From Clostridiales bacterium (GTDB taxonomy: Bacteria > Bacillota > Clostridia > Oscillospirales > Oscillospiraceae): 53,174 nt of DNA. The position numbers and the translations under genes are program-made. The notes beneath the pieces are model-generated. The model did no database searches. It saw only the letters and a list, made by a program, of their open reading frames with translations, and was not told where the DNA came from. Where the stretch lies: NCBI GenBank assembly GCA_021202515.1, contig JAJQCW010000079.1, positions 1 to 53,174 of the forward strand, written 5' to 3'. This document shows positions 1 to 53,174 of the stretch, in pieces; position 1 is the stretch's first letter; every line of letters begins with the position of its first letter.

Positions 1-89
1 CCATCATAATTTGTACTGTATATTTTTAACAAAGCATTTATGTGTATTGTCTATGGTGACAAACTTCTGTCGGCATTGTCAAGAACCTA

Positions 90-119
90 TTGACACTTTG
101 CGGAAAGACGTGTTAGGAT
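90..119 (+). promoter_or_regulatory. Probable sigma-A promoter of araA
   Basis: TTGACA at 90-95 and TAGGAT at 114-119 are separated by 18 bp, about 105 bp upstream of the araA start. An ATTTGTAC half-site at 9-16 resembles half of an AraR operator, but the other half is degenerate, so control by AraR is only a possibility. Confidence 0.6.
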
Positions 120-139
120 AAGGGCAACAAACATTTGAA

Positions 140-172
140 GCGTTTCGCCGGTCAGGGACCGGCGAACCACGC
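140..172 (+). other. Leader hairpin upstream of araA
   Basis: A perfect 10-bp stem (144-153 with 157-166, loop AGG) is extended by GCGT/ACGC across a two-base CC bulge. It lies in the untranslated leader and has no T-tract, so it is more likely an mRNA-stability or regulatory hairpin than a terminator. Confidence 0.5.
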
Positions 173-225
173 ACCTTCCGCAAAGCATCCTTCCACACTT
201 ATTTTTTTACAGGAGGTAGAGTTTT

Positions 226-1707
226 ATGTCTATCATGTCCAAGTACGAGTTCTGGTTTGTGGTCGGCTCCCAGTTCCTCTATGGCCCCGAAGTGGTGGAG
301 ACCATCAATGGCCGCGCCGCTGAGATGTGCGAAAAGATGAACGCGTCCGGCAACCTGCCCTGCAAGATCGTCTATAAAGGAATGGGCGTCACCTCGGACG
401 GCATCGCCAAGCTGATGAAGGCCGCCAACAACGACGACGCCTGCGCCGGCGTCATCACCTGGTGCCACACCTTCAGCCCCTCCAAGATGTGGATTCACGG
501 CTTCAACCTGCTCCAGAAGCCCTATTGCCACTTCGCCACCCAGTACAACCGCAACATCCCCAACGAAGAGATCGACATGGACTTCATGAACCTGAACCAG
601 GCCGCCCACGGCGACCGGGAGCACGGCTTCATCGGCGCGCGGATGCGTCTGCCCCGGAAGATCGTCGCCGGTTACTGGGAGGACGCCCCTGTTCAGAAGG
701 AGCTGGGCGACTGGATGCGCTCCGCCGTAGGCTACGCCTTTTCCCAGAGCCTCATCGTGGTCCGCTTTGGCGACAACATGCGTGACGTGGCCGTCACCGA
801 GGGCGACAAGGTGGAGACCGAGATCAAGCTGGGCTGGCAGGTGGACTACTGGCCGGTGGGTCATCTGGTGGAGGTCATGGACTCCGTCACCGACGCAGAG
901 GTGGACGCGAAGATGGCCGAATATCAGGCCCGCTACGACATGGCCACTGACAACATCGAGGCTGTCCGCTATCAGGCGCTGGAAGAGGTCGCCATGCGGA
1001 AGATCCTGGACCGGGAGGGTGCCAAGGCGTTCATCAACACCTTCCAGGACCTGTATGGCATGAAGCAGCTCCCCGGCCTGGCCTCCCAGAACATGATGGC
1101 CGACGGCTACGGCTACGGCGGCGAGGGCGACTGGAAGGTCTCCGCCATGACCGCCATTATGAAGGCCATGGCCGAGGGCATGGACGACACCGGCGTAGCC
1201 TTCATGGAGGATTACACCTATGACCTGGAGCCGGGCAAGGAGGTCTCTCTGGGCGCGCATATGCTGGAGGTCTGCCCCAGCGTGGCCGCCGCCAAGCCCC
1301 GCATCGAGGTCCATCCCCTGGGCATCGGCGACCGGGAGGACCCCGCCCGTCTGGTGTTCGAGGGCAAGCCCGGAAAGGGCATCGTGGTCAGCCTCATCGA
1401 CATGGGCGGCCGTCTGCGCATGATCATTCAGGACATCGAGTGCATCAAGCCCATCTATGAAATGCCCAACCTGCCCGTGGCCCGCGTCATGTGGAAGGCC
1501 ATGCCCGACCTGCTGACCGGTCTCAAGTGCTGGATCACCTGCGGCGGCGCCCACCACACCGTTCTTTCCACCGCCGTCACCGCCCAGATGATGATCGACT
1601 GGGCCGAGATGATGCAGATCGAGTGCGTCCACATCACCAAGGACACCACCGTGGAGGGCCTCAAGCAGGAGCTGTTCCTCAACGACCTGGCCTGGAAGTT
1701 GAAGTAA
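226..1707 (+). CDS. araA: L-arabinose isomerase
   Basis: Interconverts L-arabinose and L-ribulose in the cytosol, the first step of bacterial arabinose catabolism. The 493-residue length is normal for AraA. Visible family signatures are FWFVVGSQ near residue 9 and NQAAHGDREHGF at 124-135. Residues matching the metal-binding and catalytic set are present: Glu in FMEDYTY (about 328), Glu in HMLEVCPS (about 348), His in EVHPLG (about 363) and His in GAHHTV (about 443). The ATG at 226 is chosen because AGGAGG sits at 211-216 with ideal spacing; an in-frame ATG at 235 is less well placed. No araB, araD or sugar transporter is next to it in the window, so it appears monocistronic, with its own promoter and a terminator. 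Confidence 0.95.
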   Translation: MSIMSKYEFWFVVGSQFLYGPEVVETINGRAAEMCEKMNASGNLPCKIVYKGMGVTSDGIAKLMKAANNDDACAGVITWCHTFSPSKMWIHGFNLLQKPYCHFATQYNRNIPNEEIDMDFMNLNQAAHGDREHGFIGARMRLPRKIVAGYWEDAPVQKELGDWMRSAVGYAFSQSLIVVRFGDNMRDVAVTEGDKVETEIKLGWQVDYWPVGHLVEVMDSVTDAEVDAKMAEYQARYDMATDNIEAVRYQALEEVAMRKILDREGAKAFINTFQDLYGMKQLPGLASQNMMADGYGYGGEGDWKVSAMTAIMKAMAEGMDDTGVAFMEDYTYDLEPGKEVSLGAHMLEVCPSVAAAKPRIEVHPLGIGDREDPARLVFEGKPGKGIVVSLIDMGGRLRMIIQDIECIKPIYEMPNLPVARVMWKAMPDLLTGLKCWITCGGAHHTVLSTAVTAQMMIDWAEMMQIECVHITKDTTVEGLKQELFLNDLAWKLK

Positions 1708-1744
1708 TCCCCCCATCGCTTACATTTCTCTTTCTTCCCTGTCC

Positions 1745-1778
1745 ATCCCCCTTCCGCTCCGGCGGGAGGGGGATTTTG
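1745..1778 (+). terminator. Rho-independent terminator after araA
   Basis: A 13-bp stem (1745-1757 pairing with the strand ending near 1773, one G-U pair, loop TCCG) is followed by a short T-run, 38 bp after the araA stop. Confidence 0.75.
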
Positions 1779-1847
1779 CGGCCTGCCGGGTAGTATTTTC
1801 AATGTTGTTATTCCTTTATCTCAACCTTATCAGGTATTCTAGTCGCA

Positions 1848-2030
1848 AACCCCTCCGCCACCGCCTAAAGGCGGAGGCCCTCCTCCCTCGTCGCCGCAGA
1901 CTTCATAGCGTTCGCCCCGCCGCAAGCGGCAGGTCTCACTTATTCCGTTGCGGCTCCTCTCCCAGCCGAACCCGCTTCGCTGGGCTTCGTCTGGGTCCCC
2001 GTGAGGGGAGGCAAGAGGGGTGGTCGGCTA
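1848..2030 (+). repeat. Dispersed GC-rich modular repeat, copy 1
   Basis: It starts with the shared AACCCCTCCGCCACCGCCTA module and ends with the shared GGCAAGAGGGGTGGTCGG module. The middle holds a CTCTCCCAGCC/CCGCTTCGCTGGGCTT block that recurs near 41706-41755. The flanking non-coding sequence (1708-2207) has no supported gene. Related copies lie near 6289, 9725, 13414, 19051, 23324, 34666 and 43283. Confidence 0.75.
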
Positions 2031-2207
2031 CGAAATGGCAGTTCTTTGCGGAAACCTTGCTCTATACCAGGTAAAAGCAATGGCAAAAAAGCAAATGCTG
2101 TCTGAGGTGGCACAGTACAAGCCGTGCCGGAGGGTTTTCCCACAAAGCCGGTGGGCTGGAACGGACGATTTTTTCAAAAATCCTGCGGGAATTTTTCCGT
2201 CGAAAAC

Positions 2208-2236
2208 TTGACTTTACCCCCTTAACAAGATATAGT
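2208..2236 (+). promoter_or_regulatory. Sigma-A promoter of the pot operon
   Basis: TTGACT (2208-2213) and TATAGT (2231-2236) are separated by exactly 17 bp. The untranslated leader to potA is about 95 bases, GC-rich, and ends in a GGAGGAGG ribosome site. Confidence 0.8.
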
Positions 2237-2337
2237 TTTTCTGGTTGCTGTAATATGGGGTGATACATCCACAGCAGCCGATACGGGAAGGCGTCCGGGC
2301 GGGAGAAGGCCCGGCGGCCCTGTGAGGAGGAGGATAA

Positions 2338-3375
2338 ATGTCCAAGGAACTGATTCGTTTGACCGATGTGTCTATGGTGTTCGACGACACGACTGTTCTC
2401 GACAACATCAACCTGTATTTCAACGATGCAGAGTTTTTGACACTGTTGGGTCCCTCTGGATGCGGCAAGACCACCACCCTGCGCATCATCGGCGGCTTCC
2501 AGAAGCCGACCACCGGTGATGTGTTCTTCGACGGGATGCGCATCAACGACCTGCCCCCCTACAAGCGGCAGATCAACACGGTGTTCCAAAAGTACGCCCT
2601 GTTCACCCACATGAACATCTACGAGAACGTGGCCTTCGGCCTGCGCATCTCCAAGGTGCCGGAGGACGAAATCCGCAAGCGGGTGGATGAGTCGCTGAAC
2701 ATGGTCAACCTGGCCGGGTATGAACAGCGCAGCGTCAACTCCCTGTCCGGCGGCCAGCAGCAGCGGGTGGCCATCGCACGGGCCATCATCAACCGGCCCA
2801 AGGTCCTCCTGCTGGACGAACCCCTGGGCGCGCTGGACCTGAAGCTGCGCAAGGGGATGCAGACCGAGCTGAAAAAAATCCAGCAGCAGGTGGGCATCAC
2901 CTTTGTCTACGTCACCCACGACCAGGAGGAGGCACTGACCATGTCCGACACCATCGTGGTGATGAACGAGGGCCGCATCCAGCAGATCGGCACCCCCATC
3001 GACATCTACAACGAACCAAAGAACGCTTTCGTCGCCAACTTTATCGGGGAGTCCAACATTGTGGAGGGCGTCATGGAGCGGGATTATCTCGTCTCCTTCG
3101 CCGGGCGCGCCTTCGACTGCGTGGACAAGGGCTTCAACCTCCGGGAAGCAGTGGACGTGGTCATCCGCCCCGAGGACCTGGTCATCTCCGCCCCGGAGGC
3201 AGGCCAACTGGTGGGCACAGTGGAAAGCGTCGTGTTCAAGGGCATTTTCTATGAAATTATGGTGCGGGGGGAGACCTTCACCTGGAAGGTCCAAACCACC
3301 CGTGCCCCCCAGGTGGGCCAACTGGTGGGCCTGAGCGTGGAGCCTGACAACATTCAGGTCATGCACAAGAGCTGA
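2338..3375 (+). CDS. potA: Spermidine/putrescine ABC transporter ATP-binding protein
   Basis: ATPase of the polyamine importer, acting on the inner face of the membrane with PotB and PotC. It is 345 residues long. Walker [10 protein letters not shown] is at 38-46, the signature [14 protein letters not shown] near 135-148, Walker B VLLLDEP near 156 and the switch His in VTHDQEEA. The C-terminal roughly 110 residues form the TOBE-type regulatory domain of the PotA/MalK group. ATG 2338 follows GGAGGAGG at 2326-2333. It is the first gene of potA-potB-potC-potD. Substrate preference (spermidine or putrescine) cannot be read from this subunit. Confidence 0.93.
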
Positions 3376-3385
3376 GGGCGTGCCA

Positions 3386-4234
3386 ATGAGAAAGAAATAT
3401 CTGGCCATTCCCTATGTGGTTTGGATGGCGATTTTTGTCATCGCCCCCCTGTGCCTGGTGGTGGGCTACGCGCTCATCAACCGGGAAGGGCAGTTTACCC
3501 TGGAGAACTTCCAGACCCTAACCCAGTACTGGACGGTGTTCGCCACCTCCTTCCGGCTGGCCATCATCGCCACGGCGGTGTGCCTGCTCATCGGCTACCC
3601 CATCGCCTACTGGATCTCCCGCGAAGGGCCGGGGGTCAAGCGCATCGCCATGATCGCCATGATGCTGCCCATGTGGATGAACTTTCTCCTGCGGACCTAC
3701 GCCTGGATGAGCCTGCTGGAGAACACCGGCATCATCAACACCCTTCTGGCAAATCTGGGGGTCTTTGACCTCATCAACGCCGTTTTCGGCACCGAACTGA
3801 CCTATTTCCCCATGATCAACACCCCCGGCGCGGTGGTGCTGGGCATGGTGTACAACTACCTGCCCTTTATGATTTTGCCCATCTACACCGTCATCGACAA
3901 GATCGACACGCGGGTCATCGAGGCGGCGGAGGACCTGGGGGCCAACGGCGTCCAGGTATTCCGGAAGATCATCTTTCCCCTGAGCCTGCCGGGTGTCCTC
4001 TCCGGCATCACCATGGTGTTCATCCCCTCGGTGTCCACCTTCGCCATCTCCAAGCTGCTGGGCGGCGGAATGACGCTGCTGCTGGGCGACCTGATCGAGA
4101 TGCAGTTCTACGGCAACGCCTACAACCCCTATCTGGGCAGCGCCATCTCCCTGGTGATGATGGTCATTGTCCTGATTTGCATGGCGGTTATGAACCACTT
4201 CGGTGAGGGAGAAGAGGGGGCTGTGTACTTTTGA
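3386..4234 (+). CDS. potB: Spermidine/putrescine ABC transporter permease, first subunit
   Basis: Integral membrane permease that forms the polyamine channel with PotC. It has about six hydrophobic segments, beginning with a membrane-spanning stretch after a short MRKKYLAIPY start. A cytoplasmic EAA-like loop (EAAEDLGANGVQVFRKIIFPLSLPG) contacts PotA. I chose ATG 3386, which has GAGGG about seven bases upstream; a GTG at 3380 in the same frame is too close to that site. It starts 10 bp after the potA stop and overlaps potC by four bases, indicating translational coupling. Confidence 0.92.
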   Translation: MRKKYLAIPYVVWMAIFVIAPLCLVVGYALINREGQFTLENFQTLTQYWTVFATSFRLAIIATAVCLLIGYPIAYWISREGPGVKRIAMIAMMLPMWMNFLLRTYAWMSLLENTGIINTLLANLGVFDLINAVFGTELTYFPMINTPGAVVLGMVYNYLPFMILPIYTVIDKIDTRVIEAAEDLGANGVQVFRKIIFPLSLPGVLSGITMVFIPSVSTFAISKLLGGGMTLLLGDLIEMQFYGNAYNPYLGSAISLVMMVIVLICMAVMNHFGEGEEGAVYF

Positions 4235-5088
4235 GAAAGAACGGATTTTTTGCCCGTCTGGGCCTGATTCTGACGATGATTTTCCTCTACGCCCCCATCG
4301 TCGTCCTCATCGTCTTTTCCTTCAACAGCTCCAAGAGCCGCACCGTCTGGACGGGCTTTTCCCTCCAGTGGTATGTGGAACTGTTTGACGACAGCCGCAT
4401 CCTCAGCGCCCTGGCTACCACCCTGGAGGTCTCGGTGCTGGCGATGGTGTTCTCCACCGTGCTGGGCACGGCGGCGGCCATCGGCTTCTACAATATGCGC
4501 AAGCGCCCCCGGACGGTGTGCATGGCCATCAACAACATCCCCATGACCAATGCGGATATCATCACTGGCGTCAGCCTGATGCTGCTGTTTGTGTTCGCCA
4601 TCGGCGCGTTCAACTCCACGTTGGGGCAGTTGACAGGCGTCACCCTGAAACTGGGCTTCGCCACCCTGCTGCTGGCTCACATCACTTTCGACATCCCCTA
4701 TGTCATCCTCTCGGTGTTGCCCAAGCTGAACCAGTGCGACCCCAACATCGAGGAGGCCGCGCTGGACCTGGGAGCCACCCCCTGGCAGGCGTTCTTAAAG
4801 GTGGTGCTGCCGGAGATTCAGCCCGGTGTGCTGAACGGGGCAATTATGGCCTTTACCATGTCGGTGGATGACTTCGTCATCTCCTATTTCACCGCCGGTT
4901 CCAGCACCTCCACCCTGGCCATGGAGGTCTACTCCATGACCCGCAAGCGCATCAGCCCGGAGATCAACGCCCTGTCCACCCTGATGTTTGTGGTGGTGCT
5001 GAGCCTGCTGGCTATCGTGAACATCCGCTCGGCCCGGCAGGAGAAGGCCGCCGCTGCACGGGCGGCCAAGCTCCAGGGGAAGGGTTAA
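4231..5088 (+). CDS. potC: Spermidine/putrescine ABC transporter permease, second subunit
   Basis: Second permease subunit, about 285 residues with six predicted membrane segments. An EAA loop is visible as EEAALDLGATPWQAFLKVVLPEI, which is the PotA docking site in this family. Translation begins at TTG 4231, overlapping the potB stop as TTGA, with a GAAGAGGGGG ribosome site at 4211-4220. The C-terminus is charged (RSARQEKAAAARAAK) and probably cytoplasmic. A coupled start fits equimolar production of the two permeases. Confidence 0.92.
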   Translation: MRKNGFFARLGLILTMIFLYAPIVVLIVFSFNSSKSRTVWTGFSLQWYVELFDDSRILSALATTLEVSVLAMVFSTVLGTAAAIGFYNMRKRPRTVCMAINNIPMTNADIITGVSLMLLFVFAIGAFNSTLGQLTGVTLKLGFATLLLAHITFDIPYVILSVLPKLNQCDPNIEEAALDLGATPWQAFLKVVLPEIQPGVLNGAIMAFTMSVDDFVISYFTAGSSTSTLAMEVYSMTRKRISPEINALSTLMFVVVLSLLAIVNIRSARQEKAAAARAAKLQGKG

Positions 5089-5142
5089 ACCACACCCGCG
5101 GGACGAGAGAACCCGCCATTTTATGAAAAGAGGGAAACTGCC

Positions 5143-6189
5143 ATGAAAAAAGTATTCCTGTTCGCCCTGTCCCTGTCTCTGCTGCTGTCCCTGACCGCCT
5201 GCGGCGGCGGCAGCTCCACCACCAACGGGGAGGTCAACGTCTACAACTGGGGCGAGTATATCGACGAGGACCTGCTGGAAGAGTTTGAGGAGGAGACCGG
5301 CATCAAGGTCAACTACACCACCTACTCTGACAACGAGTCCATGTACTCCACCCTGAAAAACGGCTCCGCCGAGTACGACGTCATCATCCCCTCGGACTAC
5401 ATGATCTCTCGGCTCATCGAGGAGGACATGCTGGAGACCATCGACTTCGACAACGTCCCCAACTTCGCCAACATCGACGATGATTATAAAAACCTGGACT
5501 ATGACCCCACCAACGAGTACTCCGTCCCCTATATGTGGGGCGTGGTGGGCATTGTCTACAACACCACCATGGTGGATTACACCCCCACCAGTTGGGACGT
5601 GCTGTGGGATGAGGACCTGAGCGGCCAAATCCTCATGTTCGACAACAGCCGGGACGCCATCGGCATCGCCCTGAAAAGCCTGGGCTACAGCTACAACACC
5701 ACCGACGAGGCGGAAATCGTCGAAGCGGTGGATAAGCTCATCGAGCAGAAGCCTCTGGTGCAGGCCTACGTCATGGACCAGATTTTTGACAAGATGGAGG
5801 CGGGCGAGGCCGCCGTGGGTCCCTACTACGCCGGGGACGCCATCACCATGATTTCCGAGAACCCTGACCTGGCCTTTGTGTTCCCGGAGGAAGGCTCCAA
5901 CTACTACGTGGACGCCATGTGCATCCCCAAGGGCGCCGCCAACAAGGAGAACGCCGAAGCGTTCATCAACTTCATGTGCGAGCCGGAGGTCATGGCCGCC
6001 AACGCCGAGGAAATTTACTACTCCACCCCCTCCTCCGCCGCCAAAGAGCTGTTGGAGGACGAGCTGAAAGACAGCGACATCGCCTATCCCGCCCAGGAGG
6101 TCATGGACAAGGCTGAGGTGTATATCAACCTGCCGCAGACTGTGCTGGACCTCTACGACGAGGAGTGGATTCGCCTCAAGGCCGCATAA
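5143..6189 (+). CDS. potD: Polyamine-binding lipoprotein PotD, copy 1
   Basis: Extracytoplasmic substrate-binding component of the PotABC importer, 348 residues. The N-terminus is a lipoprotein signal peptide (MKKVFLFALSLSLLLSLTAC) with the lipobox Cys at residue 20, so the protein should be tethered to the outer face of the membrane. NVYNWGEYI begins the mature fold, as in PotD/PotF. The operon order and a GAGGG ribosome site 54 bp after potC put it in the same transcript, ended by a hairpin at 6202-6223. It is strongly similar over its full length to the gene at 6522. Confidence 0.92.
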   Translation: MKKVFLFALSLSLLLSLTACGGGSSTTNGEVNVYNWGEYIDEDLLEEFEEETGIKVNYTTYSDNESMYSTLKNGSAEYDVIIPSDYMISRLIEEDMLETIDFDNVPNFANIDDDYKNLDYDPTNEYSVPYMWGVVGIVYNTTMVDYTPTSWDVLWDEDLSGQILMFDNSRDAIGIALKSLGYSYNTTDEAEIVEAVDKLIEQKPLVQAYVMDQIFDKMEAGEAAVGPYYAGDAITMISENPDLAFVFPEEGSNYYVDAMCIPKGAANKENAEAFINFMCEPEVMAANAEEIYYSTPSSAAKELLEDELKDSDIAYPAQEVMDKAEVYINLPQTVLDLYDEEWIRLKAA

Positions 6190-6201
6190 GCCACGCAATG
6201 G

Positions 6202-6230
6202 AGCCTGCCGGAAACGGCAGGCTCTTCACT
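6202..6230 (+). terminator. Terminator after potD copy 1
   Basis: A perfect 9-bp stem (6202-6210/6215-6223) with a GAAA loop lies 12 bp after the stop. The T-tract is weak (CTTCACTC), so some read-through into the second potD is possible. Confidence 0.65.
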
Positions 6231-6250
6231 CAAATCGCACATTTGGGTGA

Positions 6251-6470
6251 AAAATAGCTGGGTATCCCTTTTGTTTTACTTTGACATGAAACCCCTCCGC
6301 CACCGCCTGAAGGCGGCGGTGGGGTTGCCGACAATAGGCTGAGTAAAGGGGATAATCATAAAAAATAACTGGCTATCCCTTTTCCGCTGTTTGCTTTTGG
6401 CTGGTAGTGCCTGGCTACAGGGAGAAGCGCAGCTTCGGAAGTGCCGCTTGACGGCAACAGCTAACAGCTT
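6251..6470. repeat. Rearranged intergenic repeat fragments between the two potD genes
   Basis: This gap holds the CCCCTCCGCCACCGCCT module of the GC-rich repeat (6289-6326), a GGAAGTGCCGCTTGACGGC module near 6440, and two near-identical 22-base direct repeats with the core TATCCCTTTT (6251-6272 and 6360-6381). A TAGC-type stretch, AACAGCTAACAGCTTA, follows near 6459. No gene is visible. Confidence 0.55.
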
Positions 6471-6521
6471 ATTTTCTTTCGCAAATCTGGTGCCGTCCTG
6501 ACGGACGGCGGGGAGGTAAAA

Positions 6522-7574
6522 ATGAAGAAACCATTCCGTACCCTTTTTCTGTTCCTGACCCTGGCGCTGGCCTGCGCCGCCCTGACCGGCTGCGGCAACT
6601 CTTCCAACGGGGAGGTCAACGTGGCCAACTGGGGGGACTACATCGACGAGGACACCATCGACGCCTTCGAGGAGGAGACCGGCATCAAGGTCAACTACTC
6701 CACCTACTCCGACAACGAGTCCCTGTACTCCACCCTGAAAAACGGCTCCACCGACTACGATGTGATCGTTCCCTCGGATTACATGATTGCCCGGCTCATC
6801 GAGGAGGACATGCTGGAGGAAATCGACTTCGACAACGTCCCCAACGCCGCCAATTTGGACGAGGAATTTCTCAGCGGCCTGGACTACGACCCGGAGGGAA
6901 GTTACTCCGTCCCCTACCTGTGGGGCGTGGTGGGCCTCATCTACAACACCACCATGCTGGACTACACGCCCACCAGTTGGGACGTGCTGTGGGATGAGAA
7001 CCTCAGCGGGCAGATTTTGATGTTTGACAACAGCCGGGACGCCATCGGCATCGCCCTCAAGCTACTGGGCTACAGCTACAACACCACCAGCGAGGACGAA
7101 ATCACGGAAGCGGTGGATAAGCTCATCGAACAGAAGCCCCTGGTGCAGGCCTACGTGATGGACCAAATCTTCGACAAGATGGAGGCGGGCGAGGCCGCAG
7201 TCGCCCCCTACTACGCCGGGGACGCGGTGGTGATGATGCGGGAAAACCCGGACCTGGCCTGCATCTACCCGGAGGAAGGCTCCAACTACTACATCGACGC
7301 CTGGTGCATCCCCAAGGGGGCCGCCAACAAGGAAAACGCCGAGCTGTTCATTAATTATATGTGTCAGACAGACGTGATGGCGGCCAACGCCACTTATTGC
7401 ACCTACGCTCCGCCCTCCTCCGCCGCCCGCGAACTGCTGGGGGACGACCTGGCGGACAACGAACTGGTCTACGCCCCGAACGCGGTGCGGGAGCTGTGCG
7501 AAATTTACACCAACCTGCCTCAGACTGTGCTGGACCTGTACGACCAGCAGTGGATAAGATTGAAAGCCGCATAA
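6522..7574 (+). CDS. potD: Polyamine-binding lipoprotein PotD, copy 2
   Basis: A second 350-residue periplasmic-binding-protein-type lipoprotein, clearly a tandem paralog of the gene at 5143. Long blocks are identical (for example PTSWDVLWDE, GQILMFDNSRDAIGIALK and LVQAYVMDQIFDKMEAGEAA). The signal peptide ends in LTGC. GGGGAGG lies nine bases before ATG 6522. Differences cluster in the N-terminal leader and the last quarter, so the two may differ in affinity or ligand. No permease or ATPase follows, so it probably feeds the PotABC complex encoded upstream. It is separated from copy 1 by 332 bp of repeats. Confidence 0.9.
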   Translation: MKKPFRTLFLFLTLALACAALTGCGNSSNGEVNVANWGDYIDEDTIDAFEEETGIKVNYSTYSDNESLYSTLKNGSTDYDVIVPSDYMIARLIEEDMLEEIDFDNVPNAANLDEEFLSGLDYDPEGSYSVPYLWGVVGLIYNTTMLDYTPTSWDVLWDENLSGQILMFDNSRDAIGIALKLLGYSYNTTSEDEITEAVDKLIEQKPLVQAYVMDQIFDKMEAGEAAVAPYYAGDAVVMMRENPDLACIYPEEGSNYYIDAWCIPKGAANKENAELFINYMCQTDVMAANATYCTYAPPSSAARELLGDDLADNELVYAPNAVRELCEIYTNLPQTVLDLYDQQWIRLKAA

Positions 7575-7595
7575 ACCAAGTTCAGACAGACTGAC

Positions 7596-7639
7596 AGCGG
7601 AGGGGGAAGCTTTTCCCTCTCCGCTGCTGTTTGTTTTGG
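7596..7639 (+). terminator. Terminator after potD copy 2
   Basis: A 13-bp stem (7596-7608 with 7613-7625, one G-U pair) is followed by a T-rich tail, TGTTTGTTTTGG. Confidence 0.8.
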
Positions 7640-7650
7640 TAAGACTTTGG

Positions 7651-7815
7651 GCAACACCGCACAATTAGAGCTTCGGCGTCTTGCGGAAAATTTTCGCCAT
7701 AACTTCGTTGCAAAAACTTGAAATCCACAAAGGATTCCTACGTTTTTGCGCCTCGTTCTGACAAAAATTTTCTTCGCAATCCACTCTTGCCGAATTATGC
7801 GTCGCCGCCCTTGCA
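7651..7815. mobile_element. MITE-like imperfect inverted-repeat element
   Basis: The left arm (about 7651-7728) and the reverse complement of the right arm (about 7730-7815) align over about 75 bases. Shared blocks include GAAAATTTT, GCAAAAAC, and AAATCC/GGATTCC near the axis (about 7730). It is about 165 bp long, non-coding and AT-richer than its surroundings, as expected of a non-autonomous transposable element. The exact ends and a target duplication are not resolved. Confidence 0.5.
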
Positions 7816-7910
7816 CTGTTTCGGCAAAGATGTTACAATAGTTAAAATGATTGCATGGATATCCCTTTGTGTGATTCTGACCGCTCCGCTTTCCAATTCT
7901 GCTGCACCTC

Positions 7911-7980
7911 TGTAGGGGCGGCCCTCGGCCGCCCTGGGTTACGCAGACGGTTTTCTGGGCGGCCACGGGCCGCCCCTACA
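7911..7980. repeat. 70-bp palindromic repeat, copy 1
   Basis: It is bounded by perfect 13-bp inverted ends (TGTAGGGGCGGCC at 7911-7923 and its complement at 7968-7980). A sister copy at 11500-11569 sits at a similar distance upstream of the paralogous pyrophosphatase gene. Confidence 0.75.
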
Positions 7981-8057
7981 ATATGATAGCGGGATTTTGC
8001 TCTTAAACTGCAAAAAGGGATACCTCAAAAAAACGCATTGATTGGGAGGGAACCCCC

Positions 8058-9713
8058 TTGAACCACGCCGTCACCTACGTCATCGGGCACAAGAACCCGG
8101 ACACTGACACCATCTGCTCCGCCATCGCCTACGCCCGTTTGAAGGAGACTTTGACGGGGCGGCGATTCGTACCCAAACGGGCGGGCCAGCTAAACGGGGA
8201 GACCCGCTATGTCCTCCGCCGGTTCGGGGTGAAGTCCCCTGGCTATCTGGACACGCTGGAGCCGCGGGTGTCGGACATTCAAATTCAGGAGACCGGCAGT
8301 CTGACCCCGGAACTCACCCTGAAAGAAGCCTGGGAACAGATGCTGGCCCAGGGCGCGGACACCCAGCCCGTGGTGGTGGACGGCGCAGTCCGGGGCATGG
8401 TCAGCGCCGGGGACATCGCCTGCTTCTACCTGGCAGAACAGAACCTCCGGGCGCTGTCCGCCTCCGGCGCACGGTGCCGCAGCATTGTGGACACCCTCAA
8501 CGGGACGCTGCTGCTGGGAGAACCGGAGCGGCCCTTCGCCCAGGGGCAGGTGGTCATCGCCACCGACGGTCCGGCGCGGCTGGCCGGGCAGGTACAGCCC
8601 GGCGACCTGGTCATCACCGGGGACCGCCCGGAGGTGCAGCGGGCCGCGCTGGAGGCCGGGGCCGGTTGGCTGGTGGTGTGCGGCGGGGCAGAGATTTCCC
8701 CCGATGTGACGGAACTGGCGGCGGCGCGGGACTGCGTCCTGCTCTCCACCCCCCACGACAGCTATGCCACAGCCCGCCTGGTCACCCAGGCCGTCCCGGT
8801 GGGGCATATCATGCGCACCGAAAACCTGGTCTCCTTCCGGGAGGACGAGTTTGTGGCGGACATCCAGGGGGTCATGACCCGGCGGCGGTTCCGCTGGTTC
8901 CCGGTGACGGACCGGAACGGCAGTTATGTGGGGCTCATCTCCCGCCGGGACCTGATGAACCTAGAAAAGCGCCAGGTGATACTGGTGGACCACAACGAAA
9001 AGAGCCAGGCCGTGGACGGCATCGGCTTTGCCGAGGTGACGGAGGTCATCGACCACCACCGCATCGGCTCCACCATCGAGACCATTCACCCGGTCTATTT
9101 CCGCAACGAACCCTTGGGCTGCACCGCCACCATCATCGCCATGCTCTACAAGGAAAACGACGTGAAGCTGGACAAGACCACGGCGGGGCTGCTGCTGGCG
9201 GCGATTTTGTCCGACACCCTGGCCTTCCGCTCCCCCACTAGCACCCCGGAGGACCGGAAAATCGCCAAAAAGCTGGCGAAACGGGCCGACGTGGAAATCG
9301 ACGAGCTGGCCATGGCCATGTTCCAGGCGGGGAGCTGCCTGGACGGGAAAAGCGAGGAAGAAATTTTCTTCCAGGACTTCAAGACCTTCCACGCCGACCC
9401 CTACCACATCGGCGTGGGGCAGGTCAGCACCCTGGGCGAGGAGGCCCGCGACGCCCTCTGCCGCCGGATGCAGCCCCAGATGGCCCAGGTGCGCCAGCGC
9501 AGCCGTCTGGACGTGGTGTTCCTGATGCTCACCGACATCATGGACGAATCCACCCTGCTGCTCTACGAGGGCGAGGGCGGCGAGGAAATTGTGCGGCAGG
9601 CGTTCCACGTGGACTGCGCGGGCGGCACCGCCCGGCTCCCCGGCGTGCTTAGCCGCAAAAAGCAGACGGTGCCCTCCATTCTGGCCGCCATTCAGCGGAT
9701 GGAGAATGGATAA
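8058..9713 (+). CDS. Manganese-dependent inorganic pyrophosphatase with CBS and DRTGG domains, paralog 1
   Basis: Hydrolyses pyrophosphate to phosphate in the cytosol (family II, DHH superfamily). The 551 residues are far longer than the roughly 310 of simple family II enzymes. The excess is a regulatory insert of two CBS repeats (HIMRTENLVSF.. and an earlier one near residue 80) and a DRTGG-like segment, which bind adenine nucleotides in characterised relatives. Metal motifs are intact: GHKNPDTDT at 10-18, VDHN near 315, IDHHR near 332, and the C-terminal substrate motif SRKKQ. The start is TTG 8058, chosen because GGGAGGG lies seven bases upstream and the next codons give NHAVTYVIGHKNPDTD. 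No symbol is given because paralog names vary. Confidence 0.9.
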   Translation: MNHAVTYVIGHKNPDTDTICSAIAYARLKETLTGRRFVPKRAGQLNGETRYVLRRFGVKSPGYLDTLEPRVSDIQIQETGSLTPELTLKEAWEQMLAQGADTQPVVVDGAVRGMVSAGDIACFYLAEQNLRALSASGARCRSIVDTLNGTLLLGEPERPFAQGQVVIATDGPARLAGQVQPGDLVITGDRPEVQRAALEAGAGWLVVCGGAEISPDVTELAAARDCVLLSTPHDSYATARLVTQAVPVGHIMRTENLVSFREDEFVADIQGVMTRRRFRWFPVTDRNGSYVGLISRRDLMNLEKRQVILVDHNEKSQAVDGIGFAEVTEVIDHHRIGSTIETIHPVYFRNEPLGCTATIIAMLYKENDVKLDKTTAGLLLAAILSDTLAFRSPTSTPEDRKIAKKLAKRADVEIDELAMAMFQAGSCLDGKSEEEIFFQDFKTFHADPYHIGVGQVSTLGEEARDALCRRMQPQMAQVRQRSRLDVVFLMLTDIMDESTLLLYEGEGGEEIVRQAFHVDCAGGTARLPGVLSRKKQTVPSILAAIQRMENG

Positions 9714-9724
9714 AGATTTGCATG

Positions 9725-9836
9725 AAACCCCTCCACCACCGCCTAAAGGCGGCGGCCCTCCTCCGCCGTCAAGCGGCACTTCCGGGGCTTCGCCCCTCCC
9801 TGCCCTTTCAGGGGCGGCAAGAGGGGTAGTCGGTTA
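9725..9836 (+). repeat. Dispersed GC-rich modular repeat, full copy
   Basis: The cleanest forward-oriented copy. It runs from AAACCCCTCCACCACCGCCT through the CCGTCAAGCGGCACTTCC and GGCTTCGCCCCTCCCTGCC modules to GGCAAGAGGGGTAGTCGG, and fills the gap between the pyrophosphatase and the membrane-protein gene. Confidence 0.75.
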
Positions 9837-9868
9837 GGAGACACTTGTTCTTCGAGGGAGACACTCAT

Positions 9869-11167
9869 ATGGAACCGAGCGAACAAACCAAATCCCTCCG
9901 GGAACGCTGGGAAGCCCACCCCCTGCTGGGCTGTCTTCTGCTGTCCCTGGCGCTGGGAGTGGCGGGCGGACTGGTCTTTCTGATTTGGAACGCCGCCAAC
10001 AGCACCTTTCTGATGGCGAGGGACTTTCTGGTGGAGTGTCTGTTCTGGTGGCTGCTCAGCGCGGCAGGCATCAGCCTGTTTGTGGCCCCGCCGCTGGTGC
10101 TGACCGCTGCGGAGGTCTACCTGCTGGTGGTGGCCCGGAAGCGGGAAGCCCTCTACGCCAGAGGGCGGGGCATCGACATCGTGACCATTCCGCTGGGGGT
10201 GGTCTACAGCGTGCTGCTGCTGAGTGTGCTGAACGTGGTGTTCACCGACTGGACGGAGACCCTCTCCAACGCCGAGAAGCACACGCCTCTCTGGACCCAG
10301 GCGTGGCCCACGGTGGGGTGTATCGCGCTGGCGGCCTGTCTGGGCTATGTGCTGGTGAACTTTCTCCCGCTGGAGCGAACGCCGCCGCTGGCGTTGGTGC
10401 TGGGCTTCGCCGGGATGTATCTGGGCACGGCGGAGAGCCTGGTTTGGGCGGTGCAGATTTTCTCCCCCAATCCGCTGTATCTGCCGCTGCTGCTCCTGCC
10501 GTTGAACTGTGTTCTCATCACTGCCCGCACCGTTCTCCACAAGGTCTGGGCGTGGAACCATCTGGAAGCGGGCCGAACGCGGCAGTATTCCCGCCCCTGG
10601 CTGCAAAAAATCAACGATTTTCTCTCCCACTCCGCCCGCTGGCCGGTGCTGGCGCTGGTGCTGATGTGGCCGCTGCTGGGAATCCTCATCGCCCTGCTGG
10701 TGCTGCTGGGGCAACAGCCGGACGCCATCATCAAGGCGTTCACCGAGACCAGCGACTGGAACCTCTCTCAGCAGGTCGCGCCGCAGAACATCTACTATGA
10801 CGAGCATTACCTCTGCACCGTGGCGGCGGGAGGTCACCGCAAGGTGGTGAAGCCCCTGCGCATGGGCGTTCGCCACGGCCACCCGGTCATCGTCAACCGA
10901 CAGCTCTGCGTCGCCAACGCCTTCGAGCAGGTGCTGGAGGAAAAAACGCCCCGGTTCCACCGGGCGGTCCGGGGGTTTTACGACAAGTACGGCTTCCCGG
11001 TGGCAAAGCTCATCCGCTCCCGATACGTGGCGGATGGGGTATATTTTTTGATGAAGCCGCTGGAATGGCTGTTCCTGCTGGTGTTATACCTGACCGACGT
11101 GAACCCGGAGGACCGCATCGCCATTCAGTACACGGGAGCGAAGCTGTCGGATTTTGTTAGAGTGTAA
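9869..11167 (+). CDS. Membrane protein with conserved C-terminal domain, DUF6688-like
   Basis: Function unknown. The 432-residue protein has about six or seven hydrophobic segments in its first 290 residues. A soluble conserved region follows (about 295-390, with YYDEHYLCTVAAGGH and MGVRHGHPVIVNRQLC), then a final hydrophobic stretch and TDVNPEDRIAIQYTG. I recall this C-terminal pattern from proteins labelled DUF6688, but cannot confirm it here. ATG 9869 has GAGGGAG eight bases upstream. The gene lies between two pyrophosphatase paralogs and 15 bp before a 74-aa gene with which it is probably cotranscribed. Confidence 0.75.
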   Translation: MEPSEQTKSLRERWEAHPLLGCLLLSLALGVAGGLVFLIWNAANSTFLMARDFLVECLFWWLLSAAGISLFVAPPLVLTAAEVYLLVVARKREALYARGRGIDIVTIPLGVVYSVLLLSVLNVVFTDWTETLSNAEKHTPLWTQAWPTVGCIALAACLGYVLVNFLPLERTPPLALVLGFAGMYLGTAESLVWAVQIFSPNPLYLPLLLLPLNCVLITARTVLHKVWAWNHLEAGRTRQYSRPWLQKINDFLSHSARWPVLALVLMWPLLGILIALLVLLGQQPDAIIKAFTETSDWNLSQQVAPQNIYYDEHYLCTVAAGGHRKVVKPLRMGVRHGHPVIVNRQLCVANAFEQVLEEKTPRFHRAVRGFYDKYGFPVAKLIRSRYVADGVYFLMKPLEWLFLLVLYLTDVNPEDRIAIQYTGAKLSDFVRV

Positions 11168-11182
11168 AGGAGGCCACCCGCC

Positions 11183-11407
11183 ATGTTCTGGAACCGGAAC
11201 CCCAAAATCGAACCCAAGACCTTCGACCGCACCAAAAAGCGGCCTGTCATCCGGGCCAGCATCTGCACCGGGGAACAGACCGCCTGCTTCCAGAACCTGG
11301 AGACGGGAAAGCTGGAGGAAATCATGCTGCTGCGCACCCCGGCGGACCGGGCGGAGTTTCTCGCCACCTACGGCATCCGGGAGGAGGAGCTGGAAACGGT
11401 TTATTGA
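11183..11407 (+). CDS. Small conserved-looking protein of unknown function
   Basis: A 74-residue soluble protein (starts MFWNRNPKIEPKTFDR, ends REEELETVY), charged, with no signal peptide or membrane segment. AAAGGAGG is at 11167-11174, directly overlapping the stop region of the preceding membrane-protein gene, so the two form an operon. I do not recognise the family. CTGEQTACFQNLETGKLEE suggests a compact beta-rich N-terminal part followed by a helix. Confidence 0.7.
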   Translation: MFWNRNPKIEPKTFDRTKKRPVIRASICTGEQTACFQNLETGKLEEIMLLRTPADRAEFLATYGIREEELETVY

Positions 11408-11499
11408 TAAATAGTCTGTAATAGTGAATGTAAAGAGAAAATTTTGCGTTTTTTTGCTTCGTTCAAGCGCAAACGCCTGCATTTTGTTTTCTTGCTCCC

Positions 11500-11569
11500 T
11501 GTAGGGGCGGCCAGGGGCCGCCCGGAGAACGGGAGCGGAATCTGCGGGCGGCCAGGGGCCGCCCCTACA
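11500..11569. repeat. 70-bp palindromic repeat, copy 2
   Basis: The same 13-bp inverted ends as the copy at 7911-7980, with GGCCAGGGGCCGCCC sub-palindromes in each arm. It lies 63 bp upstream of the second pyrophosphatase start. Confidence 0.75.
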
Positions 11570-11632
11570 TATGCGGCAGCGCAAGAGCGACACAAAAGAG
11601 AACCAGAAAACGAGAAATTGGGAGGTACCACC

Positions 11633-13294
11633 TTGAACCAGAAACCCATCTATGTCATCGGCCACAAGAACCCGGACACGGATTCCATCTGCGCCGCCAT
11701 CGCCTACGCCAACCTGAAAAACATCCTGTCGGACGGACAGCAGAAGTACATCCCCAAGCGGGCGGGCCACACCAACCGGGAGACGAAATATGTGCTGAAA
11801 TTTTTCAAAATGAAAAAACCCGGTTACGTGGACACGCTGGAGCCGCGTATCCGGGAAGTGACCATGCGCGAGACGGCGGGCATCGACCTGGAGGCGTCGC
11901 TGAAAACAGCCTGGGAACAGATGAACGAGGAAAACCTGCGCACCCTGCCGGTGTACCAGGACGGCAAATTCATCGGCCTCATCACCCAGGGGGACATTGC
12001 CCGCTCCATGATGGAGGAGCACGCCTCCACTGCCCTGTCCTCCTCCGCAGTGAGCTGCAAAAACATCCTGGACACCCTGGACGGGACCCTCGTCGTGGGC
12101 GACATCAACGCTGTCTTTCGGGAGGGCAAGGTGGCCATCGGCGCGGCAAACCCGGAACTGATGACCCAGTACATCCAGCCCCACTCTATGGTCATCATGG
12201 GCAACCGCTCCGACGCCCAGATCAGCGCCCTGGAGCAGGGGGCCGACTGGCTCATCGTCTGCCTGGGCAGCGAGGTCTTTGAACTCATTAAAAAGCTGGC
12301 CCGTGAGAACGGCTGCAACATCATCAGCACCCCCTATAGCACCTACCGCACCGCCCGGCTCATCAACCAGTCCATGCCGGTGCGCCATGTGATGTACAGC
12401 GGCCCGGTGATCTCCTTCCACGAGTCGGACTTCGTCAAGGACGCCCGCAAGACCATGACCAAAAAGCGGCTGCGCTACTTCCCGGTGCTGGACAAGGACG
12501 ACCAGGTCATGGGCCTTATCTCCCAGCGGAACCTGCTGGACCTGCACAAGCAACAGGTGATTTTGGTGGACCACAACGAGCAGACCCAGTCCGTGGACGG
12601 CATTGAGGCGGCAGAAGTGGTGGAGGTGGTGGACCACCACCGCATCGGCGGCATCCAGACCATCGCCCCGGTGTACTTCCGCAACCAGCCTTTGGGCTGC
12701 ACCTGCACCATCATCGCCCAGATGTACCAGGAGAGCGGCGTGGAGATCACCCCCGCCATGGCGGGTATCATGTGCTCCGCCATTCTGTCCGACACCCTCT
12801 GCTTCAAAAGCCCCACCTGCACCCCCGTAGACGAGGCGGTGGCCCGGGACCTGGCGAAAATCGCCGGAATCGACCCGGAGGAGCACGCCGCCAACATGTT
12901 CCGGGCGGGCAGCCAGATCAGCGACAAGACCGAAGAAGAAATTTTCTACCAGGACTTCAAGACCTTCTCGGTGGAGGGCTTCCAGATGGGCGTGGGCCAG
13001 GTGACGGTCATCGGCGCCGAAATGGTGGAGGAACTGCGGGGCCGGATGCTGCCCTTTATGCAGCAGATTTTGGAGCGCACCCACCTGGATATGGTGTTCC
13101 TGATGCTCACCGACATCATGAAGGAGTCCAGCGTGGTCCTCTACGTGGGCGACCAGCGGAAGCTCAACCTGCCGGAGGTGGTGTCCAGCGCCTTCGGCGT
13201 CCAGGCCGGGCCGGACAGCGCCGAGCTGCCCGGCGTGGTCAGCCGGAAAAAGCAGATGATGCCCAGTCTGACCATCGCTATTCAGACCATGTAA
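11633..13294 (+). CDS. Manganese-dependent inorganic pyrophosphatase with CBS and DRTGG domains, paralog 2
   Basis: Paralog of the enzyme at 8058, 553 residues with the same domain order: DHH N-terminus (GHKNPDTDSICAAIAYAN), CBS repeats interrupted by a DRTGG-like segment (residues about 70-300), VDHN and VDHHRIGG metal motifs, then the DHHA2 part ending in SRKKQMMPS. All recognised metal ligands remain, so both paralogs should be active. The start is TTG 11633 behind GGGAGGT; an open frame extends upstream into the palindromic repeat and is not believed. A 19-bp stem hairpin follows immediately. Confidence 0.9.
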   Translation: MNQKPIYVIGHKNPDTDSICAAIAYANLKNILSDGQQKYIPKRAGHTNRETKYVLKFFKMKKPGYVDTLEPRIREVTMRETAGIDLEASLKTAWEQMNEENLRTLPVYQDGKFIGLITQGDIARSMMEEHASTALSSSAVSCKNILDTLDGTLVVGDINAVFREGKVAIGAANPELMTQYIQPHSMVIMGNRSDAQISALEQGADWLIVCLGSEVFELIKKLARENGCNIISTPYSTYRTARLINQSMPVRHVMYSGPVISFHESDFVKDARKTMTKKRLRYFPVLDKDDQVMGLISQRNLLDLHKQQVILVDHNEQTQSVDGIEAAEVVEVVDHHRIGGIQTIAPVYFRNQPLGCTCTIIAQMYQESGVEITPAMAGIMCSAILSDTLCFKSPTCTPVDEAVARDLAKIAGIDPEEHAANMFRAGSQISDKTEEEIFYQDFKTFSVEGFQMGVGQVTVIGAEMVEELRGRMLPFMQQILERTHLDMVFLMLTDIMKESSVVLYVGDQRKLNLPEVVSSAFGVQAGPDSAELPGVVSRKKQMMPSLTIAIQTM

Positions 13295-13335
13295 TGACGA
13301 ACCGCCCAAACTTGGAAAGTTTGGGCGGTTCGTCA
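13295..13335 (+). terminator. Perfect 19-bp hairpin after pyrophosphatase paralog 2
   Basis: Bases 13295-13313 pair perfectly with 13317-13335 around a GGA loop, starting at the base after the stop codon. No T-tract follows, so termination may be bidirectional or the hairpin may protect the mRNA end. Confidence 0.7.
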
Positions 13336-13562
13336 GCTATTAGCTCTTAGCTCCTAGCTGTTAGCCAGGAGCTGCTGCCTTTTACGGTTGTCCTTTATAC
13401 CCGCTATAACTTCGGCGGTGGCGCAAGGAGGGGCGCAGCCCCGGAAGTATCGCTTGACAGTGGAGGGGTTTCCCCCGCAAAGATTGACCACTGTTCGGTT
13501 TCGCTGTTCACTTTGAGCCAGTAGAGCCGAGCTAATGGCTAACGGCTAACAGCTAACAGCTC
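13332..13562. repeat. TTAGC-type short arrays flanking a GC-rich repeat remnant
   Basis: Two arrays of heptamer-like TAGCTGT/TTAGCTC units (13336-13372 and 13529-13562) flank a degenerate reverse copy of the GC-rich repeat (13414-13471, with CGGAAGTATCGCTTGACAGTGG). No gene is visible. Confidence 0.5.
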
Positions 13563-14882
13563 TTAATAATGCTTCTTATTCGTCTTATCCGCCTGTGGCA
13601 CGCTCCCATCGGCGTACTTTCCCTTGACCCGCTCCCAGTAGGCGCGGGCGGCGTTCTCGGTCTTGTTGTCCCCGTACTCGTAATAAACCCGGTCCTTGAT
13701 GCGGTCGGGCAGGTACTGCTGGGGGGTGTAGTGGTCGGGGAAGTCGTGGGGGTACTGGTAGGTCAGGCCCCGGCCCAGCTTTTTGGAGCCTTGATAGTGG
13801 GAATCCATCAGGTGGGCGGGGACAGGGCCGTAGTTGCCCCGGCGCACGTCGGAGAGGGCCGCATCAATGCCGCAGATGGCGGAGTTGGACTTGGGAGCGG
13901 TAGCCATGAGGATGGCCGCCTCCCCCAACGGGATACGGGCCTCCGGCAGGCCCAGCATATTGGCCGCGTCGATGCAGGACTTGACGATGCTCACCGCCTG
14001 GGGGTAGGCCAGGCCCACGTCCTCGCAGGCAATGACCATCAGGCGGCGGCAGGCGGAAACCAGGTCCCCCGCCTCCAGCAGCCGGGCCAGGTAGTGCAGG
14101 GCCGCGTCCGGGTCGCTGCCCCGGATGGACTTTTGCAGGGCGGAAAGGATGTCATAGTGGCTGTCGCCGTCCTTGTCGTAACGCATGGCGGACTTCTGAG
14201 CCAGCAGCGCCGCGTCCTCCAGGGTGATGTCCACCTGTCCGTCCCGCTTCACCCCTGCGGTGAACAGTAGCTCCGCGCCGTTGATGGCCTTGCGCACATC
14301 GCCGCCGCAGGAGGCCGCCAGATACTCCACCACGCCGTCCTCCAGGGCGGCAGTCTGCCCCGTCCGCTCCTCCAGCACCCGGAAGGCCCGGCGCACCGCC
14401 GGTTCCACGTCCTCCGGCTCCACCGGCTTGAACTCGAACACCGTGGCCCGGGACAGCACCGCGTTGAACACGCAGAAATAGGGGTTCTCCGTGGTGGAGG
14501 CGATGACGGTGATCTTCCCATTCTCCATGAACTCCAATAGGGACTGCTGCTGTTTTTTGTTGAAATACTGAATCTCGTCCAGGTAGAGCAGCACCCCGTT
14601 GGGGGCCAGCAGGGTGTCCACGTCGGCAATCACGTCCCGGATGTCCGAGAGGGTGGCGGTGGTGGCGTTGAGCCGGTGGAGGGTTTTGTTGGTGCGGTTG
14701 GCGATGATGTTGGCAACGGTGGTCTTGCCCGTCCCGGAGGGGCCGTAAAAGACCATATTGGGCACCGCGCCCCCCTCGATGATGCGCCGGAGGACGCCGT
14801 TTGGCCCCAGCATATGCTGCTGCCCCACCACGTCGTCCAGGGTCTGAGGGCGGATCTCATCCGCCAGCGGACGGCCATTCAT
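13563..14882 (-). CDS. rarA: Replication-associated recombination protein A (AAA ATPase)
   Basis: Clamp-loader-like AAA+ ATPase acting at stalled replication forks (RarA/MgsA family). The 439 residues are the typical length. DDVVGQQHMLG leads into Walker A GPSGTGKTT (47-55) and Walker B with sensor LLYLDEIQ (98-105); STTENPYF and SRATVFEF carry sensor/arginine-finger features. The C-terminal half contains the RarA-specific MRYDKDGDSHYD and LGRGLTYQYPHDFPDHY segments. I start at ATG 14882, preceded by AGGTGGTG; upstream in-frame residues do not resemble the family. The gene is divergent from nth. A TACAAT -10-like box lies on this strand at 14921-14916. Confidence 0.93.
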   Translation of the reverse strand: MNGRPLADEIRPQTLDDVVGQQHMLGPNGVLRRIIEGGAVPNMVFYGPSGTGKTTVANIIANRTNKTLHRLNATTATLSDIRDVIADVDTLLAPNGVLLYLDEIQYFNKKQQQSLLEFMENGKITVIASTTENPYFCVFNAVLSRATVFEFKPVEPEDVEPAVRRAFRVLEERTGQTAALEDGVVEYLAASCGGDVRKAINGAELLFTAGVKRDGQVDITLEDAALLAQKSAMRYDKDGDSHYDILSALQKSIRGSDPDAALHYLARLLEAGDLVSACRRLMVIACEDVGLAYPQAVSIVKSCIDAANMLGLPEARIPLGEAAILMATAPKSNSAICGIDAALSDVRRGNYGPVPAHLMDSHYQGSKKLGRGLTYQYPHDFPDHYTPQQYLPDRIKDRVYYEYGDNKTENAARAYWERVKGKYADGSVPQADKTNKKHY

Positions 14883-14957
14883 AGAAGTCACCACCTGTAA
14901 TGAAATGTTTGTTCTATTGTAGCACACTTTTACGGTGGGGGGAAGAAAAACTTTGCT

Positions 14958-14985
14958 TTGCTTTTTCCGGCGGACATGGTACAAT
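14958..14985 (+). promoter_or_regulatory. Promoter of nth
   Basis: TTGCTT (14958-14963), a 16-bp spacer and TACAAT (14980-14985), 34 bp before the nth ATG. Confidence 0.6.
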
Positions 14986-15018
14986 AAAAATCAGTCAAAA
15001 GCCGTCGAGGTGGTCAGC

Positions 15019-15672
15019 ATGAAAACAGAACAAGAGGTTTGGAGCATTGTGAACGCCCTCAAGAAGCTTTACCCGGACTCCCTCTGCTCCCTGCAATATG
15101 AAAAAGACTATGAACTGCTGTTCGCGGTGCGGCTCTCCGCCCAGTGTACCGACGAGCGGGTGAACAAAGTTACCCCCGCCCTGTTTGAGCGGTTCCCCAC
15201 CCTGGAAGCCTTCGCGGAGGCCGACCCCGCCGAGGTGGGAGAATACATCCACTCCTGCGGGTTCTACAACAGCAAGAGCAAGGATTTGGTCAACTGCGCA
15301 AAAATGCTCCTCTCCGACTACGGCGGCAAGGTGCCCTATGCAATGGATGACCTGCTGCGGCTGCCCGGCATCGGGCGCAAGACCGCCAACCTCATCCGGG
15401 GCGACGTCTACCACGAGCCGGGCAGCGTGGTCACCGACACCCACTGCATCCGCATCACCGGGCGGCTGGGGCTGACTGACGGCAGCAAGGACCCCGCCAA
15501 GGTGGAGAAGCAGCTTCGCGCCGTGCTGCCGCCGGAGGAATCCAACAACTTCTGCCACCGGATGGTCCTCCACGGGCGGGCGGTCTGCACCGCACGCCGG
15601 GCCAAGTGCGAGATTTGCCCCCTGTGCGAGTGGTGCAGCCATTTTCAGGCACAGAGGGCGGCGGAGGATTGA
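15019..15672 (+). CDS. nth: Endonuclease III (DNA glycosylase/AP lyase)
   Basis: Base-excision repair enzyme that removes oxidised pyrimidines and cleaves abasic sites. It is 217 residues, the usual size. The helix-hairpin-helix is LPGIGRKTAN with catalytic Lys121; the conserved Asp is in VTDTHCIR (D140). A C-terminal iron-sulfur loop has the exact spacing C190-X6-C197-X2-C200-X5-C206. ATG 15019 is used; the frame is open further upstream but without homology. The usual VDTHV sequence reads TDTHC, a mild variation. It is a single-gene unit between rarA (divergent) and a CRISPR remnant that begins 28 bp after its stop. Confidence 0.95.
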   Translation: MKTEQEVWSIVNALKKLYPDSLCSLQYEKDYELLFAVRLSAQCTDERVNKVTPALFERFPTLEAFAEADPAEVGEYIHSCGFYNSKSKDLVNCAKMLLSDYGGKVPYAMDDLLRLPGIGRKTANLIRGDVYHEPGSVVTDTHCIRITGRLGLTDGSKDPAKVEKQLRAVLPPEESNNFCHRMVLHGRAVCTARRAKCEICPLCEWCSHFQAQRAAED

Positions 15673-15700
15673 CGCAACGACTCAGACAGCATCTGGGCCA

Positions 15701-15798
15701 GTCGCCCCTTCACGGGAAGCGTGGATTGAAATTGGCTGGTTAGGCCGCGCCGCGCACTTCGGCACCTGTCGCCCCCTCACAGGGGCGTGGATTGAAAT
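15701..15798 (+). CRISPR. Orphan two-repeat CRISPR remnant, type I-C-style repeats
   Basis: Two 31-32 bp repeats (15701-15732 and 15768-15798) begin GTCGCCCC and end GCGTGGATTGAAAT, the pattern of type I-C repeats. One 35-bp spacer lies between them, the expected length. The first repeat is degenerate in its palindrome (TTCACGGGAAG). No cas gene lies within the window, so this looks like a relic or a displaced fragment. Whether the 28 bases after the nth stop are an older spacer cannot be told. Confidence 0.8.
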
Positions 15799-15910
15799 TA
15801 CAATGTGAACAGCAACGGCAACGCCGGCAACGTTTCCCCCAGCGGCCTCTCCCCTCCCCTGCCGCCAACGATTTCGCACGATTTGCCCCGCAAAGTTGGA
15901 AAAACTGCCC

Positions 15911-15939
15911 TTGACAGCGGAAACGAAAACAGGTATAAT
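15911..15939 (+). promoter_or_regulatory. Consensus promoter of the valS T-box transcript
   Basis: TTGACA (15911-15916), exactly 17 bp, and TATAAT (15934-15939): a perfect sigma-A promoter. Confidence 0.9.
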
Positions 15940-15944
15940 GACCG

Positions 15945-16198
15945 CTGTAATGGCTTTGATGGGAAGGAGTACGCGCCCTCCCCTGTTTTGCAGAGAGCGG
16001 CCGGATGGTGAAAGGCCGCAGGCAGGCGGCGCGGAAGGTCGTCCCGGAGTTCTGTCTCTGAACTTTGCAGTAGGAGACGGCGGCGCCCACCGTTATCGGG
16101 TTTGAGTGCGGGGCAAGGTCGTCCCGAATTCAGGTGGTACCGCGGAAAAGCGCCCTTTTCGCCCTGAACAAGATTTGTTCAGGGCGTTTTTATTTTTT
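15945..16198 (+). ncRNA. T-box leader (valine) of valS
   Basis: Senses uncharged tRNA-Val and permits read-through into valS. Stem I shows the GAGTA and CAGAGAGC elements on its 5' side and GAAGGTCGTCCCGGAG on its 3' side. GTC at 16038-16040 is the probable valine specifier. The T-box core AATTCAGGTGGTACCGCGG is at 16127-16145. The terminator is a 12-bp hairpin (16160-16171/16175-16186) followed by GTTTTTATTTTTT-type sequence. A 12-base block, AAGGTCGTCCCG, occurs both at the specifier strand and just before the T-box core. Confidence 0.92.
16160..16198 (+). terminator. T-box-controlled terminator before valS
   Basis: Stem CGCCCTGAACAA/TTGTTCAGGGCG with a three-base loop and a following T-run; mutually exclusive with the antiterminator formed by the T-box core. 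Confidence 0.9.
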
Positions 16199-16236
16199 GT
16201 TTGCCTTTTAGCGATAAAGAGGAGTGGAAAACCGAA

Positions 16237-18936
16237 ATGGCAAAAGAACTTTCCAAGGTCTACGACCCCAAAGAGGTCGAGACCAGAATTTACAACCAGT
16301 GGGAGAGCAGCGGCTGTTTCCGGGGCAAGGCCGACCCGGATAAAAAACCCTATACCATCGTCATGCCGCCCCCCAACGTCACCGGCCAGCTCCACATGGG
16401 CCACGCCATGGACAACACCATGCAGGACATCCTCATCCGCTTCAAGCGGATGCAGGGCTACGCCGCCCTGTGGGTCCCCGGCACCGACCACGCTTCCATC
16501 GCCACCGAAGCCAAGGTGGTGGAGGAGATGAAGAAGGAGGGCCTGACCAAGGAATCCATTGGCCGGGAAAAGTTCCTGGAACGGGCCTGGGCCTGGAAAA
16601 ACGAGTACGGCGGGCGCATCGTCAAGCAGCTCCGCACCCTCGGCTCCTCCTGCGACTGGGAGCGGGAGCGTTTCACCATGGACGAGGGGTGCAGCGACGC
16701 GGTGAAAGAGGTCTTTGTCCGGCTGTACAACGAGGACAAAATCTACCAGGGCAACCGCATGGTCAACTGGTGCCCCCACTGCAACACCTCCATCTCTGAC
16801 GCGGAGGTGGAGTACGAGGAGCAGGACGGCAATTTCTGGCACCTGCTCTACCAGGTGAAGGAGACCGGCGAGTATCTGGAGCTGGCCACCACCCGTCCTG
16901 AGACCATGCTGGGCGACACCGCTGTGGCCATTAACGCCGAGGACCCCCGGTATGCCCACCTTCACGGCTGCCACGCCATCCTGCCCCTGCTGAACAAGGA
17001 GATCCCCATCGTCTGCGACGAACACGCCGACATGACCAAGGGCACCGGCGTGGTGAAGATCACCCCCGCCCACGACCCCAACGACTTCGAGGTGGGCAAG
17101 CGCCACAACCTGCCCATCGTCCGCTGCTTCACCTACGACGGTCACATGACCGGCAAGGCCGACGTAGAGGCGTATCAGGCGCTGCTGGCCAGCGGCCACG
17201 TCCCCGCCGACGAGCCGGAGGTGCTGGATTGCGGCAAGTACGCGGGCCTGACCACCATGGAGGCCCGGAAGGTCATGCTGGCCGACCTGGAAGCCTGCGG
17301 CGCGCTGAAATACGTGGAACCGCTGAAGCATGACGTGGGCACCTGCTATCGCTGCCACACCAACATCGAGCCGATGGTGTCCAAGCAGTGGTTCGTGCGG
17401 ATGCAGTCTTTGGCGGAGCCGGCCATTGAGTCGGTGCAGAAGGGTGAAATCAAGTTCGTCCCGGAGCGTTTCACCAAGAACTATCTGAACTGGATGAACA
17501 ACACCCGCGACTGGTGCATTTCCCGGCAGCTTTGGTGGGGCCACCAGATCCCCGCCTGGTACTGCGACGAATGCGGCGAGACCATCGTAGCGAAAGAGGC
17601 CCCCTCGGTCTGCCCCAAGTGCGGCTGCACCCATCTGACCCAGGACCCTGACACCCTGGACACCTGGTTCTCCTCCGCCCTGTGGCCCTTCTCCACCCTG
17701 GGCTGGCCCGACGAGGATTCCCCCGACCTGAACTACTTCTACCCCACCAACACCTTGGTCACCGGCTACGACATCATCGGCTTCTGGGTGTCCCGCATGA
17801 TTTTCTCCGGCCTGGCCTACACCGGCAAGGCCCCCTTCGACACGGTCTGTGTCCACGGCATCGTCCGGGACAGCCAGGGCCGCAAGATGTCCAAGAGCCT
17901 GGGCAACGGCATCGACCCGCTGGTGGTCATCGACCAGTACGGCGCGGACGCCCTGCGGCTGATGCTGGTCATGGGCAGCACCCCCGGCAACGACATGCGG
18001 TACAGCGAGGAAAAGGTCAAGGCCATGCGGAACTTCTGCAACAAGATCTGGAACGCCAGCCGCTTCCTGCTGATGAACCTGACCATCACCGAGAACAAGC
18101 TGCCGGACACCCTGGCCCTGGAGGACAAGTGGATTCTCTCCAAGCTGAACAACCTCATCCGGGAGGCCACCGCCAACCTGGAGAAGTTCGAGATGGGCGT
18201 GGCCGCTCAGAAGGTCTACGACTTCCTGTGGGATTCCTACTGTGACTGGTATATCGAGCTGACCAAGGCCCGCCTGACCGGGGACGACGAGGCCGCCAAG
18301 GTACAGGCCCAGCAGGTGCTGTGCTACGTGCTGACCGACATCCTCAAGCTGCTGCACCCCTTCATGCCCTTCATCACCGAGGAGATTTGGCAGGCTCTGC
18401 CCCACGAGGGCGACTTCCTGATGCTCCAGAGCTGGCCGGTGGCAAACGACGCCTTCGACTATCCCCAGGACGAGGCCGCCATGGAGAAAATCATGGACGC
18501 CATCAAAACTATCCGCGCCCGCCGCGCGGAGATGGGCGTGGTCCCCTCCCGGAAGGCGGAGCTGACCGTCGTTACCGCTCAGCCCGAGGTGTTCCAGCAG
18601 GGTATCCCCTTCTTCCAGCGGCTGGCCGCCACCACCCAGGTGGACATCACCAACGAGGCCCCCGCCTCCCTGGACGGGCTGGTTTCCCTGGTCACAGCGG
18701 ACGCCAAGCTGTATATCCCCCTGGCGGAACTGGTGGACCTGGCCGCCGAGCGCAAGCGGCTGACCAAAGAGCTGGAGAAGAAGGAAAAGTACCGCGCCGG
18801 GCTGGAAAAGAAGCTGGCCAACGAGAAATTCGTCTCCAAAGCCCCCGCCAACGTCATCCAGCAGCAGCGGGACAACCTGGAAAAGACCAACCGGGAAATC
18901 ACCCAGATCCAGGAGTCTCTGGCAGCGCTGGGGTAA
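16237..18936 (+). CDS. valS: Valyl-tRNA synthetase
   Basis: Charges tRNA-Val (class I synthetase, cytosol). It has 899 residues. The HIGH motif appears as HMGH at 53-56 within PPPNVTGQLHMGH, and KMSKS is at 550-554. Between them lie the editing domain and Cys-rich zinc-ribbon pairs (CPHC, CYRC, CDEC..CPKC). The C-terminal roughly 70 residues are a Lys/Glu-rich coiled coil (RKRLTKELEKKEKYRAGLEKK), typical of ValRS. ATG 16237 follows AAAGAGGAG; the frame is open into the terminator region but those residues are not conserved. Expression is set by the T-box leader. Confidence 0.97.
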   Translation: MAKELSKVYDPKEVETRIYNQWESSGCFRGKADPDKKPYTIVMPPPNVTGQLHMGHAMDNTMQDILIRFKRMQGYAALWVPGTDHASIATEAKVVEEMKKEGLTKESIGREKFLERAWAWKNEYGGRIVKQLRTLGSSCDWERERFTMDEGCSDAVKEVFVRLYNEDKIYQGNRMVNWCPHCNTSISDAEVEYEEQDGNFWHLLYQVKETGEYLELATTRPETMLGDTAVAINAEDPRYAHLHGCHAILPLLNKEIPIVCDEHADMTKGTGVVKITPAHDPNDFEVGKRHNLPIVRCFTYDGHMTGKADVEAYQALLASGHVPADEPEVLDCGKYAGLTTMEARKVMLADLEACGALKYVEPLKHDVGTCYRCHTNIEPMVSKQWFVRMQSLAEPAIESVQKGEIKFVPERFTKNYLNWMNNTRDWCISRQLWWGHQIPAWYCDECGETIVAKEAPSVCPKCGCTHLTQDPDTLDTWFSSALWPFSTLGWPDEDSPDLNYFYPTNTLVTGYDIIGFWVSRMIFSGLAYTGKAPFDTVCVHGIVRDSQGRKMSKSLGNGIDPLVVIDQYGADALRLMLVMGSTPGNDMRYSEEKVKAMRNFCNKIWNASRFLLMNLTITENKLPDTLALEDKWILSKLNNLIREATANLEKFEMGVAAQKVYDFLWDSYCDWYIELTKARLTGDDEAAKVQAQQVLCYVLTDILKLLHPFMPFITEEIWQALPHEGDFLMLQSWPVANDAFDYPQDEAAMEKIMDAIKTIRARRAEMGVVPSRKAELTVVTAQPEVFQQGIPFFQRLAATTQVDITNEAPASLDGLVSLVTADAKLYIPLAELVDLAAERKRLTKELEKKEKYRAGLEKKLANEKFVSKAPANVIQQQRDNLEKTNREITQIQESLAALG

Positions 18937-19050
18937 AAGTTTTAGCGGCCAGTGGTTAGTGGCTAGTGGCTGGCGACGGGAGATTCTGGAAGGTAATCCT
19001 TCTCCAACTACGCATCTTGAGAAAAACAAAGTGAATCCATAGCACCATGC

Positions 19051-19150
19051 TCTCTTGCCTCCCCTGAAAGGGCAGGGAGGGGCAAAGCCCTGGAAGTGCC
19101 GCTTGACGGCGGAGGAGGGCCGCCGCCCTTGGGCGGTGGCGGAGGGGTTT
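19051..19150 (-). repeat. Dispersed GC-rich modular repeat, reverse copy
   Basis: A reverse-oriented copy (CTCTTGCCTCCCCTGAAAGG ... GGCGGTGGCGGAGGGGTTTC). It is preceded at 18950-18975 by a short GGTTAGTGGCTAGTGGCTGG array. Together they fill the 300-bp gap between valS and the tRNA-Leu promoter. Confidence 0.75.
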
Positions 19151-19204
19151 CAAATCCCCTTTGGCGACAGAAAATACGCGCCAGGAAAATTCCAGCGAAA
19201 ACAG

Positions 19205-19233
19205 TTGACAAACGCACCCGCATGGGCTATAAT
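19205..19233 (+). promoter_or_regulatory. Promoter of tRNA-Leu
   Basis: TTGACA (19205-19210), 17 bp, TATAAT (19228-19233). Confidence 0.9.
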
Positions 19234-19248
19234 ATCTTTCGCTGAGTT

Positions 19249-19335
19249 GCGGGTGTGCTGGAACTGGTAGACTGGCAAGCTTGAGGTGCTTGTGTGTGAA
19301 TGCACGTGTGGGTTCGAGTCCCATCGCCCGCACCA
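19249..19335 (+). tRNA. tRNA-Leu (anticodon GAG)
   Basis: An 87-nt class II tRNA with acceptor GCGGGTG/CGCCCGC, anticodon arm CAAGC-TTGAGGT-GCTTG (GAG, reads CUC/CUU), a long variable arm, T-loop GGTTCGAGTCC and an encoded CCA. Confidence 0.95.
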
Positions 19336-19347
19336 CAACGAAAAACC

Positions 19348-19384
19348 GAACCGTTTCCCATAAGGGAGACGGTTCCGTTTTTTT
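19348..19384 (+). terminator. Terminator after tRNA-Leu
   Basis: GAACCGTTTCCC pairs with GGGAGACGGTTC (one G-U) around ATAA, followed by a seven-base T-run at 19378-19384. A small direct-repeat run of ATTGCACATTG units follows at 19390-19424. Confidence 0.9.
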
Positions 19385-19426
19385 CATCATTCATTGCACA
19401 TTGCTCATTGCACATTGCACATTGAA

Positions 19427-20077
19427 TCAAAGGTCGTCAATTTCCTCCGGTGCAGTGGCCTGCGGATAGGCCACCGCTTCCATGGTCATGATGGACACCT
19501 CGTAGGCGGTGCGCTTCACCTCGCCCCCGTCCACGATTTTGGTGTACCCCCGGGACTGGAGCCGCCCCTCCAGCCGGAGACCGTCCCCGGTGGACATGGC
19601 CCCGCACTTCACCGCCAGGCTCCCCCAGGCGATGCAGGGCAGGTAGTCCGCCCGCCCATACCGGCGGTTCACCGCCAAAATCAGGTCGGTGATTTCCCGG
19701 CCCAGGGGGGTCAGCCGGTACACCGGCGGCTTGCAGATGACCCCGGCCAGGGTCAGGCGGTTGTCGTCGGCCCCCACCGTGTCGTAATACAGCTCCTGGG
19801 CGTAGAGGGTGATGACCAGGCGGCTGCCCACGCCGCCCCGGTTGTTGTAGGACCGCACCTCCCCGTAAATCGCTGCCCGCTCCCCCGCCCGGAGGGGGCA
19901 GCTCTCCAGCAGCGTTCGGGACAGGATGACGTTGATGACGTCCTCCGCCCCGGAGAGCCGCAGGCTCTTCACCGGCACGAGGAAAAAATCCTCCCCGTGG
20001 CTGGCGTGGGAGAAAATCGGCTCCGACACCGCCTCCCCGATCAAGGTGGCCTGGTTTTCGTTCCAATCTGTTCTCAT
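19427..20077 (-). CDS. Single-stranded DNA-binding-like protein with two OB-type halves
   Basis: Probable ssDNA-binding protein, 216 residues, longer than a canonical SSB (about 150-170). The N-terminal half (residues 1-105) has NQATLIGEAVSEPIFSHASHGEDFFLVPVKSLRLSG followed by YGEVRSYNNRGG. The C-terminal half (110-216) repeats the pattern: NRLTLAGVICKPPVYRLTPLGREITDLILAVNRRYGRADYLPCIAWG, with IEGRLQSRGY-like and EVSI strands. It ends in EEIDDL, a weak match to the acidic SSB tail. ATG 20077 is preceded by AGGGAG. Such double-OB SSB variants are known in Clostridia; whether this one replaces or supplements the main SSB is unknown. Confidence 0.8.
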   Translation of the reverse strand: MRTDWNENQATLIGEAVSEPIFSHASHGEDFFLVPVKSLRLSGAEDVINVILSRTLLESCPLRAGERAAIYGEVRSYNNRGGVGSRLVITLYAQELYYDTVGADDNRLTLAGVICKPPVYRLTPLGREITDLILAVNRRYGRADYLPCIAWGSLAVKCGAMSTGDGLRLEGRLQSRGYTKIVDGGEVKRTAYEVSIMTMEAVAYPQATAPEEIDDL

Positions 20078-20161
20078 AAGCACCGCTCCCTTTTGGCGAC
20101 ACCGCCTTGGTTTCCTGCGGTACTCTATGCGGCGGTGGGCGCGAAAAGAACCGTCCCTGAC

Positions 20162-20341
20162 ACCCAAAAAACCGCCATGACCGGGCGGTCACAGCGGTTT
20201 TCTGGAAAAGAAAAAGGAAGAGAAAAAAAACGAAACGGAGTTCGGAATTTTTAGTCCATTCCCAGCAAAGGCATCTGTCCCCGCCGGGTTTGGTATGCGG
20301 TCCAGGAGCGGTGGGCGTTCGCCTCTCTCCTGCGACAATGA
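20162..20341 (-). ncRNA. Candidate small RNA or attenuated leader upstream of the ssb-like gene
   Basis: On the minus strand a TATACT box (20348-20343) is followed by about 180 bases with no substantial ORF. They end in a strong hairpin (20201-20168, 16-bp stem with two wobbles) and TTTTTT. Inside are a pairable AGGAGAGAGGCG...CCGCTCCTGG segment, a seven-codon ORF (MPLLGMD) with an upstream GGGGACAG, and a long pyrimidine tract. It could be a stand-alone sRNA or a leader with a terminator ahead of ssb. No known family is recognised. Confidence 0.4.
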
Positions 20342-20521
20342 CAGTATAGCACAGCAGCAGTCGGAAGTCTTGAATAAAGTATGAATCTTTCAGGGCCTCG
20401 CCTGTTTTTTTCGTGGGGCGGGTTTCGGCGCAATTTTCCGCCTCTCCCACTGGACGGCGGGGGCATGAGCGTGTATAATAGCCTACGTACCCTGTGGTTT
20501 GATGCGAAATGGAGGAACGCA

Positions 20522-21358
20522 ATGGAACTGCGACAGGAAAAATATCAGGCGCTGCGGGACGGTCTGGCGGCGCTGGGCAGCGTGGCGGTGGCCTTCTCCG
20601 GCGGCGTGGACTCCACTTTTTTGCTGTGGGTGGCCCATGACGTGCTGGGGGACCGGGCGGTGGCGGTGACGGCCAGCTCCTGCTCCTTCCCGGAGCGAGA
20701 GCGCCGGGAGGCGGCAGACTTCTGCACGAAATACGGCATCTCCCAAATCATTTGCCCTTCGGAGGAGCTAAACATTGAAGGCTTTCGGCAGAATCCCCCC
20801 AATCGCTGCTACCTGTGCAAGCGAGAATTATTTGGCAAGATTTGGGCCGCAGCCAAGGAGCGGGGGCTGAACGCGGTGATAGAAGGCTCCAACGTGGACG
20901 ACGAGGGGGACTACCGCCCCGGTATGCAGGCGGTGCGGGAGCTGGGGGTGGTCAGTCCTCTGCGCCAGGCGGGGCTGACTAAGAACGACATCCGGCTGCT
21001 GTCCAAAGAGCTGGGTCTCCCCACCTGGGACAAGCAGTCCTTTGCCTGCCTGTCCTCTCGGTTCGTCTACGGCGAGACCATCACCGAGGAAAAGCTGCGC
21101 ATGGTGGAGCAGGCGGAGGAGCTTCTGCTGGACCTGGGCTTCCGCCAAGTGCGGGTGCGCATCCACGGCACGGTTGCCCGTATTGAGCTACTGCCGGAGG
21201 ACTTTCCCCGGCTGCTGGCGGCGGACACCCGCAGGCTGGTCTATGACCGGTTCAAGTCCTACGGCTTCACCTATGTGGCGCTGGACCTGCTGGGCTACCG
21301 CACCGGCAGCATGAATGAGACCTTATCGGCAGAGGACAGGAGGAACAACAATGCTTGA
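20522..21358 (+). CDS. larE: ATP-dependent sacrificial sulfur transferase LarE
   Basis: Member of the PP-loop LarE family, which sulfurates the pyridinium dithiocarboxylate precursor of the nickel-pincer cofactor of lactate racemase. It has 278 residues. The PP-loop SGGVDS is at 26-31. Cys176 in SFACLSSRF aligns by position with the sacrificial Cys176 of the Lactiplantibacillus enzyme. NRCYLCK (95-100) is also family-typical. No larA, larB or larC is in the window, so a role in another sulfur transfer is possible. ATG 20522 has GGAGG six bases upstream, and a TATAAT box lies at 20474-20479. It overlaps tcdA by eight bases. Confidence 0.88.
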   Translation: MELRQEKYQALRDGLAALGSVAVAFSGGVDSTFLLWVAHDVLGDRAVAVTASSCSFPERERREAADFCTKYGISQIICPSEELNIEGFRQNPPNRCYLCKRELFGKIWAAAKERGLNAVIEGSNVDDEGDYRPGMQAVRELGVVSPLRQAGLTKNDIRLLSKELGLPTWDKQSFACLSSRFVYGETITEEKLRMVEQAEELLLDLGFRQVRVRIHGTVARIELLPEDFPRLLAADTRRLVYDRFKSYGFTYVALDLLGYRTGSMNETLSAEDRRNNNA

Positions 21359-22076
21359 CCAATTTTCCCGTACACAGCTCCTTCTGGGCCAGGAAGCCAT
21401 GGAGCGGCTCTACCGGGCGCGGGTGGCCGTGTTTGGCGTGGGCGGCGTGGGCGGCTACACCGTGGAGGCTCTGGCCCGCAGCGGCGTGGGCCAACTGGAC
21501 CTGATCGACGATGACAGGATATGCCTGACCAACCTGAACCGGCAAATCATCGCCACCCGCAGCACTGTGGGCAAATACAAAGTGGACGTGGCGGAGCAGC
21601 GTATTTTAGACATCAACCCCAAGGCCGTAGTCCGCACCTACAAGACCTTTTACACGCCCCAGACGGCGGATCAGTTCGACTTCGCCCAATACGACTACGT
21701 GGTGGACGCCATCGACACAGTGACGGGCAAGCTGGAGCTGGTGGAGCAGGCCCAGCGGACGGGAACCCCCATCATCAGCTGTATGGGCGCGGGCAACAAA
21801 CTGGACGCCTCCGCCTTTGAGGTGACAGACATCTCCAAAACCTCCGTGTGTCCCCTGGCACGGGTCATGCGGAAAGAGCTGGGCAAACGGGGCATCAAAC
21901 ACTTGAAGGTGGTCTATTCCAGAGAGCCCGCCATGACCCCCCTGGCCGAGGAAGCCGCCGGTGAACCCGGCAGCGGTTCCCGGCGGCAGGTGCCCGGCAG
22001 CAACGCCTTTGTCCCGGCGGTGGCCGGGCTGATCGTGGCCGGAGAGGTGGTCAAAGACCTGGCGGCGGAGCGCTGA
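21351..22076 (+). CDS. tcdA: tRNA threonylcarbamoyladenosine dehydratase
   Basis: ThiF/MoeB-type E1-like enzyme that cyclises t6A37 of ANN-decoding tRNAs to ct6A, using ATP. It has 241 residues. The nucleotide-binding glycine motif FGVGGVGG is at 28-35, followed by DDDRICLTNLNRQ and the Arg/Lys set of this family. The segment SKTSVCPLARVMRKELGKRGI and the C-terminal PGSNAFVPAVAGLIVAGEVV match TcdA rather than MoeB or ThiF. ATG 21351 is behind ACAGGAGG and lies inside the end of larE, so translation is coupled. Confidence 0.9.
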   Translation: MLDQFSRTQLLLGQEAMERLYRARVAVFGVGGVGGYTVEALARSGVGQLDLIDDDRICLTNLNRQIIATRSTVGKYKVDVAEQRILDINPKAVVRTYKTFYTPQTADQFDFAQYDYVVDAIDTVTGKLELVEQAQRTGTPIISCMGAGNKLDASAFEVTDISKTSVCPLARVMRKELGKRGIKHLKVVYSREPAMTPLAEEAAGEPGSGSRRQVPGSNAFVPAVAGLIVAGEVVKDLAAER

Positions 22077-22101
22077 CCGCTCCCGACAGGCGGCGTTTTT
22101 T
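22068..22101 (+). terminator. Terminator after tcdA
   Basis: A small GC hairpin around ACCGC...GCGGC ends in seven T residues (GGCGTTTTTTT). The stem is short, but the T-run is convincing. Confidence 0.6.
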
Positions 22102-22143
22102 TGCGATTTTAGAGGTTTCTTTGGGCAAATTCCCCGGTTCCTC

Positions 22144-22172
22144 TTGCCAAGCGGGACGTTTTAGGGTAGAAT
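22144..22172 (+). promoter_or_regulatory. Promoter of efp
   Basis: TTGCCA (22144-22149), 17-bp spacer, TAGAAT (22167-22172). Confidence 0.75.
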
Positions 22173-22239
22173 AGACTTGTAAAAAGATAACCTGGGTTTC
22201 CGTTGCCTGGGCCAACTGATAATTTGGAGGAGTTCATTT

Positions 22240-22800
22240 ATGCTTACTGCCAGCGATTTTAGAAACGGCAAGACCTTCGAATACGAAGGCAAAGTCATGC
22301 AGGTCATCGAGTTCCAGCACGTCAAACCCGGCAAGGGCGCGGCCTTCGTCCGCACCAAGATGAAGAACGTCATCACCGGCGCTGTCACCGAGACTTCCTT
22401 TAACCCTACCGCCAAGTTCGAAGAGGCGTTCATCGAGCGCAAGGAGATGGAATACAGCTATTCCGACGGCGACCTGTATTACTTCATGGACACCGAGACC
22501 TTCGATATGATCCCTCTGAACAGCGACCAGCTTGGCGACGCTTTCCGCTTCGTGAAAGAGAACACCCCCTGCAAGGTGCTGTCCTACAAGGGCAAGGTGT
22601 TCGGCATCGAGGCCCCCAACTTCATGGAGCTGGAGGTCGTCAAGACCGAGCCGGGCGTCCGGGGCGACACCGCCACCAACGTCACCAAGCCCGCCACCCT
22701 GGAGACCGGCGCGGAGATCAAGGTGCCTCTGTTCATCAACGAGGGCGACCGCATCCAGGTGGACACCCGCACCGGCGAGTATATGTCCCGCTGCAAGTAA
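22240..22800 (+). CDS. efp: Elongation factor P
   Basis: Relieves ribosome stalling at consecutive prolines. It is 186 residues with the standard three-domain layout: KOW-like N-domain (1-63), then two OB domains. The loop KPGKGAAF places Lys32 at the tip that is modified in many bacteria; no modification enzyme is seen nearby. ATG 22240 follows GGAGGAG. The C-terminal signature [16 protein letters not shown] is intact. It is followed 45 bp later by a small zinc-ribbon gene before the next terminator, so the two are probably cotranscribed. Confidence 0.97.
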
Positions 22801-22845
22801 TTTGCTTGCCCCATTTTGCCATACCCCGCGAAAGGAGGAGGTTTT

Positions 22846-23253
22846 ATGTCCCTTGCTGAAAAAGCCGGTTATCTCCGTGGCCTCTACGACGGCATGGAGC
22901 TGAACGAGGACAAGTCCAAGGAGGCCAAGCTGCTCAAGGCCATCATCGACGTGGTGGTGGAGCTGGCCGACCATGTGACCGAAAACGAGGAGAGCATCAT
23001 GGCGCTGGCGGACCAGGCGGACGAGCTGTTTGGTGATGTCCTTGACGATGCGGAACCATACGACGGCGACGAGGACGAGGGCGACTACGAGACCGCCGTT
23101 GAGGTGGAGTGCCCCTCCTGCGGCGAACCCATGACCATCCACGAGGGCCATCTGGCCTCCGGCGAGGTCAAGTGCCCCTCCTGCGGCCAGCGGTTCCAAA
23201 TCGAGCTGGAGTTCGAGGAGGAGGACGGCGACGACGAGGAAATTCCGTTCTGA
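22846..23253 (+). CDS. Zinc-ribbon protein of the CD1247 N-terminal-domain type
   Basis: A 135-residue cytoplasmic protein of unknown function. The N-terminal 60 residues (LAEKAGYLRGLYDGMELNEDKSKEAKLLKAIIDVV) are a helical domain recurrent in Clostridia, which I associate with the name CD1247. An acidic linker (about 70-85) leads to a two-CPSCG zinc ribbon (CPSCGEPM and CPSCGQRF), then an acidic tail. AAAGGAGGAGG lies directly before ATG 22846. Association with efp suggests translation-linked expression, but no function is established. Confidence 0.8.
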   Translation: MSLAEKAGYLRGLYDGMELNEDKSKEAKLLKAIIDVVVELADHVTENEESIMALADQADELFGDVLDDAEPYDGDEDEGDYETAVEVECPSCGEPMTIHEGHLASGEVKCPSCGQRFQIELEFEEEDGDDEEIPF

Positions 23254-23283
23254 GCTGCTGCGCGTCATATAAAATGTAACAGA

Positions 23284-23314
23284 CCCGCGCCGGGGAGTAC
23301 CCGGCGCGGGTTTT
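23284..23314 (+). terminator. Terminator of the efp unit
   Basis: A perfect 11-bp stem CCCGCGCCGGG/CCCGGCGCGGG with loop GAGTA, followed by TTTT. Confidence 0.85.
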
Positions 23315-23323
23315 GCTTTGGCG

Positions 23324-23502
23324 AAAACCCCCTCCGCCACCGCCTAAAGGCGGCGGCCCTCCTCCCCTTTGCGACTCGCATGGCCCAAAAGGGCCATAGC
23401 TCCGCCGTCAAGCGGCACTTCCGCTGCGCTCCCTGCCTGCATTTGCGCGAAAAAGGAATTGGCCATTCGGCCCGCGCTTCACAGGGGAGGCAAGAGGGGA
23501 TA
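23324..23502 (+). repeat. Dispersed GC-rich modular repeat, long copy
   Basis: It begins AACCCCCTCCGCCACCGCCT and ends GGGAGGCAAGAGGGGATAG. An extra internal segment around 23370-23400 carries a GGCCC..GGGCC hairpin, and another insertion lies near 23430-23480. The rest of the gap to 23640 holds nothing recognisable. Confidence 0.7.
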
Positions 23503-23643
23503 GTGTTTGTCATCTGATAGCAGCTTTATTCGACGGATGTGGAATTTGCAGCAGAAACGCTCTCTTTCCATCCACTAAAAAACACATCTGCTTCAAAGAG
23601 GTGTCAGATAGAAGCAAAGGGATGGTCATTCCTCAGAAAGCCA

Positions 23644-23673
23644 GAACCGGCGGCGCTCACGCGCCGCCGGTTC
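23644..23673 (-). terminator. Hairpin downstream of glnN
   Basis: A perfect 13-bp GC-rich stem (23644-23656/23661-23673, loop TCAC), 64 bp past the glnN stop. Only a weak T-run follows on the minus strand. Confidence 0.65.
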
Positions 23674-23736
23674 CTGCGTTATAGTGGTATTCAGAAGTAA
23701 GGAGTATCGGTATCGTTCAAAGGGGAAGGAGAACGA

Positions 23737-25830
23737 TTACACATCATACATCAGGTCGCCGTAGGAGGGCACCGGCCAATAATCGCTGTCCACCAGCATC
23801 TCCAGCTCGTCGATGGGGGCGCGGAGAGCGTCCATCACGGGGATGACGTTGTAGCGGTAAGCTCTGGCCATTTCGGGCACGTCATCCATGGCATCGGTCT
23901 CGGCATAGACCGCCTTCAACTGGGTCAGCGCGGCCTGGGCGTCCTTCAACAGGGAGGAAACCTTGTTCAGCAGTTCCTTCTGGACGGAAGCGTCAGCGCC
24001 GGCGGCTTCCACAGCGGCGACAGACTCGGCCAGGGTGGTGGAGTAGGCGATGACAGAGGGGATGTACTGCTTGCCGGCCATGTGGATCATGACCTTGGCC
24101 TCCACGCCAATGCGCTTGGCGTAGTTCTCGTAGCGGATCTCCTCACGGGCCTCCAGCTCAGTCTTGGTGTAGATGCCGAACTTCTCAAACATCTCCACCA
24201 CATCGGGCTGGGTCAGCACGGGGATGGCGTCCACCATGCACTTGATGTTGGGCAGGCCCCGGCGGGCAGCTTCTTCCACCCACTCTTCGGAGTAGCCGTC
24301 GCCGTTAAAGACGATGCGCTGATGCTTGGTCATCAGGTCCTTGATGTAGGCTTTGCAGGCGGTCTCGAAGTCCTCGGCACCCTCCAGGGCGTCGGCGGCG
24401 TCGCAGAACGCCTCGGCCATGATCGCGTTCAGGGTGGTGTTGGGGCCGGCGATGTTGTCGCTGGAGCCGACCATACGGAACTCGAACCGGTTGCCGGTGA
24501 AGGCGAAGGGAGAGGTACGGTTCCGGTCGGTGGCGTCCTTTTTCAGCACGGGGACGGTGGAAACGCCGGTATCCAGCTCGCCGGGGACGACGGTGGGGGC
24601 GTCGCCGTCCACGATCTTCTCCACCAGGGCCTCCAACTGGTCGCCCAGGAAGATGGAGATGATGGCGGGAGGGGCCTCCTGCGCGCCCAGACGGTGGTCG
24701 TTGCCCACGTTGGAGGCGGAGTCCCGCAGCACGTCGGCGTGCTTATCCACGGCGCTCATGACGCAGGCCAGGATCAGCTGGAACTGCAAATTCTCTTCCG
24801 GCTTGTCGCCCGGGTCGAACAGGTTCTCACCGGTGTCGGTGCTCAGGGACCAGTTGTTGTGCTTGCCGGAGCCGTTGACGCCTGCGTAGGGCTTCTCGTG
24901 GAGCAGGCAGGACATGTCGTGGGCGTAAGCCACCCGCTTCATGGTCTCCATGGCCAGGTTGTTCTGGTCCACGGCCACGTTCGCGCTGGAGAAGATGGGG
25001 GCCATCTCGTGCTGGGCGGGGGCCACCTCGTTGTGCTGGGTGGTGGCGGTGATGCCGTACTTCCACAACTCGTTGTTCAGGTCCTTCATGTAGGAGCCGA
25101 CACGGGTGCGGATCTTGCCGAAGTAGTGGTCGTCCAGCTCCTGGCCCTTGGGGGCGGGGGCGCCGAACAGGGTGCGGCCGGTATAAATCAGGTCCTTGCG
25201 CTGCTCATAGAGCTTGCGGTCCACCAGGAAATACTCCTGTTCGGGGCCGACGGAGGCGGTCAGGTGAGTGGATTTGGTGTCACCGAACAGGCGGCAGACA
25301 CGGATACCCTGCTTGGAGACGGCCTCCATGGAGCGCAGCAGCGGGGTCTTGGTGTCCAGCGCTTCGCCGGTGTAGGAGACAAAGACAGTGGGGATGCACA
25401 GCACGGTGCCGCAGGACTGCTCCTTCACGAAGGCGGGAGAGGTGATGTCCCAGGCAGTGTAGCCCCGGGCGTAGGAGGTGGCGCGCAGACCGCCAGAGGG
25501 GAAGGAGGAGGCGTCAGGCTCGCCCATGATGAGCTTCTTGCCGGAGAGCTGCATCAGCGTGTGGCCCATCTCGTCGGGAGAGGTCAGGAAGGAGTCGTGC
25601 TTCTCGGCGGTGGAACCGGTCAGCGGCTGGAACCAGTGGGTGTAGTGGGTGGCGCCCTTTTCCACAGCCCAGCACTTCATGGCGTCGGCCACGGCATCGG
25701 CGGAGGCGGCGCTGAGGGTGCCGCCGTTCTCCATAACGGAGACGACCTCTTTGTAGACGCTCTTGGGCAGGCGCTCCTTCATGACGGCGCGGCTGAATAC
25801 GTTGGAGCCAAAAATCTCAGGGATACTCAT
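23737..25830 (-). CDS. glnN: Glutamine synthetase type III
   Basis: ATP-dependent condensation of ammonia and glutamate. The 697-residue length separates GSIII from the roughly 450-residue GSI made at 26306. Visible signatures are GPEQEYFLVD (ammonium/metal site), QHNEVAPAQHEMAPIF, AGVNGSGKHNNWSL and a catalytic FAFTGNRFEFRMVGSS segment, then the long GSIII-specific helical C-terminus. I start at ATG 25830 (MSIPEIFGSNVFS), which has AAGGAT upstream. It is divergent from glnA and preceded by a leader containing a terminator, suggesting nitrogen-responsive attenuation. Confidence 0.95.
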   Translation of the reverse strand: MSIPEIFGSNVFSRAVMKERLPKSVYKEVVSVMENGGTLSAASADAVADAMKCWAVEKGATHYTHWFQPLTGSTAEKHDSFLTSPDEMGHTLMQLSGKKLIMGEPDASSFPSGGLRATSYARGYTAWDITSPAFVKEQSCGTVLCIPTVFVSYTGEALDTKTPLLRSMEAVSKQGIRVCRLFGDTKSTHLTASVGPEQEYFLVDRKLYEQRKDLIYTGRTLFGAPAPKGQELDDHYFGKIRTRVGSYMKDLNNELWKYGITATTQHNEVAPAQHEMAPIFSSANVAVDQNNLAMETMKRVAYAHDMSCLLHEKPYAGVNGSGKHNNWSLSTDTGENLFDPGDKPEENLQFQLILACVMSAVDKHADVLRDSASNVGNDHRLGAQEAPPAIISIFLGDQLEALVEKIVDGDAPTVVPGELDTGVSTVPVLKKDATDRNRTSPFAFTGNRFEFRMVGSSDNIAGPNTTLNAIMAEAFCDAADALEGAEDFETACKAYIKDLMTKHQRIVFNGDGYSEEWVEEAARRGLPNIKCMVDAIPVLTQPDVVEMFEKFGIYTKTELEAREEIRYENYAKRIGVEAKVMIHMAGKQYIPSVIAYSTTLAESVAAVEAAGADASVQKELLNKVSSLLKDAQAALTQLKAVYAETDAMDDVPEMARAYRYNVIPVMDALRAPIDELEMLVDSDYWPVPSYGDLMYDV

Positions 25831-25905
25831 TGCAATAAACCGATCCTTTCTTTCATTCCTTGAAATGGGATTGCTTGGTGGGTGAAACTGGTTCAAGACT
25901 GCACG

Positions 25906-25946
25906 AAAAAAAGGCGATGGTGTCTCGTTTATGGGACTCCATTGCC
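25906..25946 (-). terminator. Intrinsic terminator inside the glnN leader
   Basis: On the minus strand GGCAATGGAGTC pairs with GACACCATCGCC and is followed by seven T. It lies about 75 bases before the glnN ATG and downstream of the promoter, so transcription of glnN must pass it. An alternative hairpin GG(A)GGC-AATGGA-GTCCC (25949-25933) uses the same 5' strand and would compete with it. Confidence 0.7.
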
Positions 25947-26013
25947 TCCTTAAAGCGCTCTCGTAGCTTCGTGCTGTTCTGTTGTTTTCGGGTGAACTTG
26001 AATCACTGGGGAT

Positions 26014-26042
26014 ACTATACCCCATTCCACGCGGTTTTGCAA
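26014..26042 (-). promoter_or_regulatory. Promoter of glnN
   Basis: On the minus strand TTGCAA (26042-26037), 17 bp, TATAGT (26019-26014), giving a leader of about 175 bases. Confidence 0.75.
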
Positions 26043-26164
26043 GTGATTTGCAGGATATTTTTTTCTTTCATTCAAATTCACGTAAAACAACCGGTTATTT
26101 CGCCTTCTCTTTAGACAAATTTGACGGAATGAATTGAGCAAAAACGCAAAAATGCAGAAATTAC

Positions 26165-26192
26165 TTGACAGCCGGGAGGAATCGTGTATACT
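26165..26192 (+). promoter_or_regulatory. Promoter of glnA
   Basis: TTGACA (26165-26170), 16 bp, TATACT (26187-26192). A leader hairpin CGGGGATAT-GCA-ATATTCCCCG follows at 26213-26234. Confidence 0.85.
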
Positions 26193-26305
26193 AAAAATCG
26201 TAGACATATCGGCGGGGATATGCAATATTCCCCGGTGCGAAATTCATTTCGGCCCCACTTTCCCAAAAAACGGCAGGAACGGGCCGGGTGAAAGGAGATT
26301 TACTT

Positions 26306-27634
26306 ATGGCCTATAGCAAAGAGGACATTCTCCGCCTGGTTGAAGAGGAGGATGTACAATTCATTCGGATGCAGTTCGTGGATGTGTTCGGCCAGCTAAA
26401 AAACGTGGCCATCACCCCCTCCCAGCTTCCCAAGGCCCTGGACGACCAGATCATGATCGACGGCAGCGCCATCGAGGGTTTCGTCCGGGTGAACGAATCA
26501 GACCAATACCTGCGGCCCGACCTGAACACCTTCGCCATCTACCCCTGGCGGCCCATGCAGGGCAAGGTGGCCCGGCTGCTGTGCAACGTGTACAACCCCG
26601 ACGGCAGCCCCTTTGTGGGCGACCCCCGCAGCGTGCTGCGGCGGGTGGTGTCCCGCGCCGCCTCCATGGGGCTGAACCTGATGATCGGCCCGGAGTGCGA
26701 GTTCTTCCTGTTCAAGACCGACGACCAGGGCCGCCCCACCACTCAGCCCAGCGACAGCGCCACCTATTTTGACCTGTCCCCCCTGGACCAGGGCGAGTCC
26801 ACCCGCCGGGAGGTCTGTCTGGCGCTGGAGAAGATGGGCTTCGAAATCGAAGGCTCCCACCACGAGAACGCCCCCGGCCAGCATGAGATCGACTTCCACT
26901 ACACCGAGGCGATGGAGGCGGCGGACCAAATCCTCACCTTCCGCTTGGCGGTCAAGACCCTGGCCCAGCGCAACGGGCTGCACGCCACCTTTATGCCCAA
27001 ACCCATCGACGGGGTCAACGGCTCCGGGATGCACATCAATATGTCCCTGTTCCGCAACGGCAAGAACCTGTTCTATGACCCCGACGGGCTGCACGGTCTG
27101 TCCAAGGAGGCGTACTCCTTCATCGCGGGCATCCTCTACCACATCCGGGGCCTGTGCGCCCTGACCAACCCCCTGGTCAACAGCTACAAGCGGCTGGTGC
27201 CGGGGTACGAGGCCCCCTGCTACATCACCTGGTCTGTGGGCAACCGCAGCTCCCTGGTGCGCATCCCGGAGGTGCGGGGACAGGTGACGCGGGTAGAGCT
27301 GCGCAGCCCCGACCCCTGCGCCAACCCCTATCTGGCGCTGGCCGCCTGCCTTGCCGCCGGTCTGGACGGCATCGAGCGGGACATGACCCCTCCGGCGGAG
27401 GTCACCGAGAACATCTACGCCATGAGCGACGCCCAGCGCGCCTATCTGGGCATCGAGACTCTCCCCACCAGCCTCCACGAGGCATTGGAGGAAATGCAGA
27501 AGGACTCCTGCATTATGGACACCCTGGGCAAGCACGTGGCCAAGGCGTATATCGAGGGCAAAGAGAAAGAATGGAAGGAATACCGCGTCCAGGTCAGCCA
27601 GTGGGAGCGGGACAAATACATGACCGTATATTGA
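26306..27634 (+). CDS. glnA: Glutamine synthetase type I
   Basis: Main GSI, 442 residues, the length of the alpha subtype without the adenylylation loop. Motifs in order: DGSAIEGF near 58, GPECEFFLF, the glutamate-binding HHENAPGQHEIDF, the ammonium-channel part PKPIDGVNGSGMHINMSL, and the C-terminal RIPEVRGQVTRVELRSPDPCANPYLALAA. No NR(C/Y)xxxP-type tyrosine adenylylation segment is seen, so regulation is more likely by feedback or transcription. ATG 26306 with AAAGGAGAT upstream is preferred over a GTG at 26288. It forms a cluster with an ANTAR regulator and glutamate synthase. Confidence 0.96.
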   Translation: MAYSKEDILRLVEEEDVQFIRMQFVDVFGQLKNVAITPSQLPKALDDQIMIDGSAIEGFVRVNESDQYLRPDLNTFAIYPWRPMQGKVARLLCNVYNPDGSPFVGDPRSVLRRVVSRAASMGLNLMIGPECEFFLFKTDDQGRPTTQPSDSATYFDLSPLDQGESTRREVCLALEKMGFEIEGSHHENAPGQHEIDFHYTEAMEAADQILTFRLAVKTLAQRNGLHATFMPKPIDGVNGSGMHINMSLFRNGKNLFYDPDGLHGLSKEAYSFIAGILYHIRGLCALTNPLVNSYKRLVPGYEAPCYITWSVGNRSSLVRIPEVRGQVTRVELRSPDPCANPYLALAACLAAGLDGIERDMTPPAEVTENIYAMSDAQRAYLGIETLPTSLHEALEEMQKDSCIMDTLGKHVAKAYIEGKEKEWKEYRVQVSQWERDKYMTVY

Positions 27635-27686
27635 TCCCATGGCCGCGTGTCGCGTGTTCCGTATTTGGAATCAAGGTGTGATCGTG

Positions 27687-28226
27687 GTGGAAAAAATCAT
27701 CGTTGCGTTTGAGAACGAAGCCACTTGCCGCCGCGTCAGCGAAATGATCGAAAGCTCCGGCATTGCTAGCTGCATCAACGTGCGTAGCTGCGGCGAGGTG
27801 AAACGCTTCACCAACAAAGCCCGTGTAAACATCGTGGTTTGCGGTTATAAGCTGGCGGACGGACCGGCTGCGGTCCTCCACCAGGAGCTGCCGCCTAGCT
27901 GTTCGATGCTGATGGTGGCCAGCCAGCCCCAGTTGGACCTGGTGGACGAGGATATTTTCCGCCTGCCCGCCCCCATTTCCCGGGGAAGCCTGGTGGCGTC
28001 TGTGCAGATGCTGTTCCAGATCAACCGCCGCCTGAACCGGCTGGCCCGGCCCAAGCGGAGCGACGAGGATCAGCAGTTGGTGGAAGAGGCCAAGCGTCTG
28101 CTGATGGACCGCCATGGCATGACCGAGGAGCAGGCCCACCGGTTCATCCAGAAAAAGAGCATGGACACCGGGGCCAAAATGGTTCAAACCGCTCAGATCA
28201 TCCTGGGCGATGTGGATATTTATTGA
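27687..28226 (+). CDS. ANTAR-domain response regulator, probable antiterminator of nitrogen genes
   Basis: About 179 residues. The N-terminal 110 residues are receiver-like (KIIVAFENEATCRRVSEMIESSG...) but lack a clear DD pair and phospho-Asp. The C-terminal ANTAR three-helix domain is visible in EAKRLLMDRHGMTEEQAHRFIQKKSMDTGAKMVQTAQIIL. ANTAR proteins bind two-hairpin RNA and block leader terminators; in Firmicutes they often sit beside glutamine synthetase or GOGAT genes. The start is GTG, at 27687 or 27684, behind AAGGTG. Position between glnA and gltB and the terminator in the glnN leader make nitrogen genes its likely targets (inference). Confidence 0.88.
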   Translation: MEKIIVAFENEATCRRVSEMIESSGIASCINVRSCGEVKRFTNKARVNIVVCGYKLADGPAAVLHQELPPSCSMLMVASQPQLDLVDEDIFRLPAPISRGSLVASVQMLFQINRRLNRLARPKRSDEDQQLVEEAKRLLMDRHGMTEEQAHRFIQKKSMDTGAKMVQTAQIILGDVDIY

Positions 28227-28276
28227 GGCAATTCCGCCTTAAATCGCGTTTTTGTTGGTAAAAAATCGTCAGTCAG

Positions 28277-28470
28277 GCATTTCACCGAAAAACCGTGTGA
28301 AATGCAGCTATAGAGCGGAAAACAACGCTGAAATAAAAAAGAGAACGGCGTCTCAATGGGGAGGCGGCGGCGGTCCGGCAGAGGTCCGGGAGCGGGTGCA
28401 TTGTCCCGTTTCCCAGCTTCTTCCTGTGGCCGCTGCACCCCGGCGGGACGCCGTCTGTTGTTTTTCGCCA
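28277..28470 (+). promoter_or_regulatory. Structured leader upstream of gltB
   Basis: This 288-bp gap holds a perfect 9-bp stem hairpin (28277-28285/28297-28305), a TATAGA box at 28309-28314, and then a large foldable region. ACGGCGTC (28345-28352) pairs with GACGCCGT (28447-28454) immediately before CTGTTGTTTTT. GGGTGCA/TGCACCC and GTCCCG/CGGGAC are alternative internal helices, and CGGCG-GGA-CGCCG can form a terminator stem. This suggests an attenuator, but no known riboswitch class is recognised. Confidence 0.5.
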
Positions 28471-28514
28471 TCCTCCGGCCCACGCCGGAACACCTGTGAA
28501 AGGGGAAACAGTTC

Positions 28515-31500
28515 ATGGAAGAGATCAGGACAGAGACCACCATGCCGCCCAGAGGCTTGTACAACCCCGCCTTTGAGCACGACGCCTGCGGCATCGGCGC
28601 GGTGGTAGACATCAAGGGCCGCAAGACCCACACCACGGTGGACAACGCGCTGGCCATCGTGGAAAAGCTGGAGCACCGGGCCGGTAAGGACGCCGAGGGC
28701 AAGACCGGTGACGGCGTGGGCATTATGCTGCAAATTTCCCACAACTTCTTTGCCAAGGCCGCAGCCGCCGCCGGCATCCAACTGGGCGGCGAGCGGGACT
28801 ACGGCATCGGGATGTTCTTCTTCCCCCAGGACATCCTCAAGCGGTCCCAAGCCAAGAAGATGTTTGAGATCATCGTGGAAAAAGAGGGGATGGAGTTCCT
28901 GGGCTGGCGCACCGTGCCCATCAACCCCGAAGTGCTGGGCAACAAGGCCCTGGCCTGTATGCCCTACATCGAGCAGGGCTTCGTAGCCCGTCCCGCCAAG
29001 GTGGAAAAGGGCCTGGACTTCGACCGCAAGCTGTACATTGCCCGCCGGGTCTTTGAGCAGTCCAACGACAACACCTATGTGGTGTCCTGCTCCAGCCGCA
29101 CCATCGTCTACAAGGGCATGTTCCTGGTGGGGCAGTTGCGGAAGTTCTACTGCGACCTGCTGGACGAGGACTATCAGTCCGCTATCGCCATGGTCCACTC
29201 CCGCTTCTCCACCAACACCAACCCCTCCTGGGAGCGGGCGCACCCCAACCGATTCATCCTCCACAACGGCGAGATCAACACCATCCGGGGCAACGCCGAC
29301 CGTATGCTGGCCCGTGAGGAGACCATGGCCTCCGACGTGATGACCGAGGAAGAGTTGGATAAGGTCTATCCCGTGGTGGACCCCAACGGCTCCGACTCCG
29401 CTCAATTGGACAACACCCTGGAGTTCCTGGTCATGAACGGCATCGAGCTGCCCATGGCCGTGATGATGTGCATCCCTGAACCCTGGTCCAACAACAAGAC
29501 CATGACCAGGGAGAAGTTCGACTTCTACCGTTACTACGCCACCATGATGGAGCCGTGGGACGGCCCCGCCTCCATCATCTTCACCGACGGCGACGTGATG
29601 GGCGCGGTGCTGGACCGGAACGGCCTGCGGCCCTCCCGGTACTACGTCACCACCGACGACCAGCTCATCCTCTCCTCTGAGGTGGGCGTGCTGGAGTTCC
29701 CGCCGGAGAAGGTCGCCGTCAAGTCCCGGCTCCAGCCCGGCAAAATGCTGCTGGTGGACACCGTGGCAGGCCGCCTCATCGACGACAACGAGCTGAAAGA
29801 GCGCTACGCTCTCCGCCAGCCCTACGGCGAGTGGCTGGACCAGAACCTGACCACTTTGAAGGACCTGCCCATCCCCAACCACCACATCCGCCGCTACACC
29901 CAGGAGGAGCGGGACCGGCTGTACAAAGCCTTTGGCTACACCTACGAGGAGGTCAAGGACTCCATCCTGCAAATGGCCCAGACCGGCGCGGAACCCACCG
30001 CCGCCATGGGCGTGGACATCCCTCTGGCCGTTCTCTCCGAGAAGCACCAGCCCCTGTTCAGCTACTTCAAGCAGATGTTCGCCCAAGTCACCAACCCGCC
30101 CATCGACGCTATCCGGGAAGAAGTGGTCACGGACACCGCCGTTTACCTGGGCCGGGACGGTAACCTGCTCAGCGAGAGCGCGGAAAACTGCAACATGCTG
30201 CGCATCAAGGACCCCATCCTTACCAACATCGACCTGATGAAGATCCGCAACATGAAGAAGCCCGGCTTCAAGGTGGAGACCATCTCCATGCTCTACTACA
30301 AGAACACCCCCCTGAAGCGGGCCATTGACCGGATGTTCGTCAGCGCGGACCGGGCTTACCGGAAGGGCGCGAATATCCTCATCCTCTCCGACCGGGGCGT
30401 GGACGAAAACCACGTTGCCATCCCCTCCCTGCTGGCGGTCTCCGCCTTGCAGCAGTACCTGGTCCGCACCAAGAAGCGCACCAGCCTCTCCGTCATCGTA
30501 GAGACGGCGGAGCCGAGAGAAGTTCACCACTTCGCCACCCTGCTGGGCTACGGCGCGTCCGCCATCAACCCCTATCTGGCCCAGGAGTGCATCGGCGAGC
30601 TGGTGGAGAAGAAGCTGCTGGATAAGGAAGTTTCCGTGGCCATCGACGACTACAACAAGGCCGTCCTCAACGGCATCGTCAAAATCGCCTCCAAGATGGG
30701 TATTTCCACCATCCAGTCCTACCAGTCCGCCCAGATTTTCGAGGCCATCGGCATCAAGCAGGAGGTCATCGACGAATACTTCACCAACACCGTCTCCCGT
30801 GTGGGCGGCATCGGCCTGGAGGAGATCGGCGAGGTGGTGGAGTACCGCCACAACCACGCCTTCGACCCCCTGGGCCTGGCCATCGACACCACCCTGGACT
30901 CCCCCGGCACCCACAAGTCTCGGGCGGGCAGCGGCTGCGAGGACCACCTCTACAACCCCAAGGTCATCGCCCTGCTCCAGCAGGCGGTCCGCACCGGCGA
31001 CTATGACACCTATAAGCAGTATGCCGAGTGCGTGGACAACGCCGACGTACCCCACACCCTCCGTGGTCTGATGGACTTCCACTTCGACCCCGACACCGCC
31101 GTTCCGCTGGACGAGGTGGAGAGCGAATACGAGATCGTCAAGCGGTTCAAGACCGCCGCCATGAGCTACGGCTGCCTCTCCGCCGAAGCCCACGAGTGCC
31201 TGGCCATCGCCATGAACCGGCTGGGCGCCCACTCCAACACCGGCGAGGGCGGCGAGCCGCCAGAGCGGTACGGCACCGAAAAAGCCTGCTCCATCGTGCA
31301 GGTGGCCTCCGGGCGGTTCGGTGTCAACTCCGAGTACCTGATGAGTGGCAACGAAATTCAGATCAAGATGGCCCAGGGCGCGAAGCCCGGCGAGGGCGGA
31401 CATCTGCCCGGCAAGAAGGTCTACCCCTGGGTGGCCAAGACCCGGTTCTCCACCCCCGGCGTGTCGCTGATCTCCCCGCCGCCCCACCACGACATCTACT

Positions 31501-33062
31501 CCATTGAGGACCTGGCTCAGTTGATCTACGACCTGAAAAACGCCAACCGCAAGGCCCGCATCAACGTGAAGCTGGTCTCTGAGGCGGGCGTGGGCACCAT
31601 CGCCGCTGGCGTCGCCAAGGGCGGCGCACAGGTCATCCTCATCTCCGGCTACGACGGCGGCTCCGGCGCGGCCCCCAAGAGTTCCATCCACAACGCCGGT
31701 CTCCCCTGGGAGCTGGGCGTGGCGGAGACCCACCAGACCCTGATTCAGAACGGTCTGCGGTCCCGCGTGGTCATCGAGGCCGACTCCAAACTGATGACCG
31801 GCCGGGATGTGGCCATCGCCTGTCTGCTGGGCGCGGAGGAGTTCGGCTTCGCCACCGGTCCTCTGGTGGCTATGGGCTGCGTGATGATGCGTGTCTGCAA
31901 CCAGGATACCTGTCCCATGGGCATCGCCACTCAGAATCCGGTGCTGCGCAAGCGGTTCAAGGGCAAGCCCGAACACGTCCAGAACTACATGCTCTTCATC
32001 GCCCGCCAGTTGCGGGAGATCATGGCAAAGCTGGGCTTCCGCACCGTGGACGAGATGGTGGGCCGCAGCGACAAGCTGGAACGCCGCAAGAACATGAAGA
32101 TCGGCCGGGCCGACACCGTGGACCTGTCCCTGATTCTGAATAACCCCTATGTGGATTCCCCGGAGCGCCACTTCGAGCCGGAGAAAGCCTTCGACTTCGA
32201 GCTGGAAAAGACCGTGGACGAGGCCGTGTTCCTGAAAAAGATGGGCCGGAACCTCAAGAGCGGCAAGCCCCAGTCCCTCGAGCTGAAAATCAGCTCCACC
32301 GACCGGGCGCTGGGCACCATCTTCGGCAGCGAGATCACCCGGCTCCACGGCAACACCCTCCCCGAAGACACCTACCGCATCAAGTGCTACGGCGGCGGCG
32401 GCCAGTCCTTCGGCGCGTTCATCCCCAAGGGCATGACCCTGGAGCTGGAGGGCGACTCCAACGACTACCTGGGCAAGGGTCTCTCCGGCGGCAAGATCAT
32501 CGTCTACCCGCCCAAGGGCAGCCAGTTCAAAGCCGACGAAAACATCATCATCGGCAACGTGGCCTTCTACGGGGCTACCTCCGGCAAGGCGTTCATCTCC
32601 GGCGTGGCCGGTGAACGGTTCTGCGTCCGTAACTCCGGTGCCGTCGCCGTGGTAGAGGGCGTGGGCGACCACGGCTGTGAGTACATGACCGGCGGCCGCG
32701 TGGTGGTGCTGGGCGGCACCGGCAAGAACTTCGCAGCCGGTATGTCCGGCGGCATCGCCTACGTGCTGGACTCCCACCGGGACCTCTATATGCGGGTCAA
32801 CAAGTCCATGGTCACCATGGAGACCGTCTCCCAGAAGCACGACATCCAGGAGCTGAAGGGCCTCATCGAGGAACACGTAGCCGCCACCGGCTCCGAAAAG
32901 GGCAAGGAAATTCTGGCGCACTTCCAGGACTACATCCCCCTCTTCAAGAAGATCATGCCCAACGATTATAACAAGATGCTGAAAGCCATCGCCAAGGCCG
33001 AGGAAAAGGGCCTGAGCCATGAGCAGGCAGAGATCGACGCATTCTATGCGTCCGTCAACTGA
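28515..33062 (+). CDS. gltB: Glutamate synthase, large subunit
   Basis: Converts glutamine and 2-oxoglutarate to two glutamates. The 1515 residues match the alpha subunit. After a short propeptide the catalytic N-terminal nucleophile is Cys25 (HDACGIGAV). The class II amidotransferase domain spans about 25-430 (HSRFSTNTNPSWERAHP, HNGEINTIRGN). The FMN/[3Fe-4S] synthase domain (about 800-1210) shows ISGYDGGSGAAP, VMMRVCNQDTCPMGIATQNP and TGRDVAIACLLGAEEFGF. The GXGXG beta-helix (about 1250-1430) is rich in GG repeats (LSGGKIIVYPPKG). ATG 28515 follows GAAAGGGG. The 16-bp gap to gltD indicates one transcript. Confidence 0.97.
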   Translation: MEEIRTETTMPPRGLYNPAFEHDACGIGAVVDIKGRKTHTTVDNALAIVEKLEHRAGKDAEGKTGDGVGIMLQISHNFFAKAAAAAGIQLGGERDYGIGMFFFPQDILKRSQAKKMFEIIVEKEGMEFLGWRTVPINPEVLGNKALACMPYIEQGFVARPAKVEKGLDFDRKLYIARRVFEQSNDNTYVVSCSSRTIVYKGMFLVGQLRKFYCDLLDEDYQSAIAMVHSRFSTNTNPSWERAHPNRFILHNGEINTIRGNADRMLAREETMASDVMTEEELDKVYPVVDPNGSDSAQLDNTLEFLVMNGIELPMAVMMCIPEPWSNNKTMTREKFDFYRYYATMMEPWDGPASIIFTDGDVMGAVLDRNGLRPSRYYVTTDDQLILSSEVGVLEFPPEKVAVKSRLQPGKMLLVDTVAGRLIDDNELKERYALRQPYGEWLDQNLTTLKDLPIPNHHIRRYTQEERDRLYKAFGYTYEEVKDSILQMAQTGAEPTAAMGVDIPLAVLSEKHQPLFSYFKQMFAQVTNPPIDAIREEVVTDTAVYLGRDGNLLSESAENCNMLRIKDPILTNIDLMKIRNMKKPGFKVETISMLYYKNTPLKRAIDRMFVSADRAYRKGANILILSDRGVDENHVAIPSLLAVSALQQYLVRTKKRTSLSVIVETAEPREVHHFATLLGYGASAINPYLAQECIGELVEKKLLDKEVSVAIDDYNKAVLNGIVKIASKMGISTIQSYQSAQIFEAIGIKQEVIDEYFTNTVSRVGGIGLEEIGEVVEYRHNHAFDPLGLAIDTTLDSPGTHKSRAGSGCEDHLYNPKVIALLQQAVRTGDYDTYKQYAECVDNADVPHTLRGLMDFHFDPDTAVPLDEVESEYEIVKRFKTAAMSYGCLSAEAHECLAIAMNRLGAHSNTGEGGEPPERYGTEKACSIVQVASGRFGVNSEYLMSGNEIQIKMAQGAKPGEGGHLPGKKVYPWVAKTRFSTPGVSLISPPPHHDIYSIEDLAQLIYDLKNANRKARINVKLVSEAGVGTIAAGVAKGGAQVILISGYDGGSGAAPKSSIHNAGLPWELGVAETHQTLIQNGLRSRVVIEADSKLMTGRDVAIACLLGAEEFGFATGPLVAMGCVMMRVCNQDTCPMGIATQNPVLRKRFKGKPEHVQNYMLFIARQLREIMAKLGFRTVDEMVGRSDKLERRKNMKIGRADTVDLSLILNNPYVDSPERHFEPEKAFDFELEKTVDEAVFLKKMGRNLKSGKPQSLELKISSTDRALGTIFGSEITRLHGNTLPEDTYRIKCYGGGGQSFGAFIPKGMTLELEGDSNDYLGKGLSGGKIIVYPPKGSQFKADENIIIGNVAFYGATSGKAFISGVAGERFCVRNSGAVAVVEGVGDHGCEYMTGGRVVVLGGTGKNFAAGMSGGIAYVLDSHRDLYMRVNKSMVTMETVSQKHDIQELKGLIEEHVAATGSEKGKEILAHFQDYIPLFKKIMPNDYNKMLKAIAKAEEKGLSHEQAEIDAFYASVN

Positions 33063-33078
33063 AAAGGAGGGTGAAATC

Positions 33079-34563
33079 ATGGGCAAACCCACTGGATTTT
33101 TAGAGTATCAGCGCCAGGAAAACCCGGCCATCGCGCCGCTGGAGCGCATTAAGAACTTCAACGAGTTCCACCCCCCGCTGGACCGGGAGGCCCGTCAGGA
33201 GCAGGGCGCCCGCTGCATGAACTGCGGCGTGCCCTTCTGTCAGAGCTGTGTGCAGCTCGCCGGAATGTTCTCCGGTTGCCCGCTCCACAACCTGATCCCT
33301 GAGTGGAACGATATGATTTACAAGGGCAACTGGGAGCACGCCCTGACCCGGCTGTGCAAAACGGCCTCCTTCCCGGAGTTTACCGGGCGGGTGTGTCCCG
33401 GCCTGTGCATGGCGGCGTGTACCTGCGGCGCCAACGGCGACCCGGTCACCGTCAAGGAGAACGAGCTGGCCCTCATCGAGTACGGCTGGGAAAACGGGCT
33501 GATTCAGCCCCGCATCCCCGCCGTGCGCACCGGCAAACGCATCGCGGTAGTTGGCTCCGGCCCCTCCGGTCTCGCCACCGCCGACCTGCTCAACCGCCGG
33601 GGCCACTCCGTCACCGTCTACGAGCGGTTTGACCGCATTGGCGGCCTGATGATGTACGGCATCCCCAACATGAAGCTGGAAAAGCACATCATTGACCGTC
33701 GGGTGAACCTGATGAAAGAGGAAGGCGTCACCTTCGTCACCAACGCCGACGTGGGCAACACCGTCTCCGCCCAGGAGCTGATGGACAGCTACGACGCGGT
33801 GGTGCTCTGCTGCGGCGCGTCCAACCCCCGTGACCTGAACAACCCCGGGCGGGACGCCAACGGCATCTATTTCGCCGTGGACTTCCTGCGGCGCAACACC
33901 AAGAGCCTGTTGGACAGTAACCTGACCGACGGCAAGAACATCTCCGCCAAGGACAAGAACGTCATCGTGGTGGGCGGCGGCGACACCGGCAACGACTGCA
34001 TCGGCACCTGTATGCGCCACGGCTGCAAGAGCATCACCGCCCTGGAGATGATGCCCAAGCCCCCGGTGGACCGGCTGCCCAGCAACCCCTGGCCCCAGTG
34101 GCCGCGGGTCCTCAAGACCGATTACGGTCACGAGGAGGCCATCGCCGTCTTTGGCATGGACCCCCGCATCTACCAGACCACGGTGAAGGAGTTCCACAAG
34201 GACGAAAACGGCGACCTGTGCGCCGTCACCATCGTCCATCTGGAGTCCAAGAAGGACGAAAAGACGGGCCGCAACATGATGGTGCCCGTGGAGGGCAGCG
34301 AGGAGACCCTCCCCTGCGAGCTGTTGCTCATCGCCGCCGGGTTCCTGGGCAACCAGAAGTACGTCTCCGAAGCCTTCGGCGTGGAGCTGAACCAGCGCAC
34401 CAACGTCAAGACCGCCGAGGGCAGCTACAAGACCAACGTGGAGAAGGTCTTTACCGCCGGCGACATGCACCGGGGCCAGTCCCTGGTGGTGTGGGGCATC
34501 GCCGAAGGGCGGGCCTGCGCACGCGAGGTGGATGAGTACCTGATGGGATACACCTGCCTGTAA
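33079..34563 (+). CDS. gltD: Glutamate synthase, small subunit
   Basis: NAD(P)H-oxidising beta subunit that passes electrons to GltB, 494 residues. The N-terminal Cys-rich region (CMNCGVPFCQS, then CPLHNLIPEWND and CPGLCMAACTCG) binds two [4Fe-4S] clusters. FAD binding is at GSGPSGLATADLLNRRGH, and the NAD(P)H site at VVGGGDTGNDCIG. The C-terminal TAGDMHRGQSLVVWGIAEGR is the family's second FAD motif. ATG 33079 follows AAAAGGAGGGTG. It is the last gene of the gltBD unit and is followed by a strong terminator. Confidence 0.96.
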   Translation: MGKPTGFLEYQRQENPAIAPLERIKNFNEFHPPLDREARQEQGARCMNCGVPFCQSCVQLAGMFSGCPLHNLIPEWNDMIYKGNWEHALTRLCKTASFPEFTGRVCPGLCMAACTCGANGDPVTVKENELALIEYGWENGLIQPRIPAVRTGKRIAVVGSGPSGLATADLLNRRGHSVTVYERFDRIGGLMMYGIPNMKLEKHIIDRRVNLMKEEGVTFVTNADVGNTVSAQELMDSYDAVVLCCGASNPRDLNNPGRDANGIYFAVDFLRRNTKSLLDSNLTDGKNISAKDKNVIVVGGGDTGNDCIGTCMRHGCKSITALEMMPKPPVDRLPSNPWPQWPRVLKTDYGHEEAIAVFGMDPRIYQTTVKEFHKDENGDLCAVTIVHLESKKDEKTGRNMMVPVEGSEETLPCELLLIAAGFLGNQKYVSEAFGVELNQRTNVKTAEGSYKTNVEKVFTAGDMHRGQSLVVWGIAEGRACAREVDEYLMGYTCL

Positions 34564-34587
34564 GCAATTTGCGATAAACTTTTGCCC

Positions 34588-34625
34588 TCCCGGAACGGAA
34601 ACGTTCCGGGATGGCAATTTTTTTA
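34588..34625 (+). terminator. Terminator after gltD
   Basis: A perfect 10-bp stem TCCCGGAACG/CGTTCCGGGA with loop GAAA, then a T-rich tail. Confidence 0.85.
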
Positions 34626-34665
34626 TCTTTCTGCTATTGGTTATCCCTTTATTCGGCTATGTGCC

Positions 34666-34735
34666 AAAACCCCTCCGCCACCGCCTAAAGGCGGTGGCCC
34701 TCCTCCCCTTTCAGGGAAGGCAAGAGGGGTGGTCA
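34666..34735 (+). repeat. Dispersed GC-rich modular repeat, internally deleted copy
   Basis: It contains only the two end modules (AACCCCTCCGCCACCGCC and GGCAAGAGGGGTGGTC) joined together, about 70 bp. The following 130 bp before the next promoter hold nothing recognisable. Confidence 0.7.
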
Positions 34736-34869
34736 ATTATCGAGTGATGGTTCTCAGTGGAGAACTGGAATTATTGGGGCAAAATGCAAATCAAGCATTA
34801 AATGTTACTCCGCTCCGGGAGGGCGTTTTCATGATGATTTGTGTTTTAAATGGTTTTTTTGGTGGCTCA

Positions 34870-34898
34870 TTGACATAGTCAGCCTAGTATGGTATACT
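34870..34898 (+). promoter_or_regulatory. Promoter of the lipoprotein gene
   Basis: TTGACA (34870-34875), 17 bp, TATACT (34893-34898). Confidence 0.85.
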
Positions 34899-34932
34899 TG
34901 TCACAGCACTATCAGAGAGGAAGTGGTGTGAA

Positions 34933-35436
34933 ATGGTGAAAAAAGCGGCATTGCTTTTATTGACAATGCTGTTCGTTTTGACTGCAGCGGCCTGCGGCTC
35001 CGGGGCCTCTGCCAATGTCACCACCCAGGAGGGCTTAGAGGTCCCGGAGGGTGCGGCGGACTTCCTGACCGCCATTTACACCACCGACCAGGACGGGCGG
35101 TACACCGCCTATTTAGAGGCGACAGAGGACGCCGACGACCCGGACAGCGTGGCCGCAGCCATGGCCAACTACTACGGCAGTCTCTCCTTCTCCGATTTGG
35201 TCACGGAGGAGCTGCTGAGCCAGCTCATCGCCAACCGCATCCCCTACAAATATGACCAGCTCTACGCCGACACCCCCGCCACGGTGGAGTCGGTGGTCTT
35301 TGAAGCGCCGGAGGACGGCGAGGAGGGCTGCGACTTCGTGGTGACGCTGACCATCGGCGGCGAGACCGAGACCCGCACCGGAGCCATTCGCTGGGAGGAA
35401 GATACCGTTCTCATCAGCTCCTTCTGGGAGGGTTAA
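34933..35436 (+). CDS. Lipoprotein of unknown function
   Basis: 167 residues. The N-terminus is a lipoprotein signal (MVKKAALLLLTMLFVLTAAAC) with the lipobox Cys at 21, then a short GSGAS linker. The mature part is acidic and alternates helical (AADFLTAIYTTDQDGRY, AAAMANYYGSLSFSDLVTEELLSQLI) and beta-rich (VESVVFEAPEDGEEGCDFVVTLTIGGETETRTG) segments, resembling small NTF2-like or conjugal VirB8-like folds. That resemblance is only an impression. GAGAGGAAG precedes ATG 34933. It probably shares a transcript with the small membrane protein 42 bp downstream. Confidence 0.75.
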   Translation: MVKKAALLLLTMLFVLTAAACGSGASANVTTQEGLEVPEGAADFLTAIYTTDQDGRYTAYLEATEDADDPDSVAAAMANYYGSLSFSDLVTEELLSQLIANRIPYKYDQLYADTPATVESVVFEAPEDGEEGCDFVVTLTIGGETETRTGAIRWEEDTVLISSFWEG

Positions 35437-35478
35437 ACCGATTTATCGCTTTGTCAAAAGGGTTATGGAGGGATAACT

Positions 35479-35688
35479 ATGAAATTTCTCAAAACGTTCG
35501 CGCTTACCCTGGTACTGTGTTATTTATTCGTCTTTTTCGGCGGATGGATGCTCTTTGACTTTGGCAGCCATTTCTATTTGGCGACAGGGGCTGTTGCCTT
35601 TGTCATCGCCGTGGTCGCAGTCATTCTCGTGGGGCTGGACGAGCGCATTCGGGCGCTGGAAAAGCAGCTCAAAGAGCAGGAGGAATAA
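35479..35688 (+). CDS. Small two-helix membrane protein
   Basis: 69 residues. Two hydrophobic segments (about 8-28, FALTLVLCYLFVFFGGWMLF, and 34-54, FYLATGAVAFVIAVVAVILVG) are followed by a charged cytoplasmic tail (LDERIRALEKQLKEQEE) predicted to be a short coiled coil. A GGAGGG ribosome site precedes ATG 35479. The family is not recognised. Proximity to the lipoprotein suggests a shared envelope role. Confidence 0.65.
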   Translation: MKFLKTFALTLVLCYLFVFFGGWMLFDFGSHFYLATGAVAFVIAVVAVILVGLDERIRALEKQLKEQEE

Positions 35689-35753
35689 GGCGCAAAACAG
35701 CAAACACCCGGCATGAATAAAATGAATGTATTTTTTGACGAAGTGGTAAAGTG

Positions 35754-35800
35754 ACAGCGGCAGGTCCCCCGGTGGGGCCTGCCGCTGTGTTGTTTCTTTT
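35754..35800. terminator. Bidirectional terminator between the small membrane protein gene and pepF
   Basis: A 15-bp stem ACAGCGGCAGG(T)CCCC/GGGGCCTGCCGCTGT with one bulged T. T-rich sequence follows on the plus strand (TTGTTTCTTTTT), and pepF ends just beyond on the minus strand. Confidence 0.8.
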
Positions 35801-35826
35801 TATTGGTCCTGAGGGGAAGCGTTGTC

Positions 35827-37620
35827 TCACTCCTCCAGCAGTGCCTCCAGCTCATCCATCAGCCCGTCGAACACCTTCAGGGCGTCGTTGATGGGGGCGG
35901 GGGTGGACATGTCCACGCCTGCACCCTTCAGCAGTTCGATGGGTGGCTTGGAGCAGCCGCCCTTGAGGAAGCCCAAATAGTCCTGCACGGCGCTGTCCCC
36001 CTCCCGGAGGATGCGGCGGCTCAGGGCGATGGCGGCGGCGTAGCCGGTGGCGTACTGGTAGACGTAGTAGTTGTAGTAGAAATGGGGGATTCTGGCCCAC
36101 TCCAGGGCAATTTCCTCGTCCAGCACGATGTCCGGACCGAAGTAATCCCGGTTGAGCTGGCGGTAAATGTCGCAGCAGGCGTCGGCGGTGACGCCCTGGC
36201 CGCTCTGGGCCAGTTCGTTGATTTTCAGCTCGAACTCCGCGAACATGGTCTGTCGGTAGAGGGTGGTGCGGAACTGCTCCAGGAAGTAGTTGATGAGGTA
36301 GGCGCGCTTGGCCTTGTCGGTGGTGACGCTGAGCAGGTACTCCATCAGCAGGGCCTCGTTGCAGGTGGAGGCCACCTCCGCCACGAAGATGACGTAGTCG
36401 GAATAGACGGTGGGCTGGTTCTTGTTGGAGAGGTAGGAGTGCAGAGAGTGGCCCATCTCGTGGACCAGGGTGAAGGCGTCGTTGAGGGTATCGTGGTAAT
36501 TCAGCAGCACATAGGGGTGGACCTTCGGCCCGGCGGAGTAAGCCCCGGAGCGCTTGCCCGCGTTCTCGTACACGTCGATCCAGCGGTTCTGGAAGCCCTC
36601 TTCGAGAATGGCGAGGTAGTCCTCCCCCAGCGGGGCCAGGGCCTTCCGGGCCAGCTCCTTGGCCTCTTCGAACTCCACGGTAAAGTCTACATCCGCCACC
36701 ATAGGGGCATAGAGGTCGTAGAAGTGCAGCTCATCCACCCCCATCAGCCGCTTGCGCAGCCGGACATAGCGGTACATGGCGGGGAAGTTCTGGTGGACCG
36801 CCTCGATGAGGTTGTGATAGACCTCTTCCGGCACCTCGGTGCTGTCCAGAGCGGCGGCCAGGGCGGAGGGGTACTTCCGGGCGTTGGCGAAGAACCACTG
36901 CTGCTTGGCCTGGGCGCCCAGGGCGGCGGCGGAGGTGTTGCGGAACTGGCGGTAGACGCCGTAGAGGTTCTCAAAGGCGGATTTCCGCAGCGCCCGGTCG
37001 GTGGACTGCATCATGGGGATATAAGTGCCGTGGGTCAGGGTGTGGGGTTGGCCCTGGCCGTCGATGGCGTCGGGGAAGGTCAGGTCCGCGTCGTTGAGCA
37101 TGGAGTAGATGTTCTCCGGGTCATCGGAAATTTGCCCCGCCTGGGCCAGCAGCTTTTCCTCCGCCGGGGAGAGGATGTGTTCCCGCTTGCGGCGGACGTT
37201 GTCCAGGCAGCGGCGGTACAGCTCCAGACCGGGGGTGGACTGGTAGAACGCCTCCAGCGTGTCGTCGGGGATGGCCAGCAGCTCGTTGGTCTCGAAGGAG
37301 CCTGCGGCGCTGACCTGGGTCAGCAGGTTCATGACCTGAGCGGTCATGGACTGGTACTTTGCCACGCGGGTGTCCTCGTCCCCCCGGCGGCAGACGTAGT
37401 TGATGAGGGCGTCGAAGGCCAGGCTCATCTCGTTGTCCAGCCGGAGGTAGGCCAGCAGCGTCTCGCCGCTCTCGCCCAATTTGCCCTCGTAGGCGGCGAT
37501 TTGGGCGGGGTAGCCCTTGGCGGTCTCCAGGGCGGCGGTCCACGCCTCGTCGCTGGGGAAGATGTCCTCCAAGGCCCAAGTGTCGGCCTGGTTCAAATCT
37601 TTGCGTTCGGGAATAGACAT
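35827..37620 (-). CDS. pepF: Oligoendopeptidase F
   Basis: Cytosolic zinc metallopeptidase of family M3 that degrades oligopeptides. It has 597 residues, the normal length. The zinc motif HEMGH is at 387-391 (HEMGHSLHSYLSN); the third ligand Glu lies in FVAEVASTCNEALLMEYLL. The N-terminal part (DLNQADTWALEDIFPSDEAW) is typical of PepF. Start ATG 37620 has AGGAGTG upstream. It lies 56 bp downstream of an S24-type repressor gene on the same strand and may be cotranscribed with it. Confidence 0.95.
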   Translation of the reverse strand: MSIPERKDLNQADTWALEDIFPSDEAWTAALETAKGYPAQIAAYEGKLGESGETLLAYLRLDNEMSLAFDALINYVCRRGDEDTRVAKYQSMTAQVMNLLTQVSAAGSFETNELLAIPDDTLEAFYQSTPGLELYRRCLDNVRRKREHILSPAEEKLLAQAGQISDDPENIYSMLNDADLTFPDAIDGQGQPHTLTHGTYIPMMQSTDRALRKSAFENLYGVYRQFRNTSAAALGAQAKQQWFFANARKYPSALAAALDSTEVPEEVYHNLIEAVHQNFPAMYRYVRLRKRLMGVDELHFYDLYAPMVADVDFTVEFEEAKELARKALAPLGEDYLAILEEGFQNRWIDVYENAGKRSGAYSAGPKVHPYVLLNYHDTLNDAFTLVHEMGHSLHSYLSNKNQPTVYSDYVIFVAEVASTCNEALLMEYLLSVTTDKAKRAYLINYFLEQFRTTLYRQTMFAEFELKINELAQSGQGVTADACCDIYRQLNRDYFGPDIVLDEEIALEWARIPHFYYNYYVYQYATGYAAAIALSRRILREGDSAVQDYLGFLKGGCSKPPIELLKGAGVDMSTPAPINDALKVFDGLMDELEALLEE

Positions 37621-37676
37621 AGTGCTTCACTCCTAATGTTGTGATAGAAAATACTGCAATGAAAAGAGGATGCTGC

Positions 37677-38324
37677 TCAAAGAAAATCCAGATCCCGCGT
37701 CAGCCGCACCGCCACGCCGATGATGCGGGCCGCGCCCGCGGCAAAGTCGGAGACAGGGACGATGCGGGGGGCGTAGTGGGGGTTTTCCGGCTGGAGGATG
37801 ACCCAGTCCCCCTGGCGGTGGAACCGCTTGAGGGTGGCGTCCTCCCCGTCCACCATGCAGGCCACGATTTGCCCGTCCTGAGCGTCGGGCTGCTGGCGGA
37901 TGAGCACCCGGTCCCCGGACTGGATGCCGGCGTTGCACATGCTGTCTCCCCGCACCTCCAGGTAGAAATACCCTTCCTGCTGGGGCACATCTGCCGCCAT
38001 ATAACCCAAAATCTCCTGCTGGGCCAGGGTGGGAATGCCCGCCCGGATGGTGCCCAAAATGGGCAGCAGCGTCTCCCCCGGCTGGGAAAGCGGGTCGATG
38101 GGCTGGGTTTTGGGAACGTCGTAGCCCTGGAGCCACAGGGGGTCCACCTCCAGCTTCATGGCCATTTCGGTGGCGACCCGTGCCTTAGGTTCCCGCTGGC
38201 CCAGGACGTAGCGGTTCAGCGTCTGGGGCTTCATGTCCAGCAGCTTGCCCAGCCGGTCATAGTTCAGCCCCCGCTCCTCCATAATCTGGAGCAGACGGCG
38301 GCCCAGAGTCTCGGTTTTTTCCAT
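37677..38324 (-). CDS. XRE-type repressor with LexA-like S24 peptidase domain
   Basis: 215 residues. The N-terminal helix-turn-helix (19-45: GLNYDRLGKLLDMKPQTLNRYVLGQREP) binds DNA. The C-terminal S24 domain carries a probable Ala95-Gly96 autocleavage site (IRAGIP), Ser128 (RGDSMCNAG) and Lys165 (ATLKRF), the complete catalytic set, so it can self-cleave in response to a RecA-type or other signal. It resembles phage CI/LexA hybrids more than housekeeping LexA. ATG 38324 follows GGGAGGCGG. An inverted repeat overlapping its own -10 suggests autorepression. Confidence 0.85.
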   Translation of the reverse strand: MEKTETLGRRLLQIMEERGLNYDRLGKLLDMKPQTLNRYVLGQREPKARVATEMAMKLEVDPLWLQGYDVPKTQPIDPLSQPGETLLPILGTIRAGIPTLAQQEILGYMAADVPQQEGYFYLEVRGDSMCNAGIQSGDRVLIRQQPDAQDGQIVACMVDGEDATLKRFHRQGDWVILQPENPHYAPRIVPVSDFAAGAARIIGVAVRLTRDLDFL

Positions 38325-38345
38325 TTGACCGCCTCCCTTTCCGCC

Positions 38346-38366
38346 AGTATAACCATTTGACGTTAT
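38346..38366 (-). promoter_or_regulatory. Promoter and candidate operator of the S24 repressor gene
   Basis: On the minus strand TATACT (38351-38346) is the -10. An ATAAC-N8-GTTAT inverted repeat (38349-38366) overlaps it, a likely autoregulatory operator. The -35 is poor. Confidence 0.45.
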
Positions 38367-38617
38367 TTTAACAGAGAATATCACCAAACGCAAGGTTTTG
38401 TTTTCCCGATGGGCGGCCCGTGCAGACAGTTGAAAAGGCCCCCCGCTCCAGGAAAATATTAAGATAATGTAAAAAGAACTGTCGAAGTTTAAATTTATAC
38501 AAACTGTGCGGAAATTGCCACTTGTAAACGGACGAGAATTATATTAAGATAGTATCTGAACAAATGAGAATTTTTTTCGTTCTTAGTTACGAAATACACA
38601 AAACAGGTGAACAAAAT

Positions 38618-41560
38618 ATGAACCTTAGAATTGGCATCGACATCGGCTCCACCACCGTTAAGGTGGTGGTGCTGGACGAGCAGAACAAGCTGCTCTTCCG
38701 CTCCTACGAGCGGCACTTCTCCAAGGTGCGGGAAAAGACCTGTGAGATTTTGGAGCGGCCGGAGGTGTACAACCTCCTGACCGGCCAGCAGGTCAAAATG
38801 GTCATCACCGGCTCCGCCGGACTGGGCGTGTCCAAGGCCAGCGGCGTGGACTTTGTTCAGGAGGTCTACGCCACCGCCGCCGCCGTGGACGAGTTCATCC
38901 CCAACACCGACGCGGTCATCGAGCTGGGCGGCGAGGACGCTAAAATCATCTTCTTCGGCGGCGCGCTGGAGGAGCGGATGAATGGCTCCTGCGCCGGCGG
39001 CACCGGGGCTTTCATCGACCAGATGGCCACCCTGATGAACGTCACCGGGGACGAGCTGGACCGGCTCTCCCTGAAACACGAAAAAATCTACCCCATCGCT
39101 TCCCGCTGCGGCGTGTTCGCCAAGAGCGACATCCAGCCCATCCTGAACCAGGGTGGGCGCAAGGAGGACGTGGCGGCCTCCATCTTCCAGGCGGTGGTGG
39201 ACCAGACCATCGCCGGATTGACCCAGGGCCGGGAATTGAAGGGCAAGATCGTCTTTTTGGGCGGCCCCCTGCACTTCCTGATGGGCCTGCGGGAGCGGTT
39301 CGTAGAGACGCTGCACCTGGACGAGGAACACGCCATCTTCCCGGAGGACGGCGACTGCTTCGCCGCCATCGGCGCGGCCCTCTGTGCCACCGACTACCCG
39401 GACAAGCTGTTCGACGACCAGCTCAAGCTGCTGGAGGAGTCCCAGAACGCGGTTTCCAGCGTGGACACCGCCCCCGCCCTCTTCGAAAGCCAGGAGGACT
39501 ATGACGCCTTCTGCCAGCGGCACAACGCCCAGCATCCCCCCGCGTATGACATCGCCACCTATACCGGCGACGCCTACCTGGGCATCGACGCAGGCAGCAC
39601 CACCACCAAGCTGGTGCTCATCGCCCCGGACGGCGGCCTGCTGTATACGTATTACCACTCCAACCTGGGCAACCCGGTTTCCATCGTCAAAGAGCAGTTA
39701 GAGACCATCTACGGCCTCATCGGGGACCGCATCACCATCAAGGGCAGCGCCGTCACCGGCTACGGCGAGGACCTCATCAAAAACGCCTTCCGCTGCGACC
39801 TGGGCCTGGTGGAGACGGTGGCCCACTACAACGCCGCCGCCCACTTCAACCCCGACGTGGACTTCATCATCGACATCGGCGGCCAGGACATGAAGTGCTT
39901 CAAAATTCGCAACGGCGCGGTGGACTCCATCATGCTCAACGAGGCGTGTTCCTCCGGCTGCGGCTCCTTCATCGAGACCTTCGCCCGTGCCCTGGGCTAT
40001 GACATCGCGGACTTCGCCAAGCTGGGCCTGTTCACCAAGAAGCCGGTGAACCTGGGGTCCCGCTGCACCGTGTTTATGAACTCCTCCGTCAAGCAGGCCC
40101 AGAAGGACGGCGCCAGCGTGGAGGATATCTCTGCGGGTCTCTCCATCTCCATCGTGAAAAACGCCATTTACAAGGTGCTGCGGATGTCCTCTGCCGACGA
40201 CCTGGGCCAGCACATCGTGGTGCAGGGCGGCACCTTCCACAACGACGCAGTCCTCCGGGCCTTCGAGCAGGAGCTGGGCCGGGAGGTCATCCGACCCACC
40301 ATCGCAGGCGTCATGGGCGCCTTCGGCGCGGCGCTGGCCGCCAAAAAGCTGGCGCTGGACAAGACCTCCCTGCTGACGGCGGAGGAGCTGTCCCACTTTG
40401 TCCACACTGCCAAGCCCGTCACCTGCAACGGCTGCACCAACCACTGCTCGCTGACAGTGAACACCTTCGACAATGGCCGCCGCTTCATCTCCGGCAACCG
40501 CTGCTCCAAGCCCCTGGGGGGCAAAAAGGTGGAGTTCCCCGACCTGATGAAGTACAAGTATCAAAAGCTGCGCTCCCTCCACGGCAAGGGGGAGGGCACC
40601 GGCGTCCGGGGCCGCATCGGTATCCCCTTCGGGCTGAATACCTATGAAAACCTGCCCTTCTGGTTCGCTTTCTTCACCAGCCTGAACTTCGACGTGGTCA
40701 TCTCCCCGGAGTCCAGCCGCAAGCTCTACCTCAAAGGCCAGCGGACCATCCCCTCCGACACGGTCTGTTACCCCGCCAAGCTGCTCCACGGCCATGTGCT
40801 GAGCCTGATGGAGCAGGGGGTGGACGCGATTTTCTACCCCTGCATGAGCTACAACTTCGACGAGGGCACCAGCGACAACAACTATAACTGTCCGGTGGTG
40901 GCCTATTACCCCGACCTGATCGCCGCCAACATTCCCCAGCTCAAGCAGGTCAAATACCTGCACCCCTACTTTGGCCTGCACCGGCCCAAGGACTTCGAGA
41001 AGCGGGCGGCGGAGTACTTCAAGGAGGAGTTCAACATCCCCAAGAAGGAGACGGTGGCCGCGGCCAAGGCCGCTTACGCCGCCTACGACGCCTACAAAGA
41101 GGACATCCGCAAAACCGGCCAGGATTACATCGACTTCGCCCGCCGGGAGGGAATGCCCATCATGGTCATGGCCGGACGGCCCTACCACATGGACCCGGAG
41201 ATCAACCACGGCATCAACGACCTGGTCACCTCCTTCCACTTTGTCCTCATCACCGAGGACGCGGTGGCCTACCACATGGACAAGGAACCCCGCACGGTGC
41301 TGAACCAGTGGACCTATCACGCCCGGATGTACAACGCCGCCCGGTACGTCTGCACCCAGCCGGACATGGAGCTGATTCAGTTGGTATCCTTCGGCTGCGG
41401 CGTAGACGCCATCACCACCGACGAAATGCGCTCCATCCTGGAGGACGGCGGCAAGCTCTACACCCAGTTGAAAATCGACGACATCTCCAACCTGGGCGCC
41501 GTGAAGATCCGTATCCGCTCCCTGCTGGCCGCGATCGAGGCCCGGAAGGAGCAGAAGTGA
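38618..41560 (+). CDS. Acyl-CoA dehydratase activase-related protein with two ASKHA domains
   Basis: 980 residues. Two tandem ATPase domains of the HgdC/BadF type begin LRIGIDIGSTTVKVVV (3-18) and LGIDAGSTTTKLVLI (near 324). Each has its own Cys-containing loop that could bind the subunit-bridging [4Fe-4S] cluster (GSCAGGTGAF and EACSSGCGSFIE). A C-terminal region (about 620-980; GIPFGLNTYENLPFWFAFF, YPCMSYNF, GRPYHMDPEINHGIN) resembles DUF2229 and dehydratase-like modules. Characterised activases use ATP to inject an electron into 2-hydroxyacyl-CoA dehydratases; this larger architecture is widespread in anaerobes but its substrate is unknown. ATG 38618 follows AGGTGA; a longer frame from 38564 is less likely. 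The gap upstream (38325-38617) holds a TTGCCA/TATATT promoter-like pair but no gene. Confidence 0.85.
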   Translation: MNLRIGIDIGSTTVKVVVLDEQNKLLFRSYERHFSKVREKTCEILERPEVYNLLTGQQVKMVITGSAGLGVSKASGVDFVQEVYATAAAVDEFIPNTDAVIELGGEDAKIIFFGGALEERMNGSCAGGTGAFIDQMATLMNVTGDELDRLSLKHEKIYPIASRCGVFAKSDIQPILNQGGRKEDVAASIFQAVVDQTIAGLTQGRELKGKIVFLGGPLHFLMGLRERFVETLHLDEEHAIFPEDGDCFAAIGAALCATDYPDKLFDDQLKLLEESQNAVSSVDTAPALFESQEDYDAFCQRHNAQHPPAYDIATYTGDAYLGIDAGSTTTKLVLIAPDGGLLYTYYHSNLGNPVSIVKEQLETIYGLIGDRITIKGSAVTGYGEDLIKNAFRCDLGLVETVAHYNAAAHFNPDVDFIIDIGGQDMKCFKIRNGAVDSIMLNEACSSGCGSFIETFARALGYDIADFAKLGLFTKKPVNLGSRCTVFMNSSVKQAQKDGASVEDISAGLSISIVKNAIYKVLRMSSADDLGQHIVVQGGTFHNDAVLRAFEQELGREVIRPTIAGVMGAFGAALAAKKLALDKTSLLTAEELSHFVHTAKPVTCNGCTNHCSLTVNTFDNGRRFISGNRCSKPLGGKKVEFPDLMKYKYQKLRSLHGKGEGTGVRGRIGIPFGLNTYENLPFWFAFFTSLNFDVVISPESSRKLYLKGQRTIPSDTVCYPAKLLHGHVLSLMEQGVDAIFYPCMSYNFDEGTSDNNYNCPVVAYYPDLIAANIPQLKQVKYLHPYFGLHRPKDFEKRAAEYFKEEFNIPKKETVAAAKAAYAAYDAYKEDIRKTGQDYIDFARREGMPIMVMAGRPYHMDPEINHGINDLVTSFHFVLITEDAVAYHMDKEPRTVLNQWTYHARMYNAARYVCTQPDMELIQLVSFGCGVDAITTDEMRSILEDGGKLYTQLKIDDISNLGAVKIRIRSLLAAIEARKEQK

Positions 41561-41565
41561 CCCTT

Positions 41566-41853
41566 GAGCCTGTCGAAAAGCGACAGGCTCTCGACCAAAA
41601 TCACGGATTTTGGTCGAATATGCGGCCCCGGCAGCGCACATCGTCGCCGCAAGCTCCATATCGCTCCCTTCCGCGCAAAGCGCGAAAGGTCGTTCATTCC
41701 GGCTGCGGCTCCTCTCCCAGCCAAACCCGCTTCGCTGGGCTTTGGCCGGGTCCCCATATGCGCACGTTTGGGGCCTCCCTGTGTGCTTTTGCCGGTACAC
41801 GCCCGGCTAAAAGCACGAATTTCAATTTATTTTGTTGCTTACGCAACAAAACT
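41566..41853 (+). repeat. Hairpins and a shared GC-rich block between the two dehydratase genes
   Basis: GAGCCTGTCG..CGACAGGCTC (41566-41592) and CGACCAAAATC..GATTTTGGTCG (41594-41620) are two successive hairpins. At about 41706-41755 lies a block nearly identical to one inside the repeat at 1848-2030. TTTTGTTGC-TTAC-GCAACAAAA (about 41830-41851) is a third hairpin. No gene is visible in this 388-bp gap. Confidence 0.6.
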
Positions 41854-41948
41854 CCTGCGGAGGGCTTCTAAAACTTCTCACGATACTTAATACCCTCAAG
41901 AATGACTTTTTTGACAATCTGACCTTTTTATTCTGAAAGGAACCCTAT

Positions 41949-43238
41949 ATGGCAGAATTAGTTTACAATGAATCGGGCCGTCTCCTGTTCACCAAGGAGA
42001 TGAAAAAGGAGTACACCATCCTGATGCCCCAAATGCTGCCCATCCACTTTGAGATGTTCCGCCAGCTACTGCTGCTGGAGGGCTACAAGGTGGAGCAGCT
42101 AAACAACGACAGCCGCAACGTGGTGGACGAGGGACTGAAATACGTCCACAACGACACCTGTTACCCCGCCCTGCTGGTCATCGGCCAGTTTATGGACGCC
42201 ATCAAAAACGGCGGCTACGACCCCCACAAAATCGCCCTGTTTATCACCCAGACCGGCGGCGGCTGCCGGGCCTCTAACTACATCCACCTGCTGCGCAAGG
42301 CGCTGAAAAAGGCCGGGATGGACTACATTCCCGTCATTTCCGTCAGCTTTGGCCTGGAGTCCAACCCCGGCTTCTCCCTGACCATCCCGCTGATTCAAAA
42401 GCTGGTTTACGGCATGATGTACGGCGACCTCATCATGAACGTGGCAAACCAGGTGCGGCCCTACGAGGCCAGCAAGGGGGACACCGACCTGATGGTCCAG
42501 GACTGGATCAAGGAGCTGGTGGACCGCTTCCAGCACGGCAAGGGCATGAGCCGCAAGGCAATGCGGAGCATTTTCGACGAAATTATCGCGGACTTTGAAG
42601 CCATCCCCATCACCGGAGAGGAAAAGGTGCGGGTCGGCGTGGTGGGCGAGATCTACGTCAAGTTCTCCGCCCTGGGCAACAACCACCTGGAGGAATTTCT
42701 GCTCTCCGAAGGAGCGGAGCCGGTGGTGCCCGGCCTGACCGACTTTATGATCTTCAAAATCTACAACCGCGTGGTGGACGTGGACATCTACGGCGGCTCC
42801 TTCGCCAAGAAGGAGGTCTGCGAGTTCTTCATGGGTTACATCCAGAAGTGCCAGCACGACATGATCGACGCGCTGGAGAAGTCCCGCTTCCGCGCCCCCG
42901 GCGACTTTGAGCAGCTACGGCAGTTGGTCCAGGGCTACCTGGGCGAGGGCTGCAAGATGGGCGAGGGCTGGCTGCTCACCGCCGAGATGCTGGAGCTGAT
43001 CCACTCCGGCACCAACAACATCGTCTGCACCCAGCCCTTCGGCTGCCTGCCCAACCACATCGTGGGCAAGGGCATGATCCGGGCGTTGAAGGACAATTAC
43101 CCGGAGTCCAACATCGTGGCCATCGACTACGACCCCTCCGCTACCAAAATCAATCAGGAAAATCGTATTAAACTGATGCTCGCCAACGGCAAGGCGATGG
43201 CGAAGAAGAAGAAACAGCAGCAAGAGGCGGCTGTTTGA
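41949..43238 (+). CDS. 2-hydroxyacyl-CoA dehydratase-like protein
   Basis: 429 residues of the HgdB/FldC-like superfamily. Cys-containing segments NDTCYPALLVIGQF, ITQTGGGCRASNYIHLLRKAL, EGCKMGEGW and CTQPFGCLPNHIVGKGMIRALK match the related C-terminal region that in many anaerobes is fused to the twin-activase protein encoded just upstream. Here the two are separate genes 388 bp apart. GAAAGGAACCC precedes ATG 41949. A Lys/Gln-rich tail (AKKKKQQQEAAV) ends the protein. Enzymatic substrate is unknown; joint action with the upstream gene is inferred. Confidence 0.82.
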   Translation: MAELVYNESGRLLFTKEMKKEYTILMPQMLPIHFEMFRQLLLLEGYKVEQLNNDSRNVVDEGLKYVHNDTCYPALLVIGQFMDAIKNGGYDPHKIALFITQTGGGCRASNYIHLLRKALKKAGMDYIPVISVSFGLESNPGFSLTIPLIQKLVYGMMYGDLIMNVANQVRPYEASKGDTDLMVQDWIKELVDRFQHGKGMSRKAMRSIFDEIIADFEAIPITGEEKVRVGVVGEIYVKFSALGNNHLEEFLLSEGAEPVVPGLTDFMIFKIYNRVVDVDIYGGSFAKKEVCEFFMGYIQKCQHDMIDALEKSRFRAPGDFEQLRQLVQGYLGEGCKMGEGWLLTAEMLELIHSGTNNIVCTQPFGCLPNHIVGKGMIRALKDNYPESNIVAIDYDPSATKINQENRIKLMLANGKAMAKKKKQQQEAAV

Positions 43239-43282
43239 GGGGTTAGTGACTAGTGGTTAGAATGGGCAAGAACAGCATTTTG

Positions 43283-43395
43283 TAACCGACCGCATCTCTC
43301 GCCTTCCCTGAAAGGGCAGGGAGGGGCAAAGCCCCGGAAGTGCCGCTTGACGGCGGAGGAGGGCCGCCGCCGTCAGGCGGTGGCGGTGGGGTTTC
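43283..43395 (-). repeat. Dispersed GC-rich modular repeat, reverse copy
   Basis: Reverse-oriented full copy (CTTCCCTGAAAGGGCAGGGAGG ends abbreviated here; final module GGCGGTGGGGTTTC). A short GGTTAGTGACTAGTGGTTAG array precedes it at 43241-43260. Confidence 0.75.
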
Positions 43396-43449
43396 AGGCA
43401 GAGCCAACGAGAAGAATCCAGCAAAACGCGACCCCGGAGGGGATGACCT

Positions 43450-44088
43450 ATGGCAAACCCCAGACAAACACCGGCCCACGCCATGGCCCTGCTGGAGCAG
43501 GCGGTGGCGGCCTACGGCCCCGATGAAAGCCACCACCCTTCCCTCCAGGCCATTGGCGACCAACTGGGTCTGAACCCTCTCCAGGTGCGCAAGCTGCTCA
43601 TCACGGCCGGGGTGTACCATTCCGCCAAGGCGGAGCGGGTGCTGTCCCTCTACCGGGAGGGCCGGACAGTGGAAGAAATCATGGAGCAAACCGGCCTCTC
43701 CCGTGTGTCGGTCTATACCTATTTGCCCTATACCAGAGGGGTTTGTTCTACAGATGCAGACCCGGCAGAGCTGGCGCGGGAGGCTGCAATACGGCGGCTG
43801 GCGGCGGAGCCTACGGTGGAAAATCTGTGGGAGTCCCTGCTGCTGTTCCAGTCCTGCCCCTTCCACACCGCCAAGGGGCTGGAATTTTCCTACACCATCA
43901 AGGGCGGGGAGCTGTTCGTCAGCCGCAAGGAGAAATCCATCACCCGCAGCAGCGTGGAAATGGCCTTTCGGCGGGCGCTGGCGCTGGGGGAGGTCTCCGG
44001 CCCCAAAAAGCTGGGGGTGTTCGGCGCGTCGTACCTCTACCCGCTGTTCCTCCGGCTGGGGATCATCACCGCCGGGAAGGGAAAGTGA
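43450..44088 (+). CDS. Putative DNA-binding protein with two helix-turn-helix segments
   Basis: 212 residues, family not recognised. Two HTH-like segments are visible: residues 30-52 (LQAIGDQLGLNPLQVRKLL) and 70-92 (TVEEIMEQTGLSRVSVYTYL). The C-terminal 100 residues (WESLLLFQSCPFHTAKGLEFSYTIKGGELFVSRKEKSITRSSVEMAFRRAL) form a mixed domain that may sense a ligand. GGAGGGG precedes ATG 43450. It stands alone between the dehydratase gene and a convergent exonuclease, with a shared terminator. Target genes cannot be inferred. Confidence 0.7.
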   Translation: MANPRQTPAHAMALLEQAVAAYGPDESHHPSLQAIGDQLGLNPLQVRKLLITAGVYHSAKAERVLSLYREGRTVEEIMEQTGLSRVSVYTYLPYTRGVCSTDADPAELAREAAIRRLAAEPTVENLWESLLLFQSCPFHTAKGLEFSYTIKGGELFVSRKEKSITRSSVEMAFRRALALGEVSGPKKLGVFGASYLYPLFLRLGIITAGKGK

Positions 44089-44118
44089 GCTTCCGCCGCC
44101 CCAAAGCGATAGAACAAC

Positions 44119-44168
44119 AAACCCCCGCTGGAATCCCGGCCTTTCGGTTGGATTCCAGCGGGGGTTGT
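44119..44168. terminator. Bidirectional terminator between the HTH and exonuclease genes
   Basis: A long stem AACCCCCGCTGGAATCC/GGATTCCAGCGGGGGTT with loop around CCTTTCGG, located between convergent genes. Confidence 0.85.
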
Positions 44169-44170
44169 AT

Positions 44171-45181
44171 TTACGCCTGTTTCGCCGGCTTCTGCTTCCG
44201 GCGGCGACGGCGTTTGTGGGGCGTTTTGGTCATCACTGTGGCCACGCCGCCCACCTTGCACAGGTGGAACAGCTCCTGGCCGAAGGACTGATCGTAGACG
44301 GACAGCGCGCCCGTGTACGGCCCCTCCGGGGTCTCCTCCAACGTCAGGCAGGAGTAGTAGCGCCCGTGTTCCACGCAGCGGCTGCGGGCCACGTAGCGGT
44401 TCCCCACCTGATACCAGGTACCGCTGCACAGGCACTCCTCACATTCGGGACAGCGGTAGACCCGGGCGCTGCGGCTTTTCAGGCAGTCCTCCGGGGTGCG
44501 GAATCGTCCGCAGTCCCGCTGCACCACCGGCTCCAGCTCCGGCAGCGCTGCTTCCAGCGAGGTCTGGGCCAACAGAGCGGCCTGCCGCCGCTTCTCCTGC
44601 CGGAACGCCTCTTCGCCTGCGCACAGCTCTTCCTCCGTGGGCAGGGTGTGGAACCGGCGTATCATCTCCGCGCCGATCCTGGCGGTGTAAAAGGCGTCGT
44701 TCCCGGCGTCGTGGTACTCCAGTTGAGCTTCCAGCCCCAGCGTCGCCACCGCGTCCTTCAACGCCGTCTGCTGGTCGGTGTGGGCCACCATCAGGTCGTA
44801 GGCCCGCTGGAGGTCGTAGATCTCCAGGTCCAGGTACTCCTCCAGGCCGTACCAGCAAAGGTTCATGTCCAGCACCCGTGCGTCACAGCCGCCCCAGGTG
44901 AAGAACACCGGGTCCTCTCCACACCAGCGGAAAAAGTCGCGGACGACTTTCCGGAAGGGGGCTGCATTTTTCAGCTCGTTCTGGTCCAGCGGGAGAATCT
45001 TCCGCACCCGATGGTGCAGCCGCTTGTGGATGGTGGGGCGCACATAGGCAGAAAAGGCCGCTCCCCATTCCTCCCAGCTATCCAGCCGCCAGGCGCCGAT
45101 TTGTATGATCTCGTCCAGCTTGTCCGCTTCGCTCCGGGGATACCCCTGGTTCCATTCCAGGTCAAAGAAAATATAACTCAT
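44171..45181 (-). CDS. DEDDh-type 3'-5' exonuclease domain protein
   Basis: 336 residues. The N-terminal half is an RNase T/DnaQ-like exonuclease: motif I FDLEWNQG near residue 5, motif II in FFTWGGCDARVLDMNL, and motif III HDAGNDAFYTA near 170. The C-terminal half is distinct, with a Cys-rich segment (YRCPECEECLCSGTWYQVG) resembling a small zinc ribbon and a basic tail (KRRRRRKQKPAKQA) likely to bind nucleic acid. I start at ATG 45181 (MSYIFFDLEWNQ) by analogy; an ATG at 45205 is also in frame and neither has an ideal ribosome site. Role in RNA or DNA trimming is not determined. Confidence 0.82.
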   Translation of the reverse strand: MSYIFFDLEWNQGYPRSEADKLDEIIQIGAWRLDSWEEWGAAFSAYVRPTIHKRLHHRVRKILPLDQNELKNAAPFRKVVRDFFRWCGEDPVFFTWGGCDARVLDMNLCWYGLEEYLDLEIYDLQRAYDLMVAHTDQQTALKDAVATLGLEAQLEYHDAGNDAFYTARIGAEMIRRFHTLPTEEELCAGEEAFRQEKRRQAALLAQTSLEAALPELEPVVQRDCGRFRTPEDCLKSRSARVYRCPECEECLCSGTWYQVGNRYVARSRCVEHGRYYSCLTLEETPEGPYTGALSVYDQSFGQELFHLCKVGGVATVMTKTPHKRRRRRKQKPAKQA

Positions 45182-45331
45182 AGCAGAACTTGTTCGGTCT
45201 CCCATCTGGGCGGGCCAAAGCGCCTTCGCCCATAATATCTCATCCTACTTAGTATCCGCTATCCTGCCCTTTTTGTCAATGACATCCCCGCATTTTTTCG
45301 CAAAAATTTTTGAGAAACCGAAAAAAAGTAG

Positions 45332-45360
45332 TTGACATTCCGGCCCTTAGCCGTTATAAT
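45332..45360 (+). promoter_or_regulatory. Promoter of the tRNA operon
   Basis: TTGACA (45332-45337), 17 bp, TATAAT (45355-45360): consensus. Confidence 0.92.
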
Positions 45361-45399
45361 AATCGTTGTTGTGAGTGACGCTTTTCCAAGCGTACCTAT

Positions 45400-45476
45400 G
45401 GCGGCGTAGCTCAGTTGGCTAGAGCATTCGGTTCATACCCGGAGTGTCACCGGTTCAAATCCAGTCGCCGCTACCA
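45400..45476 (+). tRNA. tRNA-Met (anticodon CAT)
   Basis: 77 nt. Acceptor GGCGGCG/CGCCGCT, anticodon arm TTCGG-TTCATAC-CCGGA, CCA encoded. The anticodon stem lacks the three G-C pairs of initiators, so it is elongator Met or a lysidine-modified Ile tRNA. One C-A mismatch is seen in the T-stem (ACCGG/CCAGT). Confidence 0.9.
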
Positions 45477-45478
45477 TC

Positions 45479-45509
45479 TCCCTCTGGGACGCATCTCGTC
45501 CCGGAGGGA
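45479..45509 (+). other. Spacer hairpin between tRNA-Met and tRNA-Glu
   Basis: TCCCTCTGGGACG pairs with CGTCCCGGAGGGA (one G-U) without a T-run, so it looks like a processing or stability hairpin in the tRNA precursor rather than a terminator. Confidence 0.55.
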
Positions 45510-45523
45510 ACACAACTTAATTT

Positions 45524-45598
45524 GGCCCGTTGGTCAAGAGGTTAAGACACGGCCCTTTCACGGCTGTAACATGGGTTCGATTCCCGTACGGGTCACCA
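45524..45598 (+). tRNA. tRNA-Glu (anticodon TTC)
   Basis: 75 nt. Acceptor GGCCCGT/ACGGGTC, anticodon stem CGGCC/GGCTG with loop CTTTCAC (TTC), T-arm TGGGTTCGATTCCC, encoded CCA. Confidence 0.95.
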
Positions 45599-45633
45599 CG
45601 AATGAGAAGTGTCTTTCCCCTTCTCATTCCTTT

Positions 45634-45710
45634 GGAGGCTTAGCTCAGCAGGTTAGAGCGCTTGCTTCACACGCAAGAGGTCGAGAGTTCGAGTCTCCCA
45701 GTCTCCACCA
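45634..45710 (+). tRNA. tRNA-Val (anticodon CAC)
   Basis: 77 nt. Acceptor GGAGGCT/AGTCTCC, anticodon arm CTTGC-TTCACAC-GCAAG (CAC), encoded CCA. It is the last of the operon and borders the prophage. Confidence 0.95.
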
Positions 45711-45789
45711 CAGGGGAATCAAGCGAACCCTACCATATACTTTATTGGTACATTGTTCGTTTTGGCCCTTCCGCTCCCAAAGGAGTAAC

Positions 45790-45829
45790 GAAAAGCGCCG
45801 AGTTTAGCACTCGGCGCTTTTCGTTTTTT
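45790..45829. terminator. Terminator after the tRNA operon
   Basis: GAAAAGCGCCGAGT pairs with ACTCGGCGCTTTTC, followed by GTTTTTTG on the plus strand. It could also stop transcription from the prophage side. Confidence 0.9.
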
Positions 45830-45834
45830 GTTCT

Positions 45835-46164
45835 CTACATCGCATTCTCCGAGTTCAAGTAAACATACATCATCGCCAGAAACTCCCCTGTCTCCGGCTT
45901 ATGTGCTAGTGGTCTCCCTGCAATCTCCGCCATGTATGCTGGATTTGCCTCCCACGCCCGCCTGATTACGGTCCGCAGGTTCCGCTCCACCGCTGTCCAG
46001 TTCTTTCCGGTGGCCTGTCCTACCGGTGCGTAGATGCACCGCGCAAGGGCGGTCAACCGCGCTGGTTCCTCCAATGCCAGCCGGAGTGCAAGGTACATTT
46101 CCCGGCAGCCCGTGTAGTTAGGACAGATACCCAAGCGGTGCAAAGTAGTTTCGATTTTGTTCAT
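45835..46164 (-). CDS. Stand-alone Spo0A C-terminal-domain DNA-binding protein
   Basis: 109 residues. It matches the effector domain of Spo0A without the receiver: LHRLGICPNYTGCREMYLALRLALEEPARL, then IYAPVGQATGKNWTAVERNLRTVIRRAWEANP, where the recognition helix of Spo0A would be NWTAVERNLRT. The preferred start is ATG 46164 with GGGAGG; the upstream open frame is not conserved. Without a receiver it would bind DNA constitutively, and 0A-box-like sites lie in its own upstream region. It may couple the prophage to host sporulation, either as a repressor of host sites or as a sensor-independent regulator (inference). Confidence 0.8.
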   Translation of the reverse strand: MNKIETTLHRLGICPNYTGCREMYLALRLALEEPARLTALARCIYAPVGQATGKNWTAVERNLRTVIRRAWEANPAYMAEIAGRPLAHKPETGEFLAMMYVYLNSENAM

Positions 46165-46228
46165 GGTGTTTACCTCCCGAAAATATTTCAGGATGATAAT
46201 AGACCATATTTGCTCTCTTTTGTTAATT

Positions 46229-46290
46229 TTCGACAAAGGAAGTGCTAATCCGCCAAAACAAGTGCCAAACCGACAAAAATCGACATGGCA
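46229..46290 (-). promoter_or_regulatory. 0A-box-like 20-bp repeats upstream of the Spo0A-like gene
   Basis: On the minus strand TTTGTCGAA (46237-46229) is a perfect Spo0A box. TTTTGTCGG (near 46278) and ATGTCGAT (near 46286) are partial ones. On the plus strand the region repeats every 20 bp: CGACAAAGGAAGTGCTAATC at 46231-46250 and CGCCAAAACAAGTGCCAAAC at 46251-46270 match at 15 of 20, and a third unit begins CGACAAA at 46271. A TATTAT -10-like box lies at 46201-46196. The rest of the gap (46300-46412) holds GCGCG palindromes. Confidence 0.6.
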
Positions 46291-46412
46291 AGCAAAAGGG
46301 CCGCACCGGAGCAATCCGATGTGGCCCTTGCCATGCGCTCGTGCGCGCATTTTAACACGCGGGTGCGTTAATCGTGTGTTGAACGCGCGTGTTGGTTTGC
46401 GCGTTTTCGCAA

Positions 46413-47393
46413 TCAGCTGTTAGGCAGTACTACCACCAGAATGGGGCTGTTCTTTGTGTACCCAGATGTCAACGCAACCTCTGTGTATGTACCCTTCCCG
46501 GCGGTCATCTGCTCCGCCCAGTTGTGGCAGGCGTAGATGATACCGTCCCCACCGCAGACGGCAATGTTGCTGTCCTGAATATAGAAGGCGCCCTTAACCT
46601 TATACTTGCTTGGTAGGGCAGCGTAGTTTTTCGCGCCCACGTAAGTCACGGCGCATTTGGTCAAGTCCAGGTTATTGTATCCGGTCATGGACTTGGCGAT
46701 GGTCGTCTTGGTTTTCAGGATGTCGCCGGATGCGGCGGCCTTGTGGCTGATCCGCTTCCCATCCGGGAGGATTCCTGCCAGCACCGCCACGCGAGTAGCC
46801 GGGATAGAGCAGTTGACCTTTTTATCCTTCATGGCTGTTGGCCATGTGTAGGACCCGCTCACGTGCTTACAGCCCAGGCAGGATTCGTATACATCCGCCA
46901 CGTTTGCCGCCGCCAGTTCCAGCGGCGTCTTTTTCGCCGTGTAGACATCCAGGTCAGTCAGGTTCAGCCAACCCACTCCGGATTTAAGGTAGCCGTAGGG
47001 AGACTTCACCTCGGTGATGGTGTAGGTGCCTTTCTTTGCCGTCCCCGCCTTTGTCACGCCGTCTGTGGCGGTGTAATAGGCGGTGCTGGAGGTCAGGGAC
47101 ACCATAAACGGCACGGGATACCGGGGGACACCGAGGTAATCGTATACCTTGTAACCGTCATTTTTGTCCACCAGCGCTGTGGCATTGGCGTAAACGGAGA
47201 AGGCCCCCAGTTGGGAATCCTCATCGTTCCAGGACTTCCGAACCCGGAAGAAGGCTTTGTAGACGGTGTTCCCGTTCTCATCAAAAACGATGTAGTCCGG
47301 GTTCTCGTCCACCACGGCCACGGCGTTGGCCAGAACCTCATAGGCCCCCAACTGTGTGCTGGCAGTGTTCCAGTCTTTTCGTACTCTGTACAT
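46413..47393 (-). CDS. Phage cell-wall-active protein with two VRxSW repeats
   Basis: 326 residues. The first 90 are two tandem repeats of about 45 (VRKDWNTASTQLGAYEVLANA and VRKSWNDEDSQLGAFSVYANA), a cell-wall-binding-like repeat seen at the ends of clostridial phage lysins. A beta-rich SH3-like segment (about 95-150) follows. The C-terminal part has NCS at 194-196 and SHK near 216, then NIAVCGGDGIIYACHNW near 280. That arrangement resembles NlpC/P60-type cysteine peptidases, but the usual catalytic His seems to be Asn, so activity is uncertain. It follows DUF6275-like and lysozyme genes in the lysis module. Confidence 0.65.
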   Translation of the reverse strand: MYRVRKDWNTASTQLGAYEVLANAVAVVDENPDYIVFDENGNTVYKAFFRVRKSWNDEDSQLGAFSVYANATALVDKNDGYKVYDYLGVPRYPVPFMVSLTSSTAYYTATDGVTKAGTAKKGTYTITEVKSPYGYLKSGVGWLNLTDLDVYTAKKTPLELAAANVADVYESCLGCKHVSGSYTWPTAMKDKKVNCSIPATRVAVLAGILPDGKRISHKAAASGDILKTKTTIAKSMTGYNNLDLTKCAVTYVGAKNYAALPSKYKVKGAFYIQDSNIAVCGGDGIIYACHNWAEQMTAGKGTYTEVALTSGYTKNSPILVVVLPNS

Positions 47394-47408
47394 TCAGCCC
47401 ACCTCCCG

Positions 47409-47672
47409 TTACTTAATCAAGAAGTTCTTCCACTTCTTGTAGGCGTCCACATAGCCCTCCTGCTTGTCGCCGTTCCAAGTGACCTCGTAGTACATCCCAT
47501 CTGAGACAGTCGTGGACAGGAGGGCCTTGTTGTTCTGGAGAACTTTGACCATCCAGACAATAAACACGTCTGCCGCCGTGATATGTCCGTTTTTGTCGGT
47601 GCTATCGGCCTGCGAATTGAAATAATCCACAACGGCCTGAATCGCTTTCGCCCGAAATTCGTTTTCCTGCAT
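47409..47672 (-). CDS. Small phage protein, DUF6275-like
   Basis: 87 residues. Its pattern (AIQAVVDYFNSQADSTDKNGHITAADVFIVWMVKVLQNNKALLSTTVSDGMYYEVTWNGDKQEGYVDAYKKWKN, quoted here only in outline) matches a small conserved protein family I recall as DUF6275, found beside phage lysis genes. Key recognisable blocks are VFIVWMVKVLQNNKALLST and GMYYEVTWNGDK. Ribosome site GGAGGGG precedes its ATG. Function unknown, possibly accessory to lysin or tail. Confidence 0.65.
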   Translation of the reverse strand: MQENEFRAKAIQAVVDYFNSQADSTDKNGHITAADVFIVWMVKVLQNNKALLSTTVSDGMYYEVTWNGDKQEGYVDAYKKWKNFLIK

Positions 47673-47687
47673 GGTATTCCCCTCCTA

Positions 47688-48569
47688 TCAGGTCGTCAGA
47701 ATCGCGGTCCAGGTATTCTGGCCGCAGATCCCGTCAACAGTCAGTCCTTGGGCGGTTTGGTATCTCTCAACCGCTGATTCGGTCTTGCTGCCGAAAAGCC
47801 CGTCGGTGGATAGGCTGGAACTTTTGCTCTCTTTTACCTTCAACAGCGCCTGGAGACTCGTCACCTCAGCTCCGCTGCTGCCGTTTTTCAGCGTGGAAAG
47901 TGTACTCACGTCAAACCCTCCTGTGGTCGTAGTCGTTTCTGTTGTCGTGTTGGTTTCGCTGGTGTTGTCTGTGCTTCCGGGCAGATTGTACATGTAATTC
48001 ATGTCGCATCTCCCGGAGACTCCACTGACGCTGCCGGAGCTGGAATACTGCCAGATGTCATACGAAACAGGGCATGTGCAGCTACTGGCGTACTGCGCTG
48101 CCCAAATCGAGTAGCTGGTAAGCTCCTCGGCGTTGAGCTGCGACTTGAACCAACTGGAGGAGGCATAGATTCCAGGCAGATACCCGGCAGCTTCGATGAC
48201 ACTGGCGAACTTCTTGCAGATGCTCGTCCGCTTGGCGGTGGTCAGCGCAAGAATCTTCGCCTCATACTCCTGGTCAAAGTAAATCGGCAGATCCAGTTCT
48301 TTATCTCCGACACACTCCAGGCAGGTTTCTGCCTCGGCTTTCGCGCCGCTGGTAGTTGTCGCGTAGCTGTACCAGTATACTCCGACAAGCAAACCAGCAG
48401 CTTTCGCACCAGCGTAGTTCGTTTCAAACTTCGGGTCTTTTTGGCTGGTGGACGACCCATATCCAGCACGAATGATGGCAAACTTGATGCCGCTTGCTGC
48501 GGCCTTTTCCCAATCGACGGCGCCTTGCCACTTCGACACGTCGATTCCACGATAGATAACGCTGCTCAT
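47688..48569 (-). CDS. GH25 endolysin (muramidase) with peptidoglycan-binding domain
   Basis: 293 residues. Hydrolyses the MurNAc-GlcNAc bond for phage release. The GH25 domain spans 5-200: GIDVSKWQG at 8-14 with Asp10, the catalytic pair Asp99/Glu101 in IYFDQEYE, and AQY and DIWQYSSSG near the end of the barrel. A Thr-rich linker (205-225) leads to a peptidoglycan-binding domain (LKNGSSGAEVTSLQALLKV...TDGLFGSKTESAVERYQ). No signal peptide is present, as expected for a holin-dependent lysin. The ATG overlaps the stop of the preceding small gene (ATGA). Confidence 0.93.
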   Translation of the reverse strand: MSSVIYRGIDVSKWQGAVDWEKAAASGIKFAIIRAGYGSSTSQKDPKFETNYAGAKAAGLLVGVYWYSYATTTSGAKAEAETCLECVGDKELDLPIYFDQEYEAKILALTTAKRTSICKKFASVIEAAGYLPGIYASSSWFKSQLNAEELTSYSIWAAQYASSCTCPVSYDIWQYSSSGSVSGVSGRCDMNYMYNLPGSTDNTSETNTTTETTTTTGGFDVSTLSTLKNGSSGAEVTSLQALLKVKESKSSSLSTDGLFGSKTESAVERYQTAQGLTVDGICGQNTWTAILTT

Positions 48570-48742
48570 CCCAGCAACCCCGCTTCGGACATCTGTCCGG
48601 CCTTTTCAGCGATAGCCCCCAAGTTGTCCTCATAGAAGGTCACAGCTTCCTCAATAGTCATGTTCTCCTTCTCAGCGACTTCTCCCGCGTCATATCCGAT
48701 AGCGTAAGCCCTAATGATGTCGGCTCTCGTTTCTTCGGTCAT
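48566..48742 (-). CDS. Small phage protein between holin and endolysin
   Basis: 58 residues, acidic, predominantly helical (ADIIRAYAIGYDAGEVAEKENMT). It starts at ATG 48742 behind AAGGAGG and overlaps the endolysin start by four bases, so it is translationally coupled to lysis. IRAYAIGYDAGEVAEKENMTIEEAV reads like a small helix-turn-helix-type sequence. Family not recognised. Confidence 0.7.
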   Translation of the reverse strand: MTEETRADIIRAYAIGYDAGEVAEKENMTIEEAVTFYEDNLGAIAEKAGQMSEAGLLG

Positions 48743-48759
48743 AGTGCGTTCCTCCTTAC

Positions 48760-49413
48760 TCATTCGTCGGTGGTAGTTTCGTCAGCAGAGTCGCCTTCAT
48801 CGACCTCTTCATCGGTTTCCTCGTTATCAGTTTCCTGCTCGGTATTCTCCTGTGTGTCATCGTATGCTTCCGATGCGTCAGAAGCGGTGTCAGACTCAGT
48901 AGCAGTCGGTTCATCAGTGATTTCGTCAACAGAGGCGGTGTCCTCGGTTTCGTCAGTGACGCCATCGTTGCCAGTGTCATCTTCTTCCTGCTCAGCAGCC
49001 TTCTGCGTGACAGTTCCGATAGCATCCGCGATAGCGGCAACGGCTTCGGAGAGAGTGGCCGATGTGGTCTGCTCATCCGTGGAGCCGGTGGTCACAACGA
49101 TGCCAAACAGCGCGGTCAAGCGCTCCGGCGCAAGGTCCGGGTTGATTTTGCAAAAATTCTCCAATATGGACATAATCTCCATCGCGCCGATGTAAGAGCA
49201 GACCGCCGCCGCAGCCGGGATGGAGATGCCCAGGTCAATGAATCCCTGAGCATAGTCCGCCAGGCAGCCCAGAGCCATGAGCAGAATCAGGCTTGCTTTC
49301 TTATACAAGCCCTCCCGCATGACAGTGGAAGAGAGCGTACCGGTGGCGGCACCCTTAACGATGCCGGTGATAAAGTCCAGCGCAATAAGCGCAAAAGCAA
49401 CTAAGTACATCAT
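48760..49413 (-). CDS. Phage holin with long acidic C-terminal tail
   Basis: 217 residues. Residues 1-100 have three hydrophobic segments with the small-holin pattern LDFITGIVKGAATGTLSS and GLYKKASLILLMALGCLADY, as in the toxin-secretion/phage-lysis holin family. It forms the membrane lesion that lets the endolysin reach the wall. The C-terminal roughly 100 residues are almost entirely Asp, Glu, Thr and Ser, which is unusual; most family members end shortly after the third helix. AAGGAGG precedes ATG 49413. Confidence 0.88.
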   Translation of the reverse strand: MMYLVAFALIALDFITGIVKGAATGTLSSTVMREGLYKKASLILLMALGCLADYAQGFIDLGISIPAAAAVCSYIGAMEIMSILENFCKINPDLAPERLTALFGIVVTTGSTDEQTTSATLSEAVAAIADAIGTVTQKAAEQEEDDTGNDGVTDETEDTASVDEITDEPTATESDTASDASEAYDDTQENTEQETDNEETDEEVDEGDSADETTTDE

Positions 49414-49427
49414 AAAAATTCCTCCTT

Positions 49428-49700
49428 GTAGGTAAGTTGTAGTAAGTGCGTAGTAAGTAGCTTGTTCGTTGCTCGTTCGAGGGCTTGTTCAATTTCGCTC
49501 AATTACTCAACCGGATTTGGCAAAAACTCAACTGAATTAGCGGAATAGTTGAACTAATTAAGCGAAATGTCAACTCGTGCTTGAGTAAACCTTGATTGAA
49601 TTGAAGTAAGCCCCGCATTTTTGCGACTAAAATTCAGTCGCAATTTGGCCGCAATCTTGTCGCAATTAAGACGCAATTCGGCTTGTGACCGGCATGAATG
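49428..49700. repeat. 11-bp-phased degenerate repeat region
   Basis: The left part repeats GTAGGTAAGTT, GTAGTAAGTGC, GTAGTAAGTAG (49428-49460), each exactly 11 bp. The right part has four 11-bp units sharing CGCAAT at 49639, 49650, 49661 and 49672, preceded by a perfect inverted repeat TTGCGACT/AGTCGCAA (49621-49643). Between them AT-rich TCAACT/AGTTGA motifs recur less regularly. A TTGACA box lies on the minus strand at 49573-49568 upstream of the holin. No gene is visible. Confidence 0.6.
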
Positions 49701-49715
49701 TCGGCCACAAATCCT

Positions 49716-50177
49716 TTACTCGTCTGCCTTATAGAAGTCGTTCTTCGCAAGGCGCTCGTCATAAACACGGTTGATGTTTGCAACAGCGTGAACAGCTCTG
49801 CTGTTCGGATACTCCGGATGTTCTTTGCAATAGCGTTCGTACTCATCAATCTTCGTAAGAACTTCAATGAAGTCCTCGCGTGTATGCGGAAGATTCCTCA
49901 TCAATTCCACGTTAAAACGCAGAATGTTCTCCCGCAGTGCATCGGCGTTCCGTTCGTCTTCGACCTGCACCCGTTTTTCCAACCGGGTGTTAGTCTGTTC
50001 TTGCTGTTGCTTCAGCTCCTGAATTTCCTTGAGAACGTCGGCGTTCAACGCTTTGCCGAGCCACGAAGCAAACGCGCCCCACGGATTCAGTTTAATAGGG
50101 GCAACCTGAACCAGTGTCAGCAGCAGCAGGAACCCGCCACCGCTATAGGTCACAACTTCCGCCAGTGTTATGCTCAT
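49716..50177 (-). CDS. Phage membrane-anchored coiled-coil protein
   Basis: 153 residues. One N-terminal hydrophobic segment (VVTYSGGGFLLLLTLVQVAPI) is followed by a conserved-looking PWGAFASWLGKALN and then a long charged coiled coil (VLKEIQELKQQQEQTNTRLEKRVQVEDERNADALRENIL, about 55-95) and a helical tail. ATG 50177 has GGGGGG upstream. It lies in the holin/lysin block, so it may be an accessory lysis or superinfection protein; function is unknown. Confidence 0.7.
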   Translation of the reverse strand: MSITLAEVVTYSGGGFLLLLTLVQVAPIKLNPWGAFASWLGKALNADVLKEIQELKQQQEQTNTRLEKRVQVEDERNADALRENILRFNVELMRNLPHTREDFIEVLTKIDEYERYCKEHPEYPNSRAVHAVANINRVYDERLAKNDFYKADE

Positions 50178-50318
50178 CGGTTTCACCCCCCCTCTCTCAC
50201 CTCTTTTTGTTCATTCTAGTTCAAAGGACCGGCAATGACCGGCAATCTTTGCACAGCAAAGTCAGCGCCCAGTAAATCGCTGAAGCGCTGCCTTTTTCTT
50301 TTTTGCCCAACCTCACGG

Positions 50319-50585
50319 TCATGCGTCAGCATTTTTTCCTCTCATTTTGATCTGTTGCACCGTTCGTGCCAGCTCCAATGCGCGAAGCTCGTCATCGTCG
50401 CAGTCCGCATAGGGACTGCAATAATACTCCGTGCGGTCAATCTCCTGTTGTATCTGGTCGATGGTCTTTCCCTCGTTGTCCTGGATGTAGAGCAGCAGGT
50501 CGAAGATATGGCCCCACAGCCGGTTGATGATCTGGAGCTTGGTGCGGTAGTCGCGCTGTTCGGCTGCGGTGGCAGGGCTACACAT
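50319..50585 (-). CDS. Small phage protein of unknown function
   Basis: 88 residues, mostly helical and acidic (KLQIINRLWGHIFDLLLYIQDNEGKTIDQIQQEIDRTEYYC). ATG 50585 lies behind GGGGAGG and overlaps the end of the XkdX-like gene. Position after tail-fibre genes suggests a tail or chaperone role, but the family is not recognised. The 140-bp gap to 50177 has a GCCGGTCATTGCCGGTC direct repeat and a CAGCG/CGCTG stem, no gene. Confidence 0.65.
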   Translation of the reverse strand: MCSPATAAEQRDYRTKLQIINRLWGHIFDLLLYIQDNEGKTIDQIQQEIDRTEYYCSPYADCDDDELRALELARTVQQIKMRGKNADA

Positions 50586-50715
50586 AGTCCTCCCCGGTGA
50601 TTTCGGCGTATTCATCCTCGGTAATCCAGCCCTTGACGACGGCGTTCCTGACCTGATTCTTGGACCAGAGACCAGCGGCATAGTAGCCCTGGACCTTGCT
50701 GTATTTCGCGCTCAT
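50578..50715 (-). CDS. XkdX-like small phage protein
   Basis: 45 residues, MSAKYSKVQGYYAAGLWSKN to ITGEDYV. The pattern Y-x(2)-G-L-W ... V-x(2)-A-V-x(2)-G-x-I-T-x(2)-E-Y-x(2)-I-T-G matches the XkdX family of Bacillus PBSX-like phages, found between tail-fibre and lysis genes. ATG 50715 has AGGAG six bases upstream; only two bases separate it from the preceding stop and it overlaps the next gene by eight bases. Confidence 0.8.
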   Translation of the reverse strand: MSAKYSKVQGYYAAGLWSKNQVRNAVVKGWITEDEYAEITGEDYV

Positions 50716-50717
50716 GG

Positions 50718-50894
50718 TTACTCCTCCTCGCTTTCCTCGGTGGTGGTGGTTTCGTCGTCGTCCTCCTCCAGCTCAACGTCGGTCATCATGGCGATGTAGT
50801 CCACATTTGCTTGCAGGACGGCGACGGCGGCCAGGTTGTCCTCTTGTTGCCGCTGCTGCCTCACGCTGGTTTTCATCTTCTGTACGATGCTCAT
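50718..50894 (-). CDS. Small acidic phage protein overlapping the reverse transcriptase end
   Basis: 58 residues: a basic start (MSIVQKMKTSVRQQRQQED), a helical middle (NLAAVAVLQANVDYIAMMTDVELE) and a Glu/Thr-rich tail. This layout is common for small tail-assembly-region proteins that precede XkdX. It has its own ATG (50894), and 122 bp of it overlap the 3' end of the reverse transcriptase gene in another frame. Function unknown. Confidence 0.65.
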   Translation of the reverse strand: MSIVQKMKTSVRQQRQQEDNLAAVAVLQANVDYIAMMTDVELEEDDDETTTTEESEEE

Positions 50895-51951
50895 TGTTTT
50901 CGTCCCCTTTCCACAGGTCTTTATAGTGTTTGTCCATACGTTTCAAAAGGTTCGCGCTGTTGCCGTGCTGGGCGTGGGCGCGCCACGACTGGTAACAGCC
51001 GTCAACCTTTCGTTTTGTGATTTTCCCTTGCTTTGCCATGGCAACCATGCGGCGGAGTTTCTTCCTCTCCCCCTTGACGTTGGCCGGGTCTATGATGCGG
51101 ACGACCTTGCCAGTGCTGGTCAGACGGTGGGTAAAGCCCAGCAGCTTGATTCCGTCCTTCAAAGGGTAAATCCGGGTTTTGGTCGGGTGCAGCTCAAACT
51201 CCATGCCGCTGAGATACTGCGCTATCTGCCGGTAGCAGGTTTCGAGGCATTCCCGGTTCTCGTGGATGAGGATAAAGTCATCCATGTACCGCAAGTACCA
51301 TTTGATACGCAGTTGTTCCTTGACGAAGTGGTCAAACGGACTGAGGACAGATATTCCGGCGATCTGTATCATCTGGCTGCCGGGGTTATATCCCACGTCG
51401 CCCTCATACTGATTCCGCAGTATGCTCTCTGTCCGCTCGTAGATAGTTGGCGGGAGCTGCTTTGCGAAGGTGGCCTCTGCTACGGCATGGCTCATGTTGG
51501 GGTAATAGCCGCGTATGTCGCCTTGCAGAACATAGCCGTCGGTTCCGTGTTTCCGGTAAAACTCGTGAAGGAACTGGTCGAGAATGTCCCTCGCAAAGTC
51601 GGTGCCTTTCCCTTTCTGACAGGCTGCATTGGTGCGGATGAACTGTTTACTCATGGCCGGGTATATCACGTTGTCATTAAGACTGCGCTGATACACACGG
51701 TCACGAAAGGCGATGCTTACGGCCTCGCGTGGTTTTGGATGCGTGATAAGGATTTTCTTCTGTGGGCGGGCTTTGTAGGTTCCGTCCTTTAGCTGCTTTT
51801 CCAGCCGCAGGGTTTCTTCAATTCCGTTCAGGCAGTAGTGCGCCACAGAATCTTTCCATCCCACGTTTGCCTTGCACCTGTACATGGACTGATACAGTGC
51901 GTCAAACCCTATCACGCTTTCCAGGAGTTCATCATCTTTTGATTTGTTCAT
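50773..51951 (-). CDS. DGR reverse transcriptase
   Basis: 392 residues. RT motifs in order: RDRVYQRSLNDNVIYP (motif 1-2 region), GDIRGYYPNMS (144-154, palm Asp), PGSQMIQIAGISVLSPFDHFVKEQL (190-214), and the catalytic LRYMDDFILI with YMDD at about 222-225, then HPTKTRIYPLKDGIKLLGF. The PGSQ segment has the SQ signature of DGR enzymes rather than the QGxxxSP of group II intron and retroviral RTs. There is no maturase or endonuclease domain. Residues from about 353 onward overlap a downstream small gene and look like accidental coding. It copies TR RNA with adenine mutagenesis into the VR. Confidence 0.93.
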   Translation of the reverse strand: MNKSKDDELLESVIGFDALYQSMYRCKANVGWKDSVAHYCLNGIEETLRLEKQLKDGTYKARPQKKILITHPKPREAVSIAFRDRVYQRSLNDNVIYPAMSKQFIRTNAACQKGKGTDFARDILDQFLHEFYRKHGTDGYVLQGDIRGYYPNMSHAVAEATFAKQLPPTIYERTESILRNQYEGDVGYNPGSQMIQIAGISVLSPFDHFVKEQLRIKWYLRYMDDFILIHENRECLETCYRQIAQYLSGMEFELHPTKTRIYPLKDGIKLLGFTHRLTSTGKVVRIIDPANVKGERKKLRRMVAMAKQGKITKRKVDGCYQSWRAHAQHGNSANLLKRMDKHYKDLWKGDENNEHRTEDENQREAAAATRGQPGRRRRPASKCGLHRHDDRR

Positions 51952-52109
51952 AATGTGCTTATGAGAGATTAAAATGGGTCTGCGCCGTATATAGCTCCCA
52001 TATGCCCCCTTATGGGGTAGATGCTTGCATCGGCACAGTGTTGTTTAGCCTTTCGGCAGGGATTTCGGCTCCTTGTGTTAATTGTTCGGGTACACCGGCC
52101 CTACGGGTC

Positions 52110-52263
52110 GGCTATTCATACCCTTATGCACACAATCCGGGGCGAAGCGATTCGCGTTGCTCGCGTTGTTGTTGTTGACGTTGCCGGAGCTGTTCACGTA
52201 CCACGTATTGTAAGCGTTGCTACGATTCGCGGAGCGCAAACGGACGTTCTGCGCTGAATAGCC
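52110..52263 (-). repeat. 9-bp inverted repeat flanking the template repeat
   Basis: GGCTATTCA at 52110-52118 and its complement TGAATAGCC at 52255-52263 bracket the TR, overlapping its 5' end by three bases. In the TR-containing RNA they could form a stem that holds the TR as a loop. The 180 bases from TR to RT also contain a CCCTACGGG hairpin and other GC-rich structure. Confidence 0.65.
52131..52257 (-). repeat. DGR template repeat (TR)
   Basis: 127 bp, non-coding. Aligned with the VR at 52839-52968 it is identical except at 11 adenines (sense strand) plus a run of four AAC codons where the VR has five NNC codons. Adenines are concentrated at AAC/AAT codons, which can be mutated to many amino acids without stops. 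Confidence 0.95.
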
Positions 52264-52306
52264 TACATCCCATGTTTACCCGCGCCTGCGCGTTTGCGCG
52301 CGTATT

Positions 52307-52777
52307 TTAACACGCGCGAGCGTTAGGCGCGTTGTTTCCGCGTGTTTGTTTCTGGTCAGCGTACCGGCGGGTGTCCGATTCTTTCCAGCTTTTGAGCAGG
52401 TTTCGGACATCCACTGTTTTCTGACCCCAATATTTAATCCTCTTTGCCTTGAGGTGAAAAAGCCGCTGCGCCATTTGCATGAGGGCCAACAGCTTATTGC
52501 ACTTCCTGATGGCTCGTTCTTGGAGGTCTTTCCTTTCAGCCCGTTTCGCCGGGTTGACCTGCCCGTTGCCGTCCGTGACCCGGATGCTGTTTGCCTCCCA
52601 CGCCAGCAGGAAGATGTCTTTCGCGGTAGCAATAATATCGTCGGTCATCGCGCTTTGGTACTCCGGCAGAAAGACCTTTTGGTTGCTGCAAATCTTGATG
52701 GTGTAGATTGCAAGGTCGTTGGCCTTTGTGAAAACCTTCATCTTGCGCTGGCCGCGCTTTCCTTCTGGTACTGACAT
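52307..52777 (-). CDS. avd: Avd-like accessory variability determinant
   Basis: 156 residues, highly basic and helical, predicted four-helix bundle. Recognisable segments include VFTKANDLAIYTIKICSNQKVFLPEYQSAMTDDIIATAKDIFLLAWEANS in outline (key parts: DLAIYTIKICSNQKVF and DIFLLAWEANSI) and RKCNKLLALMQMAQRLFHLKAKRIKYWGQ. In the Bordetella phage system Avd forms a pentamer that binds RT and TR RNA and is needed for mutagenic homing. ATG 52777 follows AAAGGAGA. The stop lies 50 bp before the TR. A longer upstream frame overlaps the VR and is not coding. Confidence 0.88.
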   Translation of the reverse strand: MSVPEGKRGQRKMKVFTKANDLAIYTIKICSNQKVFLPEYQSAMTDDIIATAKDIFLLAWEANSIRVTDGNGQVNPAKRAERKDLQERAIRKCNKLLALMQMAQRLFHLKAKRIKYWGQKTVDVRNLLKSWKESDTRRYADQKQTRGNNAPNARAC

Positions 52778-52793
52778 TTTGTCTCCTTTGGTC

Positions 52794-52821
52794 ATCCCCG
52801 GCATCCGTGGGTGCCGGGGAT
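52794..52821 (-). other. GC-rich hairpin just downstream of the VR
   Basis: ATCCCCGGCA (52794-52803) and TGCCGGGGAT (52812-52821) form a perfect 10-bp stem with an 8-base loop. It lies 17 bp past the end of the VR. In the Bordetella DGR a hairpin or cruciform at this place stimulates target recognition; it could also act as a terminator. Confidence 0.75.
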
Positions 52822-52827
52822 TGCAGA

Positions 52828-53174
52828 TTAGCAGATGACACAAGCCGGGGCGAAGCGATACGCGCTGCTCGCGTAGGGGATGCCGTAGACGCTGCCGGAG
52901 CTGTTCACGCACCACGTAAGGTAAGCGCTGCTACGAAGCGCGGAGCGCAAACGGACGTACTGCGCTGAGGTCTGCGCGTTGATGGCATAGGTGACAGGAA
53001 AAGCCCCGGTCACACCGGTTTCGATGGTCTCTGACGAGCCAGTCGCCAGCTTCCAATATTCCCAGTAGTCGCCCTCCACACCGGCGAGCTGCGGAGTGAT
53101 GAACTGCTGCTCCAGGGAGGGGAGGAAGAACGTGTCGTAGGTGTCCTCGCTTGTGCCGTCGGCTGCGTCGGAAA
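52828..53174 (-). CDS. DGR target protein, C-terminal part (truncated by window end)
   Basis: The frame is open from the stop at 52828 to the right edge, so only about 115 C-terminal residues are visible. They read SLEQQFITPQLAGVEGDYWEYWKL, then VTYAINAQTSAQYVRLRSA, and end in YRFAPACVIC. This looks like a C-type-lectin-like fold, DUF6273-type, with the VR forming its last 44 residues. The invariant frame VNSSGSV and RFAPA around variable residues fits known DGR targets. Position before small tail genes suggests a tail-tip or receptor-binding protein. Apparent in-frame GTG at 53079 is not the start. Confidence 0.85.
   Translation of the reverse strand, partial: SDAADGTSEDTYDTFFLPSLEQQFITPQLAGVEGDYWEYWKLATGSSETIETGVTGAFPVTYAINAQTSAQYVRLRSALRSSAYLTWCVNSSGSVYGIPYASSAYRFAPACVIC
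52839..52968 (-). repeat. DGR variable repeat (VR) within the target gene
   Basis: 130 bp at the 3' end of the target gene. Sense-strand codon changes relative to TR: AAC to TAC, AAT to CTT (twice), AAC to AGC (three times), TAC to TGC, AAT to TAT, GAT to GCT; and TAC GGC ATC CCC TAC in place of AAC x4. The 3' end carries a conserved CGCTTCGCCCCGG stretch, the probable initiation-of-homing element. Confidence 0.95.

Follow-up and report, generated by a model that had tools for sequence, protein, structure and literature searches.

Components of the DGR

The window, by which we mean the whole 53,174-nt stretch of DNA analysed, is contig C71, and a complete diversity-generating retroelement (DGR) occupies positions 50773-53174 on its minus strand (Table 1). 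As the preliminary description had reported, the end of a target gene (T1) with a variable repeat (VR1), a hairpin, avd, a template repeat (TR) and a reverse transcriptase (RT) with YMDD and PGSQ motifs follow one another in that order on one strand. The motifs, RYMDD and YNPGSQ in full, were read directly from the translation of the RT, which is the only one of its type in the source genome. Its match among solved structures is 8ub7 (E 1.5e-19), the reverse transcriptase of BPP-1. Avd was recognized through its PHROG family; a Pfam search gave no match at E 0.1, the best E among solved structures was 0.9, and NCBIfam returned nothing for avd, the T1 fragment or the second target (T2) described below.

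TR and VR1 differ by 16 substitutions, 16/16 of which fall at TR adenines, and by a single in-frame gap of 3 nt within a run of AAC, where VR1 has an extra triplet. With substitutions confined to adenines, an RT near the TR, Avd, and a hairpin after the VR, the element is a DGR and, taken alone, an ordinary phage DGR. As a chance control, 36 shuffled TRs (four for each of nine TRs, including that of this prophage) gave no adenine-tolerant match scoring at least 15 in the phage's own sequence, which for this prophage was the window only; by comparison, VR scores in the other eight systems ran from 53 to 93, with a split-off fragment at 33. A TR-VR pair was present at 36/42 loci of RT relatives, and hairpin stems of at least 7 bp were found at 26/43 VRs compared with 46/2150 simple shuffles. 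The order of the parts and the adenine mutagenesis are like those of Bordetella phage BPP-1. Unlike BPP-1, the system described here has a second, distant target, its targets are DUF6273 proteins rather than Mtd, and its hairpin loop has eight bases.

The DGR had been placed in a prophage late module, with a target that appeared to be tail-associated and of lectin fold. The placement in a late module is supported; T1 directly follows a tail-fibre gene, and a C-type-lectin-like fold is predicted for the T1 homologue L014. A Foldseek search against the PDB gave one match below E 0.001. The portion of T1 in the window matches the DUF6273 profile at 18.1 bits, under the curated cut-off of 23.5 bits.

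Table 1. Coordinates of the DGR, its targets and the prophage features around them. Positions are those of the window (C71) unless C16 or C77 is named.
Feature	Position	Strand	Basis or remark
tRNA-Val	45634-45710		carries attachment core at 3′ end
Attachment core TCCACCACA	45704..45712	+	prophage to right
Attachment core, shared copy	C77: about 10362-10370		counted by eye
Spo0A_C-only protein	about 45838..46164	-	inside prophage, beside attachment site; not counted as part of DGR
Prophage right-end genes	46413..49413	-	including the two below
Endolysin, GH25	47688-48569	-
Holin	48760-49413	-
RT, DGR-type, 392 aa	50773..51951	-	RVT_1 E 1.4e-10; PHROG reverse transcriptase E 8.7e-75
TR (template repeat)	52130..52257	-	128 nt, 33 A
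avd (accessory variability determinant)	52307..52777	-	PHROG_3206 'Avd protein of DGR' E 1.5e-13
Hairpin after VR1	52794..52821	-	10-bp stem, loop CCCACGGA
T1 3′ end, DUF6273	52828..53174	-	114 aa in window; cut by contig end
VR1	52838..52968	-	alignment to TR
T1 start	C16:35408-35774		3′ end on C71
Tail-fibre gene	C16:34037-35161		PHROG tail fiber E 5.2e-25
VR2	C77:776-883		108 nt; alignment to TR

Extent of the prophage

Judged from sequence, the window contig is one piece of a split prophage, with C77 as its other end and C16 as its middle. T1 is itself divided between C16 and C71, and about 0.55 kb appears to be missing inside it, as estimated from the length of L014, which is 69% identical to T1 over the window part. 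C71 and C77 share the attachment core, and three same-genus genomes (G005, G003 and G015) have an empty tRNA-Val site at which the C71 and C77 flanks meet with the same 30-bp overlap. The junction between C16 and C77 would follow from synteny, and G043 is syntenic with both C16 and C71. Joined in this way, the prophage would span about 54 kb, integrated at tRNA-Val and carrying one template and two targets. The L014 baseplate J protein, used as a query, found no match in the source genome, and among the 31 other genomes of the genus there was no match to the RT at E 1e-60 or to T2 at E 0.001.

The preliminary description also had the DGR adjoining a Spo0A-like regulator and proposed a pairing of the two. 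A distance of 4.6 kb and seven minus-strand ORFs lie between them. Of the 26 related phage records, many of which are fragments and 25 of which have a DGR RT, 0/26 contained Spo0A_C, whereas the source genome has five matches to it; a partnership with the DGR is not supported. The phage collection held three weak partial matches, one of them in Faecalibacterium phage Aster.

A second target gene

T2, at the far end of the prophage on C77, encodes a 202-aa DUF6273 protein with a second variable repeat (VR2) at least 37 kb from the TR. VR2 differs from the TR by 16 substitutions, again 16/16 at TR adenines, with no other mismatch over 108 nt. The hairpin that follows it has a 9-bp stem and the same loop as that after VR1, and the two stems differ by a compensatory pair. 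One TR was thus found to match two VRs in what appears to be a single prophage, spread over three contigs of which the C16-C77 junction is placed by synteny. We hold this two-target anatomy, considered by itself, with high confidence.

T2 matches PHROG_9958 (E 8.2e-11), and its neighbours on C16, by the inferred contig order, encode ParB, a replication initiation protein and a Holliday resolvase; in G043 a T2 homologue is likewise followed by a replication initiation gene. None of ten T2s examined has a strongly hydrophobic N-terminus, and Pfam detected no second domain in T2s besides DUF3310 in that of nd12; DUF3310 occurs in nucleotide kinase families of phages. Our T2 has no evident signal peptide or extra domain. 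A structure model of the G043 T2 was poor (mean pLDDT 55) and was left out of the analysis. A link to defence was considered and dropped, since PADLOC gave no match for our T2, the G043 T2 or the gene beside our T2; the RT matched many RT models in PADLOC, as RTs do.

Recurrence of distal VRs and comparison with published systems

A distal VR2 in a small protein was found in 10/26 DGR phages or prophages scanned, including this one, and was absent from the remaining 16/26; T2 is therefore optional. These proteins belong mostly to PHROG_9958, a family of unknown function, and are encoded mostly near regulatory and DNA-metabolism genes, although in the nd12 record no gene beside T2 is named as a DNA-metabolism gene. 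The family was matched at E 0.001 by 9/10 T2s scanned, three of them weakly (3.6e-5 to 7e-4). Relative to VR1, the start of VR2 is set inward by 10 to 54 nt in 10/10 systems, and 124/126 TR-VR2 mismatches fall at adenines, an agreement that the scan rewards. Four of nine two-target systems (Lelie, Toutatis, nd4 and nd12; Brigit was left out) lack a hairpin stem of at least 7 bp at both VRs.

When the VR was removed, the best matches of 10/11 T2s were T2s of other phages rather than T1s, a count in which the Lelie and Toutatis T2s, identical outside the VR, stand as near-copies. A recent origin as a copy of T1 is not supported for these 10/11. T2s do not form one clade, as the tree needs three label changes. 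Searches of viral contigs for T2 relatives returned one with A2 as query, two with the Lelie T2, and none with the T2 of MT835491 or of Shimadzu.

Two-target phage DGRs as a kind are already in print. The account of Quimbyvirus (PMC8008677) describes one target after the tail fibre genes and one distal target, judged non-structural by its authors, which lies on the opposite strand near methyltransferases, a nuclease and a tRNA ligase; its RT is in three frames. In contrast, the RT here is intact, and T2 points the same way as the late genes, given the inferred contig order. For nd4 and nd12, a small DUF6273 target (tgt2) with a VR2 from the same TR is described (PMC10743442), and our scan places VR2 in genes of the published lengths (234 aa; 297 vs 294 aa). 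They differ from our system in that their target 1 is a tentaclin, with the VR near its start in that account, and their RTs are only about 31-36% identical to ours. Faecalibacterium phage Lelie and CP11 share with our prophage a large and a small DUF6273 target (PMC11792537), but in them target 1 is Hoc-like and neighbours the RT on its downstream side, the small target has a tail after VR2, and no 7-bp hairpin was found. Roseburia phage Shimadzu, cited in the same paper as having two targets, diversifies a tail-fibre target and one of 209 aa whose gene immediately precedes those for Erf and SSB. Its T2 matches PHROG_21980 instead of PHROG_9958, its RT is about 30% identical to ours, and the tree places its T1 beside its T2.

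Proposed mechanism and alternatives

We infer present activity of the DGR, the steps of retrohoming, the timing of expression and the functions of both targets as follows. The avd-TR-RT region would be transcribed, and, by analogy with BPP-1, RT and Avd would reverse-transcribe TR RNA with errors at adenines. The resulting cDNA would then take the place of the variable repeat in each target, with the 3′ stretch common to both VRs and the hairpin after each serving as guides. T1, C-type-lectin-like by prediction, is probably displayed on the virion with a binding face that varies. T2, in an early prophage region with regulators, partition and replication genes, would most likely act within the infected or lysogenic cell and serve there as a variable binder of molecules from the host or from competitors. 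The earlier proposal that the phage diversifies host-surface binding would fit T1, but it may be only half the story, given a second target on another contig. The explanation as a whole, with one template, two targets, a prophage of about 54 kb and an intracellular T2, we consider somewhat better than an even proposition.

The main competing reading is that T2 is a second, Mtd-like receptor-binding virion protein, made early or driven by its own promoter, as proposed for nd4_tgt2 and nd12_tgt2 (PMC10743442). T2 shares DUF6273 with T1, one TR feeds both VRs, and the tgt2 DUF6273 is modelled in that paper as a C-type lectin fold. However, the structural module does not include the T2 genes, most of which sit beside regulatory or DNA-metabolism genes, Pfam finds no second domain save DUF3310 in nd12, and in the VR-free comparison 10/11 T2s are nearest to T2s of other phages rather than to T1s. 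The placement of T2 suggests that it acts inside the cell, against the published proposal; gene position does not prove its place of action, and we regard a virion role as unlikely while giving it more weight than any other alternative.

VR2 might instead be a relic or passive copy, a VR sequence that T2 acquired once and that is kept without selection for variation. The absence of T2 from most systems and the consistently shortened start of VR2 are compatible with this, but VR2s match their own TRs almost perfectly outside adenines (with the scan bias noted above) in phages that share little else, and cognate genomes were seen to vary at the second VR in the case of Lagaffe_CP and of CP11 (PMC11792537), the latter having a small DUF6273 target. 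We think a relic improbable. Least credible of all, and very improbable, is that C77 and its VR2 come from another element or a binning error, leaving the window DGR with one target. The genome is a draft of 81 contigs with an estimated contamination of 3.15%, and vWA and exonuclease genes are on different contigs in 13/16 other genomes with a vWA match (though a contig end lies close to the vWA gene in G019, G017 and G018). Yet VR2 fits the TR without a non-adenine mismatch, G043, syntenic with C16 and C71, has a replication initiator after its T2 homologue, and the empty tRNA-Val site makes it unlikely that T2 is of host origin or belongs to another element.

Phage DGRs have mostly been read as diversifiers of virion binding proteins. 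Extended to temperate gut phages in general, an intracellular role for T2 would mean that one mutagenic template diversifies both a virion binding protein and a small early intracellular protein, the second being a hypervariable binder, for example of changing host defence proteins or competing phages, that is retained by gut phages only distantly related to one another. We put this forward tentatively, as slightly less than an even prospect. If true, phages evolve on demand an interaction inside the cell, and a search for the partner of T2 becomes possible. Remote targets may be undercounted, because a large metagenome survey states that they could not be detected (PMC8144416). The intracellular role is open to test, since some of the phages compared here have cultured hosts; Lelie, for example, is an induced prophage (PMC11792537).

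A probable second target for the window DGR

The preliminary description placed a complete set of DGR components on one strand, and each was located there, on the minus strand. The order of transcription is target-gene end with the first variable repeat (VR1), hairpin, avd (accessory variability determinant), template repeat (TR) and reverse transcriptase (RT). For the intact RT, a solved reverse transcriptase, 8ub7, was matched at E 1.5e-19. TR contains 33 adenines, and all 16 substitutions between TR and VR1 fall at these positions. The two repeats also differ by one in-frame triplet: opposite a run of four AAC codons in TR stand five VR1 codons, each derivable from AAC, as if the copy had slipped or TR had later lost a codon. 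Their final difference, GATTGT in TR versus GCTTGT in VR1, lies within the end common to both variable repeats and appears to resemble the IMH/IMH* difference known in BPP-1.

A VR-region query matched a second site in the same genome, at 734-883 of contig C77. It marks a small DUF6273 protein gene (T2, as distinct from the tail-side target, T1) carrying VR2, which differs from TR at 16 positions, all TR adenines, and otherwise agrees with it throughout 108 nt. The hairpin that follows VR2 has the same loop, CCCACGGA, as the one following VR1, and its stem differs by a compensatory pair. With contigs ordered as proposed below, T2 would lie at least 37 kb from TR. The whole genome has one RT of DGR type, and the window DGR therefore likely edits both repeats. 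Judged from sequence, VR1 and VR2 are very probably targets of this one DGR on a single prophage.

Features of the window (contig C71) and of contig C77
Feature	Location	Strand	Remarks
DGR	window 50773-53174	-	
VR1	window 52838-52968	-	in end of target gene
Hairpin after VR1	window 52794-52821	-	
avd	window 52307-52777	-	
TR	window 52130-52257	-	128 nt
RT	window 50773-51951	-	
T2	C77:763-1371		202 aa; DUF6273, E 3.2e-10
VR2	C77:776-883		within T2
Spo0A_C gene	window 45838-46164		E 6.9e-20
Serine recombinase ORF	C77:8713-10428		
tRNA-Pro, tRNA-Thr	C77:1865-2019		
T-box leader	window 15947-16160		132 bits

A split prophage that ends in the window

The assembled genome comprises 81 contigs, of which the window is C71. 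An exonuclease gene of C71 is present in 31/31 other same-genus genomes searched, and a vWA gene of C77 is matched in 16 of them. In three of the 16 (G005, G003 and G015) both genes occupy one contig, separated by the genes for tRNA-Val, -Glu and -Met. There, homology to C71 stops at window 45712, homology to C77 begins at C77:10336, and in all three genomes the two homologies overlap by the same 30 bp, at the 3′ end of tRNA-Val. The remaining 13 genomes carry the genes on separate contigs, the vWA gene lying near a contig end in G019, G017 and G018. Both prophage ends share TCCACCACA, flanked by imperfect repeats. Contig C16 (35,774 bp), which encodes ParB, replication initiation, Holliday resolvase, terminase, baseplate and tail fibre proteins, is linked to C71 because the target gene is split between them: in a full-length homologue (L014, 421 aa), residues 4-123 match the right end of C16 and residues 309-421 the end of C71. 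It is putatively linked to C77 by the attachment ends and by synteny with the compared sequence G043. The prophage would run C77 (about 10370 to 1), C16, C71 (53174 to 45713), about 54 kb.

Distal variable repeats in related phages

The window DGR is a member of a gut-phage DGR clade, with RT relatives in Clostridia assemblies and virus contigs. An adenine-tolerant TR-VR scan was run on 42 of the 97 RT-relative loci returned, at 50-68% identity except for three (L023, L024, L101) at 31-39%. It found a pair in 36, seven of them with one to three non-adenine mismatches, and none in L015, L017, L021, L024, L075 or L099. In L020, VRs of one TR (4617-4740 and 5917-6038) lie in two large adjacent targets beside the RT. 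G037, a MAG contig, has two adjacent large targets rather than a distal VR2.

Distal repeats were sought in 26 DGR phages or prophages: 11 IMG/VR records (G041 over the first 20 of 21.4 kb), four MAG entries that are contigs or contig parts, ten phage-collection records and this prophage. The collection sample, ten of 102 RT-matching records, mostly from the top of the list, is non-random; Lelie was scanned over 1-50000 and Toutatis over 5001-54725. Ten of the 26 have a distal VR2 (this prophage, G043, G050, MT835491, nd12, nd4, Lelie, Shimadzu, Toutatis and Brigit), starting in every case 10 to 54 nt inside the VR1 5′ end. Pooled, 124/126 TR-VR2 mismatches fall at TR adenines, in a scan that itself rewards such mismatches. 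Shuffled-TR controls were needed for this reason, and none of 36 shuffled TRs from nine systems gave a match scoring 15 or more. Brigit VR2 scored 58, versus at most 13 among ten shuffles of its TR. In 80 cross-genome scans the close relatives Lelie and Toutatis matched in both directions at 104; the next scores were 30 (the window TR in G043), 28 and 21, with no other high scores. The Brigit repeat (NC_047909.1, FP_Brigit, 4373-4445, locus L202) lies in gp06 (203 aa, PHROG_9958), between transcriptional regulator and exonuclease/RecT genes, and has seven adenine substitutions over 73 nt with no other mismatch.

A stem of at least 7 occurs within 75 nt after 26/43 VRs, versus 46/2150 simple shuffles. 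This prophage, MT835491 and G050 each have identical loops in their VR1 and VR2 hairpins; in G043 (CACC, CACT) and Shimadzu (CTCGT, CTATGT) the paired loops are similar. Of the nine two-target systems other than Brigit, four (Lelie, Toutatis, nd4 and nd12) have no such stem after either VR, and there VR2 lies inside the gene.

Nature of the second target

PHROG_9958 (function unknown) is matched by nine of the ten T2s scanned (all but that of Toutatis), three weakly; Shimadzu T2 matches PHROG_21980. With the VR removed, the best match is another phage's T2 for 10/11 T2s, the lone exception being Shimadzu T2, which best matches Lelie T1. On a tree, the T1/T2 labels require 3 changes versus a shuffle mean of 8.6 (0/500 shuffles as low); T2s form two groups, and Shimadzu T1 and T2 join.

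Genes neighbouring T2
System	Neighbours	Remarks
This prophage	ParB, replication initiation, Holliday resolvase	on C16, beyond a gap of unspecified length
G043	replication initiation	
G050	repressor, Holliday resolvase, helicase	
MT835491	primase, SSB	
Shimadzu	methyltransferases, Erf, SSB, replication initiation	
nd4	DNA polymerase III alpha	
Toutatis	methyltransferases, replication initiation	within about 5 kb
Brigit	transcriptional regulator, exonucleases, RecT	
MT835477	DNA methyltransferase	

The genes surrounding T2 are unnamed in the nd12 and Lelie records. The T2 homologue of MT835477.1 (4295-4867, locus L187) immediately precedes the methyltransferase gene; no RT match was found in this 84.7 kb record.

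Two-target phage DGRs are already known from Quimbyvirus, with a structural target and a second, distal one that is probably non-structural and lies close to defence genes (PMC8008677); nd4 and nd12, whose tgt2 has been described (PMC10743442); Lelie and CP11, with large and small DUF6273 targets whose function that paper calls not entirely clear (PMC11792537); and Shimadzu (cited in PMC11792537). For Brigit, a Hoc-like target is reported, and no second VR was found in the available portion of that paper (PMC5883640). Receptor binding has been proposed for tgt2 of nd4 and nd12; the main text of that paper uses none of the words replication, intracellular, cytoplasm or defense (PMC10743442). 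Our preferred, inferred reading is that T2 works inside the cell; it is drawn from its gene position, from the absence of any obvious virion part, and from the N-terminal DUF3310 of nd12 T2, a domain matched by phage nucleotide-kinase families. A simple hydropathy count across ten T2s gave no strongly hydrophobic N-terminus. In the portions of the literature available we found no description of a small target amid regulatory and DNA-metabolism genes as a shared feature, which may still be published.

Other features of the prophage and contig

A pairing of the DGR with a Spo0A-like regulator, proposed in the preliminary description, looks incidental. The Spo0A_C gene is flanked by the attachment core and the lysis genes and is separated from the RT by 4.6 kb. 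The domain was not found in 26 related phage records, of which 25 carry a DGR RT and many are fragments. The domain, at the prophage end, lacks a receiver and is one of five Spo0A_C matches in the genome. The serine recombinase ORF overruns the attachment core, so that in the lysogen host DNA supplies its last codons. The tRNA-Pro and tRNA-Thr genes are within the prophage, directly ahead of T2 in gene order, and the T-box leader is in the host portion of the window contig.
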